The position numbers and the translations under genes were made by a program. DNA of 64,000 nt, from NCBI GenBank assembly GCA_030536995.1, contig JAUNOY010000003.1, forward strand, positions 62,001 to 126,000. Direction: 5' to 3'. Below are positions 1 through 64,000 of the stretch, one piece after another; the first letter of the stretch is position 1, and every line of letters begins with the position of its first letter. The notes beneath the pieces are model-generated. The model made no database searches and was not told the DNA's origin. It saw only the letters and a program-made list of their open reading frames with translations. This stretch comes from Eubacteriales bacterium (GTDB taxonomy: Bacteria; Bacillota; Clostridia; Lachnospirales; Lachnospiraceae).

Positions 1-489
1 AGCAGTACGTCCAAAGAAAAGAAGTACAAACAGCAAAATGCACCACCATGATTTCTCCCAGTTATCCCAGTTTAGACCATATGCCTTTCGCTTTTCCTTT
101 CCTGCTATTAAAAGAAATATCCAGAACAGAATTCCTCCTATAATGATAACATTATTGATTATCTGCTCCCATACGGAAATCGTTATTCCGTTTACAGTGA
201 TGCTTTTCGGTGCAAAAACAGAAATCACAGACACTCCGATCATAACTGCCGTAAGCAGTAAAAATAAAATATACAAGCCTTTTGGCAGCGTCTTATCTCC
301 TTTTTTCGTCAGAAGTAATCCAAGCATCACACCTGCTGCCGGATACATCATCTGCGCATTTGGAAAGGCTCCCACATCAGCTCCTCTTGCATTTCCGTAC
401 CACATCAAAAGTCCCATCAAAAAGGTGATTCCGTAAGCCACTGCAAGGTAAATCCACAATCTTTTTTTCTCTGTATTTCCCTTTTCCAT
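1..489 (-). CDS. CPBP-family intramembrane protease-like protein, N-terminal part (cut by window edge)
   Basis: This reading frame runs from an ATG at 489 leftward off the window, so only the first 163 residues are visible. It begins MEKGNTEKKRLW and has about five hydrophobic segments (near residues 12-30, 47-62, 72-90, 108-128 and 146-160). It also carries the PAAGVMLGLLLTKKG stretch seen at the start of CPBP (CAAX protease / bacteriocin-processing) membrane proteins. The catalytic EExxxR and HxxxN motifs would lie beyond the edge, so activity cannot be judged. It lies 36 bases after a DUF3887-type lipoprotein in the same direction and is probably the last seen gene of the LytTR/GHKL operon. 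Family assignment is fairly likely; substrate is unknown. Confidence 0.7.
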   Translation of the reverse strand, partial: MEKGNTEKKRLWIYLAVAYGITFLMGLLMWYGNARGADVGAFPNAQMMYPAAGVMLGLLLTKKGDKTLPKGLYILFLLLTAVMIGVSVISVFAPKSITVNGITISVWEQIINNVIIIGGILFWIFLLIAGKEKRKAYGLNWDNWEKSWWCILLFVLLFFGRTA

Positions 490-525
490 AAATCTTTATC
501 TCCTTTTAAAACTACGTCCCTGTGA

Positions 526-957
526 TTATTTGATCAGAAACTGAATCATCTCCATATTCTGGTCAAAGGCTACTGTAAATTGTATTTTGCCATCTTCGTA
601 ATCCCCGACCATAACGGCTCCTGCGTAATCAATTCCGGCATTTTTGTCTGTTCCCCCCATAACAACACTTTTACTGATTTCCTCAAAAGCGCCGCATTTA
701 TCAAGATAAGGGTCACATGCCTGTGCAAACTGTTCCACTGTAATGCTCTCCTTGAGTTCATCGGAACCCATTTCCCAAAGCGCCTCATAATCTCTGGCAT
801 TAAAAAGCTCTATGGACTGTTCCGCTTTCTCCTTTACTGCAGACTCTTCAAAACCTTCCGGAAGCTTTGCTTTGCCGCAGCCTGTCAGTATCACTGCTGC
901 CAGAAGCGCTGCTGTTCCTCTTACCAGTACCCGTGTAATGTGTTCTCTTTTTTTCAT
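526..957 (-). CDS. DUF3887-type lipoprotein
   Basis: A 143-residue lipoprotein: a basic start, a hydrophobic segment, and the lipobox LTGC with the lipidated cysteine at residue 27. The mature part (about residues 35-143) resembles DUF3887, a small NTF2/cystatin-like fold: an ELFNARDYEALW helix followed by beta strands. An AGGAGG site eight bases before the ATG supports the start. It lies 18 bases after the GHKL kinase and just before the CPBP-type membrane protein. DUF3887 proteins often accompany CPBP membrane proteases in Firmicutes. Function is unknown; an extracytoplasmic role at the membrane is inferred from the lipobox. Confidence 0.7.
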   Translation of the reverse strand: MKKREHITRVLVRGTAALLAAVILTGCGKAKLPEGFEESAVKEKAEQSIELFNARDYEALWEMGSDELKESITVEQFAQACDPYLDKCGAFEEISKSVVMGGTDKNAGIDYAGAVMVGDYEDGKIQFTVAFDQNMEMIQFLIK

Positions 958-975
958 CTCATTTTCCTCCTCTTC

Positions 976-2226
976 TCACCCCGGAAAAACAAGGGTGACT
1001 GAAAAAATATTTTCTTTATATTCAATTTTTATCTCACCGTTATAACGCTCCACCGCATGACGTACATTAGAAAGTCCGATTCCTTCATGTCCTTTCTTCT
1101 GAGAATGTCCGGGCTCATACTGCATCTTAGAGGGATTCCAGATTTTCACAACTGTGAAATCCTGAATCTGCTCTCCCCGCAGTTTTAACCAGAAATCTTC
1201 TTTTCCTTCTCCTTCTTCAATGGCATTATCCAGAAGATTTGCAAAAATCGTTGTCAGATCCATATCTGATATTTCATCAAAATTGATTCCTCCAAGATTG
1301 CATTCCACCTGATTTGGCGACAATCGTCTGAACTTGTCATTTAATATAATATTCAGCATACGGTTATCCGAATAAAACTTCATACCAAGACTATTCAGCA
1401 TATTGTGAACATCCTGAAAATACTGGCTGTCATCCATTTTTGCAGACTCTTCCAAAACATGAAGATGATTTCTGATATCGTGAATGATCTTTCGGGAACG
1501 ATTATAATTTTTTTCCATTTCCTCATAATACTGATGGGTGAGTTCATTCTGCTGTTCCATAAGCGCAAGCCTGTGCTTCAGTTCCCTGTTTGCCGCAACT
1601 TCATACCACACATAGATACAGTATCCGTTCAAAAAAAGGAATAACACACAGTAAAGAATAATCCATTCATAACCGTATCGTATAAAAAAGACGTCTCCTG
1701 CGCTTAAATACATAAAAATCAAAATAAAACTGAGTACAGGTACAAGTAGCATCCCCTTTATCTTCAGGTTTTTTCTGTCAAATACTCCTCTTTTTTGTAC
1801 AAGTACCCGAAGCCCTGCTGTTGCAATTACAATACACAGACATTTCAGCAACTGAATGCTACAGCTTCTGACAACCAATTCCATGGAAATCCATCTCTCC
1901 GCCCATATTACAGCGGAAATCGCAATCAACTGAGCTGCATAGGTAACCGCATAAAAAATCATCTGGTATAAAAGCCAGTTTCTGCTCCTGTGATAAAAAA
2001 TCCACCCGATCAGAAGATAGTATGCAGACAAAATCACCATGGTAATTACATCATTCAACCACAGATTCGGTATAATATAATTCAATGCGCCGTATATAAT
2101 CCACACCGTCGTTCTCAGCCACTGGGGACCTTTCGGCTTAAACTCTCCAGCTTTTAAAAACCATATTGCGCTGAACGTATAAGTAAGAATTCCCAGCATC
2201 AGTGCAAAAAGAATCACAGCATTCAT
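976..2226 (-). CDS. GHKL-domain sensor histidine kinase (AgrC/ComD-like)
   Basis: A membrane sensor kinase of about 416 residues. The first ~195 residues contain roughly six hydrophobic helices, followed by a coiled segment and a phospho-acceptor region with HDIRNHLHVLEES. The C-terminal ATPase has the N-box NLLDNAIEEG and the G-box GIGLSNVRHAVE. This layout is that of kinases that sense peptides in AgrC/ComD-like systems. I chose the ATG at 2226 because GGAAGG lies about eight bases before it; a GTG at 2235 overlapping the regulator's stop is possible. It is translationally coupled to the LytTR regulator. No AgrB or AgrD-like gene is seen, so the signal is unknown. Confidence 0.85.
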   Translation of the reverse strand: MNAVILFALMLGILTYTFSAIWFLKAGEFKPKGPQWLRTTVWIIYGALNYIIPNLWLNDVITMVILSAYYLLIGWIFYHRSRNWLLYQMIFYAVTYAAQLIAISAVIWAERWISMELVVRSCSIQLLKCLCIVIATAGLRVLVQKRGVFDRKNLKIKGMLLVPVLSFILIFMYLSAGDVFFIRYGYEWIILYCVLFLFLNGYCIYVWYEVAANRELKHRLALMEQQNELTHQYYEEMEKNYNRSRKIIHDIRNHLHVLEESAKMDDSQYFQDVHNMLNSLGMKFYSDNRMLNIILNDKFRRLSPNQVECNLGGINFDEISDMDLTTIFANLLDNAIEEGEGKEDFWLKLRGEQIQDFTVVKIWNPSKMQYEPGHSQKKGHEGIGLSNVRHAVERYNGEIKIEYKENIFSVTLVFPG

Positions 2227-2231
2227 TTCTG

Positions 2232-2939
2232 TCACCTTCCTTCCAAACGCCCTGACAGATAGGTCATAAGCTCCTGTTTCCAGGTTTTCTGTTTCTTCTG
2301 GGATAAAGGAAGCTCCATTTTATTATCCATGATAATCTGCTGACTTTTTACGTTTTTCACATGGAGCATATTTACTACAAAGCTCTGATGGGGCATGGAA
2401 AACCCGTAAACCTCCATTCTTTTTGCCACATTTGTAATTCTCTCCACCATATAATATTCTTCGCTTTCTGTCACAATACGGACTCGCCTGTTCTCGTATT
2501 CAAAGAAATAAATATCCGAAACCGGCAGGCATACAACGCCGTCTACTGTATGAAAATCCACAATTATTCTTTTTTCTCTATTTCTCATATAGCGAAAAAT
2601 TTCTTCCAACACTCCTGTGACTGCCTTTTTGTTTACAGGCTTTAAGAGATACTGAAAAGCATGGACGCCAAAAGCTCCTGCCACATAATCGCGGTACGCT
2701 GTAAGGTACACAATCTTCGTGTCCTTATCAAGACGCCGGATTGCCTTTCCCGTCTCAATCCCATTCATTCCTTTCATGTCTATATCAAGAAAAACAGCCT
2801 CATAGCCTTCGTAGTTTTCCACAAGCTTCTCTCCGGAAGAAAAACATACCACTTCAATGGAGGAGTCCCATTCTTCAATGATATTTTTCACTTCTGAGAC
2901 AATTCTTTCTTCGTCGTCACAAACTGCAATCTTATACAT
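2232..2939 (-). CDS. LytTR-family response regulator
   Basis: A 235-residue regulator. The receiver domain (about 1-120) has the acidic pair DDE at 8-10, phospho-acceptor D52 in FLDIDMKGMNG, T in VYLTA and K in YLLKPV. The LytTR DNA-binding domain (about 135-230) contains FFEYENRRVRIVT and ends with a basic tail. It is the first gene of an operon with the GHKL kinase, the DUF3887 lipoprotein and the CPBP-type protease. LytTR regulators usually bind paired repeats upstream of their own or neighbouring operons. The divergent lipoprotein gene at 3122 shares the upstream region and is a plausible target. Confidence 0.9.
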   Translation of the reverse strand: MYKIAVCDDEERIVSEVKNIIEEWDSSIEVVCFSSGEKLVENYEGYEAVFLDIDMKGMNGIETGKAIRRLDKDTKIVYLTAYRDYVAGAFGVHAFQYLLKPVNKKAVTGVLEEIFRYMRNREKRIIVDFHTVDGVVCLPVSDIYFFEYENRRVRIVTESEEYYMVERITNVAKRMEVYGFSMPHQSFVVNMLHVKNVKSQQIIMDNKMELPLSQKKQKTWKQELMTYLSGRLEGR

Positions 2940-3061
2940 GTTTCCTTCCCTTTCTTACTTCTACAATATACGTATTTTATTTTAAATTGTAAATACATCA
3001 TACACAAGAGACAAAATTCATGTATTAAAAGACGAAATTGTAAAGCTTTGTGATTTTCGCC

Positions 3062-3090
3062 TTTACAAACAGACAGGAACATACTATAGT
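3062..3090 (+). promoter_or_regulatory. sigma-A-type promoter for the 3122 lipoprotein gene
   Basis: TTTACA (3062-3067) and TATAGT (3085-3090) are separated by 17 bases, with the ATG at 3122 and an AAAGGA site between. This is a near-consensus housekeeping promoter in the divergent region shared with the LytTR regulator. Confidence 0.6.
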
Positions 3091-3121
3091 AGTCTAAATG
3101 AAACAACGAAAGGAAATCACC

Positions 3122-3697
3122 ATGAAAAAAACAAAACTTTTTCTCATCCTCTGCGCCACAGCCCTTCTCTGCGGCTGCTCCAAGCCTGCTCCTGAAGAAC
3201 CCTATGTGCCTGAAGATGGGATTGCCCGCCTTGGAAGCCGTATTACCGTAGAGCCCTTCGACCAGCTTACCCTTCTGGAGGTAAACGATTCCCTTAGCAA
3301 AAAAGGACTGTATTATGCCACATGGAAAGACGGCGAAGCCTCTCCTTATGAGAACCGACAGGGCGATACCGTAGACCTTTACGATGCACAGCTTACTTTT
3401 CTGGCAAGTGAAGCAGTAGATGAACTGGAAGCCAAAGAAAATTATAATTTCTGGATTTCTACAGCAGAAGAAAACTACGATGTATACGAAACAGAAACCA
3501 TCACCTGTAATGAGCAGGAATATACGCTTATGTCCTATAACCGTAACGATGAAGACTCTCCTCATCCCCACGGAATGTCTGCTTTCGCAATCAATGGCAA
3601 GACCGGAGTTTGTATTGAGTTTACCTGTTCTGAAGATTACAACAAAGACTTAAAACCAATCTTGACAGATTTTTTGGAACACTGTAAGATCGGATAA
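3122..3697 (+). CDS. Small lipoprotein of unknown function
   Basis: A 191-residue predicted lipoprotein: MKKTKLFLILCATALLCGC with the lipobox LLCGC and the lipidated cysteine at residue 19. The open frame extends eight codons further upstream to 3098, but the ATG at 3122 has an AAAGGA ribosome site at normal spacing and begins the signal peptide. The mature part is acidic and has no motif that I recognise; it ends in a pattern (FAINGKTGVCIEFTC, then FLEHCKIG) typical of small secreted globular domains. It is divergent from the LytTR operon and could be controlled by it. No function is assigned. Confidence 0.75.
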   Translation: MKKTKLFLILCATALLCGCSKPAPEEPYVPEDGIARLGSRITVEPFDQLTLLEVNDSLSKKGLYYATWKDGEASPYENRQGDTVDLYDAQLTFLASEAVDELEAKENYNFWISTAEENYDVYETETITCNEQEYTLMSYNRNDEDSPHPHGMSAFAINGKTGVCIEFTCSEDYNKDLKPILTDFLEHCKIG

Positions 3698-3703
3698 AAA
3701 AAT

Positions 3704-3739
3704 ACGGCAATTTCCTTCTTTTAAAAGGAAATTGCCGTT
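3704..3739. terminator. Bidirectional hairpin terminator
   Basis: ACGGCAATTTCC pairs with GGAAATTGCCGT around a short loop. T/A runs flank it on both sides, and it lies between the convergent lipoprotein and RNase H genes. Confidence 0.75.
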
Positions 3740-3840
3740 TATGAACTGCACTGTTAGATTCTTGGCGCAGAATATTCCTCCATCCACGCTCCGCTAAGTA
3801 TTGTGTATTCTTCCTGCAGCTTTCAATTTTCATCCTGCTC

Positions 3841-4530
3841 TTAGTCTGTATCTTTATCCAAAAGAGCTTTTTTCGCAAGCTGATCTGCCTCTTCATTGTA
3901 ATAGTCACCTGTATGAGCAGCTACTTTGCGAAAAGCAATTCTTATTTTCCCTGCGCAGTTCTGCATATAGGCTGCATATTTCTGTGTAAGCTCCATCTTT
4001 GCCCGCCATGCGCCTGTAACCCATTTCTCGATTCCCTCATAGTCGTAGCGGATTTCAATGGAGGCATATCCCTGTTCCAACGCCCACCTGACGGCTGTCA
4101 TTGCCCCCAGCATTTCTCCTGCTACATTTCGGATTTTAACCCCCTGTGAATCAGTTCCGCTTCCCGATTTCTCTGTTACTTTCCCATCCGGTGTGAGAAA
4201 AACACAGCCATAGGAATATTTTCCCAGAGAAACCTCGAAGCTTCCGTCCACATAGGCAATCATGCCGTCATCCGGCATTTCATAAACCGGTCTTCCTTTT
4301 GCGTCAAATTTTACTTCCTTTCTGTCTGAAGAAGTCTTTGTTTCCACAGAGGTTCCAAAGGGCATTCCATCCAGTTCCCCTTTTAAATATGCCTGCGCGC
4401 CGTTTCTGGTGGGAAAACTCATAAATTCTGCTCCAGAATATCCGGACGTTGCCTTCTGACACTCTGCCCATGTTTCAAAAATTCCTGTTTTATATCCTTT
4501 TCTTACTGCATAAAATTTTTTCTTAGCCAT
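3841..4530 (-). CDS. Ribonuclease H with N-terminal viroplasmin (hybrid-binding) domain
   Basis: A 229-residue protein that should cleave the RNA strand of RNA/DNA hybrids in the cytoplasm. Residues 1-52 form the caulimovirus viroplasmin-like domain that binds hybrids (KFYAVRKGYKTGIFETWAEC, then FPTRNGAQAYL). Residues ~88-225 form the RNase H fold, with the expected acidic residues at D95 (YVDGSF), E139 (NVAGEM), D163 (EIRYDYEG) and D216 (NEEADQLA), plus the histidine loop AAHTGDYYN. This two-domain layout is common in Clostridia. The gene stands alone, convergent with the lipoprotein and divergent from the FliB-like gene. An AGAGG site precedes the ATG. Confidence 0.9.
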   Translation of the reverse strand: MAKKKFYAVRKGYKTGIFETWAECQKATSGYSGAEFMSFPTRNGAQAYLKGELDGMPFGTSVETKTSSDRKEVKFDAKGRPVYEMPDDGMIAYVDGSFEVSLGKYSYGCVFLTPDGKVTEKSGSGTDSQGVKIRNVAGEMLGAMTAVRWALEQGYASIEIRYDYEGIEKWVTGAWRAKMELTQKYAAYMQNCAGKIRIAFRKVAAHTGDYYNEEADQLAKKALLDKDTD

Positions 4531-4590
4531 AAAATACCTCTTTTATCTTCAACCCTTAATTTTTTTCTAATCTTTAGTTAATCATTTTTA

Positions 4591-4619
4591 TTGCAACATT
4601 GCAAGACGGGTCTTATAAT
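4591..4619 (+). promoter_or_regulatory. Promoter for the FliB-like gene
   Basis: TTGCAA (4591-4596) and TATAAT (4614-4619) have a 17-base spacer, 30 bases before the chosen ATG. Confidence 0.65.
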
Positions 4620-4649
4620 ATTTTAGTAAAAATTCTAGGAGGTTCCCAT

Positions 4650-5804
4650 ATGCAGATTACAAAACCTGATTATTATAAAGAATTTTCCTGCATTGCAGGA
4701 GACTGTCCGGATACCTGCTGCGCAGGCTGGCAGATTATGATCGATGAAAAAAGTCTCGGCAAATACCGTCGCCTGACAGGAGATTTCCGCGCCCGTCTCC
4801 ACAATGGTATTGACTGGAAAGACAAGACCTTTCGCCAGTACAGACGACGCTGTGAGTTTCTTAACGAAGACAATCTCTGCGACATCTACAGCGAAGCCGG
4901 TAAAGATATGCTCTGTCATACCTGCCGTACCTATCCCAGACATATCGAAGAGTTCGATGGCTTACGGGAAATCTCACTCTCCCTTTCCTGTCCTGAGGCT
5001 GCACGAATCCTTCTTGGTATGAAACACAAGGTGAAGTTTCTCACTACAGAAAAAAATTTTCCTGAAGAAACCTACGAAGAATTTGATTACCTTCTTTTCA
5101 CAGCCTTAATGGATACCCGCGATTACTTTCTTGAAATTATTCAGAACCGCAGCACTCCGATGTCTCTGCGACTCTGTAAGCTATTGGCATGTGCCCATGA
5201 TTTCCAACTTTGCTATGACAAAAATGAGCTGTACAAATGGGAGGACTTCCGAAACCGTCATATCTCCTCCGGTTTCGGAGAAATCTTTCTCTCCAGAGTT
5301 CAAAAATGGAAAAATCATGAGGATAATCGTCATTCCCTTATTACCCGTATGTGGAAAACTATCCTTCCTGAAATGGAAATACTAAGCCCCGGATGGCACG
5401 AATTTCTTGGAGAAAGGCTACTCTATCTGTATACCGGCGGAGAAATTGCATATTACCAGCGCCTCAACGCATTCAGTCACGCAAATCCGGATTGGGAAAT
5501 CCAGATGGAACAGCTTCTTGTATACTGGATTTTCACTTATTTCTGCGGCGCTGTCTATGACGGCGAAATCTTTGCCAAGGTAAAAATGGCAGTCGTATCC
5601 ACCCTTTTTATCCGTGACCTGGCAGCCGGACGCTTTACGGAAAACGAGGAAAATTTAAGCTTTACAGAGCTTGTGACTATCTGTTACCGTTTTTCCAGAG
5701 AGCTGGAACATTCCGATCCAAATCTCAACAAGCTGGAAGAAATTCTCTCCAAAGATGAACTTTTTTCTCTGGCTGATTTACTGAAAATCTGTGAAACACC
5801 CTGA
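4650..5804 (+). CDS. fliB: FliB-family flagellin lysine-N-methylase-like protein
   Basis: A 384-residue protein with the N-terminal cysteine cluster of the FliB / YkgJ-like family: CIAGDCPDTCCAGWQ near residues 11-25, then CEFLNEDNLCDIY and MLCHTCRTYPR. These cysteines probably hold an iron-sulfur or zinc centre. Known FliB proteins methylate lysines of flagellin. No flagellar gene is visible in this window, and FliB-like proteins are common in non-motile Lachnospiraceae, so the substrate may be another surface protein. The start at 4650 is chosen over an upstream in-frame ATG at 4599 because AGGAGG lies seven bases before it and the promoter -10 lies between the two. Confidence 0.75.
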   Translation: MQITKPDYYKEFSCIAGDCPDTCCAGWQIMIDEKSLGKYRRLTGDFRARLHNGIDWKDKTFRQYRRRCEFLNEDNLCDIYSEAGKDMLCHTCRTYPRHIEEFDGLREISLSLSCPEAARILLGMKHKVKFLTTEKNFPEETYEEFDYLLFTALMDTRDYFLEIIQNRSTPMSLRLCKLLACAHDFQLCYDKNELYKWEDFRNRHISSGFGEIFLSRVQKWKNHEDNRHSLITRMWKTILPEMEILSPGWHEFLGERLLYLYTGGEIAYYQRLNAFSHANPDWEIQMEQLLVYWIFTYFCGAVYDGEIFAKVKMAVVSTLFIRDLAAGRFTENEENLSFTELVTICYRFSRELEHSDPNLNKLEEILSKDELFSLADLLKICETP

Positions 5805-5809
5805 AAATA

Positions 5810-5855
5810 AAAACGGAAAGATTACACTGCATCTCTGTTGTAATCTCTCCGTTTT
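5810..5855. terminator. Hairpin terminator between fliB-like gene and niaR
   Basis: AAACGGAAAGATTACA pairs imperfectly with TGTAATCTCTCCGTTT. The hairpin is followed by T residues and lies between convergent genes. Confidence 0.7.
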
Positions 5856-5893
5856 ATGATTATTTATATTATTACCGGAATATAGCCCTGCAC

Positions 5894-6403
5894 TTATCGT
5901 TCTGCCAAAAAATGTTTCAGTCGCATTTCTTCCTCAATACCATCCAGGTCTTCCTCTGATTCCGCCGTGACCGTATGGTAATGATATCCATGGGTTACCC
6001 TGTTTAAAGGGCTGCAGGTACCTTCTGATATGTTTTTCACAAAGGCTGCCGCTTTTTTGCGGGAATCCACATTCAGTTCCGCGCGAAGCTCTCCATAAAG
6101 CTCATGCTTCACAAAAATATCCTTCACGCAGCCGCCACAGTCCGCAACAAGATTCAGTTCCTCCTGAATCCTGTCGTCACCGTGCTGTACATAGAATACT
6201 CTGGACGCCTTATCGCTTCTCTGACAGAGATACCCTCTGTTTGTAGATAAAATATCATATCCTTCTGCACGGAGAAGGGCAATATCCTGAACAATCACCT
6301 GTCTGCTTACATGAAATTTCTCTGCAAGCAGGGTTCCGGATGCCGCTTTTCCGTTTCCGGTAATGAAGTTTATAATTTCCTGTCTGCGTTCTTCTCCGCT
6401 CAT
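5894..6403 (-). CDS. niaR: NiaR-type NAD biosynthesis repressor
   Basis: A 169-residue regulator. An N-terminal winged helix-turn-helix (SGTLLAEKFHVSRQVIVQDI) is followed by the 3H domain that binds nicotinic acid, with its conserved histidine segments (KHELYGELRAELN, and the cluster HGYHYHTV). This matches the YrxA/NiaR family, which represses NAD synthesis or niacin uptake genes when niacin is present. The ATG at 6403 has AAGGA ten bases upstream; an in-frame TTG at 6433 has no better site. It is the last gene of nadA-nadB-nadC-niaR, so it probably controls its own operon through the palindrome at 9628-9655. Confidence 0.88.
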   Translation of the reverse strand: MSGEERRQEIINFITGNGKAASGTLLAEKFHVSRQVIVQDIALLRAEGYDILSTNRGYLCQRSDKASRVFYVQHGDDRIQEELNLVADCGGCVKDIFVKHELYGELRAELNVDSRKKAAAFVKNISEGTCSPLNRVTHGYHYHTVTAESEEDLDGIEEEMRLKHFLAER

Positions 6404-6468
6404 GAATATCCAATCCTTTCGATAATTCCCCAAGTGAAGCAGATTTTTCTTATCCGCTTTTCTCTTTT

Positions 6469-7323
6469 TTATTCTGTCGCGTGAAGATTTTTCATGGAAA
6501 TATCGAGGATTGGAGAAGAATGTGTAAGAGCACCGCTGCTGATATAATCAACTCCGATTTCCACAAGTCTGTCTACGTTTTCCCTTGTAACATTTCCGGA
6601 ACACTCAGTCTCTGCACGGCCGTCAATCAGGGCAACCGCCTCTCGCATCATATCCGGCGTCATATTGTCCAGCATAATGATATCTGCCCCTGCTTCTACA
6701 GCCTCTTTTACCATCTCAAGATTCTCAACCTCAATTTCAATCTTGCGCACAAAAGGTGCATACTCTTTCGCCATCTCAATTGCCTTTGTTACACTTCCTG
6801 CTGCTCCGATATGGTTATCTTTCAGAAGTATTCCATCAGAAAGATTATATCTGTGATTGTAACCGCCGCCTACTTTTACCGCATATTTCTCAAATACTCT
6901 CATATTCGGAGTTGTTTTACGCGTATCCAGAAGCTTTGTTTTGCTGCCTTTGAGAAGATCTGCGATCTGTCTTGTATATGTTGCGATCCCGCTCATTCTC
7001 TGAAGATAATTGAGGGCTACGCGCTCGCCGGAAAGAAGAACACGGATATCACCTCTTACCTTCCCCATAAGCTGACCTTTTTTTACAAAATCGCCGTCTT
7101 TTACATAAAGCTCTGTCTGGGTTTCACAGTCAAGAAGCTCAAAAACACGGGCATACACCTGAAGTCCGGCAATAACTCCGTCCTCTTTACAGATTAAATC
7201 AACTTCTCCTGCTTTCGCTTCGCGCATCACTGCATTTGTTGTGATATCTTCGCTTGTGATATCTTCCTGTAACGCCTGAAGGAGAAGGTTATCCACATTT
7301 AATCCCATTGTAATTTCATTCAT
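6469..7323 (-). CDS. nadC: Quinolinate phosphoribosyltransferase (nicotinate-nucleotide pyrophosphorylase)
   Basis: A 284-residue enzyme that converts quinolinate and PRPP to nicotinate mononucleotide, CO2 and pyrophosphate, the third step of de novo NAD synthesis. Family motifs are present: ERVALNYLQRMSGIAT, DTRKTTPNMR, KVGGGYNHR, LLKDNHI, IEIEVENL and IMLDNM. The length is normal for NadC. The start overlaps the end of nadB by eight bases, showing translational coupling. It lies in the nadABC-niaR operon. Confidence 0.95.
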   Translation of the reverse strand: MNEITMGLNVDNLLLQALQEDITSEDITTNAVMREAKAGEVDLICKEDGVIAGLQVYARVFELLDCETQTELYVKDGDFVKKGQLMGKVRGDIRVLLSGERVALNYLQRMSGIATYTRQIADLLKGSKTKLLDTRKTTPNMRVFEKYAVKVGGGYNHRYNLSDGILLKDNHIGAAGSVTKAIEMAKEYAPFVRKIEIEVENLEMVKEAVEAGADIIMLDNMTPDMMREAVALIDGRAETECSGNVTRENVDRLVEIGVDYISSGALTHSSPILDISMKNLHATE

Positions 7324-8644
7324 GTTCTTTTTCTATCCTTTCGATTTCTTTTTTTACTCTATCTGCATAAGTCTCTTCCAAAGCTTTTTTGTCAAGAAGA
7401 AGCTCTGTTTTCCCTGATTCTTCTATTATAGCAATTAATTCCAGCGCTGTCTTCTCATTTTTCAAAACATCTGCTTCTTTTTCAAACTCTGCTGAAATTT
7501 TCAGAGCTGCTCTTTTGGCAAAAACAAGACTTTCCAGAAGGGAATTGCTTGCAAGACGATTGGCTCCATGAACCCCGTTACAGCTTGTTTCTCCCGCTGC
7601 ATACAAATGACTCATAGTTGTCATGCTGTCTCTGTCTACCTTAACGCCTCCCATGAAATAATGCTGGGCAGGCACTACGGGAATACACTCTTTCGTTGCA
7701 TCATAGCCTTCTTCTAGACATCTCTTATAAATATTCGGAAAATGTCTCCTTATCTCTTTTTCACCCAGAGGACGCATATCCAGCCATACATGCTCAGTGC
7801 CGTCAAGCTCCATCTGTTTATGAATTTCCCTGGTCAGAATATCTCGCGGAAAAACTTCATTTGTAAACCGTTCCATATTTTTATTGTAAAGCTTGGCACC
7901 TTCTCCCCGTACAGATTCGGAAATCAGAAATCTTCTTCCTTTTTTTCTGCAAAAAAGAGTCGTCGGATGAATCTGCACATAATCCGGATGTTCCAGCTCG
8001 ATTTCATGATTCAGGGCAATCGCCAGAGCGTCTCCGGTCAGATGCGGAAAGTTAGTTGAATTTTCGTAAAGACCACCGATTCCACCGCATGCCCAGATTG
8101 TATACGGAGCAATCACGGCTTCCAGCCCCTCTTCATCACGAAGCAGGATTCCACAGCATCTGTTATTTTTTTCCAGAATATCCACCATGGTCCTGTGTTC
8201 CAGTATCGTCACATTCGAAAGTGTCTCTACTTTTTTCAGAAGTTTACTGGTAATCTCCTCTCCTGTAATATCCTTGTGATAAAGAATCCTTGGACGGGAA
8301 TGAGCTCCTTCTCTTGTATAACGGAGTTCCCCGTTTTCCGTGGCAAAATCAACTCCTGCTGCAATCAGCTCGTTTATCACTTCTCTGGAGGAACGGATCA
8401 TAATATCTACAGACTCTTTTCTGTTCTCATAATGTCCCGCCTTCATAGTATCTTCCATAAACGCCTCGTAATCATCCTCATCATGAAGAACACAGATTCC
8501 GCCCTGCGCCAGATAAGAATCACTATCCCGTACTCCTTCTTTGGAAATAATCAGTATCTTTTTGTCAGAAGGGAGATGGAGCGCTGCAAAAAGACCTGCA
8601 ACTCCTGTTCCCACGATCACGACATCTGCCTGTATTGTTCTCAT
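7316..8644 (-). CDS. nadB: L-aspartate oxidase
   Basis: A 442-residue FAD enzyme oxidising L-aspartate to iminoaspartate for NadA. The FAD-binding VVIVGTGVAGLFAALHL opens the protein. SYLAQGGICV, HSRPRILYHKD, HPTTL, the catalytic-loop segment VRGEGAKLYN and GANRLASNSLLESLVF follow, as in succinate dehydrogenase/fumarate reductase-type flavoproteins. It is about 100 residues shorter than the E. coli enzyme because the C-terminal helical domain is reduced, as in many Firmicute NadB proteins. The gene lies 13 bases after nadA and overlaps nadC. Confidence 0.93.
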   Translation of the reverse strand: MRTIQADVVIVGTGVAGLFAALHLPSDKKILIISKEGVRDSDSYLAQGGICVLHDEDDYEAFMEDTMKAGHYENRKESVDIMIRSSREVINELIAAGVDFATENGELRYTREGAHSRPRILYHKDITGEEITSKLLKKVETLSNVTILEHRTMVDILEKNNRCCGILLRDEEGLEAVIAPYTIWACGGIGGLYENSTNFPHLTGDALAIALNHEIELEHPDYVQIHPTTLFCRKKGRRFLISESVRGEGAKLYNKNMERFTNEVFPRDILTREIHKQMELDGTEHVWLDMRPLGEKEIRRHFPNIYKRCLEEGYDATKECIPVVPAQHYFMGGVKVDRDSMTTMSHLYAAGETSCNGVHGANRLASNSLLESLVFAKRAALKISAEFEKEADVLKNEKTALELIAIIEESGKTELLLDKKALEETYADRVKKEIERIEKEHE

Positions 8645-8657
8645 AATTTTTCCTGCC

Positions 8658-9569
8658 TTATTTACTTCCTGCCTCCAGCATTCTGCCCAGGGGTACTTTG
8701 GATTCTTCCCGAAGTTTGTCCTCTACGAAAACTTCCCCTGTCTCATACTTCAGGCAGTCCCTTACTTTTTCCAACGTGATACTCTTCATACCCGGACAAA
8801 CCTGTCCGCCTGATACCGGATAAAATATTTTGTCCGGATTCTTTTCTTTCAGTTCATAGAAAACACCGTTTTCTGTTCCGATGATAAATTCTGTTTTTTT
8901 GCTCTCTGTAGCATATTTAATAATACCTGATGTACTGCCTGCATAATCTGCAAGAGCCACAACTTCCTCACAACACTCCGGATGTACCAGGAATTCTGCG
9001 TCAGGATGCTGTTTTTTTACTGCCAGCACCTGTTCCGTAGTTACATCCTTGTGTACCGGACAATAACCGTCATTGAGAATGACATTTTTCTCCGGAACCT
9101 GCTGTGCCACATAACGACCAAGGTTTACATCTGGAATAAAAAAGATATTTTTATTCGGAAGTCCCTTCACAATTTTTACTGCATTGGCTGAGGTTACACA
9201 GATATCTGAACATGTCTTAAGCTCTCCGGTAGAATTAATATAACAGACAACAGCCAGATCGTCGTATTTCTCTCTCATTTCCTGAATTTTCTCTTTTGTC
9301 GCCATATGCGCCATAGGACAGTCCGCTGTCGGCTCAGGCATCAGCACTTTTTTATCAGGACTTAAAATCTTTGCGCTCTCTCCCATAAAGGACACGCCTG
9401 CAAATACCAGAACTTTTGCATCCAGCCCTGCAGCCAGCTTGCTCAGATAAAAGGAATCTCCTATGTAATCGGCACATGCCTGTACTTCCTCCGGCACATA
9501 ATAATGTGCAAGGACAACTGCATTTCGTTCTTTTTTCAGTGCTTCAATTTCATGATAGATAGAATCCAC
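8658..9569 (-). CDS. nadA: Quinolinate synthase
   Basis: A 303-residue [4Fe-4S] enzyme condensing iminoaspartate with dihydroxyacetone phosphate to quinolinate. Three family cysteines are visible in PTADCPMAHM, VHPECCEEVV and SGGQVCPGMK. Substrate-binding stretches HYYVPEEVQ, DYIGDSFYLS and YINSTGELK are also present. It is the first gene of the NAD operon; the promoter and operator lie 45-90 bases upstream. As NadA is oxygen-sensitive, its presence fits an anaerobe. Confidence 0.95.
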   Translation of the reverse strand: MDSIYHEIEALKKERNAVVLAHYYVPEEVQACADYIGDSFYLSKLAAGLDAKVLVFAGVSFMGESAKILSPDKKVLMPEPTADCPMAHMATKEKIQEMREKYDDLAVVCYINSTGELKTCSDICVTSANAVKIVKGLPNKNIFFIPDVNLGRYVAQQVPEKNVILNDGYCPVHKDVTTEQVLAVKKQHPDAEFLVHPECCEEVVALADYAGSTSGIIKYATESKKTEFIIGTENGVFYELKEKNPDKIFYPVSGGQVCPGMKSITLEKVRDCLKYETGEVFVEDKLREESKVPLGRMLEAGSK

Positions 9570-9613
9570 GGATTTCTCCTCCTTGTAAATGATTCGTAAA
9601 ATTTACTGCGGCT

Positions 9614-9655
9614 ATTATACACCTTTATTTTACAACTGACAAGACAGTTGTAAAA
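9614..9655 (-). promoter_or_regulatory. nadA promoter with overlapping NiaR-type palindromic operator
   Basis: On the minus strand TTGTCA (9642-9637) and TATAAT (9619-9614) are 17 bases apart. A perfect inverted repeat with 11-base arms, TTTTACAACTG and CAGTTGTAAAA around a 6-base centre, spans 9628-9655 and covers the -35 box. Since niaR ends this operon, the repeat is the best candidate for its operator. The palindrome is seen directly; NiaR binding is inferred. Confidence 0.75.
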
Positions 9656-9680
9656 TTTTGTTGTCCTGTATAATTTCAGC

Positions 9681-9719
9681 AAAAAAAAGACAGCGATTTT
9701 GTAAAAACCGTTGCCTTTT
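9681..9719 (-). terminator. Terminator of the metallo-hydrolase gene
   Basis: On the minus strand AAAAGGCAACGGTTTT pairs imperfectly with AAAATCGCTGTCTTTT and continues into a run of eight T. Confidence 0.6.
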
Positions 9720-9751
9720 CTCTCCTGTTTCTTCTTAATTTTCTTTCTTTT

Positions 9752-10585
9752 TTAGTTCTTTGCCAACTCCAGAACACTTCCTGCTGCAAGATACTGCATT
9801 CGTTCTCCCATTTCTCTGTGAAGAAGCTGATATGGTTCCTCTCCTGTACAATGGCAGGTATAATATCTGCAGGATTTCTTCATTAACCGACCTGCCAGCC
9901 TGCTACAGAATTTCTCACATTCCTGTGTATTTCCATAAGCCTTACGAAGATGCATTCCGCCCAGCACATAATCAATTCCTTCCGGCGCAAGGTGCTCCGC
10001 CTTATTCAAAATATTTACAATTCCGTTATGGGCGCAACCTGCAATAAGAACTAAAAGCTTTCCCTCTTTTATGATGAGATTCTGCTCATGCATAAAAAGA
10101 TCCTGAACATGATGTCCGTTCATCTCCATGAAAAGACTGTCATTTGCAGGAGAATAACACTCCCGTCCTGTAACTCCGGCAAATACCTGGAGCTCCGCAC
10201 CTAATTTATAATCCCCTGTATGGCAGACAATTCTCGGATTGCCCTCCAGCCCTTTCGGAAGCCCGATATATCGCAGGCTGCCGTCCGGATCATGCGCCCA
10301 GAAAGAGCCTAACGCTTTCTTCTGTATATGTACCGAAGCCCTCTGATTCGCCTCCAGAAAAGCCTTCAGTCCTCCACCGTGGTCATAATGGCCATGTGAC
10401 AGTATTGCAAAATCCACTCCGGAAATATCTATGCCAAGCTTTTTCGCATTTTCCAGAAAACTGCCATCCGGTCCCATGTCAAAAAGTATTCTGTGATTCT
10501 TCGTCTCAATGTAAAAGCTAAGTCCATGGCTGCTGGTAAATTCTTCTGATACAGCCGTGTTTTCCATTAATGTACAGATTTTCAT
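9752..10585 (-). CDS. MBL-fold metallo-hydrolase
   Basis: A 277-residue metallo-beta-lactamase-fold protein. The metal site SHGHYDHGGGL lies near residues 75-85, with further histidines in IAGCAHNGIVNI, GGMHL and TCHCTGEEP. This pattern matches the group often labelled as 7,8-dihydropterin-6-yl-methyl-4-(beta-D-ribofuranosyl)aminobenzene-5'-phosphate synthase-like; the true substrate is unknown. The ATG at 10585 is preferred over the upstream start at 10615 because GGGGAG lies nine bases before it. The gene stands alone, divergent from the (p)ppGpp synthetase gene. Confidence 0.8.
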   Translation of the reverse strand: MKICTLMENTAVSEEFTSSHGLSFYIETKNHRILFDMGPDGSFLENAKKLGIDISGVDFAILSHGHYDHGGGLKAFLEANQRASVHIQKKALGSFWAHDPDGSLRYIGLPKGLEGNPRIVCHTGDYKLGAELQVFAGVTGRECYSPANDSLFMEMNGHHVQDLFMHEQNLIIKEGKLLVLIAGCAHNGIVNILNKAEHLAPEGIDYVLGGMHLRKAYGNTQECEKFCSRLAGRLMKKSCRYYTCHCTGEEPYQLLHREMGERMQYLAAGSVLELAKN

Positions 10586-10657
10586 ATGAATTGCTCCCCT
10601 TTCACAATGATACACAGCATAAGTGTAATGGTATCCTGCAAAATTTACAATACATAT

Positions 10658-10686
10658 TTGATATTTTTTTCCATTCGATATATAAT
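10658..10686 (+). promoter_or_regulatory. Promoter of the small (p)ppGpp synthetase gene
   Basis: TTGATA (10658-10663), a 17-base spacer and TATAAT (10681-10686) precede the gene's GGAGG site and ATG by about 60 bases. Confidence 0.65.
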
Positions 10687-10749
10687 GGTTGTAATTTCGT
10701 ATGGAACGCAGGAGGGGGGGTGTTCCCGGATAAAATTGGAGGTTATCTT

Positions 10750-11427
10750 ATGGAAAATAATACAGAACAGCAGTGGCTGAATACACCGGATCCACAGATT
10801 TTTGTCAAAAATGCCGCGAAATACAACGACCTGATGATGATGTACCGCTGTACCATCCGCGAAATACAGACAAAGCTTGAGGTTCTCAACGATGAGTTTT
10901 CTGTAGAATATAAACGTAATCCTATCTCATTTATTAAAACACGAATCAAGTCCCCTGAGAGCATCTACAGAAAGCTTCAGAAAAACGGCTATGAACTCAC
11001 TCCCGAAAACATTCAGGACAAGCTCAACGATGTAGCCGGAGTCCGTGTAGTATGTGCATTTATCGATGATATTTATACCGTGGCAGATCTTCTTGCCAAT
11101 CAGGATGATATTACCGTTCTCCAGGTGAAGGATTATATTAAGAATCCCAAGCCAAACGGTTACAGAAGTTATCATATGATTGTCGAAATTCCTGTCTTCT
11201 TTTCCAAGGGCAAAACGCCAATGCGTGCAGAGGTTCAGATCCGCACCAACGGAATGGATTTCTGGGCGACTCTTGAACACCAGCTTCGCTATAAAAAAGG
11301 AATTGAAGAAATGGAGGGCTACGACAAAATCAGTGAAGAACTGACCCATTCTGCCTACCAGCTCATAGAAATGGATAATGAAATGCAACGAATTAAAAAT
11401 AAAATAGGACGTTTCCACGATATCTGA
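10750..11427 (+). CDS. relQ: Small alarmone synthetase (GTP pyrophosphokinase, RelQ/YjbM type)
   Basis: A 225-residue cytoplasmic enzyme that transfers pyrophosphate from ATP to GTP or GDP. RelA/SpoT synthetase motifs are complete: RIKSPESIYRKL (ATP binding), DVAGVRVVCAFIDDIY, NPKPNGYRSYHMIVEI and VQIRTNGMDFWATLEHQLRY. There is no HD hydrolase, TGS or ACT domain, so it is the stand-alone RelQ type. The start at 10750 is fixed by GGAGG seven bases before; the open frame runs 60 codons further upstream with no coding character. The gene is monocistronic, between its own promoter and a strong terminator. Confidence 0.92.
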   Translation: MENNTEQQWLNTPDPQIFVKNAAKYNDLMMMYRCTIREIQTKLEVLNDEFSVEYKRNPISFIKTRIKSPESIYRKLQKNGYELTPENIQDKLNDVAGVRVVCAFIDDIYTVADLLANQDDITVLQVKDYIKNPKPNGYRSYHMIVEIPVFFSKGKTPMRAEVQIRTNGMDFWATLEHQLRYKKGIEEMEGYDKISEELTHSAYQLIEMDNEMQRIKNKIGRFHDI

Positions 11428-11456
11428 AACAGATATCCGAAAACGTCCATCATCTT

Positions 11457-11484
11457 AAAACGGAGGGATTTTCCCTCCGTTTTT
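11457..11484. terminator. Bidirectional terminator after relQ and the nucleoside importer operon
   Basis: AAAACGGAGGG and CCCTCCGTTTT form a perfect stem with T runs on both strands. It lies between the convergent relQ and permease genes. Confidence 0.85.
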
Positions 11485-11485
11485 G

Positions 11486-12475
11486 TTATCTCTCCTCTCG
11501 GAAATAGGATAAGCCAAGACTTTCCGGAGGCTGATTTTCTTTTTTCTTGCGGAAGCTTACTACAACAAGAACCACAATTGTTACTACATACGGCACCATC
11601 TGAACCAGATCCGTAATATAGCTTGCTACCTTGATTCCCAGAATACTTGGCAGGAACTGGTAGAGCCAGTAGAGCATACCGAAAAGATAAGCGCCCCAAA
11701 TGGCATTTAACGGCTTCCACGTTGTAAAGATTACAAGAGCTACAGCAAGCCAGCCAAGAGCTTCAATCTGCCCTGTAGTAGCCCAGATACCCTGATTGTA
11801 ATCAAGTACATAGTAAAGACCGCCGATACCGGAAAGGCCTGCTCCCAGACAGGTTGCAAGATATTTATATTTGGTTACATTAATACCTGCCGCATCTGCT
11901 GTTCCCGGATTCTCTCCCACTGCACGAAGATTCAGACCCACACGTGTTTTATTCAGTATGAAATAAAGTACAATAGCTATAATAATTGCCGCATATACAA
12001 GAAAACCATAGCTGAAAACAGTTTTTCCGAGAATTCCCATTTTTGACAGATATGGGATTTTTTTCGTGAATGTCGCATTTGCAAGAGGCGCTGCACTGTA
12101 GCTGGAACCGTCAAGGATAAATACGCCAAAGAAGTTCGCAACACCCATACCAAAGGTGGTAAGTGCAAGACCCGTTACATTCTGATTCGCACGAAGAGTA
12201 ATTGTCAGGAAGCTGAAGATCAGCCCTCCAAACATGGAAGCCAGAATTGCCGCAGTAAGCGCTATGATTACGCAGACCACACCACTTGGATTCGCTGCAT
12301 TTTTTTCATAAAAGTACGAACTTGCAAATCCGGCAAAACCACCAAGATACATAATTCCCGGAACCCCCAGATTCAGGTTTCCGGATTTCTCTGTCACGAT
12401 TTCTCCCATGGAACCAAACATGATAATTGTTCCGAAAGGAATTGCTCTGATAATCCATGCAATCAAACTGTTCAT
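11486..12475 (-). CDS. Nucleoside ABC transporter permease (NupQ/YufQ-like)
   Basis: A 329-residue membrane protein of the branched-chain/BMP permease family with about eight to nine hydrophobic helices. Typical features are MFGSMGEIVTEKSGNLNLGV at the start and the coupling-loop region RAVGENPGTADAAGINV. It pairs with the permease just upstream to form the membrane channel of a purine-nucleoside or nucleoside-like importer. Its ATG directly follows the stop of the preceding permease gene. A lysine-rich tail and the relQ-side terminator follow. Substrate is inferred from the BmpA-type binding protein of the same operon. Confidence 0.88.
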   Translation of the reverse strand: MNSLIAWIIRAIPFGTIIMFGSMGEIVTEKSGNLNLGVPGIMYLGGFAGFASSYFYEKNAANPSGVVCVIIALTAAILASMFGGLIFSFLTITLRANQNVTGLALTTFGMGVANFFGVFILDGSSYSAAPLANATFTKKIPYLSKMGILGKTVFSYGFLVYAAIIIAIVLYFILNKTRVGLNLRAVGENPGTADAAGINVTKYKYLATCLGAGLSGIGGLYYVLDYNQGIWATTGQIEALGWLAVALVIFTTWKPLNAIWGAYLFGMLYWLYQFLPSILGIKVASYITDLVQMVPYVVTIVVLVVVSFRKKKENQPPESLGLSYFREER

Positions 12476-13585
12476 CTACTGCACCTCCTTATGTCCGCGG
12501 AAAATCATCTTGTAATTGATGAAGAATTCGCTGCCCAGGATACAGAACAGGATAATACCTTCAATAATACTTGCTGCAAAATCATTTAGGCTGTACGCTG
12601 AGGCAATTTCTGCCGCTCCTCTTGACAGGAAAACAAGAAGAAAAGAGATAAGAGCCATATAAAAGGTATTAAACTTTGCAAGCCATGCCACAATAATCGC
12701 TGTAAATCCCTGTCCGCCTGCTGAGGTTGTAGAAATAGTCTGATCCTTTCCTGCTACAATGAGGAAGCCTGCAAGACCACAGATTGCGCCTGAAATCAGC
12801 ATAGTACGAATCGCAACACGCTTTACATTAATTCCTGCATAGCGGGCTGTATTCTCAGATTCACCTACAACTGTAATTTCGTATCCCTGCTTGGAATATT
12901 TCAGATAAAGAAACATTACAATCGTAAGAACTGCAACAACAAGGATATTAATATTATATCTCTGTCCCATAAACTGCGGAAACCATCCTGCCTGGGTAGA
13001 CATGTTCAGCTTGCCGAGACTGGTTGCTTTTCCTCGCATGATATTGGTCATACATGCTACAATACTGGTGGCGATATAGTTCATCATCAGGGTAAAAAGT
13101 GTCTCATTCGTATTCCAGTGAGCCTTGAAAAATGCCGGAATAAATCCCCATAACGCGCCTGCAGCCACACTTGTCACAAACATGGTAAGGAATAATAACG
13201 GAGTAGACATACTCTGTCCGAATTTTACCATCACAAGAGCAGTTGCAAGACCTCCCATCAGTACCTGTCCTTCTGCACCGATGTTCCAAAAACGCATTTT
13301 AAATGCAGGTGCAAGCGCAATTCCAATACACAGAAGAGTTACCAGATCACGAAGCGCCCATGAAAAACGCACGGAGTTCATAAATGTACCGTTAAACATT
13401 ACTCCATAAACTGCAAGCGGATTCAGCCCTGTCACAGAAAAAATAAATACCGCATCAATAATAAGCGCAAGCAGGATAGCTGCTGCCCGCACATATATTT
13501 TTCTTCCCATTGTGGTGCCGTCACGTTTCACGATACGCACAAAAGGTTCTTTTGCCTTCGTATTCCCATTACTCATTTTCGGCAC
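12476..13585 (-). CDS. Nucleoside ABC transporter permease (NupP/YufP-like)
   Basis: A 369-residue permease. A basic cytoplasmic start (KRDGTTMGRKIYVRA) precedes about nine membrane helices. The family signature MRFWNIGAEGQVLMGGLAT and the coupling loop VVGESENTARYAGINV are present. It is the larger of the two permeases of the importer and overlaps the end of the ATPase gene by 17 bases. It abuts the second permease gene, so all three are translated together. Confidence 0.88.
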   Translation of the reverse strand: MPKMSNGNTKAKEPFVRIVKRDGTTMGRKIYVRAAAILLALIIDAVFIFSVTGLNPLAVYGVMFNGTFMNSVRFSWALRDLVTLLCIGIALAPAFKMRFWNIGAEGQVLMGGLATALVMVKFGQSMSTPLLFLTMFVTSVAAGALWGFIPAFFKAHWNTNETLFTLMMNYIATSIVACMTNIMRGKATSLGKLNMSTQAGWFPQFMGQRYNINILVVAVLTIVMFLYLKYSKQGYEITVVGESENTARYAGINVKRVAIRTMLISGAICGLAGFLIVAGKDQTISTTSAGGQGFTAIIVAWLAKFNTFYMALISFLLVFLSRGAAEIASAYSLNDFAASIIEGIILFCILGSEFFINYKMIFRGHKEVQ

Positions 13586-15110
13586 CTCCCATCTTAAGAT
13601 TCGTCATCAGAAGTCCTACTTCTTCTTTTGTTGTCTTTCTTCCATCTACGATTCCGTTCACCTGTCCGTCGCACAGAACAAGGATTCTGTCGCAAAGATC
13701 AATGAGAACGTCCAGATCCTCACCTACATAGATAACTGCGGATCCCTGCTTCTTCTGCTCATTGAACAAATTATAGATTGTGTAGGAAGTGTTGATATCA
13801 AGTCCGCGCACCGCATATGCTGTCATCAAGACGGTAGGTTCTTCCGCAATCTCACGTCCTACCAGAACTTTCTGTACGTTTCCCCCTGAAAGACGTGATA
13901 CAGGAGTATTGATACTCGGAGTAACAACTTCAAGCTCATCCTTTACTTTTTCTGCAAGCTTCTTCGGCGCCTTCACATCTGTGAGAATAGAATGACCATT
14001 TCCGTAACTCTTAAGAAGCATATTTCCTGTCATTCCCATAGAGCCTACAAGCCCCATTCCAAGGCGGTCCTCCGGAACGAAAGCCAGATGTACGCCTGCG
14101 TCGCGGATTTTCTTCGGTGTTTTTCCAATCAGTTCTATGGGCTTGTCTTCTTTTCCTTTTTCATAGAAAGTTACACTGCTTCCTGCCGCTGTAATCTGAA
14201 GTCCGGCAATTGCCTCCAGAAGCTCCTTCTGACCGTTTCCGGAAATTCCTGCAATTCCCAGAATTTCGCCGCCATAGGCATCAAAGCTGACGTTTTTAAG
14301 CACCTGTACATTTTCTTTATTGTAAACAGAGAGATTCTTCACTTCAAGACGTTTCACCGGATTTACCGGCTGGGAGCGTTCGATGTTCAGAGCAACCTTT
14401 TTGCCCACCATCATCTCTGTGAGAGAACTTGTTGTCGCATCCTTTGTCTCAACACTTCCTACATATTCTCCTTTGCGGAGAATTGCCACACGGTCTGAGA
14501 TTGCAAGCACCTCATGAAGCTTATGTGTGATAATAATAACAGACTTATTATCTGCTTTCATATTTCGGATTACTTCAAAGAGACGGTCTGTCTCCTGAGG
14601 GGTAAGAACTGCGGTAGGTTCATCCAGAATCAGAATGTCCGCGCCGCGATAAAGCACTTTTACGATTTCCAGCGTCTGTTTCTGGGAAACACTCATCTCA
14701 TAAACTTTTTGTTCCAGATTCAAATCAAAGTGATATTTCTCACAGATTTCCTTTGTCCTTGCCTCAATCGCCTTCATATCGAATTTTTCTTTCTTATCAA
14801 GACCAAGGGCAATATTTTCTACTGCTGTAAAAACATCAATCAGTTTAAAATGCTGATGAATCATACCGATTTTCAGATTATACGCATCTCTTGGAGAGCG
14901 GATTTCCTCCGCTTTACCATTGATGAGAATTTCTCCTTCATCCGGATAATAGATTCCGGCAATCATATTCATCAGCGTTGTCTTGCCGCTTCCGTTTTCT
15001 CCAAGAAGCGACAGAATTTCACCTTTTCTGATGTCCAGCGACACATTTTTATTTGCAACAACTTTTCCAAATGTTTTTGTTACATTTTTAAGCTGTACTG
15101 CATATTCCAT
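13569..15110 (-). CDS. Nucleoside ABC transporter ATP-binding protein (NupO/YufO-like)
   Basis: A 513-residue ATPase with two ABC modules. The first (residues ~5-235) has Walker A GENGSGKTT, Q-loop HQHFKLID, signature MSVSQKQTLEIVK and Walker B ILILDEPTAVLTP. The second (~260-500) has a degenerate Walker A GISGNGQKE, the signature LSGGNVQKVLVGRE and VLMTAYAVRGLD in place of a full Walker B, as is usual in this family where one site is inactive. It energises the two downstream permeases. It lies 115 bases after the binding-protein gene, and two hairpins in that gap probably reduce its expression. Confidence 0.92.
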   Translation of the reverse strand: MEYAVQLKNVTKTFGKVVANKNVSLDIRKGEILSLLGENGSGKTTLMNMIAGIYYPDEGEILINGKAEEIRSPRDAYNLKIGMIHQHFKLIDVFTAVENIALGLDKKEKFDMKAIEARTKEICEKYHFDLNLEQKVYEMSVSQKQTLEIVKVLYRGADILILDEPTAVLTPQETDRLFEVIRNMKADNKSVIIITHKLHEVLAISDRVAILRKGEYVGSVETKDATTSSLTEMMVGKKVALNIERSQPVNPVKRLEVKNLSVYNKENVQVLKNVSFDAYGGEILGIAGISGNGQKELLEAIAGLQITAAGSSVTFYEKGKEDKPIELIGKTPKKIRDAGVHLAFVPEDRLGMGLVGSMGMTGNMLLKSYGNGHSILTDVKAPKKLAEKVKDELEVVTPSINTPVSRLSGGNVQKVLVGREIAEEPTVLMTAYAVRGLDINTSYTIYNLFNEQKKQGSAVIYVGEDLDVLIDLCDRILVLCDGQVNGIVDGRKTTKEEVGLLMTNLKMGGAENE

Positions 15111-15147
15111 AAATCTTGTGCCTCCTTCCTTTCTGCGTTGTTATAAA

Positions 15148-15202
15148 CGGCTGTCCCGGACAGCCGCATCATCAAACAAAGGGAAGCATTAAGCTTCCCT
15201 TT
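15148..15202 (-). terminator. Two intercistronic hairpins after the bmp binding-protein gene (attenuator)
   Basis: AAAGGGAAGC/GCTTCCCTTT (15178-15202) and the perfect palindrome CGGCTGTCCCGGACAGCCG (15148-15166) follow the binding-protein stop. Neither has a long T run, so partial termination is likely. This would leave more binding protein than ATPase and permease. The stems are seen; the effect is inferred. Confidence 0.6.
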
Positions 15203-15225
15203 ATTAATAGAAAAACATTTCTCAA

Positions 15226-16512
15226 TTATTCAACAGCTTCTTCATCCTCTGTGATTCCGTCGATACGAAGAGTAAAGTACGGAGCGCTTCTAAATTCAGA
15301 TTCTGCGAAATAACCGTCTTTGATTGCTTCTACTGTTTCACCTTCATAAACTGCTGTCGGAGGATTGGTTGTGAAATCCATAAAGGACAGATCACAAGGC
15401 GCTGTTGTCACTTCTTCGCCTCCTACTGTAAAGGTGCTTGTATCAAATACATGAAGTGTACCGTCTTTTAATTTCGCTTCTACATCTGCGATGTATTCTG
15501 CTGTGCCTTCTGCACAGGATTCACCAAATGGTGTAATGCCTACTGCGTCTTCACTGTAGCCTTTTGCCCAATCAGCTTCAAGCTCGCCACCATTCATAAC
15601 AGTCTCAAAAGCATGTTTGTAATATGCTGCCCAGTTGTTTGTAGCAGATGTAAGAGCTGCTGTAGGAGCAGTCTCAAGCATGTCGATGTTATAACCTACA
15701 GAGTAGCAGATTTTGCCGGAATCCAGAAGCTTCTGAGTAGCTGCCGGAGCACCTGTAGAGTCTGCGTGCTGACCGATAATAACAGCACCGTTGGCAATAA
15801 GCGCCTCTGCTGCCGCACCCTCTTTGTCAATATCGAACCAGGAATTTGTATATTTTACTTCCATAACGGTATTCGGAACTACACTGCGGATTCCAAGGAA
15901 GAATGCTGTATATCCGGAAACAACCTCTGCGTAGCTGAACGCACCTACATAACCGACTTTAACATTCCCGTCTTTATCAAAGCTCTCTGGCTGTGTCTCT
16001 GCTGTCAGTGTTCCGGATTCCATAAGCTCTTTTAATTTAAGGCCTGCAACAACACCGGATACGTAACGGGATTCATAAATACCTGTAAAAGCATTTTTAA
16101 AATTCGGACATCCGCTGATTGCCGCAAAATCACCTGTCATGGAAACAAACGTTGTATCCGGATAGTCCATTGCCGCCTGTACCATGTATGTCTGATGTCC
16201 ATAGCTGTTTGAGATAACAAGCTGACATCCCTGACCTACAAGGTCGATTGCTGAGTCATATGCTGTGGAATCTTCCGGAACTTTATACTTCCAGATGATA
16301 TTTCCTTCATCAATACCTAATTCTTTCGCTGCTTCTTTAATACCATTGATGTGAGCGGTGGAATAACCTTCTGTCTCATCACCGATAAGAATCACACCAA
16401 TTTTAAAATCAGGGTCTGCATCTGCAAATACAACTGTGTTGAATGCAAATACGGATACGACCATGACTGCCGCCAGTAAAAGGCTGACAAATTTTTTCAT
16501 GCTCTTCTTCAT
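15226..16512 (-). CDS. BMP-family (BmpA/Med-like) nucleoside-binding protein
   Basis: A 428-residue exported binding protein. The signal peptide MKKSMKKFVSLLLAAVMVV ends near FADADPDF. The mature part matches the PnrA/BmpA family: FKIGVILIGDE, then KVGYVGAFSYAEVVSGYTAFFLGI, VKYTNSWFDIDKEGAAAEALI, GAVIIGQHADS and VGYNIDML. It should deliver purine nucleosides to the ABC importer encoded downstream. Most monoderm BmpA proteins carry a lipobox, but no cysteine lies in or near this signal peptide. AGGAGG eight bases before the ATG fixes the start. It is the first gene of the operon. Confidence 0.9.
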   Translation of the reverse strand: MKKSMKKFVSLLLAAVMVVSVFAFNTVVFADADPDFKIGVILIGDETEGYSTAHINGIKEAAKELGIDEGNIIWKYKVPEDSTAYDSAIDLVGQGCQLVISNSYGHQTYMVQAAMDYPDTTFVSMTGDFAAISGCPNFKNAFTGIYESRYVSGVVAGLKLKELMESGTLTAETQPESFDKDGNVKVGYVGAFSYAEVVSGYTAFFLGIRSVVPNTVMEVKYTNSWFDIDKEGAAAEALIANGAVIIGQHADSTGAPAATQKLLDSGKICYSVGYNIDMLETAPTAALTSATNNWAAYYKHAFETVMNGGELEADWAKGYSEDAVGITPFGESCAEGTAEYIADVEAKLKDGTLHVFDTSTFTVGGEEVTTAPCDLSFMDFTTNPPTAVYEGETVEAIKDGYFAESEFRSAPYFTLRIDGITEDEEAVE

Positions 16513-16578
16513 AACTAAATCCTCCTTTTATTAAGTTTTTATTTTTTCACGCAATCCTGCATGATGTAGAATACCTTT

Positions 16579-16607
16579 ATTTTAGGTAAATAAAAGGTGA
16601 TTGTCAA
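16579..16607 (-). promoter_or_regulatory. Promoter of the nucleoside importer operon, with inverted repeat
   Basis: On the minus strand TTGACA (16607-16602) and TAAAAT (16584-16579) are 17 bases apart. An imperfect inverted repeat (ACCTTTATTT against AAATAAAAGGT, 16573-16598) covers the -10 and spacer, a position suited to a repressor. Confidence 0.7.
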
Positions 16608-16707
16608 CCGTTTTTCGAAATTATTCTATATTTTTTCTTTCTTTGATATGATTCGATAAATTTTCTAATTTTTATTATGGTACCTAAAAATCTTTTTATT
16701 CCTTTTG

Positions 16708-16908
16708 CTAGTCCAGAGTTGTCATGCTCTTCATCCTGTGGAGCATATTTACAAAAAAGTCTTCCAGCGCCTTATTGCTTCCTGCCATAGAATACGCCAC
16801 ATCGAAAAATTCCGGAAGAACCATGAAATTAATGGCAATGTCACTTTCTCCGGATTCCTGAATCTCGTGGCGGGTAAACTGAACCAAAAAAGAATTCGAA
16901 GCTGCAGT
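16708..16908 (-). pseudogene. Regulator gene fragment (sensor/linker part, no start)
   Basis: A 66-codon open stretch ends in TAG at 16708 and begins at a stop inside the dnaJ terminator, with no credible start or ribosome site. Its sequence (VQFTRHEIQESGES, DIAINFMVLPEFFDVAY, LEDFFVNMLHRM) looks like the middle of the cupin/AraC-type regulators common in Lachnospiraceae, where it would be followed by a helix-turn-helix that is absent here. I read it as a decayed remnant. The family guess rests on recall of similar sequences and is not firm. Confidence 0.45.
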
Positions 16909-16930
16909 TTACATTGCAGCTTCGAATTCT
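16885..16930 (-). terminator. dnaJ terminator that reuses the last codons
   Basis: AGAATTCGAAGCTGCA (16891-16906) pairs perfectly with TGCAGCTTCGAATTCT (16915-16930); a T run follows on the minus strand. The 16915-16930 arm encodes the last residues of DnaJ (EFEAA), and the TAA stop lies in the loop. Confidence 0.85.
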
Positions 16931-17808
16931 TTTAGTTTCTTCAGTGCTTCGGGGGGAAGTGTCCGGGGTACTTCAATCTGTACAACTGCATATTGATCAC
17001 CTCGCACATGAGGAGTTTTCATGGATACAATTCCTTTTCCCTGAAGACGGATTTTGGTTCCGGATTGTGTACCCGGACGTATTTTACACAGCACCTTTCC
17101 ATCAAGAGTAGGAACAATGACCTCTCCGCCAAAAACAGCTGTAGTAAAGGGGATTTTCACTGTGCTGTAGACATCCGTATCCTTTCTTTCAAATCCCTGC
17201 CGTTCTTTTACAGTGACGCGCAGCAGCAAATCTCCCTGCCTGCCGCCGTTTCTTCCCGGCATTCCCTTTCCTCTCAGACGTATGCTTTTTCCTGTATCAA
17301 TCCCTGCAGGAATCCGTACTTTCAATGATTTTGAAGTTCCGTCAGCTTCCGTGAGACGAATCGTTTTTTCACATCCGTTGACTGCCTCCATAAATTCTAC
17401 GTCTATATCTGCGTGAACATCCTGTCCATCCTCGGCAGGCATACGGTATCCGTAGCTGTGGAAACCGTCAGAGGTAAATCCGTCTGTACGAAAACCGCCG
17501 AAGCCTCCTCCAAAGATATTCTTTAATATGTCGTCCATATCTCCCTCATCAAAGTGGAATTCCTGCCATTCTCCATTCTGTCCGCCTTCTCCTGAACCGA
17601 ACTGGTCATACTGTTTTCTCTTTTCAGGATCACTCAGAACAGCATAGGCTTCCGTTGCTTCTTTAAATTTTTCTTCTGCCTGAGGATTTCCCTTATTTGT
17701 ATCCGGATGGTATTGTTTTGCCAGTTTACGATAAGCTTTTTTTATGGTATTTTCATCTGCTGTTCGCTCTATGCCCAGAATTTCGTAATAATCTCTTTTT
17801 GTACTCAT
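16909..17808 (-). CDS. DnaJ-type co-chaperone without zinc finger (CbpA-like)
   Basis: A 299-residue type II Hsp40. The J domain (1-70) has the HPDTN motif that stimulates DnaK. A short Gly/Phe-rich part ([12 protein letters not shown]) follows, then two C-terminal substrate-binding domains (about 125-290: [36 protein letters not shown]). The four CxxCxGxG repeats of classical DnaJ are absent. It lies 78 bases downstream of hsp20, separated by a hairpin, and is probably co-transcribed under the CIRCE element. It may assist DnaK together with Hsp20 during heat stress. Confidence 0.9.
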
Positions 17809-17843
17809 CTTCTTTTTTCACCTCCTGCCATAACTCAAAAGTA

Positions 17844-17864
17844 CCCAGCAGGAATCCTGCTGGG
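17844..17864 (-). terminator. Hairpin between hsp20 and dnaJ
   Basis: CCCAGCAGG-AAT-CCTGCTGGG is a perfect stem in the intercistronic gap. Only a weak T stretch follows on the minus strand (TACTTTTG), so it is more likely an attenuator or RNA-processing stem than a full terminator. Confidence 0.5.
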
Positions 17865-17886
17865 CTTATTACATTTCCCTGAAGGA

Positions 17887-18348
17887 TTATCCTTCAATGG
17901 AGATATAGTGTTTTTTCTCTTCTACTGCTTTCTGCTCTTCTTTAGGAACTGTAAATCTTAAGATTCCATCTTCGTACTTCGGATGAATATCTTTTTCAGT
18001 TACATGCTCTCCCACATAAAAGCTTCGGCTCATGCTGCCTGCATAACGCTCTCGTCTGATATATCTGCCATCCTTATCTTGCTCATCCTTATCCAGCCCT
18101 TTGGCTGCGCTGACTGTAAGACAGCCATTTTCAAGCTGCATCTGGATTTCGTCTTTCTTAAATCCAGGAAGATCAATATCTACTTCAAATTCCTTATCAG
18201 TTTCTTTCACATCAGTCTTCATCATGTTCTTAGCATGTTTACCATACAACTCTTTGTCCACATCCGGAAATGCCGGGAAGGATGGGAATCTGAAATCATT
18301 CATAAAGTTATCAAATAAATCTTCTCCAAAAATACTAGGTCTTAACAT
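17887..18348 (-). CDS. hsp20: Hsp20 / alpha-crystallin small heat-shock protein
   Basis: A 153-residue ATP-independent holdase. An N-terminal segment (MLRPSIFGEDLFDNFMNDF) precedes the alpha-crystallin domain (about 45-145) with DIDLPGFKKDEIQMQLENG, LTVSAAKG, GSMSRSFYVGEHV and YEDGILRFTVPK, and an ISIEG tail in place of the usual IxI motif. It is the first gene of the heat-shock operon with the dnaJ-like gene, behind a sigma-A promoter overlapped by a CIRCE operator. Confidence 0.93.
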   Translation of the reverse strand: MLRPSIFGEDLFDNFMNDFRFPSFPAFPDVDKELYGKHAKNMMKTDVKETDKEFEVDIDLPGFKKDEIQMQLENGCLTVSAAKGLDKDEQDKDGRYIRRERYAGSMSRSFYVGEHVTEKDIHPKYEDGILRFTVPKEEQKAVEEKKHYISIEG

Positions 18349-18468
18349 AAGTCATTCTCCTTTCATGAGATGAAATAAATATATATTAGCACTATTGGGA
18401 AAATCCAAAGTGTCGAGTTTTTAAGAACTATGGGAATTGGATTTTTCCTCTTCCTTTGTTCTACTTGT

Positions 18469-18510
18469 GTTATAACACTTTATTTAGCACTCGTCAAGAG
18501 GGAGCGCTAA
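18469..18510 (-). promoter_or_regulatory. CIRCE operator (HrcA) over the hsp20 promoter
   Basis: TTAGCACTC (18484-18492), nine bases, then GAGCGCTAA (18502-18510) is the CIRCE inverted repeat with one mismatch from TTAGCACTC-N9-GAGTGCTAA. On the minus strand TTGACG (18497-18492) lies inside it, and TATAAC (18474-18469) follows after 17 bases. HrcA repressor bound here would block the -35, so hsp20-dnaJ should be induced by heat. hrcA itself is not in the window. Confidence 0.85.
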
Positions 18511-19352
18511 TATTTTTGTGAAGATTTTGTGACCAGATGATACTCCCCCAGCATTGTCTCATGATATGCCGCGCGCTTTCTAAGAAGCATGAGTTTTTTT
18601 ATTTCCTGTAATTCATCTGTTTTGATTTTTTCAAGTTTTTTGAGACGGCTTTCATCCAAAACAATCTCCGACACATATTTCTCGTACAACTCAGATTTGG
18701 AATTCCACAGGACTGCTTTTTCCCCGTAACGTATCTTTATATCACGAGCTATTAAAAGTCCTTCCGGATCGAAATCCCCTGAATAGTACAGGATATGATC
18801 TTCTGCCTTTACGCTGCTCAGTTCTCTCATATAGTCCTGATAATTCTGGTTCAGACGAATATAATCGTTATTCAGGTCGTTCCACCAGGTATATATTTTT
18901 TCTCTGTCTTTATTCTGCATTTCCGGGATTTTTCCAGGATTAATCCGTATACGCTCCAAAAGCGTGGGTTCAAGAGAAGAACTCTCTATAAAAAGATTTT
19001 CCACCCGGATAACCATTCGTTCAATTTCCACCGTGGCTTCCGAGAGCTGATAACGAAATTTTTTATTCTTAAACTCTTCTATTGTGGATACCTTGCGGGT
19101 ATCCTGCATCGTAATCAGGTTTCCCCAGGATACCAGAGCATTCAGATCCTGCTGACATTGTTCCGGTGTGTAATCCCGAAAATAAGAATCTTCTTTCAAT
19201 TCCTCATATATTTCTTCCTAATAAATCCAGTATTTCAGTTTCTCTGACTTTAAATAAAAAAGCCTGATGATGGGGCTGTATCTGTCCGTATTTTCTACGT
19301 TCAAATACTTCGCTTCCAACATCGGCTTTCTAAGAGTTTCATTTGTTTGCAT
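18507..19352 (-). pseudogene. Wadjet operon remnant: DUF2397 (TIGR02677) start fused to DUF2399 (TIGR02679) end
   Basis: From an ATG at 19352 the frame reads an N-terminus typical of TIGR02677/DUF2397 (LEAKYLNVENTDRY, LKYWIY). It then meets TAG at 19220-19218 and continues as EEIYEELKEDSYFRDYTPEQ, WGNLITMQDTRKVSTIEEFK and WWNDLNNDYIRLNQNYQDYM. Right after VKAED (near 18797) it turns, without a frame change, into YYSGDFDPEGLLIARDIK, a Toprim-like DxD segment typical of DUF2399/TIGR02679 C-termini, and runs to a stop at 18507. These are the first and last genes of a four-gene Wadjet (TIGR02677-02678-02680-02679) operon. The ATPase and partner genes, and both inner halves, are missing. A good promoter remains upstream. 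I infer an internal deletion plus a nonsense mutation. The family names come from recall of the profiles, not a search. Confidence 0.75.
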
Positions 19353-19431
19353 TCTATTTACACAGACCTTTCTTTTTTTGTAAAACTGCCCTTTATCGTA
19401 CTATATTCGGTATACGGTTTTGCCTGTGCTT

Positions 19432-19460
19432 ATTATAACTTTTTCCTGACAGTAAATCAA
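19432..19460 (-). promoter_or_regulatory. Promoter upstream of the Wadjet remnant
   Basis: On the minus strand TTGATT (19460-19455) and TATAAT (19437-19432) have a 17-base spacer, 80 bases before the broken gene's ATG. It appears intact. Confidence 0.6.
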
Positions 19461-19466
19461 TTGTAA

Positions 19467-20159
19467 TTATAAGATAGACCTTACTCCCTGAGTTGTAAGC
19501 AGAACCTTTTTCACCGGGGGGAGCCCTTCTGTAAGGGCTGACGTCTGAGTGATGGGGATATAAATCCCATCTGAAGGACTGATAAGATCCCCCACAGCAA
19601 TGCATGGGCGCCAAAGCCATATTTCTGAATCATTCCCTCTGCTTCCCTGCGCTGTAGATGCCTGTGCTCCTGCTCCGACTCCTGCTGCGCTTTCTTCCTG
19701 CAGGCAGTATTCCAGTTCTTCGGAAGATGCTTTGAGTTTCTTCAATCCATTCTGCGAAATTGTGTGACCATAGCTGTCCGCGAGTCCGTTCAGAGCATCT
19801 TTTCCGATAAAAAGTACCGGTGTATTTCCAAGAGAAATTTCTTCGGGCGCATTTCCCGTCATCTGAAATTCTTTCATATCCACTGCTGTAAAGGTTGCGT
19901 CCATTGTATAATCCTTCCATCTAAGCTTTACCGGAATTTCATAAACAGGACTGACGGACAGAAAGCCTTCTGCCTTGGAGATTTCCTCCAGAAAGGCTTC
20001 GTCATAGGAAAGCTCCCCTAACTCTACAATTTCCTGATGTACCTTCCTGCTCTGTATTTCTCCGTATATCAGCTGTCCTCCCAGATACAGCACACTCACC
20101 GCCATCCCCAAAAGCAGGATCCAAAACGGGAAAAAATGTCTCTTTGGCTTTTTACTCAT
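19467..20159 (-). CDS. Single-pass membrane protein with MacB-core-like outer domain
   Basis: A 230-residue protein starting MSKKPKRHFFPFWILLLG: one N-terminal membrane helix (about 10-30), then an extracellular part. Stretches such as ISKAEGFLSVSPVYEIPVKL, ATFTAVDMKEFQM and IYIPITQTSAL recall the outer core domain of MacB/FtsX-type permeases, but no further helices follow. The ATG at 20159 overlaps the previous stop (ATGA); the longer open frame to 20285 lies wholly inside the neighbour. It is the last gene of the export-type cluster. I do not recognise the family; a role as an outer accessory part of the ABC complex is inferred from context. Confidence 0.6.
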   Translation of the reverse strand: MSKKPKRHFFPFWILLLGMAVSVLYLGGQLIYGEIQSRKVHQEIVELGELSYDEAFLEEISKAEGFLSVSPVYEIPVKLRWKDYTMDATFTAVDMKEFQMTGNAPEEISLGNTPVLFIGKDALNGLADSYGHTISQNGLKKLKASSEELEYCLQEESAAGVGAGAQASTAQGSRGNDSEIWLWRPCIAVGDLISPSDGIYIPITQTSALTEGLPPVKKVLLTTQGVRSIL

Positions 20160-21376
20160 ATACTGCCTCCATACATTTTTTTCATTTCTTCTATCCGCAC
20201 CTTCTGCCTGCGAAGCCGTCCCAGAAGAAGCACGATTACAGCCAGCATCCCTGCGCCTCCTGCTGCAATCACAGAAAACCACCATGAATTAGCCTTTTTC
20301 GGCTTCTCCACCTTGAGAGTCTGAATCTTCGGTTTGGTAATTTCCAGCTTAAACTTCTTTTCTTCTTTATGGGTATTTCCCCTCGAATCCTCATAGGCAA
20401 GCACAAGCTTTCCCTTCACATTCCCAAACATTTCACTTTCAGACGTTCCGGAATCCACACCCGGCTTCTCCATCGTTCTGGTGCCCACATACACCCGCAT
20501 CACACCTTCTCCCTGAGTCCCTGCCTCCATATTTCCTACGAAGACCTTCTCCTTTGGAAAAAGTCCCTTTCCTTTCAGAGAAACACGTACATTATTCACC
20601 GGAGTGCGGCTCAGATTCTGTACCTTCACGGAAAGCATCAGCGTATCTGTTGAGGCTGCTTCTGCCGGAATATCCCCGCATTCCAGATGCACCTTTGAGG
20701 GCTGTACCACATGAAATTCCAGTCTCTCTGTTCCTGTACACGCAGTTCCTTTTTTATCCTCATATTCAAAAGAAGCCGTCACCGGCACAAAACCCTCTTC
20801 TGCACCAGGCATCACCTTTACCATACTGTTCAGATAAATTTTCTCTTTTGCACCCACTCTGCCAAAATAAAAGGATTTTTCAGAAAGAAAAACGTCCTTC
20901 GCTTCCACTGACAGGGTTACTTTTAGATTATAAATTCGATCCTGCGCACCTTTGTTAACCAACACAGCTTCCAGAGCAGTCTCGCTTCCTGCCTTCACCT
21001 CTGCCCCTGACAGATTGCAGCTTTCCAGCATAAGCTTTGGCTGACGAATGATTTTTTCAGATGTGCCGGAGGGACTTCCGCTGCTGTAGCCTCCCATATA
21101 GCCTCCGCCCACAGAGCCCATATCCGCCCCGTCACCTATATTGTTGTCTGCGCCGTTACCATCGCCGCCATTTCCATCTGTATGATCCTGCAGTCCGTTT
21201 CCATCTGTAAAAATATCCTCCCCCGTTATTTCTGTTTCCGTATCCGGAACCTCCTCCAGAACAACATTTGACACAAAATCCGAACCATAGACGTTTACTT
21301 CCAGCATTCCGGTTCCAAGCAAAAGCGCCATTACAGCCGCTCCTGCTGTCACGCTCCATCTCTTACCCTTCCTCAT
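20156..21376 (-). CDS. Secreted, C-terminally anchored COG1361-like protein
   Basis: A 406-residue surface protein: signal peptide (MRKGKRWSVTAGAAVMALLL), a low-complexity Gly/Asn/Asp linker (about 55-100), two or three beta-rich NEW3/COG1361-type domains (about 110-345: VLVNKGAQDRIYNLKVTL, VQNLSRTPVNNVRVSLKGKG), a membrane helix (about 365-390) and a basic tail. Such proteins often sit beside ABC exporters and may form an extracellular scaffold. It overlaps the ATPase gene by four bases and the next gene by four bases, so it is a core part of the operon. Exact function is unknown. Confidence 0.65.
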   Translation of the reverse strand: MRKGKRWSVTAGAAVMALLLGTGMLEVNVYGSDFVSNVVLEEVPDTETEITGEDIFTDGNGLQDHTDGNGGDGNGADNNIGDGADMGSVGGGYMGGYSSGSPSGTSEKIIRQPKLMLESCNLSGAEVKAGSETALEAVLVNKGAQDRIYNLKVTLSVEAKDVFLSEKSFYFGRVGAKEKIYLNSMVKVMPGAEEGFVPVTASFEYEDKKGTACTGTERLEFHVVQPSKVHLECGDIPAEAASTDTLMLSVKVQNLSRTPVNNVRVSLKGKGLFPKEKVFVGNMEAGTQGEGVMRVYVGTRTMEKPGVDSGTSESEMFGNVKGKLVLAYEDSRGNTHKEEKKFKLEITKPKIQTLKVEKPKKANSWWFSVIAAGGAGMLAVIVLLLGRLRRQKVRIEEMKKMYGGSI

Positions 21377-22065
21377 AATTCTTCCCCTCCTTGTGTTCTT
21401 TCGCTCAACACTCCGCCGTCCATCTCAAAAACCCTGTCGCACAGAATCCGGATATCCTCTGCATTGTGACTTGCCAGAAGAATCGTCTTTCCTCTGTCCT
21501 TTAAGTCAAGAAGAATCTGCCTGATTTCTTCTACTCCATGTTTATCAAGACCATTAAATGGCTCGTCCAGAATGAGAAGCTTTGGGTCCTCCATAATCGC
21601 CTGAGCTATGCCCAGACGCTGGCGCATACCCAGAGAATACTTTGCCACTGCTTTTTTCATATCCGGATTAAGCCCCACTTTTTTCATAACAAGACGGATA
21701 TCTGCCGCAGATATGAGTTTCTTCATCCCTGCCAGAATTTCCAGATTTCGAAATCCTGACATATTTGTAAGAAATCCCGGAGATTCAATAATGACTCCCA
21801 GACTGGAAGGGAAGTCTGTATCCTTTCCAATCTCCTGCCCCAGAACACGAATCCGCCCTGTTGTAACAGGGTAAAAACCACAGATACACTTCATAAGAAC
21901 CGTTTTTCCGGAACCGTTATTTCCCACGATTCCGCAAACCTCGCCCGGATAAAGAGTCAGGTTTGCCTCCTTTAAAACAAGGTCTTCTCCAAAGCATTTC
22001 GTCACCTTTGAAACCTCAATAACTGCATCCTGTTCTCTTATCTTACAGGTCTTCCAGCTTTTCAT
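21373..22065 (-). CDS. ABC transporter ATP-binding protein (ABC-2 exporter type)
   Basis: A 230-residue single ABC module. It has Walker A GNNGSGKTVLMK, Q-loop VIIESPGFL, signature YSLGMRQRLGIAQ, Walker B LLILDEPFNGLD and the switch histidine in LLASHNAEDI. The arrangement is that of drug/peptide exporters (CcmA-like). AGGAATT-type spacing with GGAGG seven bases before the ATG at 22065 supports that start over one 15 bases upstream. It is likely the only ATPase for the two permeases of this cluster (22043-22774 and 24371-25270). Confidence 0.9.
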   Translation of the reverse strand: MKSWKTCKIREQDAVIEVSKVTKCFGEDLVLKEANLTLYPGEVCGIVGNNGSGKTVLMKCICGFYPVTTGRIRVLGQEIGKDTDFPSSLGVIIESPGFLTNMSGFRNLEILAGMKKLISAADIRLVMKKVGLNPDMKKAVAKYSLGMRQRLGIAQAIMEDPKLLILDEPFNGLDKHGVEEIRQILLDLKDRGKTILLASHNAEDIRILCDRVFEMDGGVLSERTQGGEEL

Positions 22066-22774
22066 ATAAAATTCCTCCATGTACTACCATTAAAAATCCA
22101 AGAAACAGAAGCAGAAACATCCACAAACCAAGCCCGTTTTCTCCCCATTTGGCGCTGCCCTCCACCCACTGGGGCGGATAGAGCCACAAAGCTTTTTTGA
22201 AATACCGGTCCCGAAGAATCACACAAAAATAATAACTGACAAAGGGAAGTCCAAGAGCCAGATAAACCGAGTTTCCCAGCGCCCCGCAGATTCCTCCAAA
22301 GGATGCCAGAATCCCTCCCAGAAGAGAACTTCGAAGGATGAGAAACAGTAAAGATACGAAACTGTCTGCAGCAATTTTCCCCTGCGCCTCTCTGGGAAAA
22401 AACACAGTAAAAAATGCAAAACAGACAAATATTCCTGCGAACAGAACAGCCAGAAAACCGCCCAACGAGGTAGTAAACACCTTGCTTTCCACATAGTATC
22501 GCCGCCCTGTTCTGGGTAATGCTGACTTTAAAAATCCTCCCTGTTTTTCCAACAGGAAGGAATCACTCCAGGGCAGAACTGCCGCAATGGGAAGAAGAAG
22601 GAGAAAGGGACGGGAGGAAAATGCTTTTGCTTCCATTTCAAGGAAATGTCCTGCTTCCAGCAACTTTTTCAGCGCCTCTCCATCAGGATAGGAAGCTCCG
22701 AAAAACAATCCGCATGACGCGATTACAATACCCAAAAAGAAATTTTTAGCCCTGAAAAGTCTTCGGATTTCCAT
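22043..22774 (-). CDS. ABC-2-type membrane protein of the export cluster
   Basis: A 243-residue protein with about six hydrophobic helices. It starts with a short amphipathic stretch (MEIRRLFRAKNFFLGIVIAS) typical of ABC-2 permeases, with a loop (WSDSFLLEKQGGFLKSALPRTGRRYYVESK) matching the cytoplasmic region after the second helix. Its end overlaps the start of the ATPase gene. No family-specific motif shows the substrate. It probably pairs with the permease at 24371-25270. Confidence 0.7.
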   Translation of the reverse strand: MEIRRLFRAKNFFLGIVIASCGLFFGASYPDGEALKKLLEAGHFLEMEAKAFSSRPFLLLLPIAAVLPWSDSFLLEKQGGFLKSALPRTGRRYYVESKVFTTSLGGFLAVLFAGIFVCFAFFTVFFPREAQGKIAADSFVSLLFLILRSSLLGGILASFGGICGALGNSVYLALGLPFVSYYFCVILRDRYFKKALWLYPPQWVEGSAKWGENGLGLWMFLLLFLGFLMVVHGGILYEKLEDL

Positions 22775-22801
22775 CTTTTTTTCTCCTTTCCCAAATCTGT
22801 T

Positions 22802-24343
22802 TCAATACCCCAGTGAACGGTTGATCACGCTTCCGTCAATGGCGTTAATGGTAAGATAACTCTTGCTCTTCGAGCTATTTGTATAATCTTCTGTTCCCTG
22901 AGCTTTCTCTTCCTCTGTGCTCTTTGCAGTATAGCTTCCAAAGAAATCCCAGGCAGGAACAAGAATGCCGTTCTTGCTGTCTGTAGATGGCTCGTAAATT
23001 CTTGTATAACCAAAAACAATTCTGTCAATATCGTATCTTTGTTCCCTTTCATCTTCCGTCCACTGTGCATTCTGAATCAGCATCATTTTTTCATAAGTCT
23101 TTATAATCTCATCAAAGGATTTCAGCTTTACCTCCTGGGTTTTCGTCTCTTTGACATCATAGTAATTGTTGAAATCCACCAGACTGATACCGTCAGAGCC
23201 AATATAGAACGTCAGCTCCTCATATCCCCATGTTGGCATATCGCCCGACAAATCTTCTGCTTCCCCTCCCGGATCAGAGGTATAAGTAACCGGAATCCCG
23301 TCAATCTTTCTGGAATAGTGAAAGATATATCCCACATCAAAAATGCTGTTCTCTTTCTCCCCCGGTATTTCCCCCAGGTAAAGACCGTAATCCCAGGCAG
23401 TCAGCTCCATATTCGGAATTTCCAGAAGCTTCACTTTTTCATCCGAAATTCTTTTCGCTTCCTCAAAGGTCAGCTTCTGGCGCTTCTTCAGTTCCTCCTC
23501 ATCCGGAAAGTCTTTGATATGATTTCCTTCTCTGTACCCGCTGTATTCCTCCCAGCTTATATACATGGACGTATCCAGTTTTTCATCTGATGTGAGATCG
23601 CGGATACTCATCTCAAAAGGTCTGTAATCCCCTTTTTGAAGATGATAGGTGTAATGTTTTCCCTCCGGAGTTTCCGCCACTCCGCTAAATTGATCCTCAC
23701 TGATCCAACTGCCGCCTGTTCCTTCATAGTCCACCTGTTCCAGCCCGAACTGAGGTTTTACTTCTTCCGGTGTAACCTCTTCCGGCGCAGTTTCATATTC
23801 TGCTTCCAGCTCTTCTATAATCTGATAAATATCAACATTATAATTTCCGTTTTCATCCTTTCCCCATCCATTAGGATCCAGTTCCCCTGCTGCCAGATAT
23901 GCTTTCCAGCGATTCAGTTCTTTCAGAATCTGTGGTTTTGTTCTTCTGTGCCAGGTGTTTCCTGAATATATTTTTGCATCCGGGAAAAATATCTCCGTCA
24001 GCTTATCAATGGTCTCCTGGTCAAAGGGATGCTGACTGACTGAAATTACAGAAGCTTTTTCTACATCCGGAATTTCAACCTCTGCATCTGTGTGAATGGT
24101 CAAAAGTCCTGTCTCGTCCTTTTCTTCACTTTGATATGTCTTTGGCGCCCCTAGGATTTCTCTTATTGTCTTCCCCTTTTTTTCTCCGTCTGAGTCCCCT
24201 TTTTTATCAGCCTCCTCGTAATTTTTTTCCGCTTCTTTTCCTTTCATTTTTACAAGTGATTCCTCTGGTGTCCGGGCGCATCCCGTCAAAATGCCTGCTG
24301 CCAGAAATATACTCCCTGCCAAAATCACAGCCTGTTTTTTCAT
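22802..24343 (-). CDS. Large lipoprotein, paralogue 2 (unknown function)
   Basis: A 513-residue lipoprotein with the lipobox LTGC (cysteine 22) followed by ARTPEESLVKMKGK and a charged linker. The mature protein is rich in Asp/Glu/Tyr, and its C-terminal half includes IDGIPVTYT, MPTWGYEELTFYIGSDGI and ILVPAWDFFGS, ending LTINAIDGSVINRSLGY. It is a clear paralogue of the 25286-26821 product: the same landmarks occur in the same order with similar lengths. The two genes flank a permease gene. The tail resembles PepSY-like or regulatory lipoprotein beta-sheets, but I cannot assign a family. A ligand- or antibiotic-sensing role next to the exporter is inferred. Confidence 0.7.
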   Translation of the reverse strand: MKKQAVILAGSIFLAAGILTGCARTPEESLVKMKGKEAEKNYEEADKKGDSDGEKKGKTIREILGAPKTYQSEEKDETGLLTIHTDAEVEIPDVEKASVISVSQHPFDQETIDKLTEIFFPDAKIYSGNTWHRRTKPQILKELNRWKAYLAAGELDPNGWGKDENGNYNVDIYQIIEELEAEYETAPEEVTPEEVKPQFGLEQVDYEGTGGSWISEDQFSGVAETPEGKHYTYHLQKGDYRPFEMSIRDLTSDEKLDTSMYISWEEYSGYREGNHIKDFPDEEELKKRQKLTFEEAKRISDEKVKLLEIPNMELTAWDYGLYLGEIPGEKENSIFDVGYIFHYSRKIDGIPVTYTSDPGGEAEDLSGDMPTWGYEELTFYIGSDGISLVDFNNYYDVKETKTQEVKLKSFDEIIKTYEKMMLIQNAQWTEDEREQRYDIDRIVFGYTRIYEPSTDSKNGILVPAWDFFGSYTAKSTEEEKAQGTEDYTNSSKSKSYLTINAIDGSVINRSLGY

Positions 24344-24370
24344 ATTTTTGTCCTTCCTTTCCCCTGATAT

Positions 24371-25270
24371 TTATTCATTGGCTCCTCCAAGAAATCCAAA
24401 ATGATATTTTTTTATCAGCCATCCGCACAGCAGTCCCAGACCGAGAATCAGCCCTGTAAAAACAAGGCAGGACTGCCCCACTGTGGGAAGCTTATCGTAA
24501 CCGAAATTATGTCTGGCATATGCTGCATGACTCAGGGGGCTTATCCACCCTATGAGAACATTTACCTTATACATTTCATATTCCTCATATCCCAGAAGCA
24601 CACGGAGAACTCTGGGGTCAAGGAGAAATCCGTAAAGACAGAACAGCATTCCTGCCAAAAGCCCCTTTCCCTTCCCCGGCAGCAGATTCCCTGCCAGAAT
24701 AACGAGACTGAGCGTCAGACAAAAAAGAAATAAAAGCAATATTACCCCAAAGGTACATCCGTAAGGGAGAATTCCTTCCATCACTTTCACAGTCGAAGGC
24801 ACGCTTAATTCCTCCCCCAGTTTCGAATAAGCAAGCCTTGCCGCCGTATCGCTCCACACATTCCCCGGATAAGCATTCTCCATGCACAGAACCATAGTGG
24901 ATGCCATCATAAACACCACATAGAGCGCAGATACCACCAGTACATAGACAAGCTGTCCCATCAGCCATTTCCTTTTTGTGGTACGGTACAGGTAATAAGG
25001 CGTTATCGCGCTTAAACAGGGCAGATCCGAAAACAAAAGGAGCAGAAGAACTGCGCTCAGCAAAATCGCCGTGGCGTCTCCAAAAGTCCACAAAAAGGGT
25101 TCCGTCACCTGTACTGGAGATTTATAAGTTTCTATTACAGGAATCACCCTTCCGCTCAGAAGAAAGCAAAGAACAAATCCCAGAAGGAAGGTAAGGATTA
25201 CCTTGGGTTTACGCCAGAATCCCAGAAAATTAAAACGAATTACCGAAAAAATCCCGCCCACTTCTCTCAC
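24371..25270 (-). CDS. ABC-2-type permease of the export cluster
   Basis: A 299-residue membrane protein with about six to seven hydrophobic helices. The N-terminal segment FSVIRFNFLGFWRKPKVILT is typical of ABC-2 permeases, followed by PYYLYRTTKRKWLMGQLVYV, the usual cytoplasmic stretch after helix two. A large outer loop lies between helices three and four. Start codon: GTG at 25270, or a GTG nine bases further on; both have AAGGA upstream. It is sandwiched between the paralogous lipoprotein genes, 15 bases after the first and 27 before the second. Confidence 0.7.
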   Translation of the reverse strand: MREVGGIFSVIRFNFLGFWRKPKVILTFLLGFVLCFLLSGRVIPVIETYKSPVQVTEPFLWTFGDATAILLSAVLLLLLFSDLPCLSAITPYYLYRTTKRKWLMGQLVYVLVVSALYVVFMMASTMVLCMENAYPGNVWSDTAARLAYSKLGEELSVPSTVKVMEGILPYGCTFGVILLLFLFCLTLSLVILAGNLLPGKGKGLLAGMLFCLYGFLLDPRVLRVLLGYEEYEMYKVNVLIGWISPLSHAAYARHNFGYDKLPTVGQSCLVFTGLILGLGLLCGWLIKKYHFGFLGGANE

Positions 25271-25285
25271 CTGTCCTTCTGTTCT

Positions 25286-26821
25286 TTAATATCCAAGCCC
25301 TCGGTCAATCACGCTGCCGTCAATGGCATTGATGGTAAGATAGCTCTGGTATTTCAAATCGTTTGTGTACGTTTCCCCTGTTGTGTATTCTGATGTGAAG
25401 CTTCCGAAAAAATCCCATACAGGTACAAGAATCCCACTTGTGCTGTCTGTGGAAGGCTCATAAATCCGGCTGTACCCAAAGGTAATTCTGTCAATATGAA
25501 ACACTTCACTTTTCAGGTCTTCCCCCATATTTGCATTCTGAATCAACATCATTTTTTCATAAATATCCATAATCTCATCAAAGGATTTCAGATTTACTTG
25601 CTGGGTTTTTGTCTCTCCGATGTCATAGAGATTGTTAAACTCCACCTTACCGATTCCATCAGAGCCCACATAAATATTAAGCCCCTCATATCCCCAGGTC
25701 TCCATATCACTGTCCATATCCTCAAGAGCTCCGCCCCGCTCCATAGTGTAAGTAATGGGGATATTTCCCAGTTTTCTTGTATAATGGAACACATATCCAA
25801 AATCCTGAGCTGTTCTTTTATATTCATCTCCGCTCTGAGCGAAATCTTCAGCCCATGCAACGGCATATTCCCATTCTGTCATCTCCATATTTGGAATTTC
25901 CAGAAGCTCTACCTTTTCCTGCGCAATTGCCAGAGCATCCTCAGGACTAAGCTTTATCTTCTTTTCCATTTCTTCCTTTGACGGACTATCCGGTGCGTCC
26001 CCCATATATTCATACCAGTTTACACTTGTATTTTCTCCTTTGACCTCCTTGTAAATCCTTTCGATGGCAACCTCCATAGGCATAGAATTATAGCGTTTAA
26101 ATTGATACTTGTACTCTTTTCCATCTGCATCTTCCACATAAGAGTCAAAATAATCGTTCATTTCTTCTTCCTCTCCGGCTCCGAAAGCAGGCTTTACTTC
26201 CTCAAGAACACGTTTTTCCGGTGCACTTTCGTATTCTGTTTCCAGCTCTTCTATGTAGCTGTTAATATCAAAAAGAAGATTTCCATTTTCGTCTGTTCCC
26301 ATATCATAGGGGTCAAGATTCCCTTCTGACAGATACCCTTTCATTTCTGTGATATCCTTCCTCACATCCTCTTTCGTTCTCTGATAGTAGCTGGAAGCAG
26401 AATAAATTTTTGCATCCGGGAAAAAGGCACTTGTAATTTTATCCATCATTTCCTGATTAAATTCGTGCTGACTTACCTGAATAGCCGACGCCTTGTCTGC
26501 ATTTGGGATTTCCACCTTTGCATCTGTAAGAATCTTAATCTTTCCGGTTTCGTCAGTCGCTTCACTTTTAATGGTTTCCGGAGCATTCACAGTCTTACGG
26601 ATGCCGGATACGTTCCCGTCCTGATTTTTATGATCTTCTTTATTTTCCTGCTTTTTCTCTTCTTCTGTATTTTCCTCTGTATCGGCAGCTTCCTCATAAT
26701 TCTTTTCGCTGGATTTTCCTTTCATTTTCACCAGTGAATCTTTTGGGGTTTCTGCGCAGCCCGCCAGAGTTCCCGTTCCGAGGAAAACACAGAGCAACAA
26801 TGAAACGATTCTTTTTTTCAT
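25286..26821 (-). CDS. Large lipoprotein, paralogue 1 (unknown function)
   Basis: A 511-residue lipoprotein: signal peptide MKKRIVSLLLCVFLGTGTLAG, lipobox cysteine at 22, then AETPKDSLVKMKGKSSEKNYEE and an acidic Gln/Asn linker. It shares its domain order with the 22802-24343 product (VEIPNADKASAIQVSQHEF, FFPDAKIYS, LLEIPNMEMTEWEYA, IYVGSDGIGKVEFNNLYD, ILVPVWDFFGS and the end LTINAIDGSVIDRGLGY). It is the first gene of the export operon; the operator-like repeat GTTACA-N5-GTTACA lies about 80 bases upstream. Function unknown. Confidence 0.7.
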   Translation of the reverse strand: MKKRIVSLLLCVFLGTGTLAGCAETPKDSLVKMKGKSSEKNYEEAADTEENTEEEKKQENKEDHKNQDGNVSGIRKTVNAPETIKSEATDETGKIKILTDAKVEIPNADKASAIQVSQHEFNQEMMDKITSAFFPDAKIYSASSYYQRTKEDVRKDITEMKGYLSEGNLDPYDMGTDENGNLLFDINSYIEELETEYESAPEKRVLEEVKPAFGAGEEEEMNDYFDSYVEDADGKEYKYQFKRYNSMPMEVAIERIYKEVKGENTSVNWYEYMGDAPDSPSKEEMEKKIKLSPEDALAIAQEKVELLEIPNMEMTEWEYAVAWAEDFAQSGDEYKRTAQDFGYVFHYTRKLGNIPITYTMERGGALEDMDSDMETWGYEGLNIYVGSDGIGKVEFNNLYDIGETKTQQVNLKSFDEIMDIYEKMMLIQNANMGEDLKSEVFHIDRITFGYSRIYEPSTDSTSGILVPVWDFFGSFTSEYTTGETYTNDLKYQSYLTINAIDGSVIDRGLGY

Positions 26822-26899
26822 AATCGAACTCTCCTCCGTTTTATCTTTATTTTCTATTCTTATTCTATCACAGGACAGAGCACCGGATATTCCCCGAAA

Positions 26900-26916
26900 T
26901 GTAACCGGAATGTAAC
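26900..26916 (-). promoter_or_regulatory. Direct repeat GTTACA-N5-GTTACA upstream of the export operon
   Basis: On the minus strand two GTTACA hexamers are spaced 11 bases start to start, a layout typical of OmpR-family sites. The same repeat occurs at 29142-29158 before the regulator gene. A possible -10 (TAGAAT) lies 32 bases downstream. Binding by the 28383-29048 regulator is inferred. Confidence 0.55.
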
Positions 26917-26979
26917 TGCCTTCGAGTCAAATCAGACAAGGTCCGGTTTACGCACCAAAAACGCCTGACCGCACAGCGT

Positions 26980-28386
26980 TCAGGCATTTTCCCAGGCGAC
27001 AATCACTCTTGTCCCCATTCCTTCTTCACTTTCCAGTACAAGCTTCCCTCCGTGAAGCTCTGCTATCTCCTTGCACAGAGCAAGTCCCAGACCTACGCTT
27101 CCCGCACTTCTGCCTCTTGATTTATCCACCATATAAAAGGCTTCCGTCACTCGCTCTAACTCCTCTTCGGGAATTCCTTTGCCATTATCCTCCACGAAGA
27201 TGCCTGTTTCGTCTGCATGAAGAAGGATTTTTCCACCTTCCTTCAACGCTTTGCAGGCATTATCCACCAGATTCAGAAGAAGACTTGTCATCGTATCCAC
27301 GTCCATATCCCGCATAAGGTCTGACGGCTCACAGGATACCTCCATTACTGCATTTTTTTCCTCAAGCTTAAATTTCACCAGATGCCCCACAGTTTCCAGA
27401 AGCTCTGACACCGGATAGGGCTTTCTCTCCAAATTTTGTCCGCCTTCTTCATAAAGCCCGGTAAGCTCCAGCATTTTTACAGAAAGCCGTGAAAGGCGGC
27501 GGCATTCTTTTTCAATATAAGTGAGTGCCTTTTCTCTTCTCTCCTCACTGAGACGCACTGTGAGGAGGGTATCTGCATAGCCGATAATCGCTGTCATAGG
27601 CGTTTTTAATTCATGGGCAAGACTTCCGATGAGTCTTCTCTGCGCATGGTTTACCTGCTTCAATTCCTCAATACGGAATTGTATCTCCGAAGACATATGA
27701 TTAAAGCTTTTCCCAAGAAGAGCTATCTCATCCTTCCCCTTCACCGGAACCAGAGCCCCGTAGTTTCCTCCTGCTATATCCAACGCCGCTTTTTTCAAAG
27801 CAACAAGGGGCCGGATGCTGCGGTAAATTCCCCAGTACAGAAGCGCTCCCACAAGCAGAAGAAGCCCCAGTGTCATTGTAAGCCCCTTCAGATAAAGACG
27901 TTCTGTCCTCTGATAAATACCAGATACGTCTACACAGTAGATAACACCGTAGTTGGTTTCATTAATGGTGTTCCATTCTTTAAACAGAAGCAGGTGACGA
28001 CCTTCCGCTTCTGTTGCCCATGCTCCTCCGTATAATAGATTCTCTGAAATTTTTTTGTAATCAAATTCATAAGGACTGCTGTTGTAAAGCTCCCTGTTCT
28101 CCTGCGGCAGATAAAGGGCAGCCTTGCTCCCAAAAACATTTCGAAAGGAATATATTGCTTCCAGATGCTGTTTCTCTGCATCTGTCCCATATTTGTCCGT
28201 ATAACCTGGGGTCTCCAGATTCCTGCGAAATTTATCCATACTGTTATAAAGTACCTGTTGCTCATATTTCTCTGTATCCTTCAGTGTCTGACGCCGTGAT
28301 TCCCATAGTGTGTAGCCCAACGTCACCTGAGATACCAGAAGGATTCCAAGCATAACCTGGATAAAAATTCTGCGAAACAGCCTCAC
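26980..28386 (-). CDS. Two-component sensor histidine kinase (HAMP, EnvZ-type)
   Basis: A 468-residue sensor: membrane helix 1 (about 8-26), extracellular sensor (~27-168), helix 2 (~169-187), HAMP (~188-240), then the kinase core with phospho-acceptor H258 in SLAHELKTPMTAIIGY. N-box LLNLVDNACKAL, G1 VEDNGKGIPEEEL and G2 SVGLGLALCKEIAELHGG follow. It overlaps the regulator gene by four bases (ATGA). The adjacent lipoprotein/ABC operon is the likely target of the pair. Confidence 0.92.
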   Translation of the reverse strand: MRLFRRIFIQVMLGILLVSQVTLGYTLWESRRQTLKDTEKYEQQVLYNSMDKFRRNLETPGYTDKYGTDAEKQHLEAIYSFRNVFGSKAALYLPQENRELYNSSPYEFDYKKISENLLYGGAWATEAEGRHLLLFKEWNTINETNYGVIYCVDVSGIYQRTERLYLKGLTMTLGLLLLVGALLYWGIYRSIRPLVALKKAALDIAGGNYGALVPVKGKDEIALLGKSFNHMSSEIQFRIEELKQVNHAQRRLIGSLAHELKTPMTAIIGYADTLLTVRLSEERREKALTYIEKECRRLSRLSVKMLELTGLYEEGGQNLERKPYPVSELLETVGHLVKFKLEEKNAVMEVSCEPSDLMRDMDVDTMTSLLLNLVDNACKALKEGGKILLHADETGIFVEDNGKGIPEEELERVTEAFYMVDKSRGRSAGSVGLGLALCKEIAELHGGKLVLESEEGMGTRVIVAWENA

Positions 28387-29048
28387 TCATCCACCTCCAG
28401 TCTGTATCCCACCGTTGGTATCGTCCGGATTACATTTCCCCAGTCAAGCTTCTTGCGGATTCTTCCCACATGGGCATCCACTGTCCTTGTCTCCCCGTCA
28501 AACTCCATTCCCCATAAAGCCCCCAGAATCTGCTTTCTGGTAAGTGCCTTGTTTTTGTGGCGGGCAAACATCAGGAGACATTCATATTCCATTGGTTTGA
28601 GATAAATCTCTTCTCCCGCTTTGGTGACCAGCCGTTTCTCTGTATCAATTTCCACATCAAGAATTTTCATCACATGGTCGCAGGCTCCGTGACGTTCCAG
28701 AACTTTTTCAATACGCACCATCAGTTCCAACATTTCAAAGGGCTTCACAATATAATCCTCCGCCCCTTCCTTCAGACCTCTGACCTTATCCTGAACAGCT
28801 CCTTTGGCTGTGAGAAATATTACAGGGATTCCCTGATTCTTCAATTCAGGAAGCAGTTCAAACCCGTTTTTTCCGGGGAGCATCACATCCACCAGAGCGC
28901 AGGCATAATTGCTGTCTTCTGTCAGACTTTGGCTCACATTCTCCCCGTCCAGAAAGGGGACCGGCTGATATCCTGCCACCTCGAGATTCATACATATTAA
29001 ATCATTAATTGCTTCTTCATCTTCAATTACAAGAATTCTTACACTCAT
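28383..29048 (-). CDS. OmpR-family response regulator
   Basis: A 221-residue regulator: receiver domain (1-118) with phospho-acceptor D54 in ALVDVMLPGKNG, T in FLTAKG and K in YIVKPF. The C-terminal winged helix (~125-220) has LKPMEYECLLMFARHKNKAL, VDAHVGRIRKKL and the end IRTIPTVGYRLE. It should bind direct repeats as a dimer. The GTTACA-N5-GTTACA copy about 95 bases upstream of its start and the copy before the export operon fit auto- and target regulation. Confidence 0.93.
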   Translation of the reverse strand: MSVRILVIEDEEAINDLICMNLEVAGYQPVPFLDGENVSQSLTEDSNYACALVDVMLPGKNGFELLPELKNQGIPVIFLTAKGAVQDKVRGLKEGAEDYIVKPFEMLELMVRIEKVLERHGACDHVMKILDVEIDTEKRLVTKAGEEIYLKPMEYECLLMFARHKNKALTRKQILGALWGMEFDGETRTVDAHVGRIRKKLDWGNVIRTIPTVGYRLEVDE

Positions 29049-29141
29049 TTGTCCTCTCCCTATTTTGCATCTCTTATCTTCGGTAATTTATGATTTTGTC
29101 TATAAGTCTGTTTTTATTTTACACCATCCTGCTCCTCATGT

Positions 29142-29158
29142 TGTAACGGCTTTGTAAC
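29142..29158 (-). promoter_or_regulatory. Direct repeat GTTACA-N5-GTTACA upstream of the OmpR regulator gene
   Basis: Two GTTACA hexamers on the minus strand, 11 bases start to start, 20 bases upstream of a TAAAAT -10-like box. It is the twin of the repeat at 26900-26916. Confidence 0.55.
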
Positions 29159-29244
29159 TGTCCTCTTTTTTACACAAAAGAAGCTGTGCTCTATCTTTAT
29201 GACAGAACACAACTTCTTCTTATTTTTTCCTTTGAAATCCAAAA

Positions 29245-29268
29245 TCAGGAGTGCTTAAGCACTCCTGA
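29245..29268 (-). terminator. Terminator of the sugar transporter-kinase operon
   Basis: TCAGGAGTGC-TTAA-GCACTCCTGA is a perfect stem just after the kinase stop, followed by TTTT on the minus strand. A second imperfect stem (29177-29221) follows. Confidence 0.75.
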
Positions 29269-29280
29269 AATAAATACGAT

Positions 29281-30684
29281 TTACGCTTCGTATGTTTTGA
29301 TATTGAAAGATTCGTGGATGCAGGTACGTGCTTCCGGAACAGATTTAAACTCACCTGTCTTAATCATCTGCGCAGTGATATTACCGATTGCAGTAGCCTC
29401 ACCCGGGCCTGCCTCAACACGCTTGCCGCATGCTTTTGCTGTAAGCTCATTTAAGTATCCTGCATTGGAACCTCCGCCTACCACACAGATTCTGCTGTAA
29501 GTACGTCCTGTCATTTCTTCCATTTCTTTAGCTGTTTTTGCATAGCATTCAGCAAGACTGGTGTAAATAACAGTTGCAATTTCCCCTAATGTTTCCGGAA
29601 CTTTCTGTCCTGTTCTGCGGCAGTAGTCTTTTACTTCCTCTGTCATGTTTGCAGGAGAAAGGAAACAGTCATCGTTTACATCTACTCTGGATGGGAAATC
29701 TTTTGCCTCTTCAGCCTGAGCACAGATTTCCGCAAAACTGTAGGCATCTCCTGTCTCATGACGTACAGACTGAATCATCCACAGTCCCATGATATTCTTG
29801 ATATAACGGAAACGTCCATTGTAACCACCTTCATTTGTGAAGTTCATTTCACAACTCTTAGCGGAGCAATCCGCTTCTGTTCTCTCAATTCCCATAAGAG
29901 ACCATGTACCGGAGCTGATATAGATGAAATCATCATCGTTTGCAGGTACAGCAAGAACTGCAGATCCTGTATCGTGTGTTGCAGGTGCAACAACCTCACA
30001 GTCAAATCCAACTTCTTCACGAACCTTATCACTGAAATGTCCGATGCTTGTTCCAGGCATAACCAGTTTCTGGAAGATTTTTTTCGGATATCCCAACTTC
30101 TCAATCAGTTCAAAATCCCAGTCTTTTGTAGTTGGACTTACAAGCTGACCTGTCGTAGCTTCTGTATACTCATTTGTCTTCTGACCTGTAAGAAGATAAT
30201 GGAAATAGTCCGGAACATGAAGAAGAGTCTCTGCATTTTCCAGATATTCCGGATGTTTTTTCTTAACAGCCATAAGCTGATAAATGGTATTGTAGATTGC
30301 TTTCTGGATACCGGTTCTTTCATATAATTCATCCTGTGGAATAATCTTATAAACCTCTTCATCCATGCCTTCTGTACGGTGATCACGATAACCAACTGTA
30401 TTTCCTAATACCTGTCCGTCTTTATCAAGAAGTACGAAGTCAACTCCCCATGTATCTACACCCATGCTTACAGGAATCTTTCCGATTTCTTTGCATTTCT
30501 TTAATCCTGCGATTACTTCTTTAAAAATACGGTCAAACTCCCAGCAGAGCTCTCCGTCTTTTTTTACCATACCATTTTCGAAGCGGTATACTTCCTCCAG
30601 AACCATTTTTCCGTTTTCCATGTGTCCCAGAATGTGACGTCCACTGGACGCACCCATATCAATTGCAAGATAATAAGTTGCCAT
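29281..30684 (-). CDS. rhaB: Rhamnulokinase-family sugar kinase (probable fuculokinase role)
   Basis: A 467-residue FGGY kinase closest in motif pattern to RhaB: IDMGASSGRHILGH at the start, SMGVDTWGVDFVLLD, GYRDHRTEGM, THDTGSAVLAVP, ISSGTWSLMGIE, NIMGLWMIQSVR and VVGGGSNAGYLN. RhaB phosphorylates L-rhamnulose at O1. Here it ends a sugar ABC operon in a window with fucose isomerase, fucose mutarotase and a FucA-type aldolase, but no rhamnose isomerase or mutarotase. The natural substrate may therefore be L-fuculose, or both ketoses. This is inference; the family call is firm. Confidence 0.88.
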   Translation of the reverse strand: MATYYLAIDMGASSGRHILGHMENGKMVLEEVYRFENGMVKKDGELCWEFDRIFKEVIAGLKKCKEIGKIPVSMGVDTWGVDFVLLDKDGQVLGNTVGYRDHRTEGMDEEVYKIIPQDELYERTGIQKAIYNTIYQLMAVKKKHPEYLENAETLLHVPDYFHYLLTGQKTNEYTEATTGQLVSPTTKDWDFELIEKLGYPKKIFQKLVMPGTSIGHFSDKVREEVGFDCEVVAPATHDTGSAVLAVPANDDDFIYISSGTWSLMGIERTEADCSAKSCEMNFTNEGGYNGRFRYIKNIMGLWMIQSVRHETGDAYSFAEICAQAEEAKDFPSRVDVNDDCFLSPANMTEEVKDYCRRTGQKVPETLGEIATVIYTSLAECYAKTAKEMEEMTGRTYSRICVVGGGSNAGYLNELTAKACGKRVEAGPGEATAIGNITAQMIKTGEFKSVPEARTCIHESFNIKTYEA

Positions 30685-30735
30685 GATAAATCCTCCTCTG
30701 TTTCTGTTTTATTATTGCACATCTCTTATCAGAAA

Positions 30736-30764
30736 GAGGGCGCCGCACAATGTGCGGCACCCTC
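30736..30764 (-). terminator. Hairpin between binding-protein and kinase genes
   Basis: GAGGGCGCCGCACA pairs with TGTGCGGCACCCTC with one mismatch. With only CTTTC after it on the minus strand, it probably lowers rather than stops readthrough into the kinase gene and stabilises the binding-protein mRNA. Confidence 0.6.
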
Positions 30765-30813
30765 CGTTCCTTCGCCGTTATAACTTTATTAAATTAAATC
30801 CGAGCGTTTAAAA

Positions 30814-31932
30814 TTAGTCGTAAAGGTTAGGAGCGATGGACTCGTCTTCCATGTTCTCTGCGTTGTACCAGTAACCTGCTGTTGGAACGTCTTCTACTTC
30901 GTCGCCGTTAGCTGCTGCTGTCAGAGCGTAGATTGCGTAGTAACCCATCATAAGTGGAGACTGTGTAACAGCACCAAGGAATGTGCCATCAGCTACAGCT
31001 GCTTTGATGATAGAACCAGCGTCGAAACCAACACCGATAACGTCACCATTTGCTGCGTCAGAACCAAGAACGTTTAAGTTAGAGTTTGCTGCAATAACAC
31101 CTTCTGCTGCAACCTGGTTAGAACCGAATACTGCGATACAGTTTTCTTTAGAAAGAATAGCCTGAGCCTCTGTGGAGCAAAGCTCTACAGTTGTCTGTGC
31201 CGGAACAGCTACCTGAATAAGAACGTCTGCGTCTTTTTCTTCTGCGTCTGCACCTTCTGCTGCGTTTACATAGAACTCGTTACCTGTAACTGCAACTGTT
31301 TTGCCGTCAGCTTTAACAAGCTCGATCATTTTGTTGATGAATCCAGCGCCACGAAGCTGAATGTTCTGAGCTGTAGCATCCTGGTTGATCTCACCGATGA
31401 TAACCTGTCCTTCAGCGTTAGCAATAACGTCTTTGATTGCAGGATACATATTCTCAGCTGCTACTGCACCAGCCTGAGCATTATCTGTAACAACTTCTGC
31501 TACTACAGATCCTTCTGGAGCATCTGCAACACCAGTATCAAATGTTACTACCGGAATTCCGTCTGCTACACATTTCTCAAGAGCTTCTGTTACGGAAGAA
31601 GTATCACAAGCTGCAAGACCCATACCAACTGGTTTAGCTGCGATAGCTGTGTTGATCATGTTAACCTGGTCAGCGATATCAGACTCACTGTTTGGTCCCT
31701 GAGCTTTGAATGTAACACCAAGCTCATCAGCAGCTTTCTGCATACCTTCTACAGCTGCCTGCCAGTATGTTGACTGGAAAGATTTAACCATCATAGGGAA
31801 TTCATAAGCTTCGTTAGCTTTCAGTCCCTCGAACTGTGCTGCAGGATCCTCTGCTGCCAGAACAGGTGTAACTGTCATTCCTGCTACCATTGCTGCACTA
31901 AGTCCCAGTGCGATCACTTTTTTGATTGTCAT
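30814..31932 (-). CDS. Sugar ABC transporter substrate-binding protein (RbsB type)
   Basis: A 372-residue exported protein of the periplasmic-binding-protein-I type. The signal peptide MTIKKVIALGLSAAMVAGM ends after PVLAAE. Family features include KSFQSTYWQAAVEGMQKAADELG, AQGPNSESDIADQVNMINTAI, PVVTFDTGV and VIGVGFDAG. It lacks a lipobox cysteine. It probably binds L-fucose or a related deoxysugar for the importer whose permeases and ATPase are encoded just upstream. Repeated GCT/GCA-rich, well-adapted codons fit high expression. Confidence 0.88.
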   Translation of the reverse strand: MTIKKVIALGLSAAMVAGMTVTPVLAAEDPAAQFEGLKANEAYEFPMMVKSFQSTYWQAAVEGMQKAADELGVTFKAQGPNSESDIADQVNMINTAIAAKPVGMGLAACDTSSVTEALEKCVADGIPVVTFDTGVADAPEGSVVAEVVTDNAQAGAVAAENMYPAIKDVIANAEGQVIIGEINQDATAQNIQLRGAGFINKMIELVKADGKTVAVTGNEFYVNAAEGADAEEKDADVLIQVAVPAQTTVELCSTEAQAILSKENCIAVFGSNQVAAEGVIAANSNLNVLGSDAANGDVIGVGFDAGSIIKAAVADGTFLGAVTQSPLMMGYYAIYALTAAANGDEVEDVPTAGYWYNAENMEDESIAPNLYD

Positions 31933-32023
31933 TTTTGTTTCCTCCTTTTAATTATACACGTTTATTTTATGAAAACGTTTTCCGTTTTACATACACCATA
32001 AGATAGATTTCATTGCTTTTTTA

Positions 32024-33004
32024 TTACAGACTATTTGCTTTTTTCTCTTTAACGATATCAATAAGTACCGCTACAATAAGAACAATACCTGTAATAATCT
32101 GCTGCCAGTTAGCCTGAAGTCCGATATACGGAAGACCGGTCTTCAGAAGCATGATTACATAAATACCTACGAAGGTTCCAAGAATAGAACCATATCCACC
32201 AGATGCTGCAACACCACCTACGAATGCACCACCGATGGCATCCATTTCAAGACCTGCACCTGTACCAGGCTGTACAGTAGGAGTAACTGCTGCATATGCA
32301 ATTGCTGCAAGACCTACGAAAAGGCCGCAAACAACGTATACCATTACATGGTAGAATTTAACATTGATTCCGGAAAGAGCTGCTGCTTCTTTGTTGGAAC
32401 CGATTGCAATAGTGTATCGTCCGAATTTTGTATGATTCAGAACATATTCCATTAAAAGAACTAACAGAATCATCCACAGGAAACCGATAGGATAACGATC
32501 GGCACTTCTTCCTGTTCCGACAGTAAGTTTAAAGATTGAATGGAACCATCCGCCTTCCTGTGTAAGTCCCGGCCATGGAGTTGCGCTGTAAAGAGAGCCA
32601 AGACCACGGGTAATCATACAAGTACAAAGTGTAGCCAGGAACGGAGGCAGATTCATTACACCAATAAGAACACCGTTAACTGCACCAATGATAAGACCAA
32701 GTACAACACAGATAAGCATTGCAACAACAACCGGCACATTGTGATTTCTGATCATGGAACCGCCGATAAGAGCGTAACAAACCATTCCAGTTCCGATTGA
32801 CAGGTCTACACCACCTGTAATAATTGGGAAAGTAACACCGATTGCCATCAGAAGGTCATAGTAGGAAAAATCCAGCAAGCTCAGCATGGTGTTGTACTGT
32901 CTGAACTCTTTACTCATTGCTGAGAATACTGCAGTCAGCGCAATTACAACCAGTAATACAATAAATCTCTGATCACTTAAAATACTTTTTTTCTTCTTAG
33001 TCAT
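32024..33004 (-). CDS. Sugar ABC transporter permease (RbsC type), second subunit
   Basis: A 326-residue permease with about nine to ten hydrophobic helices and the RbsC-family pattern: ITGGVDLSIGTGMVCYALIG, NGVLIGVMNLPPFLATLCT, the coupling loop IAIGSNKEAAALSGINV and GGAFVGGVAASGGYGSILGT. The basic end (VKEKKANSL) is cytoplasmic. It follows the ATPase gene by 11 bases. With the distinct permease at 34548-35552 it probably forms a heterodimeric channel. Confidence 0.9.
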   Translation of the reverse strand: MTKKKKSILSDQRFIVLLVVIALTAVFSAMSKEFRQYNTMLSLLDFSYYDLLMAIGVTFPIITGGVDLSIGTGMVCYALIGGSMIRNHNVPVVVAMLICVVLGLIIGAVNGVLIGVMNLPPFLATLCTCMITRGLGSLYSATPWPGLTQEGGWFHSIFKLTVGTGRSADRYPIGFLWMILLVLLMEYVLNHTKFGRYTIAIGSNKEAAALSGINVKFYHVMVYVVCGLFVGLAAIAYAAVTPTVQPGTGAGLEMDAIGGAFVGGVAASGGYGSILGTFVGIYVIMLLKTGLPYIGLQANWQQIITGIVLIVAVLIDIVKEKKANSL

Positions 33005-33015
33005 GACTGTCCTCC

Positions 33016-34527
33016 TTAATCGATACTACGTGTAGCCTTGTTCATAATGTTTTCCTGGGTTGCTTCGGAAATATCAATATTTCCTGTTACTTTACCCTCG
33101 CACATGATGATGATACGGTCACTCATACGGAGAACTTCTGTCATTTCGGAAGAAATCATGATAATTGATTTACCTTCTGCTGCCAGTTTGTTCATCAGTT
33201 TATAAATTTCGTTTTTAGCACCAACGTCGATACCTCTTGTAGGCTCGTCGAAAATCAGGATATCACTGTCTCTTGTCAGCCATTTTGCGATAACGACTTT
33301 CTGCTGGTTACCACCGGAAAGATTAACAACAAGCTGTTCTGCATTTGGAGTTTTTGTTGCAAGCTCTTTGATATACTTTTCAGTTACTTCTTTTTCTTTC
33401 GCTGAATCGATCAGAAGACCTTTCGAAAACTGCTCCATTGTTGCCAGTGTTGTATTTTCAATACAGGATTTCTGAACAACACATCCATATCTTCTTCTGT
33501 CTTCTGACAGATATCCAATACCGTATTTAACAGCATCCTGAGGACTGTTGATGGTAACTTCACGAAGCTGTCCGCTCTTATCCATAATGGAAATCTTACC
33601 ACTCTGTTTCGGGTCAGCCCCAAACAGCGCTCTGGCAGTCTCGGTACGTCCAGCACCCATAAGTCCGGAGAAACCAAGAATCTCACCTTTACGAAGTTCA
33701 AAGCTTACATCCTGCACCATTCTTCCTGCATTAAGATGTTCTACTTTAAGAACTACAGGAGCATCAGGTGCAACCATACTGTGCTGCTTCGGATCTTCAT
33801 AAATAACACGACCAACCATCATGTTGATAATGTCTTCTTTTGTACTGTCTTTTGTAATAAGAGTTCCTACATAACCACCGTCACGCATGACAGTTACACG
33901 GTCTGTAATAACTTTAATCTCATCCATACGATGGGAAATGTAAACAATTCCCAGTCCCTTCTCACGAAGGTCACGAATGATAACAAATAAGTCTGCAATT
34001 TCTTTTTCAGTCAGCGCTGCAGAAGGCTCATCGAAGATGATAACTTTTGCTTTATGGGAAATCGCTTTTGCAATCTCACACATCTGCTGTTTTCCGACTG
34101 TAAGATTATGCATTTTTTCTTTCGGATTAATATCAATATTTAAATCCTGGAAAAGCTTCTTGGAATCCTCAATCATCTTCTTGTCATCGATACGGAAACC
34201 TTTTTTCGGCTCACGACCGATAAAAATATTCTGAGCAACAGTAAGGTCACCCACCATATTTAATTCCTGATGTACAATTACAACACCTGCATCCTGTGCC
34301 TCTTTTGTATTGTGGAATTCCACTTCTTTTCCTTCATATGTAATGGAACCGGAGTCTTTCTGGTAAATACCGGTAAGCACCTTCATCAATGTGGACTTTC
34401 CGGCACCGTTTTCACCCATAAGAGCATGTACTTCGCCGCGTCTTACTTCGAAATTAACATGATCCAGAGCATGAACTCCAGGAAAGGACTTGTCGATGTC
34501 CTTCATAGTTAAAATAACTTCACCCAT
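33016..34527 (-). CDS. Sugar ABC transporter ATP-binding protein (RbsA/MglA type)
   Basis: A 503-residue protein with two ABC modules. The first has Walker A GENGAGKSTLMK, Q-loop VHQELNMV, signature LTVGKQQMCEIAKA and Walker B VIIFDEPSAALTEKE. The second has GLMGAGRTETARALFG, signature LSGGNQQKVVIAKWL and ILIFDEPTRGIDVGAK. It drives the two RbsC-type permeases on either side. The complete second module, with its Walker B, distinguishes it from the nucleoside ATPase at 13569. Confidence 0.93.
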   Translation of the reverse strand: MGEVILTMKDIDKSFPGVHALDHVNFEVRRGEVHALMGENGAGKSTLMKVLTGIYQKDSGSITYEGKEVEFHNTKEAQDAGVVIVHQELNMVGDLTVAQNIFIGREPKKGFRIDDKKMIEDSKKLFQDLNIDINPKEKMHNLTVGKQQMCEIAKAISHKAKVIIFDEPSAALTEKEIADLFVIIRDLREKGLGIVYISHRMDEIKVITDRVTVMRDGGYVGTLITKDSTKEDIINMMVGRVIYEDPKQHSMVAPDAPVVLKVEHLNAGRMVQDVSFELRKGEILGFSGLMGAGRTETARALFGADPKQSGKISIMDKSGQLREVTINSPQDAVKYGIGYLSEDRRRYGCVVQKSCIENTTLATMEQFSKGLLIDSAKEKEVTEKYIKELATKTPNAEQLVVNLSGGNQQKVVIAKWLTRDSDILIFDEPTRGIDVGAKNEIYKLMNKLAAEGKSIIMISSEMTEVLRMSDRIIIMCEGKVTGNIDISEATQENIMNKATRSID

Positions 34528-34547
34528 TGTTACATCCTCCCTTCACA

Positions 34548-35552
34548 TTAATTCTTTCTGCGTCTTGCAGAAACATCGGCATAAACTGCTGCGATAACGA
34601 TGATACCAGTAATAATCATCTGCTGACCTTTACCAAGACCAAAGGCCATGATACCCTGCTGCAGAAGAGAAATAATACATACACCGATAACTGTACCGCC
34701 GATGGATGCAAGTCCGCCGACCATTGATGTACCACCCATTACACAACCAGCGATTGCTTCGTTGTTGTACTGGTCACCATATCCCGGCTGAACCGTTGTA
34801 TAAGTTGCTACAAAGAAGATTGCTGCGATACCTGCCATTAATCCGCAGATAACGTAAGCAAGCATACGCCATTTTTTTGTGTTAACACCTGAAAGGCGAA
34901 CCGCCTCACTGTTAGAACCGAGGCAAAGGATGTAACGTCCTGGTTTTGTACGGTAAAGTACGATACCACAGATAACTGCTGCTCCAAGGAAGATTACAAG
35001 ACCTACCGGGAAGCCCTTGTAGGAAACAAGGTTTCTGAACCAGCCATTTACAGGATCACTGCTTGCCGGCCAGCTGACAGACTGTGTTTTAGTGAATACA
35101 GATGCAAGACCTTTCGCAATATTCATGGATGCCATGGATACGATGAACGGCGGCACTGATAAATAGGATACTAACCATCCGTTAAAGATACCGAAGCACA
35201 GACCAACCAGAATACAGATTACGATTGCTAATGCGCAAGGTACTCCGTAGCTAGTCATGCAATAACCGGAAATCAATGCACAGCAGAACATAACCGGTCC
35301 GATGGAGAAATCAATTCCTCCTGTAGCGATTACGAAAGTAACGCCAAGTGACAAGAAGCCCAGGAAGTATACATAGTTCAGAGTAGACTTGATACTGTCC
35401 ATTACAGGGAATTTTGTTCCCAGTGCGATTCTGAAGACTACGAACATGACGATGAGAATCCCCACAAGCAGGATTCTGTTAAGTCCGAGCTTTTTCACGA
35501 TTGGATTTTGTTTCAGCTTTTCCAATTTTTTTCCCTCCCTATGTTTTTTCAC
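34548..35552 (-). CDS. Sugar ABC transporter permease (RbsC type), first subunit
   Basis: A 334-residue permease and the first gene of the sugar importer operon. RbsC pattern: ATGGIDFSIGPVMFCCALIS, VSYLSVPPFIVSMASMNIA, loop LCLGSNSEAVRLSGVNTKKW, and CVMGGTSMVGGLASIGGTV. It has a basic N-terminus and the cytoplasmic tail SARRRKN. The strong terminator upstream separates the operon from the sensor genes. No close -35 is seen, so its promoter may need the YesN activator encoded upstream. Confidence 0.9.
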   Translation of the reverse strand: MKKHREGKKLEKLKQNPIVKKLGLNRILLVGILIVMFVVFRIALGTKFPVMDSIKSTLNYVYFLGFLSLGVTFVIATGGIDFSIGPVMFCCALISGYCMTSYGVPCALAIVICILVGLCFGIFNGWLVSYLSVPPFIVSMASMNIAKGLASVFTKTQSVSWPASSDPVNGWFRNLVSYKGFPVGLVIFLGAAVICGIVLYRTKPGRYILCLGSNSEAVRLSGVNTKKWRMLAYVICGLMAGIAAIFFVATYTTVQPGYGDQYNNEAIAGCVMGGTSMVGGLASIGGTVIGVCIISLLQQGIMAFGLGKGQQMIITGIIVIAAVYADVSARRRKN

Positions 35553-35618
35553 ATTTCTGTGTTTTTATATACTCCAATAATATCGTGAAACCTCAAAAAT
35601 TGTAATGGAATATCTTCC

Positions 35619-35665
35619 AAAAAAAGGTTAAATATTTACGGTATCGTAAATATTTAACCTTTTTT
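35619..35665 (-). terminator. Strong terminator of the YesN-YesM-binding protein operon
   Basis: AAAAAGGTTAAATATTTACG and CGTAAATATTTAACCTTTTT form a near-perfect 20-base stem with a four-base loop and T run, directly after the binding-protein stop. Confidence 0.9.
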
Positions 35666-35676
35666 ATAAACAGACT

Positions 35677-36660
35677 CTATTTCAGATTAAAGGGAAAAAT
35701 CAGTTTCTCAATTTCGCTGTCATACATATTTTCCGGAACTACCAGTTCACAGCCGGAATCGATGTTTTTTTCCGTCTTCTCTCCGTTGAGCATCCGCAGA
35801 GTCTCACGCACTCCGATATATCCCATTTTAAAGGCATTCTGCACTACAAATCCTCTGTATACGCCCTTTTCCATTAACTGAACAGCTTCCTGAGAGGAAT
35901 CCACACCTACAACTGCAATCCTGTCCTCTGCTCCTGCATCGCGTACAGCGCGGGCTGCTCCCACAGCTGAATATTCATTCATTCCCGCAATCATAGTCAG
36001 CTTCGGATATTTTTCCATTAATTCTTTCGCCAGTTTATATGACTTGTCAAACAGGGAATCACAGTACAGTACTTCCCGGACATTTCCTTCCAGTTCACCA
36101 AGTCCCTCACGGAATCCCTGTTCACGCTCCATTGCCGTGGATACCCCTTTCACATGGCTGATTATAGCAATCTGTGAATCTTCCTTGACAAACGTTCCAG
36201 CAAATTCCCCAAGCTTTCTTCCTGCTTCCAGATTGTCCGTGGCAACTGTCAGATCAGGAACAGCATTTTCTGTATACGAATCAATAAAAATGATCCTGAT
36301 CCCTTTTTTGCGAGCTTCCTCCAGAAGCGCATCACAGGCATCAAAACTGGACGGAGAAATGAGAATTGCATCTGGTTTTTTTTCGATTGCTTCTCCAAGA
36401 AGTTCTATCTGACGCTCCACATCCTGCTCCCTTCCAGGCGCAAGAATCTCCAGTTCCGCATTGTATTCCCTTGCCGCATTTCTTGTCCCCGCCAACAGAG
36501 ATGTCCAGAAATCATTTGTTCCATCTTCCGTCTTTGGAATATAAATTAAAGACCACTTTTTTTCTCCACTGTTCTGCTGAAAAAAACAACTCCAGATTCC
36601 GACTGCTGCCACGGTCAGAAGGATAACAACTAACATAATCCATTTTTTATTCTTTTTCAT
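35677..36660 (-). CDS. Membrane-anchored sugar-binding protein, sensor partner (XylFII-like role)
   Basis: A 327-residue protein: an N-terminal hydrophobic anchor (about 8-27; the cysteine at 25 lies in a poor lipobox, VGIWSC) and a periplasmic-binding-protein-I fold (WSLIYIPKTEDGTNDFW, ILAPGREQDVERQIELLGEA, RIIFIDSYT, GVDSSQEAVQLMEKGVY). It overlaps the histidine kinase gene by 14 bases, so it is not the transporter's own binding protein (30814). In similar loci a binding protein, a YesM-type kinase and a regulator form a three-part sugar sensor; that role is inferred here. Confidence 0.8.
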   Translation of the reverse strand: MKKNKKWIMLVVILLTVAAVGIWSCFFQQNSGEKKWSLIYIPKTEDGTNDFWTSLLAGTRNAAREYNAELEILAPGREQDVERQIELLGEAIEKKPDAILISPSSFDACDALLEEARKKGIRIIFIDSYTENAVPDLTVATDNLEAGRKLGEFAGTFVKEDSQIAIISHVKGVSTAMEREQGFREGLGELEGNVREVLYCDSLFDKSYKLAKELMEKYPKLTMIAGMNEYSAVGAARAVRDAGAEDRIAVVGVDSSQEAVQLMEKGVYRGFVVQNAFKMGYIGVRETLRMLNGEKTEKNIDSGCELVVPENMYDSEIEKLIFPFNLK

Positions 36661-38473
36661 GGCTGCCCTCCTGATTTCTGGGTATTATAATTGTCGCAGT
36701 TGTTCCAATTCCCGGTTCACTGCGATAAGTAATTCCATAATCTGCTCCATAATGAAGCTGAAGTCTTTTCTGCACATTGTAAACTCCGACTCCATTGGAA
36801 TGATAATTTACTTTATGGCGTTCGAAAATATGCTTCAAAGTCTCCGCATCCATCCCCACACCGTTATCTGCAATTTCAATGAACGCATTTTCTCCTCTTG
36901 TATAACCGCGAACTATCAGAAGTCCTTTACTTTCTTTATATTTCAACCCGTGATAAATAGCATTTTCCACAATTGGCTGCAGCACAAGTTTTACAATCTT
37001 TATATATTTAATAGACGGATCCACATCAATTTCAAACTCCAGTTTATCCTTATACCGCATCTTTTGAATCGTAAGATAGCTTCTCACATATTCAATCTCA
37101 TTTCCTATGGAAACCACTTCATCTTCGTTGCTGATGCTCTGACGGAGAAGACGTGCAAGAGACGCTGTCATCAGTACGACCTCCTCATTTTTCTTCCCCT
37201 CTGCCATCCAGATAATAGAATCCAGCGTATTATAAAGAAAATGAGGATTAATCTGTGACTGTAGCGCTTTCATCTCACTTTTTCTCTTCTGCTCCTGCTC
37301 ATGGATATTCTGCTCCATCAACTCCTCAATTCGGTGGGTCATTACATTAAAAGATTTCGTAAGACTTCCGATTTCATTTTCAGAAAGTACCTCGATATCT
37401 GCTCCGTGAAAATCCCCCTCCTGTACACGTGCCATGGAATCACGCAGTTTCTGAATCGGAAGTGTAATATTCCGCGCAATGATATTTGACAAAAACAAAG
37501 CTACCGCCACAAGCCCTATTGCCATAACAAGATAAATACTCTGGGCTTTCTGGCTCTTTTTCAAAAGCTCTGCAGTATTCATACACCCCACGATTGTCCA
37601 TCCTGTTTTATCAGAGCGTGCCATCGTATAAATCTTTTCATCACTGCCGCGCCCTGTTCTGATCGTATCTGACTCCGCATTCATCACAAGATCTATATTT
37701 TCAGTCTGAAGTTCATTATAAAGCTGCTGCTGCTGAGGATGATACACAATATTTCCATTTTCATCCAGAATAAAAATATATCCTCTCGAACCCATGCTGT
37801 TCTGGTCACACAGCTCACTGATCGCACTGTAATTCAAATCAATAAAAACAACGCCGTCATTTTCCCCTTTTCCGGAAAAATTCCTGATTCCCCTGCTTAA
37901 AGTAATCACCCAGGAACGTTCTCCGCGAATCGCATGCTGTACGTGAGATGATGTCAGAGAATACTGGTTATAATTTCCTTTGGCATTCAAAAACCACTGC
38001 TGCGTATTCAGGTTCAGATCAGGATTCAGAAACTGGCTCCCTGTATTAAAAAGCGCCGCCCCGTTTTCGCGGAGAATTCCGATATTCTTTATATCTGAAC
38101 GGCCTTTTAAAATAGTTTCAAACTGCTCCACCAGACGCCCTCTTGGACCTGTCTTGTATTGCCCGCTGCTTCCTGTTCCCGGATATTTATCTTCTCTGTA
38201 AAGATAGTCATGGGCATCTCCGCTTTCAGAAATTACAGATGCAATATTATCCATATAGGTAATATATGAATCAATATTCTGATTCAGCTGATGAATAATC
38301 GTCTGCGTATATACAATTGAGTTTTCAAAAATCGCAGAATTGGTATATCGCACAGAAACAATCGTCACCACCAGCACTGCACAAAGTACAAGAACAGATA
38401 CTCCCATAAAAATATTACTCTGTATACTTTTGAACTTTCTGGAAAATTTACTGATTGATTTCCCGCTGCTCAT
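36647..38473 (-). CDS. YesM-family sensor histidine kinase
   Basis: A 608-residue kinase: helix 1 (about 20-45), Cache-type extracellular sensor (~46-300), helix 2 (~305-325), HAMP (~325-380), then the His_kinase domain with phospho-acceptor H in QSQINPHFLYNTLDSI. The HATPase domain has VLQPIVENAIYHGLKY, ADNGVGMD and GVGVYNVQKRL. The first gene of the operon overlaps it by four bases (ATGA), and it overlaps the binding-protein gene, so all three are co-translated. It likely regulates the downstream sugar importer. Confidence 0.92.
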   Translation of the reverse strand: MSSGKSISKFSRKFKSIQSNIFMGVSVLVLCAVLVVTIVSVRYTNSAIFENSIVYTQTIIHQLNQNIDSYITYMDNIASVISESGDAHDYLYREDKYPGTGSSGQYKTGPRGRLVEQFETILKGRSDIKNIGILRENGAALFNTGSQFLNPDLNLNTQQWFLNAKGNYNQYSLTSSHVQHAIRGERSWVITLSRGIRNFSGKGENDGVVFIDLNYSAISELCDQNSMGSRGYIFILDENGNIVYHPQQQQLYNELQTENIDLVMNAESDTIRTGRGSDEKIYTMARSDKTGWTIVGCMNTAELLKKSQKAQSIYLVMAIGLVAVALFLSNIIARNITLPIQKLRDSMARVQEGDFHGADIEVLSENEIGSLTKSFNVMTHRIEELMEQNIHEQEQKRKSEMKALQSQINPHFLYNTLDSIIWMAEGKKNEEVVLMTASLARLLRQSISNEDEVVSIGNEIEYVRSYLTIQKMRYKDKLEFEIDVDPSIKYIKIVKLVLQPIVENAIYHGLKYKESKGLLIVRGYTRGENAFIEIADNGVGMDAETLKHIFERHKVNYHSNGVGVYNVQKRLQLHYGADYGITYRSEPGIGTTATIIIPRNQEGSHEKE

Positions 38474-40089
38474 CGCCGTTTCTCCCTTGCGTATTCTGTC
38501 GGTGTTTTTCCTGTCATTTTTTTAAAGGAAATCCCGAAATAATGAGGGTCTGAAAATCCTACTTTTTCTGCAATCTCATAGTTTTTAAGCGTCGTATTTT
38601 CGAGAAGCTCCTTGGCTTTCTCCATCCTTGTCCGAGTCAGCGCCTCCACAAAGGTTTCTCCTGTAATATCTTTAAATATGGTACTGAAATAGCTGGTACT
38701 TATATTCAGATAAGAACAAATGCTGTTCAGACTCAGTTCTGTGTCCATGTAATTGTTCCTGATATAATCCATTGCCAAAGACGCCTGACGCTGCCCTGCT
38801 GAACTGTTGTAGTTCGTCAGTTCTTCAAACATCTTCTGCGCATAGGCCCGTACCAGATCTGTCGCTGCCTGAAAGCACTTCTGTTCTGTGACAGCCTTAA
38901 GGAGTTTTTCTCTTTCCATAATGATATCCGCCCCGTCTGAAACCATAGACTGAACAGAATTTCCAATCACACGAATCACCTGCTGAAGATACACGCACGC
39001 ATAACTTTTATCTACAAGAGCGCCGCGTATCTCCGCTTCGATTTTATCCAGAATTCTGTCCATCTCTTCTTTTTTGCCAGTTTTTATGGCATTTTTCAGT
39101 TGTTCCAGATAATCCTGAATCGAAATCGCCTGATCCGTCTCGTCTTCCTCCATATCTATCAGAAGATTTCCTCCAAGAAGATAGCGTCTCTGAATTGCCT
39201 TTTCCGCCATCCTGTGTGAAAAAATAAGTTCTCCCGGACTGCGTACCCAGCTTCCGATTCCCATGGAAACCTCGATACCGATCACTTCTTTTACCTTATC
39301 CTTAATTTCCTGACAGGTTTCCCGTATCAGAGCAGAGCCCTCTTTTGTTTTATTTCCCATAAAAACTACACAGACTCTGTTGCTTCCTTCCTGATAGGCT
39401 ACTCCCGCCTTTTTTTCATTTACGATTTCATCGCTGACATTATATAAAACAAACGCCATTAATGCACTTTCCTGGCGTTTCTCTGTATCAATCTGGTAAA
39501 GATCGGAGTACAAATCCATGTCAAAAACTGCAACACGGTAACTGGATGCTTCCATGTGGATTCCCATTTTATCCAGTTCCTCCAAACTTTCCTTCACATC
39601 TCTGGTACAGTTTACAAGAGCTTCTATTGTCTTGGAGCGAATCATGTTTGCATTCTTTTTATAACCCTGGGAGTCACGCATGAGAATCTGTATTTTATTT
39701 TTTTCTTTCTGACGGGCATCAGCCTTCTCCTTCATCCGCTCAATTACCTTTGTAAGTTCCATGGCAGTGATCGGCTTAAGCATATATTCACTTACATTAT
39801 ACTGAATCGCCCTTTTCGCATATTCAAATTCTCCAAATCCGCTGAAAATCACAATAATAATATCCGGATAATTATCATGGAGAAAATGGCTCAGCTCCAT
39901 TCCATCCATATAAGGCATGCAGATATCTGTAAGTACAATATCCACTTCATGATTCTGAACAAATTCCGCAGCCTGTTGACCATTCTCGCAGTCCCCGACA
40001 AGCTCGCAATCCATTCCTTTCCAGTCAATATTTTCTCTGATGGCATCTCTCACCAGAATTTCATCATCTACCAGTAATATTTTATACAT
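38470..40089 (-). CDS. YesN-type AraC response regulator
   Basis: A 539-residue activator: receiver domain (1-120) with D55 in IVLTDICMPYMDG and K in YMLKPI, a long middle region (~130-430), and a C-terminal AraC domain (~435-539) with two helix-turn-helix units (LSLNSICSYLNISTSYFSTI, and NYEIAEKVGFSDPHYFGISF). It ends MTGKTPTEYAREKRR. With YesM it should activate the adjacent sugar importer operon. It is the first gene of its operon and is divergent from fucU. Confidence 0.92.
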   Translation of the reverse strand: MYKILLVDDEILVRDAIRENIDWKGMDCELVGDCENGQQAAEFVQNHEVDIVLTDICMPYMDGMELSHFLHDNYPDIIIVIFSGFGEFEYAKRAIQYNVSEYMLKPITAMELTKVIERMKEKADARQKEKNKIQILMRDSQGYKKNANMIRSKTIEALVNCTRDVKESLEELDKMGIHMEASSYRVAVFDMDLYSDLYQIDTEKRQESALMAFVLYNVSDEIVNEKKAGVAYQEGSNRVCVVFMGNKTKEGSALIRETCQEIKDKVKEVIGIEVSMGIGSWVRSPGELIFSHRMAEKAIQRRYLLGGNLLIDMEEDETDQAISIQDYLEQLKNAIKTGKKEEMDRILDKIEAEIRGALVDKSYACVYLQQVIRVIGNSVQSMVSDGADIIMEREKLLKAVTEQKCFQAATDLVRAYAQKMFEELTNYNSSAGQRQASLAMDYIRNNYMDTELSLNSICSYLNISTSYFSTIFKDITGETFVEALTRTRMEKAKELLENTTLKNYEIAEKVGFSDPHYFGISFKKMTGKTPTEYAREKRR

Positions 40090-40438
40090 TTAGTCCCCCG
40101 TACTATGAAATGATTCTCTTTTTTGTTTAATCTTAATAATCAATGGTATCATATTTTAGATGTTTTTACAATTATTACAGGAAGATTCCGCAAAAAAAAC
40201 ATGTACAAAACAAACATCTCTTATTTTTTCTCTTTTTATTGTATAATTTCAACAATCCCAATCTTTTCCGGAGTTTTATTATACTGCATGTTTTTCAAGA
40301 AGCAGACCTCAAGGCAGCAAAAAAATTTTACTTTTCCGAGTAAAATTTTGCCTTGTCAGTTTTCTCTAAATACGCTATCCTATATTGTAGAAAATAATGT
40401 AAATCAGCAGTAAGGCTGCTGAATGAAAGGAGTCAATT
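40090..40438. promoter_or_regulatory. Divergent control region between yesN-like gene and fucU
   Basis: This AT-rich region has no credible gene. On the plus strand TTGTCA (40353-40358) and TATCCT (40376-40381), spaced by 17 bases, form a likely fucU promoter. Just upstream a stem AAAATTTTAC/GTAAAATTTT (40322-40349) could be an operator or a small terminator. The yesN side has no clear promoter that I can mark. Confidence 0.5.
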
Positions 40439-40882
40439 ATGTTAAAAGGTATTCCGGCAATCTTATCACCTGAATTATTAAAAGTTTTATGCGAAATGGG
40501 ACACAGTGACCGTCTTGTCATTGCAGACGGAAACTTCCCGGTAGAATCCATGGGCAAAAACTGCATCACAATTCGTTGTGACGGACATGGAGTTCCGGAA
40601 CTTCTGGATGCAATCCTGAAAGTTTTCCCTCTGGACACTTATGTAGAACATCCGGTAAACTTAATGGAAGTTATGCCAGGTGACACAGTAGAAACCCCAA
40701 TCTGGGATACATACAAAGAAATCATCGCCAAACATGACCAGCGCGGTGCTGCTGCTGTCGGCAATATCGAACGTTTCGCATTCTACGATGAAGCGAAAAC
40801 ATCCTACTGCATCATCTCCACAGGAGAAAAAGCTCTGTATGCAAACATTATGCTGCAGAAAGGTGTCGTAGTTGACAACTAA
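40439..40882 (+). CDS. fucU: L-fucose mutarotase (RbsD/FucU family)
   Basis: A 147-residue cytoplasmic enzyme that interconverts alpha- and beta-L-fucose so that the isomerase gets its preferred anomer. Family motifs: MLKGIPAILSPELLKVL, EMGHSDRLVIADGNFP with the catalytic histidine at 22, HGVPELLDAILKVFPLD, and IERFAFYDEAK near the end, plus a GEKALYANIMLQKGV C-terminus. These favour FucU over RbsD. AAAGGAG precedes the ATG. It is monocistronic with its own terminator, away from fucI by 4.5 kb, but clearly of the same pathway. Confidence 0.92.
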   Translation: MLKGIPAILSPELLKVLCEMGHSDRLVIADGNFPVESMGKNCITIRCDGHGVPELLDAILKVFPLDTYVEHPVNLMEVMPGDTVETPIWDTYKEIIAKHDQRGAAAVGNIERFAFYDEAKTSYCIISTGEKALYANIMLQKGVVVDN

Positions 40883-40896
40883 TGATAATAGCCAGG

Positions 40897-40930
40897 GAAG
40901 GCTGTGACTTCGGTCCGGCCTTCTTTTTTT
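40897..40930 (+). terminator. fucU terminator
   Basis: GAAGGC and GCCTTC close an imperfect GC-rich stem, followed by TTCTTTTTTT, 15 bases after the fucU stop. Confidence 0.75.
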
Positions 40931-40948
40931 CTCCTCACTCCAAATTGA

Positions 40949-40977
40949 TTGAAAACAGAAAAGGAATCATATATAAT
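40949..40977 (+). promoter_or_regulatory. Promoter of the glycosyltransferase gene
   Basis: TTGAAA (40949-40954), 17 bases, TATAAT (40972-40977), followed by a GGAGG site and the ATG at 41035. Confidence 0.65.
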
Positions 40978-41034
40978 ATTTGCTGGATGTTCACATGATA
41001 CAACTGAACAGAAATTGGAACCGGAGGCAAATTC

Positions 41035-41751
41035 ATGGATAAATTATTTATAGTCATACCTGCCTATAACGAAAAAGATAACATCGAAAACACCATCAAC
41101 GACTGGTATCCGATTGTAGAAAAATATAACGGAAACGGAGAGTCCAGACTTGTTGTTATAAATGACGGAAGCAAAGACAACACTTACGAAATCTTATGTA
41201 ATCTTGCAAAGACAAGACCTTTTCTTCTTCCTCAGACAAAAGAAAACGGCGGGCACGGCTCCACTGTTCTTTACGGATACCGTTTCGCCATCGAGCACAA
41301 TGCAGACTATGTATTCCAGACAGACGCAGACGGGCAGACGAATCCTGCTGAATTCGAAGCATTCTGGTCACAAAGAAAAGAGTACGACGCCCTTATCGGG
41401 AAAAGAACAGACCGTGGGGATGGAGAATCAAGGAAATTTGTAGAAAATGTAGTCTGCATCCTCCTTCGCCTTATTTTTGGCGTAAAGGTTTCAGACGCCA
41501 ACGCCCCCTTTCGTCTGATGCGAACGGATGTCCTGAGCGAATTTCTCCCCAAGCTCCCCAAAGACTTCAACATTCCGAATATTATGCTCACCACTTATTT
41601 CGTATACTACAGAAAAAGAGTAAAATTCATCGAAATTTCCTTCAAACCCAGACAGGGAGGAGTAAATTCTCTTAATATCAAAAAAATCATTAAAATCGGC
41701 TGGAATGCCATTGGTGATTTCTATCGACTGAGAAGGGATATGCATCGATAA
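41035..41751 (+). CDS. Family 2 glycosyltransferase (dolichyl/undecaprenyl-phosphate sugar transferase-like)
   Basis: A 238-residue GT-A fold enzyme: IVIPAYNEKDNIENTI at the start, LVVINDGSKDNTYEIL, the nucleotide-sugar metal site QTDADGQTNP, and RKFVENVVCILLRLIFGVKV, then APFRLMR. There are no C-terminal membrane helices of the GtrB kind, so it is the short cytoplasmic type. The nearest general relatives transfer a sugar to a polyprenyl phosphate or to a cell-surface glycan; the donor and acceptor cannot be told. It has its own promoter and terminator and shows no link to the fucose genes. Confidence 0.85.
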   Translation: MDKLFIVIPAYNEKDNIENTINDWYPIVEKYNGNGESRLVVINDGSKDNTYEILCNLAKTRPFLLPQTKENGGHGSTVLYGYRFAIEHNADYVFQTDADGQTNPAEFEAFWSQRKEYDALIGKRTDRGDGESRKFVENVVCILLRLIFGVKVSDANAPFRLMRTDVLSEFLPKLPKDFNIPNIMLTTYFVYYRKRVKFIEISFKPRQGGVNSLNIKKIIKIGWNAIGDFYRLRRDMHR

Positions 41752-41786
41752 GAAAAGAGACAGCACTTTTTGCTGTCTCTTTTCTT
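41751..41786. terminator. Bidirectional terminator
   Basis: AGAAAAGAGACAGCA and TGCTGTCTCTTTTCT pair perfectly around CTTTT, between the convergent glycosyltransferase and SH3 protein genes. Confidence 0.85.
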
Positions 41787-41791
41787 ATCAA

Positions 41792-42742
41792 TTACAAATT
41801 TTTATTTTTCTTTCTCACAAAGAACACTGCCAGTCCGGCAGCAAGAAGAACAAGGATTACGATAATCCAAATTATATGATTTTTGCCGTTTTCTTCTTTC
41901 GCATTCTCTCCTGAAACCTCTTTCACTTCCTCTGTCAAAGATGCTTCCGTCTCCTCTGCCGGTTCTGCTGTCGCAGTCGGCTCTAACGTTTCGGTTGGTT
42001 TGGCTGTAATGGTCGGCTCTGCTGCAGCAGTCGGTTCTGGTGTGACAGTCGGTTCTGGTATGACAGTCAGTTCTGGAGTCACTGTTGGTTCGGGTACACT
42101 GGTCACTCCGGCTGCAATTCCTGTTTTTTCAACAAGAGATATAGCCGCTTTGTTTTCTGCGTAATCGGTATCTCTCGTCAGATCTATCCACCCCTGAACA
42201 CCGTCCACTGATGTTTTGCCCCAGGCTATTCCAGGAGAAGTCTCCACATACTGTGTAATATGAGCAATTGTTCCATTCTCAAGACTCTGCCTGCGCTTAC
42301 CGAACTGATCACCAGGCCCTTTCGACAAAGAAACCTGTCCGCCCTCTGCCCTGACTGTCACATCAAATTCCACATCAACCCCGTTGTAGGTACGGTATTC
42401 TGACGCAGCAGCCTCTCCAACAGTTACGGGCTTAAGATGGTCAGACGGCACATACCCATACATACTCCTGTGCTGTACATATACCCAGTGTGAGTTATCT
42501 TCTCCTGTCTTTTCCCCCGTAATATGAAGTGCAGTTCCATTAGGAATCAATTCCTCATTAAGCTTATTGGCTGAAAAATCTGCCCCATCGTAAATATCTA
42601 CTCCGCCTTCTGCACATTCAACTATCATATAATAATCTGTCGCATAGTCCGGTTTCTGTCCGCATCCGTCATCTGCCCATACATTCACTGCAAGCAGAAA
42701 ACAACACAAAAGCGCAACAAAAATCCCCATTCTTTTTTTCAT
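41792..42742 (-). CDS. Surface-anchored protein with SH3-like domains and Pro/Thr repeat stalk
   Basis: A 316-residue protein: signal peptide (MKKRMGIFVALLCCFLLAVN), two bacterial SH3-like modules (about 34-105 and 120-200; e.g. DNSHWVYVQHRSMYGYVP and AWGKTSVDGVQGWI), then a low-complexity stalk (about 214-270) with repeated PEPT/TVTPE-type units. A charged stretch, one membrane helix (HIIWIIVILVLLAAGLAVFF) and a KKNKNL tail end it. SH3b domains often bind peptidoglycan or short peptides. It lies 27 bases after the papain-type protease gene, so the two probably act together at the cell surface. Confidence 0.75.
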   Translation of the reverse strand: MKKRMGIFVALLCCFLLAVNVWADDGCGQKPDYATDYYMIVECAEGGVDIYDGADFSANKLNEELIPNGTALHITGEKTGEDNSHWVYVQHRSMYGYVPSDHLKPVTVGEAAASEYRTYNGVDVEFDVTVRAEGGQVSLSKGPGDQFGKRRQSLENGTIAHITQYVETSPGIAWGKTSVDGVQGWIDLTRDTDYAENKAAISLVEKTGIAAGVTSVPEPTVTPELTVIPEPTVTPEPTAAAEPTITAKPTETLEPTATAEPAEETEASLTEEVKEVSGENAKEENGKNHIIWIIVILVLLAAGLAVFFVRKKNKNL

Positions 42743-42769
42743 AATCGCATTCCTTCACCTTTATTTCTA

Positions 42770-45256
42770 TTATCTTTTCACAGCGGAAGAAGCCGTATAT
42801 TTACTGTACACATTTCCGTAAGGCTCTTTCACATACGCTCTGACTGAATAATAGTATAATACACCCTTTGATGCAGATTTGTCCAGATATGCCGAAGTAC
42901 TTCCTGAAGAAATTGTCTTAATCGCTGTCCATGAACCTGATTTCGTTTTTCTGTAAATTTTATATCCGTCACAACCTCTCTGTGTCTTCCATTTTATGCG
43001 GATTCCCGAGCTGCTTCTTGACACCGATGAAACCTTCTGACGATCAGGGGCAGCCTTTATCACCTCTCCTGCATTATATTTCCCCATGTAGGAACAGGAA
43101 GACATTTTTCTTATTCCTCTTACCGTATACTGAAAAGAAGCGCATGGAGTTACATTCTTATCTTTATACGAAGTAACGGAAGCCACCACTGAGGCAAGCA
43201 TCTTCCACTTTCCGGAAGGAGTTTTCCTGTATATCCTGTATCCTGTCGCACCTGAAACTTTTTTCCAGGTTACAGTATTATATCCGCTGTTTGACACTTT
43301 CACCTGAAAAACAGGTTTTGCAAGAACAGGCGTTACAGATACCGCTTTTGATGAGCTTCCTTTTTTTATTTTTCCGGAAAGCTTCACATACGGTACAAGA
43401 GTATAAGTATATTTTATGCCTGTCTTCAGCTTATCGTCTGTATATGCTGTTTTTGAGGAGGTCAGGGATGCGATTCGCTTTTTACTCTTTCCCGCTTCAC
43501 TTCTGTAAAGATAATATCCGGAAACACCGTCAATCTTCTCCCAGGTGAGATTCGCTCCTTCAAAGCCTTTTGCCGAAGCTTTCAATACAGGAGCCGGAAT
43601 TTTATCAAGAGTTTTTGTATGTACCTTGATTCTCGGCGTTGCACCGGAATCTGCGAAATCCTTCCATTCTCCTGTTGTTGTGCCGAAAAATCCCTGTCCT
43701 TTTTCTATCTCTGCATGACCGACAAACCATCCGCTGTGCTCTGCATCTGCCTCCACACAAAATTTCAGAGACTGGCTTCCTGCATTTTTTATCACTGCAG
43801 AATACATAGAGCCGTATGTCACATTCACTTCCGGAATCCTGATAGTCTTTACCCCGGCTATTGGCTGGAATATGTCAACAGGCTTTTCATAAGCAGGCTT
43901 ACCGCTGGTCGGGTCTTTCGGATTTTTTAAATCTGTATAAATCTGAAGGGTGTAATGCGCATTATCACTGTATGTAATGACATTGACATCTCCGATAGTT
44001 TCCATATAACCTTTCTTTGCCTTTGCCGAAAAAACATTCGCAACAGACTGACCGGTTTTTAAAGGAGTCGTCTTAAGTCCGCTGGAACCGTCATAAAAAT
44101 AATTATTTCCATATTCTACTCTATTCGAAGCCTTCGCAGTTACTAATCCGCTGATTGAACTGTCCTCATAGGAGAGATAAAAATATCCTTCTTCCCCCCA
44201 CTGTGCTCCCCAACTGTTTTTTACAATCCAGGCTCCGTCCGCCTTTACGCCGCACTCCGGTTTGAAATTCTCTTTCTGATACTTATCATCCCAGCCCACT
44301 ACTGTGACAACATGGTTAATTTTACCTCCCTCAGGCCAACAGTAAGAAGCTGTATCAGGATTATAATATTTATCCTCCATGCGTATCGCAATTGCTGCAG
44401 AATCATTTTCATAGAGCAACTGTTTCATTCGATCCACAGAATAGTCCGAAAAAGTTGCATCTGTAAGATACGCAGCCGTTTCGTATGCCTTTGACGCCGG
44501 AATTTCCACGGAGTTATCCTCTATGTGATTCAGGTCTGTGGGAAGAGGAACGCTCTTTTCTGTTGTCATTCCTGACCATGAAGTGAGAAAAATAGAAGCA
44601 AGAGTATCATTTCCTCCATTATGGTAGCCCTGTATATTATAATTATAGTCTCCTGCAGTATGATTCAGAGGGTCATTCTCTCTGTTTGCAAAAAAATACG
44701 CCAAATGCTCTTCTGACAGGTCGAAGCTTCCCTTATTTTGAGCCAACAGCGATGTCTCAAGAATCGAAGCCATTCCAAACGCCCAGCAGATTCCAAAGGG
44801 ATGCTGATTTTTCACACTGGTTATCACGCCTTTTGTTCGAGCATCAAATTTCTCAGGATAGCGGGAATACATTGCAGCGCCGGATTCCAGCTCACTGCCC
44901 ACCCTTGGCATATCCTGAAGCTCTGTCAGGTTATCAAAGGGTTCCAGCTCCTGTGCACGTTCCTCATCTGTAAGAGGTCTTCCCTTGATATAATTTATCC
45001 CTTCTGTGGCAGCCTCTTCGTCTGAGAAGTCTGACTGCTGACCATCTGCAAATTCTTCCGGATCTTTATCTGTAAGTATCTCTCCTGTTAAATCGTCCTG
45101 TTCTTCGGATAAAATTGTCTCTCCTGCTATAAAATCTTCTACCTCTGTTCCATCTGAAAACTCCCCTGCGCCATAGACAGGAGCTCCTGATGAGAGCACA
45201 GAAACAGCAAGAAACAGGGAAAAACCTCGTTTGATTCTCTTCATTCTTTTTTTCAT
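42770..45256 (-). CDS. Secreted papain-family (C1) cysteine protease with fibronectin III-like tail
   Basis: An 828-residue secreted protease. A signal peptide (residues 1-30) and an acidic propeptide (~31-125) precede the C1 peptidase domain (~130-375), with Q and C in KNQHPFGICWAFGMA, the histidine in GGKINHVVTVVGWDD and the asparagine in WIVKNSWGAQWG. A lectin-like beta domain (~390-545) follows, with VANVFSAKAKKGYMETIGDV. Three fibronectin III-like repeats end the protein; each has a GYxIYR/GYYLYR core (GVSGYYLYRSEAGK, GATGYRIYRKTPSG, GCDGYKIYRKTKSG). There is no sortase motif. A role in degrading host or dietary protein is inferred. Confidence 0.88.
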   Translation of the reverse strand: MKKRMKRIKRGFSLFLAVSVLSSGAPVYGAGEFSDGTEVEDFIAGETILSEEQDDLTGEILTDKDPEEFADGQQSDFSDEEAATEGINYIKGRPLTDEERAQELEPFDNLTELQDMPRVGSELESGAAMYSRYPEKFDARTKGVITSVKNQHPFGICWAFGMASILETSLLAQNKGSFDLSEEHLAYFFANRENDPLNHTAGDYNYNIQGYHNGGNDTLASIFLTSWSGMTTEKSVPLPTDLNHIEDNSVEIPASKAYETAAYLTDATFSDYSVDRMKQLLYENDSAAIAIRMEDKYYNPDTASYCWPEGGKINHVVTVVGWDDKYQKENFKPECGVKADGAWIVKNSWGAQWGEEGYFYLSYEDSSISGLVTAKASNRVEYGNNYFYDGSSGLKTTPLKTGQSVANVFSAKAKKGYMETIGDVNVITYSDNAHYTLQIYTDLKNPKDPTSGKPAYEKPVDIFQPIAGVKTIRIPEVNVTYGSMYSAVIKNAGSQSLKFCVEADAEHSGWFVGHAEIEKGQGFFGTTTGEWKDFADSGATPRIKVHTKTLDKIPAPVLKASAKGFEGANLTWEKIDGVSGYYLYRSEAGKSKKRIASLTSSKTAYTDDKLKTGIKYTYTLVPYVKLSGKIKKGSSSKAVSVTPVLAKPVFQVKVSNSGYNTVTWKKVSGATGYRIYRKTPSGKWKMLASVVASVTSYKDKNVTPCASFQYTVRGIRKMSSCSYMGKYNAGEVIKAAPDRQKVSSVSRSSSGIRIKWKTQRGCDGYKIYRKTKSGSWTAIKTISSGSTSAYLDKSASKGVLYYYSVRAYVKEPYGNVYSKYTASSAVKR

Positions 45257-45345
45257 TCATTTCCTCCCTTTTCATATTAATACTGCATTTGCAGGCAGCC
45301 TCTTATCTCATTTGATATAATATGGTTTTATTATAACTTTCCCCG

Positions 45346-45379
45346 AAAAAAAAAGCAAGGCGGAATTTTTCCGCCTTGC
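45346..45379 (-). terminator. fucI terminator
   Basis: On the minus strand GCAAGGCGG pairs with CCGCCTTGC around AAAAATT, followed by nine T, just after the fucI stop. Confidence 0.85.
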
Positions 45380-45400
45380 CAATCATTCATAAGACTTATA

Positions 45401-47206
45401 TTATTTGTATGGTTTGTACATTGGACCATAAGCTGCGCATGCTCTGTAGTCTGCGCCTTCTTTATCCATACCGAATGCGTTCCATGCTGCCGGACGGAAG
45501 ATTTTTTCTTCCGGTACGTTGTGCATGCAAACCGGGATTCTTAAGATAGATGCCATTGTGATTAAGTCAGCACCGATATGTCCGTAAGAAATTGCACCGT
45601 GGTTAGCACCCCAGTTGTTCATTACATCATATGCAGACTTGAATGCACCTTCTTTACCATCACATCTTGGAACGAACCATGTGGATGGCCATGTGTAATC
45701 TGTACGTTTCCAAAGAGTTTCAGATACATCGTGTGGAAGATCCAGTGTCCAACCCTCTGCAATCTGAAGAACCGGTCCAAGACCTTTTACAAGGTTCAGA
45801 CGGATCATAGTAGCAGGCATACGGTCTTTTGTCTCAAATCTAGAGGAGAATCCGCCGCCACGGAAGTATCCGTTGTCAGCTGCGTTCCATGTTGTAGCAG
45901 CCATAATACGCTCCTGATCTTCCTCAGTTACGTTCCACCATTCTTTCATAGTTGCATTGCCGTTCTCATCCTGAGCACCGCCGTTAGCATCAAGACAGCA
46001 AGCACCGGAGTTGATCAGATGGATGAAACCACCATTTTCTTTTGCAATACCTTCAAGCTCATATCCTGTAACTCTCTTAACAGCCTCTGGGCTCCAGTAT
46101 GTACGAACATCTGCGAACATCTGTGCACGGTTTGTAAGAAGTTTCATAAAGAGCATTCCAAGACCATTGAGGATATCGTTCTCTGTTGCAAGGATGTATG
46201 GCTCTCTTGTGCCTTCCCAGTCGAAGGAAGAGTTCAGTACTGCCTCTGCAAAGTCACCGTTTGGATAGAAGTCTGTCCACTGTCTCTGTCCCTGGAAACC
46301 AGCTGCCAGAGCGTTGTGTCCAATTGCTTCCTCAGAGAACTGAGGATCAAGATTATCACAGCCATTCATGAGTTCTTTGATGATAACTGCCATCTTAACT
46401 ACGAATTCAAACTGCTCTTCTTTCTTCTCTTCAGACATCTGTAATTCTTCTGGGTTCTTATCGAAGCCAATTGTACATGTCTTCTTAGCCCATGCTAAAG
46501 CTCTTTCGAACTCTTCATGATCGTAGATGCCTTCTGTCATACGACGGATAATTTCTACCTCATCAACAGACTCTACACGCATTCCAAGATAGGACTCAAT
46601 GAAGTCAGAGTCGATGATAGATCCGCCAATACCCATACAGATAGAACCAATCTGTAACCAGGATTTACCTCTCATAGATGCAGCGGCAACTGCTGCACGA
46701 CCAAATCTTAATAATTTCTCTTTAACGTCTTCTGGAACTGTTGTATCATCAGCATCCTGAACTTCATGTCCATAGATACCAAATGCTGGAAGACCTTTCT
46801 GTGCATGAGAAGCAAGAACGGATGCAAGGTAAACTGCACCTGGTCTTTCAGTTGCGTTGAATCCCCAAACACCTTTGATTGTTGTTGGATCCATATCCAT
46901 TGTCTCAGAACCGTAGCACCAGCAAGGTGTTACTGTAAGAGTAATGTCAACGCCTTCTCTTCTAAATTTATCTGCACATGCAGCTGTCTCACCAACACGA
47001 CCGATTGTTGTGTCAGCGATAACAACCTTTACAGGCTCGCCGTTGGAGTATCTTAAGTTTTCTTCGAAAAGCTTAGCTGCTGTCTTCGCCATATTCATGG
47101 TCTGCTCTTCAAGGGAACCTCTAACGTCCAGGGCTCCACGACGTCCATCAATAGTAGGACGAATACCGATTACAGGGTAGCTTCCGATTAATCTGCTTTT
47201 TGCCAT
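45401..47206 (-). CDS. fucI: L-fucose isomerase
   Basis: A 601-residue Mn-dependent enzyme converting L-fucose to L-fuculose. Family motifs: [20 protein letters not shown] at the start, [55 protein letters not shown], and [16 protein letters not shown] near the end. Acidic metal ligands sit in the fucose isomerase positions. The ATG at 47206 has AGGAGG eleven bases before it; the 28 extra codons upstream to 47290 have no coding character. It is divergent from the AraC regulator and ends in a strong terminator. The fuculose made here feeds the kinase and aldolase. Confidence 0.95.
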
Positions 47207-47307
47207 AATTTTACTTACCTCCTGAAATGATTTCGTGTTTCTCTTTTCCGAGTTAATATCAGAAAATTCTTTTTCTTTTCTGAATACCACATATAACTAT
47301 TATATAT

Positions 47308-47337
47308 TTGCAATCTATAAAATACTTGTGTTATAAT
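47308..47337 (+). promoter_or_regulatory. Promoter of the AraC regulator gene in the fucI divergent region
   Basis: TTGCAA (47308-47313), 18 bases, TATAAT (47332-47337). In the other direction fucI has a TATAAT (47305-47300) with no recognisable -35, consistent with activator dependence. Confidence 0.55.
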
Positions 47338-47414
47338 AGCAAAAAGTAGTATAATATTCACTTTTTTATGATTTCGTATAAAATTTTTTCTTATTTGAAA
47401 AAGGAGGGATTTTT

Positions 47415-48263
47415 TTGCATGATTTAAAGCGTAATGAAGATCGTCCCAGAGGTACTTATGAGTTTCCATTTGAGTTTCATCATATAGATTCCTCGCATCC
47501 CCGTTATCTGATGTCTTATCACTGGCATGTAGAATACGAGGTTATTCGTATTCTAAAAGGAACACTCACTGTCACTTTAGACGAAAAAAGCTTTACTGCC
47601 TGTGCTGATGATGTTATTTTTGTCAATAGCGGAATTCTTCACTCCGGAATTCCTGAAAATTGTGTCTATGAGTGTATTGTTTTTGACATGAATACATTTT
47701 TGAAATCCAACTCTGTATGTTTCAGATATATTCAGGAAATTTTACATCAGGAAGTCATGATTTATCACCACTTTACAGAAAAACAATCCGATATCATCTC
47801 CTGTGTAAATTCTTTATTCCATGCGATGAACGAAAAAGTTTCCGGATATGAGATGATTGTGTATGGACAATTTTACCACTTTTTCGGTCTCATTTTTAGT
47901 AATCATTACTATTTGGAAAATCAACCGAAAACAAGAAAGGATTATAAGCGTATCCTGCAATTAAAGCAGGTCGTTGATTTTATTGAAAAAAACTATACGT
48001 CGCAGATTACATTGAAACAGCTCTCCGCCTCTGTATCAATGTCTCCCAAATATTTCTGCCGTTTTTTTTCGGAAATGACTCATCAGACTCCTATGGATTA
48101 TCTGAATCGCCAACGTATTGAACAGGCATGTTATCAGCTTTCCACAACAGATGATTCTATTACGGAGATTGCCTATCGAACCGGCTTCAATGATTTAAGT
48201 TACTTTATTCGTACTTTCAAAAAATATAAGGGAATTACGCCTGGGAAATATAAAAGACGCTGA
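47415..48263 (+). CDS. AraC-family regulator with cupin sensor domain (probable fucose regulator)
   Basis: A 282-residue activator. The N-terminal cupin-like sugar-sensing domain (about 15-100) has FHHIDSSHPRYLMSYHWHVE and VIFVNSGILHSGIPEN. A linker and a C-terminal AraC domain (~180-282) follow, with ITLKQLSASVSMSPKYFCRF and SITEIAYRTGFNDLSYFIRT, ending KKYKGITPGKYKRR. The start is a TTG at 47415, with AAGGAGGG six bases before; no ATG in this frame is nearby. It is divergent from fucI and is the best candidate activator for fucI and perhaps the BMC operons. Confidence 0.85.
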   Translation: MHDLKRNEDRPRGTYEFPFEFHHIDSSHPRYLMSYHWHVEYEVIRILKGTLTVTLDEKSFTACADDVIFVNSGILHSGIPENCVYECIVFDMNTFLKSNSVCFRYIQEILHQEVMIYHHFTEKQSDIISCVNSLFHAMNEKVSGYEMIVYGQFYHFFGLIFSNHYYLENQPKTRKDYKRILQLKQVVDFIEKNYTSQITLKQLSASVSMSPKYFCRFFSEMTHQTPMDYLNRQRIEQACYQLSTTDDSITEIAYRTGFNDLSYFIRTFKKYKGITPGKYKRR

Positions 48264-48565
48264 GAAATGCCGCGGTGCGGGAGCTTCCGGATATCCTTTC
48301 TGTGTGGCTCCGGACTCCCGCATATATTTCCGGAACAAAAATATCCGGCAATGGCCACGCAGACGTTTGCGCGTTCTTAAGTGAAGAGACTTTATTATGT
48401 ATGCTCTTCTTTTGTTTGTAATTTTATTCTAGCAAATACAGCCACTAAATGCAAACCTTTTTCATCTAAAAACTTCTCTGTAAATCGACAGACAAAGCTC
48501 TCTCTTTTCAAAGAAAAACCGTCTGTTCCCTAAGGAAAGACGGTTTTTCTTTTTATTATACTAAA
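48264..48565. other. Gene-free region with structured repeats and BMC operon terminator
   Basis: No coding frame is supported. A stem TGCGGGAG/CTCCCGCA with inner TCCGGA pairs spans 48276-48322 and may end the AraC transcript. More TTCCGG/ATATCCGG copies follow up to 48347. At 48514-48548 AAAAACCGTCT and AGACGGTTTTT, with an inner TTCC/GGAA stem, form the terminator for the BMC operon. Confidence 0.6.
48514..48548 (-). terminator. Terminator of the BMC operon
   Basis: A perfect 11-base stem with an inner stem, followed on the minus strand by a T-rich tract, 18 bases after the pduO stop. Confidence 0.8.
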
Positions 48566-49645
48566 TTACATGATCTTATGATTTAAAAGATACAACGAAG
48601 CTCCATACTGTGCAAGAGCGTGGTCTTCCTCTCCGGTTCCTCCGCTTACGCCGATACCACCGATAATCCTGTTTCCATCCTTGATCGGAACACCTCCGCC
48701 GAAAGTAACCACATCTTTTAATTTATCTACCCCGTAAAACGTCTCACCTGGCTGTGCCATTTTCGCAAGTTCTATAGTCGGCATTTGTACTGCCACTGAA
48801 GTATACGCTTTTTTCATAGCAGCTTCAAAGCTTACCAGAAATGCTCCGTCCATTGCATGAACTGCAACAGGATTCCCTTCCGGTGTGCAGATTGCGATAA
48901 CCGCTTTCGCTCCCCGGCGCTCTGCCTCCTTCTCAATATTGTCTATGAGCTGTTTGGCATTTTCAAGATTGATTCTGGTCTGCATCCCTACCCGTTTCAT
49001 CACTTCCCGGATTAAAGCTTCACTGAGCTGTTCCTCAGGAATCTGATGTCCATCTATGTGCTGTATAGGGACAGGAGTGATCGGCTCTACAGAAACAGTT
49101 GGCTGCGGAACAGGCATTTTTGTTTCTTTCTTAACCTTGCCTTTTTCATCAGCATCCACATAACGAGCAAGTGCATAGAGATAATCGGAAAGTCGATTCA
49201 TATATTTTTTTGTTCCGGTATCTGCACCAAACTTCACACTCACTGCTGCCAGCGCGCGTTCTGCTCTTCTTGCAACACTTCGTGCTAAATCTATTCCGGC
49301 CGAAAGGCTGCTTCCTCCCGGAAGTACAAATTTCTCATTGCTGTCAAACAATGTTTCCATTTTGCCAATCTCTGCTTCAAGAAGTTCCGTCTTATCATCA
49401 CCGATATGATATTCTCTGTTATAAGGGTCATTGACTCCTGCCATAACAGTTTCCAGCGTAGCCTGGATTTTCTCCAGCGTATGCAGAATTTCTTTATTCT
49501 CCATCATGGTTTTGAGAAGTCCCAGATGGCTATTCAGCTCTTCTATGGCACCTACAAGTTGGATACGGTCGTCCGACTTGGAGACATTTTTTGTACGGAA
49601 AAGGTCTGTTGTACCCTTATCTCCGTTCTTTGTATATAAATCCAT
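48566..49645 (-). CDS. pduO: PduO-like protein: corrinoid adenosyltransferase domain plus heme-binding GlcG/HbpS domain
   Basis: A 359-residue two-domain protein. Residues ~1-172 are a PduO-type ATP:cob(I)alamin adenosyltransferase with YTKNGDKGTTDLF, RSVARRAERAL and YMNRLSDYLYALAR. Residues ~205-359 are the GlcG/HbpS (DUF336) domain with INLENAKQLIDNI, AVHAMDGAFLVS, PGETFYGVDK and GGIGVSGGTGEED. A linker joins them. The usual DELNS acid of the first domain reads E35 (GAIEELNS). The dehydratase of this compartment is a glycyl-radical enzyme and needs no B12, so the first domain's purpose is unclear. It is the last gene of the BMC operon. Confidence 0.9.
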   Translation of the reverse strand: MDLYTKNGDKGTTDLFRTKNVSKSDDRIQLVGAIEELNSHLGLLKTMMENKEILHTLEKIQATLETVMAGVNDPYNREYHIGDDKTELLEAEIGKMETLFDSNEKFVLPGGSSLSAGIDLARSVARRAERALAAVSVKFGADTGTKKYMNRLSDYLYALARYVDADEKGKVKKETKMPVPQPTVSVEPITPVPIQHIDGHQIPEEQLSEALIREVMKRVGMQTRINLENAKQLIDNIEKEAERRGAKAVIAICTPEGNPVAVHAMDGAFLVSFEAAMKKAYTSVAVQMPTIELAKMAQPGETFYGVDKLKDVVTFGGGVPIKDGNRIIGGIGVSGGTGEEDHALAQYGASLYLLNHKIM

Positions 49646-49675
49646 TTTCTATTCTCCTCATCAGAATCTTCCGGT

Positions 49676-50827
49676 TTAGAATGACCAGAGTTTTGTATAA
49701 ATCTTCATAATATCTTCTTTGGTCGGTACTCTCGGATTGTTAGCTGTACATGCGTCTGCAAGTGCAGCGTCTGCCATCTTTTCAATGGCGGCAAAGTACG
49801 CATCCGGAGTAATTGTTCCCAGTTCCTGAATGGTGAGAGGAATATTCATTTCCTTCTGCATAAACTGAATCCAGTTTACAAGAGAACGAATCGTCATAAC
49901 TTTATTGTAATTGCTCAGCCCCAGAATATGGGCAATATTAGAATAACGCTTCACAGCCGGCATATATTCTTTCTGGCTCTTGCTGTGTTTGTTAATGTTT
50001 GCGTTATACTCCACAATATGCGGAAGCAACATGGCATTTGCGCGGCCATGAGGAATGTGGAACATTGCTCCTAGCTGATGCGCCATACTGTGCGTAATTC
50101 CAAGACCCGCTGTGTTGAAGGAAAGACCTGCAAGACAGGAAGCCACGTGCATTTTTTTTCTTGCATGCATATCACTGCCGTCAAGATATGCTCGAAGAAG
50201 GAATACTCCGCAGATTTCTATTGCTTTCTCAGCAAGTGCAGAAGAAAATTCATTATGAGCGGTACTTACGTAAGATTCCAAGGCATGGGTAAATACATCC
50301 ATTCCAGTGTCTGCTGTAATTGCAGGCGGAACACTTTTTACCAGCTCTGCATCCAGAATTGCCTCATCTGCTGTGAGGGAATCTGAAATCAGAGGATATT
50401 TTACATGTGACTCCGTATCGTTTACAACAGCGAAAGAAGTTACCTCAGAACCTGTACCACTGGTAGTCGGAATAGCAATCAGACCGACCTTTCCATAATT
50501 GTTTATTTTTAATGCAAATTCTCTGATTGCTTTTGAGGAATCAATTGCAGAACCTCCGCCGACTGCTACAATAGCCTCCGGCTGACACTCCAGGAATTTC
50601 TTAACTCCCACCGCAATTTTATTCACAGGTGCATCAGGAACTACATCGTGAAAAATATCATATTGGATTCCCGCACTCTCTAAAGGCGCAGTAATCAAAT
50701 CAATCATCTTACTCTGAACAACAAATGGATCTGTAATAATCAGAACTCTCTTATATGGAATATTTTTAAGTCTTTCCAATGCGTTGTCGCCAAAATGGAT
50801 GACTGTTTTCATCTCAAAGGTATTCAT
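49676..50827 (-). CDS. pduQ: Iron-containing alcohol dehydrogenase (PduQ-like 1-propanol dehydrogenase)
   Basis: A 383-residue group III alcohol dehydrogenase: nucleotide-binding VAVGGGSAIDSSKAI and PTTSGTGSEVTSFAV, and the metal-binding stretch ITHSMAHQLGAMFHIPHGRANA. In a propanediol compartment it should reduce propionaldehyde to 1-propanol and regenerate NAD+ for the aldehyde dehydrogenase. It has no visible encapsulation helix. It lies four bases after the DeoR gene and 30 before pduO. Confidence 0.9.
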   Translation of the reverse strand: MNTFEMKTVIHFGDNALERLKNIPYKRVLIITDPFVVQSKMIDLITAPLESAGIQYDIFHDVVPDAPVNKIAVGVKKFLECQPEAIVAVGGGSAIDSSKAIREFALKINNYGKVGLIAIPTTSGTGSEVTSFAVVNDTESHVKYPLISDSLTADEAILDAELVKSVPPAITADTGMDVFTHALESYVSTAHNEFSSALAEKAIEICGVFLLRAYLDGSDMHARKKMHVASCLAGLSFNTAGLGITHSMAHQLGAMFHIPHGRANAMLLPHIVEYNANINKHSKSQKEYMPAVKRYSNIAHILGLSNYNKVMTIRSLVNWIQFMQKEMNIPLTIQELGTITPDAYFAAIEKMADAALADACTANNPRVPTKEDIMKIYTKLWSF

Positions 50828-50830
50828 ATA

Positions 50831-51619
50831 TTATGCTCCTTTTATATTCTGACCGGAAGACGGATATTTGCAAACAATTGAGAATTTTTTGAAATAGTCC
50901 AACCATCTCTCGCTTGGTTCTTTGTCAGTTACTACAATGTCCACATCCCGCAGCTTTCCGGCTACGGAAAATGCCGTCTGATCAAATTTCGTGCTGTCAA
51001 TCACCAGAATTTTTTCTTTCCCGGAAGACATCATTGCTTTTTTAGTAGAGCCAAAGGCTTCCTGAGATTCCATAATTCCCCAGTCTTTATCCAGTGCTTT
51101 ACAGGAAAAAATAACTTTATCCACAAAGTAGGAGCGAATTGATTCCTCTGTTCTGGAACCAAGGAAAGCCAGATACCCTTCCTTCATCACTCCCCCTGTG
51201 GAAATAATATTCCATCCTGACACATCTGATAATTCAAGGAGAATCTCCATAGAATTCGTTATTACAGTCAGACGCTCTCTATCCTTAAGCGCTTTTGCCA
51301 CAAACACTGCTGTAGTGCTGGCATCAAGAAAAATATGGTCACCGTCATGTACCATGGATGCCACAATCTCTGCCATTTTCTGTTTTCCGGAAACATTCTG
51401 ATTTTTACGTACATTAAAGGGCAAATCTATACTTATATCCTCATTAATTACCGCTCCGCCGTAACTCTTGATTGCAAGACCTTCTTTTTCAAGTTTATCC
51501 AGATCACGTCGAATGGTCTCTTCAGAGACATTGTAAAGCTGGCTGAGTTCACTGACTACAACTCGTTTCTCCGCCTGCAGCTTCTCGAGAATCAGATTTC
51601 TTCTCTCTAATGCAAGCAT
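50831..51619 (-). CDS. DeoR-family regulator within the BMC operon
   Basis: A 262-residue repressor: N-terminal helix-turn-helix (VVVSELSQLYNVSEETIRRDL, within residues 20-45) and a C-terminal DeoR sensor domain that binds phosphosugars (DHIFLDASTTAVFVAKAL, NSMEILLEL, GVMKEGYLAFLG). The ATG at 51619 lies nine bases after AGGAGG; one two codons earlier is too close. It resembles FucR/RhaR-like DeoR regulators, so fuculose-1-phosphate or lactaldehyde-linked metabolites are candidate effectors. Its position inside the operon suggests feedback on the compartment. Confidence 0.88.
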   Translation of the reverse strand: MLALERRNLILEKLQAEKRVVVSELSQLYNVSEETIRRDLDKLEKEGLAIKSYGGAVINEDISIDLPFNVRKNQNVSGKQKMAEIVASMVHDGDHIFLDASTTAVFVAKALKDRERLTVITNSMEILLELSDVSGWNIISTGGVMKEGYLAFLGSRTEESIRSYFVDKVIFSCKALDKDWGIMESQEAFGSTKKAMMSSGKEKILVIDSTKFDQTAFSVAGKLRDVDIVVTDKEPSERWLDYFKKFSIVCKYPSSGQNIKGA

Positions 51620-51646
51620 AAACATCTGCCTCCTTTTTGAGGATTA

Positions 51647-52195
51647 TTACAGAAGACTGTCAATCATACGTCTGTCAGGATGAGCAATTACGGAAGAATC
51701 AAGATACATTCCCTTTTCCGCAACAAGCTCTTTTGCCCTCTCGATAGAAGCTTCTACTGCTGAAACCTCTCCTGTAATCATCATATATGATTTTCCACAC
51801 ATACCTTTCGCAATACGCAGTTCGATCAGATCTACAATTGCGGTTTTTGCTGCCTGGTCTGCCGCTTCAATAATAGATGCGGCATCGTATGTTTCAAGAA
51901 TTCCCAGAGCACTGATGTTTTCTACCTGAGTAGTTCCATAAATAGCCGGGAAAATAGATTCGTGAGGATTACCCAGTACAAAGCTGTCGATGCACTTCTC
52001 CTCATATGTTGTTACTGCTGTGTCAACAGCCGCTTTGACCGCGCTTAAATCACCGGTGATAATTGCAATATACTTGCCCGGACATACGGTCTGCGCCTCA
52101 ACGATTTCAACTTCAGATGTTTTTACCATAGCATCTGCTGCTGTTACGCCGGTAGCTGTTGTTTTAAATTCAATCATTCCGATTGCTTTACTCAT
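51647..52195 (-). CDS. pduT: Tandem BMC shell protein (BMC-T), PduT-like
   Basis: A 182-residue shell protein of two fused BMC domains (about 1-90 and 93-182; each starts IGMIEF or LGILET and holds AAVDTA/VSAVEAS helices). Cysteine 38 in AQTVCPGKY is at the position that, in PduT, binds a [4Fe-4S] cluster in the trimer pore. It thus likely carries electrons through the shell with PduS. The ATG at 52195 has AAGGA upstream; the longer frame begins within pduS. It is the only BMC-T seen in the operon. Confidence 0.92.
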   Translation of the reverse strand: MSKAIGMIEFKTTATGVTAADAMVKTSEVEIVEAQTVCPGKYIAIITGDLSAVKAAVDTAVTTYEEKCIDSFVLGNPHESIFPAIYGTTQVENISALGILETYDAASIIEAADQAAKTAIVDLIELRIAKGMCGKSYMMITGEVSAVEASIERAKELVAEKGMYLDSSVIAHPDRRMIDSLL

Positions 52196-52211
52196 TTTCT
52201 GCACGTCCTTT

Positions 52212-53537
52212 CTACTTTGCTGCAATTATAATGTGGCGGTCTGTCACCTCTGTTACCTTACCGCAGATAGATGCATGGATTCCCACACTTAATCCCTGTG
52301 CAGGCTGTGCGATCATCTGACCTCTTGTCACTTCGTCTCCAACTTTGACAATTGCCTGAGCAGGAGCTCCGATGTGCTGGCTTAAAAGAACTTTAACTTT
52401 TTTAACCGGAACAAGAGTTTCATCCAGTGGTGCATCTTTATCGTACTTGGTCAGAGCAAGACGAGCCATCAGACGTTCTTCCGGTACTTTACGGTATTCT
52501 CTTGCAGAAGGAACCGGTTCCGGCTGTACACCCTGAGGCGGTCTGATTCCCGCATTACGCAGTCCTGTCTTCATATCTAAAAGAAGACTTCTCGGTGCAA
52601 GGCTCTGTGGGCATGCATACATCTCGCAGACACCGCATGAACAGCAGAAAGATGCATCAATATATGGGTTCAGATTTCTGAAATCCATATTAGATGCAGA
52701 TCTCATAAACAGAGCCGGGTCGATCGGATGTCCCAGATTGTTTCTCGGACAAAGATCTGTACATGTGTTACATTGACAGCAGATAGATGCTGCTCTCTTT
52801 AAATCTATAGAAGAAGATCTCTGCTTCTTCGCTACGATTATATGGTCTTTTGGAAGAACCAAAATTGCATTCGTTGTCTTTGTTACAGGTTCGGAACCGC
52901 TTCCGATACGTCCCATCATAGGTCCGCCTACGAAATAAACGGGGTCCTTAACAGTAACATTTCCTGCCTGTGCCACAACCTCATCAAGTGTGCATCCCAG
53001 CGGTACTCTCACCGTTACAGGATTTGCTACTTCTGCTACTACAGACACATACTTGTCTGTTACAGGTTTTTTAGCTAAAGCACGGTATACATTGTAGACA
53101 GTTTCTACATTGAATACTGCAACTCCCTGCTCAATAGGAAGTCCTCCCGGACGTACTACACGTCCTGTCGCTTCATAAATCAGTACAACCTCATCTCCCA
53201 TAGGATAAACCTCATCAAGAAGATGAATTCTCATTCCCGGGAATTCTTCTATATGCTGATTTAAAGCATTGATTGTCTGAACATATGATTTCTTAATTCC
53301 AATGATTGACTCTGTTGCTCCCACTGTTTCTGCAATCATGTGGAATGTTTTCATAATTTCATATGCGTGCTTCTCTAATAACTGTCTATGTAGCTTCAGT
53401 AAAGGTTCACACTCTGCACAGTTCATAAGAATGGTATTTGCTTTATCGCTAATTTTCATATATGTAGGGAATCCGGCTCCACCAGCTCCTACTACACCAT
53501 TCTCCTGTATAATATTCTGTAATTCTTTGATTTCCAT
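52212..53537 (-). CDS. pduS: PduS-like RnfC-type electron-transfer protein
   Basis: A 442-residue flavin/iron-sulfur protein. An RnfC-like N-terminal part has VVGAGGAGFPTYMKI, MNCAECEPLL, YPMGDEVVLIYEATGR and RPGGLPIEQGVAVFN. Two [4Fe-4S] motifs follow, CCQCNTCTDLCPRN and CCSCGVCEMYACP, then a lipoyl-like SLBB/RnfC barrel (PVKKVKVLLSQHIGAPA). PduS reduces corrinoids in classical Pdu compartments; here, without a B12 dehydratase, it could instead pass electrons out through PduT. The ATG at 53537 replaces an upstream frame inside the vertex gene. Confidence 0.9.
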   Translation of the reverse strand: MEIKELQNIIQENGVVGAGGAGFPTYMKISDKANTILMNCAECEPLLKLHRQLLEKHAYEIMKTFHMIAETVGATESIIGIKKSYVQTINALNQHIEEFPGMRIHLLDEVYPMGDEVVLIYEATGRVVRPGGLPIEQGVAVFNVETVYNVYRALAKKPVTDKYVSVVAEVANPVTVRVPLGCTLDEVVAQAGNVTVKDPVYFVGGPMMGRIGSGSEPVTKTTNAILVLPKDHIIVAKKQRSSSIDLKRAASICCQCNTCTDLCPRNNLGHPIDPALFMRSASNMDFRNLNPYIDASFCCSCGVCEMYACPQSLAPRSLLLDMKTGLRNAGIRPPQGVQPEPVPSAREYRKVPEERLMARLALTKYDKDAPLDETLVPVKKVKVLLSQHIGAPAQAIVKVGDEVTRGQMIAQPAQGLSVGIHASICGKVTEVTDRHIIIAAK

Positions 53538-53541
53538 GGCG

Positions 53542-53844
53542 TTACTCCAATCCTGCACCGTCGTCAATGATTCCGACAATAGCCGCATCAACCGGTGCTG
53601 TTTCTACGCCGCAGCCAATTCTTGCTGCGCTTCCCTGTGCCACCAATACATATTCTCCGATTCCCGCGCCGATCATATCGACAGCGACAATCTGGCTGAG
53701 GCCCGCTTCCATATGATGCACAGGCTCAACAATCATAAATTTACTACCGATTAATTTTTCACATTTCCGTGTGGAAACCACACTTCCAACTACTTTGCCT
53801 ACTATCATATGAGCCTCCAAAATTTTATTAGCAAGTTCAGCCAT
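53542..53844 (-). CDS. pduN: EutN/CcmL-type vertex protein (BMC-P)
   Basis: A 100-residue pentamer-forming protein that caps shell vertices: MIVGKVVGSVVSTRKCEKL, LIGSKFMIVEPV, IVAVDMIGAGIGEYVLVAQG and SAARIG, then VDAAIVGIIDD. It is the only vertex protein in the locus and precedes pduS by four bases. A short N-terminal helix (MAELANKILEAH) extends the usual start; a later ATG at the MIVGK segment is also possible. Confidence 0.92.
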   Translation of the reverse strand: MAELANKILEAHMIVGKVVGSVVSTRKCEKLIGSKFMIVEPVHHMEAGLSQIVAVDMIGAGIGEYVLVAQGSAARIGCGVETAPVDAAIVGIIDDGAGLE

Positions 53845-53877
53845 GCAGCAATTAAAGATGCATGGCTGATGTTATAA

Positions 53878-54522
53878 TTATTTAATAATTGTTACTGTAT
53901 TGCCAGTAGCAATCTGTGATGCATTTGCCTCATCTGTGTCAATATGCATTTCCAGTGTAAAGCTTTCATCTACACGAATTTTAACATGATTGAAGATTGT
54001 ACCTCTCTCATTATCAGCTTTCACAGAAACGATATCGCCATCCTTGACGCCGGCTGCCTGTGCATCCTTCGGAGCCATATGAATGTGGCGCATAGCCACG
54101 ATACATCCCTCTTTCAGATAAATAGCGCCTTTCGGCCCTACAATGGCAATCGGAGCACTTCCCTCAATGTTGCCGGATTCACGCACCGGAACTTTCATTC
54201 CCAGTTTAATAGCATCTGTAGCAGATACCTCAACCTGAGAAGCTTTACGAACCGGTCCAAGAATTCTCACATTTTCAATTGCGCGAAGCTTCAGTCCAAC
54301 AATTGTAACTGTTTCGTTTGAAGCAAACTGACCGCCCATCAAATCTTTCTTTTTGGTAAGCTGATATCCCGGTCCAAATAATGCTTCTACGTGCTCCTGT
54401 GTCAGGTGGATGTGTCTTGCGGAAACTCCGATCGGGACAACATAGCCGTTGCCTTTCTCTTCATTCTGGTTAATTGCCTGAATGACCATTTTGGTAATTA
54501 ATTCAATATTATTAGTTTCCAA
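53878..54522 (-). CDS. pduL: PduL-type phosphotransacylase
   Basis: A 214-residue zinc enzyme converting propionyl-CoA and phosphate to propionyl-phosphate. It has two beta-barrel domains with the metal histidines in GVSARHIHLTQEHVEALFG and MRHIHMAPKDAQ, plus KKDLMGGQFASNETVTIVG and LGPVRKASQVEVS. The first ~18 residues (NNIELITKMVIQAINQ) form an amphipathic helix of the encapsulation-peptide type, so it is probably luminal and recycles CoA inside. No propionate kinase gene is in the window. Confidence 0.93.
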   Translation of the reverse strand: METNNIELITKMVIQAINQNEEKGNGYVVPIGVSARHIHLTQEHVEALFGPGYQLTKKKDLMGGQFASNETVTIVGLKLRAIENVRILGPVRKASQVEVSATDAIKLGMKVPVRESGNIEGSAPIAIVGPKGAIYLKEGCIVAMRHIHMAPKDAQAAGVKDGDIVSVKADNERGTIFNHVKIRVDESFTLEMHIDTDEANASQIATGNTVTIIK

Positions 54523-54588
54523 GAATACACCTGCTTTCTGTACATAGATTTGTCATTTTACATTGAAATGACATTCATCCTGCGCTGA

Positions 54589-55020
54589 TTATTTTAAAAC
54601 CGGAAGGATTTTCTCTACGTCTGTGTGTGGTCTTGGAATTACATGTGTAGCTACTAACTCACCAAGGCGGGATGCTGCTGCACTTCCGCTCTCTACTGCA
54701 GATTTAACAGCGCCAACATCTCCACGTACCATAACTGTTACAAGACCGGAACCGATTTTCTCTGTTCCTACTAATGCAACATTAGCAGCCTTGCACATCT
54801 GGTCAGCTGCTTCGATTGCTGCTGTAAGTCCTCTGGTCTCAACCATTCCTAATGCTTCCTGTGTCATTCTTTTTTCCTCCTTATGGATTGGGGCTGTCTC
54901 AGCCTTCACTGTTTTTGTTTCAGTTGTCTTTGTTTCTGCTGCTTTAGCTGCAGCGGTGGTTCTTTTTCTGGGAGCAGCCGCTTTCTTTGGGGTTGCTTCC
55001 GTTTTCTTTTCTTCAGCCAT
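54589..55020 (-). CDS. BMC-H shell protein with N-terminal basic Ala/Lys/Thr extension and internal start
   Basis: A 143-codon frame. Codons 1-51 encode a low-complexity Lys/Ala/Thr/Glu tail ([18 protein letters not shown]). Codons 52-143 are a BMC-H domain ([40 protein letters not shown]) nearly identical to the 55464-55739 product. The codons for KEEKR just before Met52 read AAGGAGGAAAAAAGA, an ideal ribosome site six bases from that ATG (54867). A normal 92-residue shell protein could thus be made as well as the long form, which has its own ATG behind a G-rich site. This recalls PduB/PduB'. The dual start is inferred from sequence. Confidence 0.85.
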
Positions 55021-55031
55021 ATTTCATCCCC

Positions 55032-55328
55032 CTATTTTTCTTTCTTATTCCAACGGCTTGCACTTAATTCCACCAGTTTGACAATTTCTTCATGGGGACG
55101 GGCAATTACTGCATAGCATGCCGGTTTTTTGATTGCGCCTGCTGCCGCAGCTTCCACTGCTTCTGTAACAGCAGCCACATCACCTTCTACTATAATTGTA
55201 ACCAGTCGTCCGCCCAACTTACGTTCCCATGATTTCAGTTCGACATCTGCAGTCTTACACATAATGTCCAGGGCGTCCAGGGCCGCTACGACACCTGTGA
55301 TTTCAATAAAACCATATGATTTGCTCAT
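55032..55328 (-). CDS. BMC-H shell protein (divergent)
   Basis: A 98-residue single BMC domain: YGFIEITGVVAALDALDIM, KLGGRLVTIIVEGDVAAVTE and YAVIARPHEEI. It differs from its neighbours by an alanine-rich helix (AVEAAAAGAIKKPA) and a basic tail. It forms hexamers of the shell facets; the pore loop differs from the PduA-like copies, so it may pass other metabolites. It lies 11 bases before the extended BMC-H gene. Confidence 0.92.
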   Translation of the reverse strand: MSKSYGFIEITGVVAALDALDIMCKTADVELKSWERKLGGRLVTIIVEGDVAAVTEAVEAAAAGAIKKPACYAVIARPHEEIVKLVELSASRWNKKEK

Positions 55329-55463
55329 GAGCGAACTCCTTAAAAATATTAATCATATATTATATGCCATGCGACGCATGGGCAGTCGAATGTTTCACCC
55401 TGCCATGCAACATCTCGATTACGCTCCGCTTTATGTCTTAGTCTGCGCATGGCTCATTGCTTA

Positions 55464-55739
55464 TCAGATGCTTGGCAGAATTTTTTCTACATCGCCGTGT
55501 GGTCTTGGAATTACATGTGTAGCTACTAATTCACCAAGACGGGATGCTGCTGCGCTTCCGCTCTCTACTGCTGCTTTAACAGCACCTACATCTCCACGTA
55601 CCATAACTGTTACAAGACCGGAACCGATTTTCTCTGTTCCTACTAATGCAACCTCTGCTGCTTTTGTCATTGCATCTGCTGCTTCGATTGCAGCGGTAAG
55701 TCCTCTGGTTTCTACCATTCCTAATGCTTCCTGTGCCAT
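55464..55739 (-). CDS. BMC-H shell protein (PduA/PduJ-like)
   Basis: A 91-residue shell hexamer subunit: [40 protein letters not shown] and [13 protein letters not shown]. The KIGSG pore-loop stretch is typical of PduA/PduJ, through which propanediol may enter. At DNA level it is a recent duplicate of the BMC-H domain at 54589-54867. AGGAGG lies seven bases before the ATG. Confidence 0.94.
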
Positions 55740-55798
55740 GTTCTATTCCTCCTGAATATTCAAACCTGATATTTAATCGTATTATGCGGATAAATAAC

Positions 55799-56113
55799 CT
55801 AGTCTTTATCCAATGCGCTGATTTTCAGCATTTTCTCCGTTCCCTCTTCCGGGTTCGGGATGACATAGTGCTGTACCACGCCAGTCATTCTATTTGCTGC
55901 TTCCATGCCTGCTTCTACAGCTGCAGTTACATCTGTTACACTGCCTCTGAATTTGATACAGACAAGGAGCGGAACCGGCAGGCTGTCAGCATTGGCTGGT
56001 TTATTCTTATCGAATACCTCCAGGCGGACATTGGCAGCCTTGCATCCGGCATCGCCTGCTACAAAGGCTGTGGTCAGCCCAAATACCTCTAAAATTCCTA
56101 CAGCTTCTGCCAT
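55799..56113 (-). CDS. BMC-H shell protein with internal insertion
   Basis: A 104-residue BMC domain (AVGILEVFGLTTAFVAGDAG, GSVTDVTAAVEAGMEAANRM, QHYVIPNPEEGTEKML). It has about ten extra residues (KNKPANADSLPVP) between the second and third strands, where the other copies have a short turn, and a charged tail. This is a distinct shell type; its pore and role cannot be told from sequence. Confidence 0.9.
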   Translation of the reverse strand: MAEAVGILEVFGLTTAFVAGDAGCKAANVRLEVFDKNKPANADSLPVPLLVCIKFRGSVTDVTAAVEAGMEAANRMTGVVQHYVIPNPEEGTEKMLKISALDKD

Positions 56114-56140
56114 TTTATTTCTCCTTTAGTTGTCAGGAAA

Positions 56141-57364
56141 TTATTTATTAATTACAGCAATCTTAAGTCCTGTCATAGCAAGATTTGTCTGAAGAGCTTC
56201 ATTAATCTGCTCTAACGGGAATTTATCTGTGATCAGTTCTGCCATTGGAAGACCGATTCCTTTTGCTCTCTTTAAGAAATCAAATGTTGTAACATAGTCT
56301 CTTAAGGTGTATACCCATGAACCTACTATTGTGATTTCTTTAGAACAGATATCAAAGTGCGGGTTAATTGTAGCATCTCCACCGTTGATGAAGAAACCTA
56401 ACTCGCAAAGGCCGCCGCCGTTGCGAATGAATTTGTAGATATTTGCATGAGCAACAGGTGAACCTGTACACTGGAATGCAAAGTCTGCAAGATGTCCGCC
56501 AAATGCTGCTTCTACAGCACCTGCAAGAGCATCAATTCCCTGATGATCCTTGAAGTTTACAGTCTGTGTAGCGCCCATTCTCTTAGCGAATTCAAGACGT
56601 TTTTCTTCTCCGTCTACTGCACAGATATTCTCGATACCCATAGTACGGAGAACTGCGATACAGATCAGACCGATTGGTCCACATCCCTGTACAACTACTC
56701 TGCTGTTGAAACGAAGAATATTTGTGGATTTAGCTCTCTCAACTGCATGTACAAGAACTGCACATGGCTCGATGAGGATACGGGAATCCAGATCAAGGTC
56801 ACTTACATTAAAGAATGTAGAACCGAAGTTTCCGCCTCTGATGAAGATGTAATCGGAAAACCATCCGTTGAAGTGAACATCATCTTCCGGAAGAAGTCCG
56901 TAAACATCAGCGCCTCCTACATTCTTTTTATTTAAGTCGAACATTGTGATGTCCGGTTCATCTTTGAAAATCATACAGGTAACAATTTTGTCGCCGACTT
57001 TAACAGGTTTACCTGCTGTGTCAACTTTAACATTTTTACCCATAGCCACGATTTCACCTGTTCCTTCATGTCCAAGTACAACAGGGATGAGCCCAAATGG
57101 GTCTCTCTTAAATTCGTGAGCATCTGTTCCGCAAACGCCACAGCCTTCAACTTTAACAAGAATATCATCATCTCCTACTGGAGGAAGCGGGAATTCTTTT
57201 AACTCAAAGTGTTCTTTTTCTGTAAGCATTGCTACTCTGGCTGTCTTCGGGATTCCTGCGGATGCTGCCGGTGCTGCTGCTGGAGCTGCTGCCGGTCCAT
57301 TTCCGGTCATGCCGGAGAGAACCTGTTTAACGATTTCTTCTATATTAATATTGTTCATATCCAT
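56141..57364 (-). CDS. Zinc-dependent medium-chain alcohol dehydrogenase with encapsulation peptide
   Basis: A 407-residue enzyme. The first ~20 residues (INIEEIVKQVLSGMTGN) are an amphipathic helix, joined by an Ala/Pro linker (GPAAAPAAAPAASAG) to a medium-chain dehydrogenase. It has the catalytic zinc segment GCGVCGTDAHEF, the GHEGTGEIVAMG motif and the Rossmann VVQGCGPIGLICI. The structural-zinc cysteine lobe is absent. It is probably imported into the compartment. A lactaldehyde reductase making 1,2-propanediol for the dehydratase is the most sensible role, since PduQ already serves propionaldehyde; this is inference. Confidence 0.85.
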   Translation of the reverse strand: MDMNNINIEEIVKQVLSGMTGNGPAAAPAAAPAASAGIPKTARVAMLTEKEHFELKEFPLPPVGDDDILVKVEGCGVCGTDAHEFKRDPFGLIPVVLGHEGTGEIVAMGKNVKVDTAGKPVKVGDKIVTCMIFKDEPDITMFDLNKKNVGGADVYGLLPEDDVHFNGWFSDYIFIRGGNFGSTFFNVSDLDLDSRILIEPCAVLVHAVERAKSTNILRFNSRVVVQGCGPIGLICIAVLRTMGIENICAVDGEEKRLEFAKRMGATQTVNFKDHQGIDALAGAVEAAFGGHLADFAFQCTGSPVAHANIYKFIRNGGGLCELGFFINGGDATINPHFDICSKEITIVGSWVYTLRDYVTTFDFLKRAKGIGLPMAELITDKFPLEQINEALQTNLAMTGLKIAVINK

Positions 57365-57383
57365 GTTCTTTCTCTCCTTTTAC

Positions 57384-58772
57384 TTAGCGAATGCAAAGGC
57401 TGTCAGACATTACGCAGCGTCTTCTCTTGGTGAATGTGCTTGCGCTTGTAAGACCTTCTCCTGTACGGCTTGCGATTGTGAAGGTACAATAACCTTCTCC
57501 ACCGAATCCAAGAGCTGCATAAGAAGGTGCATTTTTAACAAGGATTGCTGTGTCAATTGCTTTCGCGTATTTCGTGATATTATCAACATTCTTGGAATGA
57601 ATGTGTGCGGAGTGGCGATTACCATGCTCAAGCCATACAGCCTGCTCTACAGCATCATCAAAGTCTTTCGCTCTTACCACACCAAGGATTGGCATCATAA
57701 GCTCTGTAGAAATAAGCGGATGCTCCTTTGGTCCCTCGAATACGATACAGCGGATATTTGCCGGAACTTCTACTCCAATCATGGAAAGAAGAGTTCTTGC
57801 ATCACGTCCTACACATTTACGATTCAGCTTGCCACCTGCCAGAACAACATCAACAAGTTTCTGCTGTTCTTCTTCTGAAGCAAGATAACAGTCATTTTCT
57901 GTTACCAGATAGTGCATCAGTTCATCTACAATAGAATTAACCGCAACAATTTCTTTCTCTGCGATGCACGGAAGGTTATTGTCAAAAGTACATCCATTTA
58001 CGATGTCCTGAGCTGCTTTACGGATATCTGCTGTTTCATCAACAAGTGCCGGCGGGTTTCCTGCACCTGCGCCGATTCCGCGCTTTCCGGAAGAAAGAAC
58101 TGCGGTAACTACGCCAGGGCCGCCTGTTGCAGCGATCAGCGGAATATCTTTATGTTTCATCATAATATCACTTGTTTCAAGTGTCGGCTTCTCAACAGTT
58201 ACTGCGATGTTATCCGGACCGCCGGCTTCAAGAGAAGCTTCGTTAACAAGATTAATCGCATAGATGGAAGTCTTGATAGCTGCCGGATGCGGGTTGAATA
58301 CAACTGTATTTCCGCCTGCCAGCATACCCATTGTATTACATAAAACAGTTTCACTTGGGTTTGTACATGGTGTGATCGCACCAATAACGCCAAATGGTCC
58401 CATTTCGATCAGGGTCAGTCCTCTGTCCCCTGACCATGCGGTTGTTGTAATATCCTCTGTACCAGGTGTTTTGTCTGCTACAAGATGGTGTTTCAGGATC
58501 TTATCTCCCACATTCCCCATTCCTGTCTCATCAACGCCCATACGTGCAAGGATTTCCGCATTTTCTCTGATTTTTTTGCGGATGCAGGTAATAATTTTTT
58601 CTCTCTGGTCCATGGACATTTTCTTAACGATGAGTTCTGCTTTTTTCGCAGCCTCAATCGCGTCGTTCATATCCTTGAAAACTCCATGTTTTCCGGACGG
58701 AGCTTCTGCAATCTGCATTTTTGCCATTACTGCCTGTACAATTTCCTGTACCATATTTTCATTTACTGGCAT
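57384..58772 (-). CDS. pduP: CoA-acylating propionaldehyde dehydrogenase (PduP-like)
   Basis: A 462-residue aldehyde dehydrogenase converting propionaldehyde, CoA and NAD+ to propionyl-CoA. Residues 1-20 (MVQEIVQAVMAKMQ) form an encapsulation helix. The catalytic cysteine is C269 in CTFDNNLPCIAEKE, with GPFGVIGAITPCTNP and GAGAGNPPALVDE as expected for this group. AGGAGG precedes the ATG. It lies between the aldolase and the tagged alcohol dehydrogenase. Confidence 0.94.
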   Translation of the reverse strand: MPVNENMVQEIVQAVMAKMQIAEAPSGKHGVFKDMNDAIEAAKKAELIVKKMSMDQREKIITCIRKKIRENAEILARMGVDETGMGNVGDKILKHHLVADKTPGTEDITTTAWSGDRGLTLIEMGPFGVIGAITPCTNPSETVLCNTMGMLAGGNTVVFNPHPAAIKTSIYAINLVNEASLEAGGPDNIAVTVEKPTLETSDIMMKHKDIPLIAATGGPGVVTAVLSSGKRGIGAGAGNPPALVDETADIRKAAQDIVNGCTFDNNLPCIAEKEIVAVNSIVDELMHYLVTENDCYLASEEEQQKLVDVVLAGGKLNRKCVGRDARTLLSMIGVEVPANIRCIVFEGPKEHPLISTELMMPILGVVRAKDFDDAVEQAVWLEHGNRHSAHIHSKNVDNITKYAKAIDTAILVKNAPSYAALGFGGEGYCTFTIASRTGEGLTSASTFTKRRRCVMSDSLCIR

Positions 58773-58804
58773 GAGATTGTCCTCCTAATAAATTAATTAC
58801 CGGA

Positions 58805-59620
58805 TTATTTAAGTCCTAACTGAGCCATTACCTGTTTTGTGATGTTTGCTACTAATTCAGCATCAGCTTCCTTCGGAGCATCCTCGCATCCTGTTGTGTA
58901 TGTGCAACGGCTTCCGCAGTTGTGGCAGTTTAAGCCGTCTTTGTTTACACAAAGGTTTGCCGGATGTTTGCCCGGAAGACCCATTTTTCTTCTGATTTCG
59001 TATAATTTCTCAATCTGCTCTTTGTCAAATTCCTTAGGTCCGCCAAGAACTTTGGATTTGTAAAGAAGTTCTGCGTAGAACTCAAGGGATTCCATCTTCA
59101 TGTATGCAGCCATAAGGTCTGTAGACCATGTTAATGCGCCGTGGTTCTCAAGAAGAACTGCATCAAAGTATGGAAGGTATTTCTCAAGGTTGTCCGGAAT
59201 TTCTACTGTAGATGGTGTACCATACTCAGCGATCGGAACGCATCCAAGAGCGATAACTGCTTCAGGCATGATTGGAGCGGAAAGCGGAATACCTGCAATT
59301 GCAAAGCTTGTTGCATATGTAGGATGAGCATGTACTACTGCGCCTACATCCGGTCTCTTCTCATATACTCTCATGTGCATCTTGATTTCAGAAGATGGAC
59401 GGAATCCCGGGTTAGCCTGGATTACATTACCTTTCGCATCTACTTTACAGATGAACTCTGGTGTCATGAAACCTTTAGATACACCTGTTGGTGTGCAAAG
59501 GAATTCGTTGTCGCTGATTTTAACAGAAATATTTCCGTCATTTGCAGCTACCATGTTACGGTTGTAGATTCTTCTTCCTACTTCACAGATCATTTTTTTG
59601 ATTTCGTACTCGTTTACCAT
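58805..59620 (-). CDS. fucA: L-fuculose-phosphate aldolase with Cys-rich tail and C-terminal encapsulation peptide
   Basis: A 271-residue class II aldolase cleaving fuculose-1-phosphate (or rhamnulose-1-phosphate) to lactaldehyde and DHAP. Zinc-site and substrate motifs: NMVAANDGNISVKI, GVSKGFM, PSSEIKMHMRVY, VVHAHPTYATSFA and LLENHGALTWS. Family members usually end near residue 215. This one adds a tail with five cysteines (C-x7-C-x2-C-x3-C-x5-C, near 222-243) and then ELVANITKQVMAQLG, an encapsulation helix. The ATG at 59620 has AAGGAGG eight bases before; the 44 codons upstream are promoter DNA. Confidence 0.93.
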   Translation of the reverse strand: MVNEYEIKKMICEVGRRIYNRNMVAANDGNISVKISDNEFLCTPTGVSKGFMTPEFICKVDAKGNVIQANPGFRPSSEIKMHMRVYEKRPDVGAVVHAHPTYATSFAIAGIPLSAPIMPEAVIALGCVPIAEYGTPSTVEIPDNLEKYLPYFDAVLLENHGALTWSTDLMAAYMKMESLEFYAELLYKSKVLGGPKEFDKEQIEKLYEIRRKMGLPGKHPANLCVNKDGLNCHNCGSRCTYTTGCEDAPKEADAELVANITKQVMAQLGLK

Positions 59621-59723
59621 GCTTTCTTCCTCCTTAAGGCATTTGGTTTCGCGACTTACAGCTTTTTTACGCAGATTTTGCTGAAAAGCCGCATTTTTTC
59701 TGACTTTCTGCGCTACTATTCTT

Positions 59724-59752
59724 ATTCTACTATAACTCACAGAAAAAGTCAA
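59724..59752 (-). promoter_or_regulatory. Second BMC promoter, before the aldolase gene
   Basis: On the minus strand TTGACT (59752-59747) and TAGAAT (59729-59724) are 17 bases apart. It lies in a 200-base gap between the activase and aldolase genes, so the shell and cargo genes can be transcribed apart from the dehydratase. Confidence 0.7.
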
Positions 59753-59768
59753 GTGTAACCCGTTGTTT

Positions 59769-59803
59769 TATGTTGTTTTTGTGTGGTTTTATATGTTGTT
59801 TTT
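59769..59803. repeat. Direct repeat upstream of the aldolase promoter (candidate activator site)
   Basis: TATGTTGTTTTT occurs at 59769-59780 and 59792-59803, 23 bases start to start, just upstream of the -35. A related pair with the same 23-base spacing precedes the dehydratase promoter (63303-63314 and 63326-63337). Confidence 0.5.
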
Positions 59804-59820
59804 TTTGGGTTTCAAGTGAT

Positions 59821-60612
59821 TCAGCCGCCTATCTGACAGTCAAGTCCACATACTGCATGAACCGCCTTTTTCAAAGTGATCATATGTTCCGGAGACGGTG
59901 GTTCGATCCCTTCCATAAGGTACTTTCTTCCCAATCCTTCATACTTGTCCTGGCCAAGTCTGTGGTACGGAAGAAGATGTATCTTTTCGACACCCGGAAG
60001 CGTTGCCGCAAAGCGGGCAATATTTTGAATCTCCTCAACCGTGTCATTGAAAGTCGGAATCACCGGAACCCGGATAACCAGCTTCGTCATTTTACTAAGA
60101 GCAACCTTACGGGCATTTTCCATCATGAGTTCGTTAGATTTCCCTGTAAACTCTTTATGTTTTATCGGATCCGTATGCTTAATGTCCATCAGATAAAGGT
60201 CAAGATACGGCAAAATCATCTCTATGTTTTCCCATGGCGCACATGCCATACTTTCGATTGCAGTATTGATTCCTCTTTCTTTCGCAGCACGCAAAAGATC
60301 TCTTGCGAACTCCGGCTGGCACAGACACTCTCCTCCGGAAAGTGTCATACCTCCGCCTGATCGGTAATAATACGGCCTGTCGCACTCCACCTCTTCAATC
60401 ATCTCGCGGACTGTCACATCTCGCCCGATTACTTTATCCTCTCCCAGAACCTTCATCGTCTGGATCTTATATTCCTGAGATTCCGGGTTACAGCACCAGC
60501 GGCAGCGAAGAACGCAGCCTTTCAAAAATACAATGGTGCGGATTCCCGGTCCGTCATGGATAGAATACCTCTGGACATCGAATACTCTTCCTGTCCTTTC
60601 CAAATAATCCAT
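59821..60612 (-). CDS. Glycyl-radical enzyme activase (radical SAM, PflA-like)
   Basis: A 264-residue radical SAM enzyme that installs the glycyl radical on the dehydratase. The [4Fe-4S] motif is C33-x3-C37-x2-C40 in KGCVLRCRWCCNPES. GGGMTLSGGECLCQ and YLMDIKHTD are typical of activases. The extra ferredoxin-like insert of many diol dehydratase activases is missing, so it is the short form. The ATG at 60612 lies after AAAGGGG; the longer frame runs into the dehydratase gene. It follows that gene by 37 bases. Confidence 0.93.
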   Translation of the reverse strand: MDYLERTGRVFDVQRYSIHDGPGIRTIVFLKGCVLRCRWCCNPESQEYKIQTMKVLGEDKVIGRDVTVREMIEEVECDRPYYYRSGGGMTLSGGECLCQPEFARDLLRAAKERGINTAIESMACAPWENIEMILPYLDLYLMDIKHTDPIKHKEFTGKSNELMMENARKVALSKMTKLVIRVPVIPTFNDTVEEIQNIARFAATLPGVEKIHLLPYHRLGQDKYEGLGRKYLMEGIEPPSPEHMITLKKAVHAVCGLDCQIGG

Positions 60613-60649
60613 GAGCTGCCCCTTTCTCAGCCAAAGGCTGTTTTCCCGT

Positions 60650-63175
60650 TTAGAATCCCTGCTCTGTACGACGGATGATATCATCCTGCAAAGAGCGGGA
60701 AAGTGTTGTGAACAGTGCGCTGTAACCAGCAACACGCACAACCAGATGTTTATATTTCTCCGGATGTTTCTGAGCATCCAGCAGTGTATCTCGGTCAACT
60801 ACGTTAAACTGCATATGCATTCCCTTCTGATCAAAATAGGAACGAATAAGAGCTACGAATTTCTCCAGTCCTTCTCTTCCTGATAAAGCAGAAGGATGGA
60901 ATTTCTGATTAAACAGTGTTCCGTTAGATACAATAAAGTGATCCAGTCTGGAAACAGATGTAGCGGCTGCTGTAGGCCCTTTCACATCCTTGCCTGCAGA
61001 CGGGGAAACTCCGTCAGCCACAGGAGTATGCGCATATCGACCATCAGGTGTAGCCCCTGTCTGTCCGCCCAGAGGAACATTGGCTGATACCGGATATAAG
61101 CCAGCCTGATACATACCACCTCTCGGATTTTTATAATTTTGAAGCGGTTTCGTATACGTGTATGCTACATCTCTTGCGAAATAATCAACCTCCGGAATAT
61201 CATTTCCGAATTTCGGAACTTCCTCAATCAGATTATGGATTTCTTCAAACCTTGCTGCCTTGGCAGGCTCAGGCTTCATTCCCACAAGTCCAGAAATCAT
61301 AGAAGCTGCTGTCTGAGCATCTATCGTCTGTCCGGCTTTACTCATTTCTCTGAGTACTGTTTCCGCAACATCTGCTGCTGATTGCGCATCAAGCCCTTTT
61401 CCGTAATTCCATGCCAGAGCTTCTTTTAATTCTGCCATGGTAAACTTCTTCTCTTCATACACAAGTCTGCGCACTGCAAAAAGAGCGTCTGCCATATTTG
61501 CAATGCCAAAGCCCTGAGGACCTGTAAAGTTATAGACAGCTCCGCCTTCCTGTACCGACTTTCCTGATTTCATACAATCATCCACCATACAGGACAAGAA
61601 CGGAAGCGGACATCTCTCCGCATGAGCAACATCTATTGCATTATCTGCATTTACAAGAAGAGAAATACAGTATTCCATCTGTTTCTTGTAGGCATCATAA
61701 AACTCATCAAATGTAGCCATATCGGTTACATCTCCTGTCTGAACACCTACCTGCACGCCTCTGTCCATTCCATTTGAAAAAACAAGCTCAAGCGGGCGGC
61801 ACATATTGAAGAATGCTGCATCATGCCATCCGTCTGTCTTACCTGCTTTCTGAGGCTCTACACATCCGATAATATTGTATTCTCTGGCATCCGCAAGGCT
61901 CAAACCACGATTCTGAAGAGCCGGGATGATAACCTCATCATTGTAATATGCAGGAAGGCCGATTCCTGTTCTTGTTAGCTCTGCAGCCTTGATCAGGAAT
62001 TCATGTGGTGTTCCGTTCCATACCCTCACTGACAGAGATGGCTGTGGAAGATGTACATGCACAGATGCCTGAATACTCATAAAGGACAAGTCATTTGTCA
62101 CATCGTTCCCATCCTTGTCCTGACCGCCTGCGATCAGATTCTGGAACAGACTATAACCAGCAAATCCCTCTGCCGATGCAGCATCACGACATTTATTCAG
62201 ATCATTTAATTTCACCCAGATGCAGTCCATCAGCTCCTGCGCATACTCCCGGCTGATATTTCCGTTATCCATATCCTTCCTATAATAAGGATACATATAC
62301 TGGTCAAATCGTCCCGGAGAAATGGAATGTCCACTACTCTCCAGCTGGATCAGCTGCTGCACAAACCAGAAAGACTGGCAGGCCTCGTAAAATCCTGTTG
62401 CCCCTTTGGCAGGTACACGGCTGCAGTTTCTGGCAATAACCAGAAGTTCCTGTTTACGCGCCTGATCCTGACATCTGTCTGCCATCTCAAGAGCAAGCTC
62501 TGCATAGCGCTGCGCATATTCAATAACCGCCTGACAGCTCAGAATTACTGCATTGAGGAAATGGGATTTCTTTGCATAATTTTCATCTCCCACTTTGCAT
62601 CCATCAAGTTCCTTCTGTGCTTTCGCAATAATCCCTTCATAACCGATTTCCAGAACCTCTTCATATTTAACAGTCACATGACCTACACCATTGTAAAAAT
62701 AATTTCCCGGCGTAAAAATATTATGATCGATTGCAGCAATCGCTTCCGGAGCCATATATGCGGTCGCAAGCTCACTGGTCGTTTTACCCTTCCAGTATTT
62801 ATGTACCTTTCTTAAATCCTCCTTCGTCTCTTCAGCAATATAGAACGGGTCTGCACTTCGTGTCTCCACTGTATCAAGCTCATCCTCCAGCCACTGAAAC
62901 GAATACTCCGGGTATGTCTGGCATCCTCGCGGAGCAAGGGTACTACTGCCTACAATCAGTTCCTCGTCACGGATAATAATCGGAATATTGCGCAAAATGT
63001 GTGCAAAAGCCTTCGCCCTGCGGGTGATAATCGGCTCTCCTTCCGTCTCCATGTAAGACTCTGTAATGAGTTTGGCTCTGGCAGATTCAATGACAGGCAT
63101 TTTCTCATACAGATGATCTACCAGCCTCGTAATTCTGGGACTTTTGGGTATATCTGACGTCTGAAACTTCTCCAT
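60650..63175 (-). CDS. Glycyl-radical 1,2-propanediol dehydratase (B12-independent)
   Basis: An 841-residue glycyl-radical enzyme. The active-site cysteine C438 and general base E440 are in NIIGCVEPQKAG. The radical glycine is G817 in RVAGYSALFTTLSRSLQDD. Other family landmarks are APRGCQTYPEYSFQWLEDEL, PGRFDQYMYPYY and GLPAYYNDEVIIPAL. The Cys-x-Glu pattern and fucose aldolase neighbour favour propanediol dehydratase over choline lyase or pyruvate formate-lyase. It turns 1,2-propanediol into propionaldehyde inside the compartment. It is the first gene of the operon, behind a strong promoter. Confidence 0.92.
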   Translation of the reverse strand: MEKFQTSDIPKSPRITRLVDHLYEKMPVIESARAKLITESYMETEGEPIITRRAKAFAHILRNIPIIIRDEELIVGSSTLAPRGCQTYPEYSFQWLEDELDTVETRSADPFYIAEETKEDLRKVHKYWKGKTTSELATAYMAPEAIAAIDHNIFTPGNYFYNGVGHVTVKYEEVLEIGYEGIIAKAQKELDGCKVGDENYAKKSHFLNAVILSCQAVIEYAQRYAELALEMADRCQDQARKQELLVIARNCSRVPAKGATGFYEACQSFWFVQQLIQLESSGHSISPGRFDQYMYPYYRKDMDNGNISREYAQELMDCIWVKLNDLNKCRDAASAEGFAGYSLFQNLIAGGQDKDGNDVTNDLSFMSIQASVHVHLPQPSLSVRVWNGTPHEFLIKAAELTRTGIGLPAYYNDEVIIPALQNRGLSLADAREYNIIGCVEPQKAGKTDGWHDAAFFNMCRPLELVFSNGMDRGVQVGVQTGDVTDMATFDEFYDAYKKQMEYCISLLVNADNAIDVAHAERCPLPFLSCMVDDCMKSGKSVQEGGAVYNFTGPQGFGIANMADALFAVRRLVYEEKKFTMAELKEALAWNYGKGLDAQSAADVAETVLREMSKAGQTIDAQTAASMISGLVGMKPEPAKAARFEEIHNLIEEVPKFGNDIPEVDYFARDVAYTYTKPLQNYKNPRGGMYQAGLYPVSANVPLGGQTGATPDGRYAHTPVADGVSPSAGKDVKGPTAAATSVSRLDHFIVSNGTLFNQKFHPSALSGREGLEKFVALIRSYFDQKGMHMQFNVVDRDTLLDAQKHPEKYKHLVVRVAGYSALFTTLSRSLQDDIIRRTEQGF

Positions 63176-63188
63176 AATTCTCCTTTCC

Positions 63189-63223
63189 CATAATGGGCAG
63201 ATATATAAAAATGCCCTATTATG
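63189..63223. repeat. Inverted repeat in the dehydratase leader
   Basis: CATAATGGGCA and TGCCCTATTATG form an inverted repeat with one bulge, between the -10 and the ribosome site. It could be a DeoR operator or an RNA stem in the leader. Confidence 0.5.
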
Positions 63224-63246
63224 TCATTTTATGGTTCATAATTTTT

Positions 63247-63275
63247 ATTATACTCCAGGAACCTGTTAACGTCAA
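63247..63275 (-). promoter_or_regulatory. Main BMC promoter, before the dehydratase gene
   Basis: On the minus strand TTGACG (63275-63270), 17 bases, TATAAT (63252-63247). It is close to consensus, about 70 bases before the ATG. Confidence 0.75.
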
Positions 63276-63302
63276 CAAAAACAACACCTTTTCTCTTCTT
63301 GT

Positions 63303-63337
63303 TATGTGGGTTTATGCATGGTATTGATGTGGAATTT
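63303..63337. repeat. Degenerate direct repeat upstream of the dehydratase promoter
   Basis: TATGTGGGTTTA (63303-63314) and GATGTGGAATTT (63326-63337) are 23 bases apart, like the repeat before the aldolase promoter. The distance to the -35 differs by about one helical turn. Confidence 0.45.
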
Positions 63338-63449
63338 GTTTGTTTTTATTTCAGGTCCCTCTTTCTCTATTGACAATCTTTTTCCCCTCTGTCATACTTA
63401 TTATAATTACCTTCCGGTACAAATCTCATATTGAAAGGAGTTGACATCT

Positions 63450-64000
63450 GTGTATCTTTCAGATATGCACACCCATTCTATCGCAAGCGGTCATGGAACT
63501 TCCTGTACCATCTCCGAAATGGCAAAAACCGCCTCAAAGAAAGGTCTGAAGCTTCTCGGAATCACAGATCACGGCCCGGCAACTCTTGCAGCCGGTACCC
63601 CTTCTTATTTCCGCAGTCTCCGCTTTTCACCCAGAAAGCGCTTTGGGGTTGAGGTTTTTTATGGAATTGAGCTCAACATCCTGGATCAGGACGGACTCAT
63701 TGACCTAGAAGAAGATCTTCTTCAACACTTAGATTATGCAATTGCCAGCATGCACACGCGTAATTTCAGACCCGGAACCGAGGAAGAAAACACAAGAGCA
63801 TTTCTCAATGTAATGAAAAATCCTCACGTAAAAATCCTCGGTCACTGCGACAATCCTACATACCCTGTAGATTACGACGTCCTGGCTAAAGCTGCAAAAG
63901 AGAATCATGTCATCTTTGAAATCAACGAAGCCTCTCTTGAACCGGACAGCTACAGAGGGGACACACGCGCGAATTGTCTTTCCATCCTGCGTTGCTGCGC
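63450..64000 (+). CDS. PHP-domain phosphatase/hydrolase (YcdX-like), cut by window edge
   Basis: A frame starting at a GTG (63450), with AAAGGAG nine bases before, runs off the right edge; 183 codons are visible. The PHP metal motif appears at once in LSDMHTHSIASGHGTSC. ITDHGPATLAAGTP, FYGIELNIL, IASMHTRNF and ILGHCDNPTYPVDY then supply further metal histidines and acids. This fits YcdX-type PHP phosphatases of three-metal type. It is divergent from the BMC operon and shows no pathway link. Confidence 0.88.
   Translation, partial: MYLSDMHTHSIASGHGTSCTISEMAKTASKKGLKLLGITDHGPATLAAGTPSYFRSLRFSPRKRFGVEVFYGIELNILDQDGLIDLEEDLLQHLDYAIASMHTRNFRPGTEEENTRAFLNVMKNPHVKILGHCDNPTYPVDYDVLAKAAKENHVIFEINEASLEPDSYRGDTRANCLSILRCC

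Follow-up and report, generated by a model that had tools for sequence, protein, structure and literature searches.

The window analysed here, a stretch of 64,000 nucleotides from a Eubacteriales gut bacterium of the Lachnospiraceae, carries between hsp20 and a cluster of ABC transporter genes a minus-strand frame (19352-18507) of 281 codons ahead of its final stop, among them a premature TAG. This TAG is codon 45 of the fused frame (19218-19220, minus strand), and the open part past it (19199-18507, minus strand) comprises 230 codons. Profile searches with the open part yielded two consecutive Pfam matches, to DUF2397 (PF09660, 4.1e-45, profile positions 40-175 of 483) and, behind it, to DUF2399 (PF09664, 2.4e-9, profile positions 59-146 of 152). 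The respective NCBIfam models, TIGR02677 (2.2e-25) and TIGR02679 (1.4e-6), matched as well, both under their curated cut-offs, as is to be expected of fragments. The PADLOC models JetA2 (2.2e-58) and JetD2 (1.2e-28) assigned the halves to type II Wadjet, and the JetA half additionally matched the JetA chain of PDB 9qe0 (1.1e-15). The initial annotation had read the first half as the first gene (DUF2397/TIGR02677) and the second as the last gene (DUF2399/TIGR02679) of a four-gene Wadjet operon, fused in frame and interrupted by a TAG at codon 45. Both identities and the interrupted fusion were confirmed, and the contrary outcome it had named, profiles matching neither family, did not occur. The features of the locus are collected in Table 1.

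Table 1. Features of the jet remnant and its immediate surroundings (positions in the window).
Feature	Position	Strand	Basis
hsp20, neighbour outside the operon	17887-18348	-	PF00011
CIRCE-like operator with one mismatch, overlapping the remnant stop codon and preceding hsp20 (minus strand)	18484-18510		1 match versus 0.04 expected
jetD remnant, final ~90-100 residues (DUF2399, later Toprim part with GDFDPEG)	18507-18806	-	profiles, alignment with L033
Deletion junction (~9 nt), uncertain by a few codons	18798-18806	-	comparison with L033
jetA remnant, ~185 N-terminal residues of type II JetA (DUF2397, kleisin), carries the TAG	18798-19352	-	profiles, tblastn with L033
Promoter-like match upstream of the remnant	19432-19460	-	10 of 12 positions
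Neighbour gene without Pfam match, last in the ABC ATPase cluster, outside the operon	19467-20159	-	Pfam scan

As intact reference we used the operon L033 of Candidatus Blautia faecipullorum, a member of the window's genus, which derives from the same genome as G008 of our genome sample (L033 JetC, 100% identity at the same contig position). Residues 24-208 of its JetA aligned by tblastn to 19352-18798 of the window with 80.5% identity, and residues 358-446 of its JetD (464 residues) aligned to 18806-18540 with 51.7% identity. The jetD remnant ends near the JetD end of relatives, and the two remnants are joined in frame at the junction. In L033 the points matching this junction lie ~7.5 kb apart, and missing from the window in comparison are the remainder of jetA, jetB, jetC and most of jetD. 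The same arrangement was analysed in the best 80 of 136 GTDB loci (L029-L108), chosen by peptide patterns of the fusion, a choice by which records close to the genome of the window may have been missed. The contig spans the operon in 63 of them and stops before the operon end in the other 17. All four jet genes were present as single frames in 57 of the 63 loci (in two of them the contig stops within jetD), and the JetA and JetD segments lay 7.1-8.0 kb apart in 60 of the 62 loci with both segments. Intact four-gene type II operons thus occur in many Lachnospiraceae, with the gene order and strand of the window remnants. The locus in the window has the properties of a relic of such an operon, namely homology of its two ends to jetA and jetD, which are arranged and oriented as in the operon, with ~7.5 kb gone and a premature stop.

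Neither end gene is complete. JetA (DUF2397/TIGR02677) has a full length of ~494 aa, of which the window holds ~185 residues with the stop at codon 45, and of a complete Toprim domain in JetD the window has GDFDPEG and lacks both ENP and C-NGQ-R, motifs that are located upstream of the junction in 60 JetD relatives. In the related nuclease MksG, mutants in the Mg2+-binding residues E236 and D279 are described in passages of PMC10123090 as drastically impaired. The glutamate of ENP may be the metal ligand, equated with MksG E236 by motif order. Since a search of solved structures with the type II JetD of L033 (E up to 0.1) gave no sequence match, the order of the motifs was the only guide in assigning catalytic residues.

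The fused frame might instead encode a short useful protein translated from the internal TTG at 19199, for example a regulator without its operon (an orphan) or a protein that acts as a dominant-negative on Wadjet complexes entering the cell. Such a product would be in agreement with the 230 codons that stay open past the stop with their conserved residues kept, and with the retained GDFDPEG, but its Toprim part would be without the ENP and C-NGQ-R motifs, and the TTG is simply the point at which the ORF tool resumed past the stop. In alignments with relatives it falls on an ordinary position inside JetA, and the start of jetA is severed from it by the stop. The initial annotation had allowed for a short Toprim protein made from this TTG, a proposal that is not upheld as the Toprim domain is cut and the conserved ENP motif is absent. 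Moreover, a JetA-JetD fusion in a single frame was found in none of the 63 genomes that the genus sample held besides the window's own, none of 298 other genomes in an even sample of the family and none of the best 80 of 136 GTDB loci. Matches as such were present in 16 of 64 genomes in the window's genus (15 besides its own, in none of which a single match covered both halves) and in 31 of 299 in the family sample (30 besides its own). Three candidates for fusions (L091, G232 and G234) were rejected, as their long alignments sit inside JetA frames of ~500 residues and represent extensions of the JetA match; L091 and G232 carry a separate JetD besides JetA. There is no sign of the short fused gene as a stable family, the outcome that had been named as speaking against a deletion scar, since no relative examined has the single frame. 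Taken together, we consider the short-protein explanation extremely unlikely.

The remaining genome was searched for the missing genes. The assembly (2.83 Mb in 40 contigs, 92% complete) contains a single DUF2397 and a single DUF2399 match by profile search, both in the window remnant, and no second JetA or JetD was found in the rest of it. JetB (TIGR02678) gave no match in this genome, while the same model matched the genomes G008 and G003. JetC (TIGR02680) likewise gave no match, with a model that in the control matched one of 14 genomes, below the cut-off. The JetC protein of L033, which matched G003 (~60% identity) and its own source G008, had no match in the genome either. The earlier claim that the SMC-like ATPase and the partner gene are gone thus holds for the assembly; a displaced jetB or jetC could conceivably lie in the unassembled part. 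Plasmid replication proteins were also not detected, neither Rep3_N (PF01051), in an assembly of a kind from which small plasmids are easily absent, nor Rep_1 (PF01446), for which the control gave no match anywhere. The fragmentation into 40 contigs at 92% completeness would leave room for an assembly artefact, in which the cell carries the whole operon but the assembler collapsed or misjoined it. We regard this as very unlikely, as JetB and JetC are without match in the rest of the assembly, the jetA part has its own stop, and the jetA and jetD genes of relatives share few bases in register at this point, so that a long repeat misleading the assembler is not expected.

Both flanks of the remnant consist of genes outside the operon. 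On one side hsp20 is followed by a DnaJ gene, and the CIRCE-like operator ahead of hsp20 is presumably an HrcA site. A scan of 19 proteins encoded nearby (6469 to 30684), a set not covering every gene, gave no match to a transposase model, in agreement with the initial annotation. Four of the 19 remained without a Pfam hit under the limits applied, and two matched DUF6034; the latter (22802-24343 and 25286-26821) are encoded near ABC transporter genes and a two-component system. A surviving promoter had also been proposed upstream of the remnant. The site itself is present, but its survival as a promoter is not supported, as the stretch contains five promoter-like sites compared to 3.1 +/- 1.8 in shuffled sequences, no clear excess. 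No terminator-like site was found in 18300-19700.

The comparison of the locus between hsp20 and the export cluster, suggested as a check in the initial annotation, revealed at this place neither a complete operon nor an unoccupied site among the loci compared. The hsp20 and dnaJ genes and the genes at 19467 and 20156 were absent from the flanks of the Wadjet loci L029-L108 (E up to 1e-15). Conversely, other members of the genus also have relatives of hsp20 and of the ABC cluster, and jet genes were absent from all 43 such loci taken from other places (L111-L139 and L141-L154, mostly with 1.5 kb flanks). Because of these 43 loci without jet genes, the operon was probably acquired at this site.

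We therefore consider it very probable that the window contains the relic of a type II Wadjet operon (jetABCD), in which one internal deletion of ~7.5 kb joined jetA to jetD, a stop codon arose, and no plasmid-cleaving function is left. The original proposal, a scar left where a deletion fused the two outermost genes of a four-gene Wadjet operon, is thus corroborated by the matches of both profiles, the intact operons in relatives and the absence of JetB and JetC matches from the rest of the assembly. According to this explanation, the operon would once have stood between hsp20 and the ABC-transporter cluster, and the deletion would have connected jetA at codon ~185 to a point ~90-100 codons before the end of jetD, with the frame preserved by chance; the stop codon near the start could have arisen before or after this event. 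The SMC motor JetC and the KITE subunit JetB would be lost altogether, the kleisin JetA from the junction onwards, and JetD in its N-terminal portion, including the beginning of the Toprim domain. Alignment with relatives shows which parts are missing, whereas a single deletion event is what we infer. In Bacillus subtilis all four Wadjet subunits are required to suppress plasmid transformation, according to passages of PMC10586767, and judged by such published requirements the remnant would almost certainly be without anti-plasmid activity.

With respect to the mechanism, short direct repeats at the ends had been suggested. They were evaluated in relatives rather than in the window's parent operon, by measuring the in-register match at the junction in the 60 of the 80 loci in which both segments could be placed, and were neither supported nor contradicted. 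The longest in-register run averaged 2.4 bases, and on average 60% of shifted registers did no worse. Runs of at least four bases were present in 10 of the 60 relatives, and a run of seven in L037 only. In a second damaged operon, L043, the aligned blocks are 92-99% identical to those of an intact relative (L044). Compared with L044, it has lost 1671, 1439 and 3124 bases in three deletions, the ends of which share ~2, 1-2 and 9 bases, respectively (alignment read by eye). The junctions of L043 (1565-3903) can be read base by base against L044, and a short tandem repeat is present there besides the three internal deletions. As these junctions share ~1-9 bases, illegitimate recombination is likely the general mechanism of these deletions. 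Another spontaneous deletion with a 5-bp direct repeat, at the cas locus of Clostridium cellulovorans, is described in passages of PMC12287153.

The age of the loss was estimated from conserved residues, with columns defined as near-invariant when at least 95% of 60 relatives carry the same residue (for JetA the first 60 of 73 full-length frames, for JetD 60 of 60). The JetA part retains 64 of 67 such residues, with one of the misses at the junction, and the JetD part 18 of 19; six of the 60 relatives score below the window in the JetA part and 15 in the JetD part. Since the remnants are barely decayed, the loss looks recent. Slight decay and an open frame past the stop would equally fit a product still under some selection, which is disfavoured by the cut Toprim domain and by the absence of the fusion from the relatives examined.

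Besides the window, relatives carry damaged jet operons as well. Large deletions were found in three of the 63 contig-spanning loci (L031, L043 and L092). L031, from the cultured strain [Ruminococcus] torques ATCC 27756, resembles the window in having a frame-keeping internal deletion in a type II operon, but differs in that jetA and jetD are whole and JetB (to ~202) is joined to JetC (from ~324; both by blastp, with the profile match from 149) in a jetB::jetC frame of 1236 aa at 11353-15063. This deletion takes the start of JetC including the P-loop-like GANGSGKS (34-41 in L033 JetC). Upstream of its jet operon, L031 also has a frame of 421 residues (5875-7140) that gives a second, partial match of JetD type (profile 297-428). 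In L092 only a jetA remnant is left, and smaller losses were seen in the jet operon of L095, which belongs to the 17 loci on cut contigs; L043, L092 and L095 are metagenome assemblies. In three further loci of the 63 (L034, L038 and L052) jetC is split into two frames, which may be sequencing faults.

Six of the 30 other matching family genomes were inspected, picked for short frames, stops or odd spacing, so that deletions in four of the six do not constitute a rate. G319 (L155) comes close to the window, as JetB and JetC are gone and the JetA and JetD segments lie ~0.1 kb apart, but JetA extends to ~364 with an inner gap (1-231 and 256-364), JetD starts at ~320 (320-441), and the frames are broken. 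In G090 (L156, contig C56, 250-748) jetA (118-214) adjoins jetC (935-1003), 250 bases from the contig end; its jetA breakpoint and the one in the window are separated by only a few codons, and an antiporter-like frame is located ahead of it (read by eye). G196 has kept pieces of JetA, JetB and JetD, and G088 the JetD end alone, after which the contig continues for another 4 kb. Of the other two, G153 runs off the contig, and G255 has all four genes at full length with one TAA in jetD. Deletions are thus present in nine genomes (the window, L031, L043, L092, L095, G319, G090, G196 and G088), and their breakpoints differ as far as they were mapped.

Compared with the known type II Wadjet system (JetABCD; TIGR02677, TIGR02678, TIGR02680 and TIGR02679), whose four genes serve to destroy small plasmids, the window agrees in the JetA and JetD families, their order and their strand, but is without JetB and JetC, has truncated JetA and JetD, and carries the premature stop. 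Intact Wadjet has been reported from another genus. Damaged defence genes are not new: passages of the PADLOC paper (PMC9252829) mention pseudogene annotations for many putative defence genes, which could be what is left of inactivated systems, and give as example a type I Wadjet with a frameshifted jetC, whereas the window holds a type II operon with its middle deleted and its end genes joined. A spontaneous 23-kb deletion including jetABCD is recorded for C. cellulovorans in passages of PMC12287153. There, as in the window, a native Wadjet operon was lost by chromosomal deletion, but the operon disappeared together with neighbour genes and in the laboratory, whereas in the window two ends remain, joined in frame. 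Passages of PMC10586767 further mention a Wadjet null mutation in a laboratory strain of M. smegmatis with improved plasmid uptake. Among the papers listed in our search of open PMC articles, none dealt with Wadjet relics in Lachnospiraceae.

As defence relics, Wadjet included, are already known, the window contains a real but ordinary relic, which as a single case is of little interest. The loss of the operon may reflect the cost of the system, a benefit of accepting plasmids, or drift. The one point reaching beyond the single case is repeated erosion, for which a proper rate would be required to gain wider interest. It is conceivable, though we think it rather unlikely, that type II Wadjet in gut Lachnospiraceae is repeatedly eroded, with motor genes deleted and the ends of jetA and jetD left behind, at a frequency that would point to selection in favour of giving up plasmid immunity, and that the window holds one recent example. 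For annotation the consequence is practical: a gene-by-gene approach would report JetA and JetD hits at this locus though the system is dead, and counting such relics inflates defence inventories.
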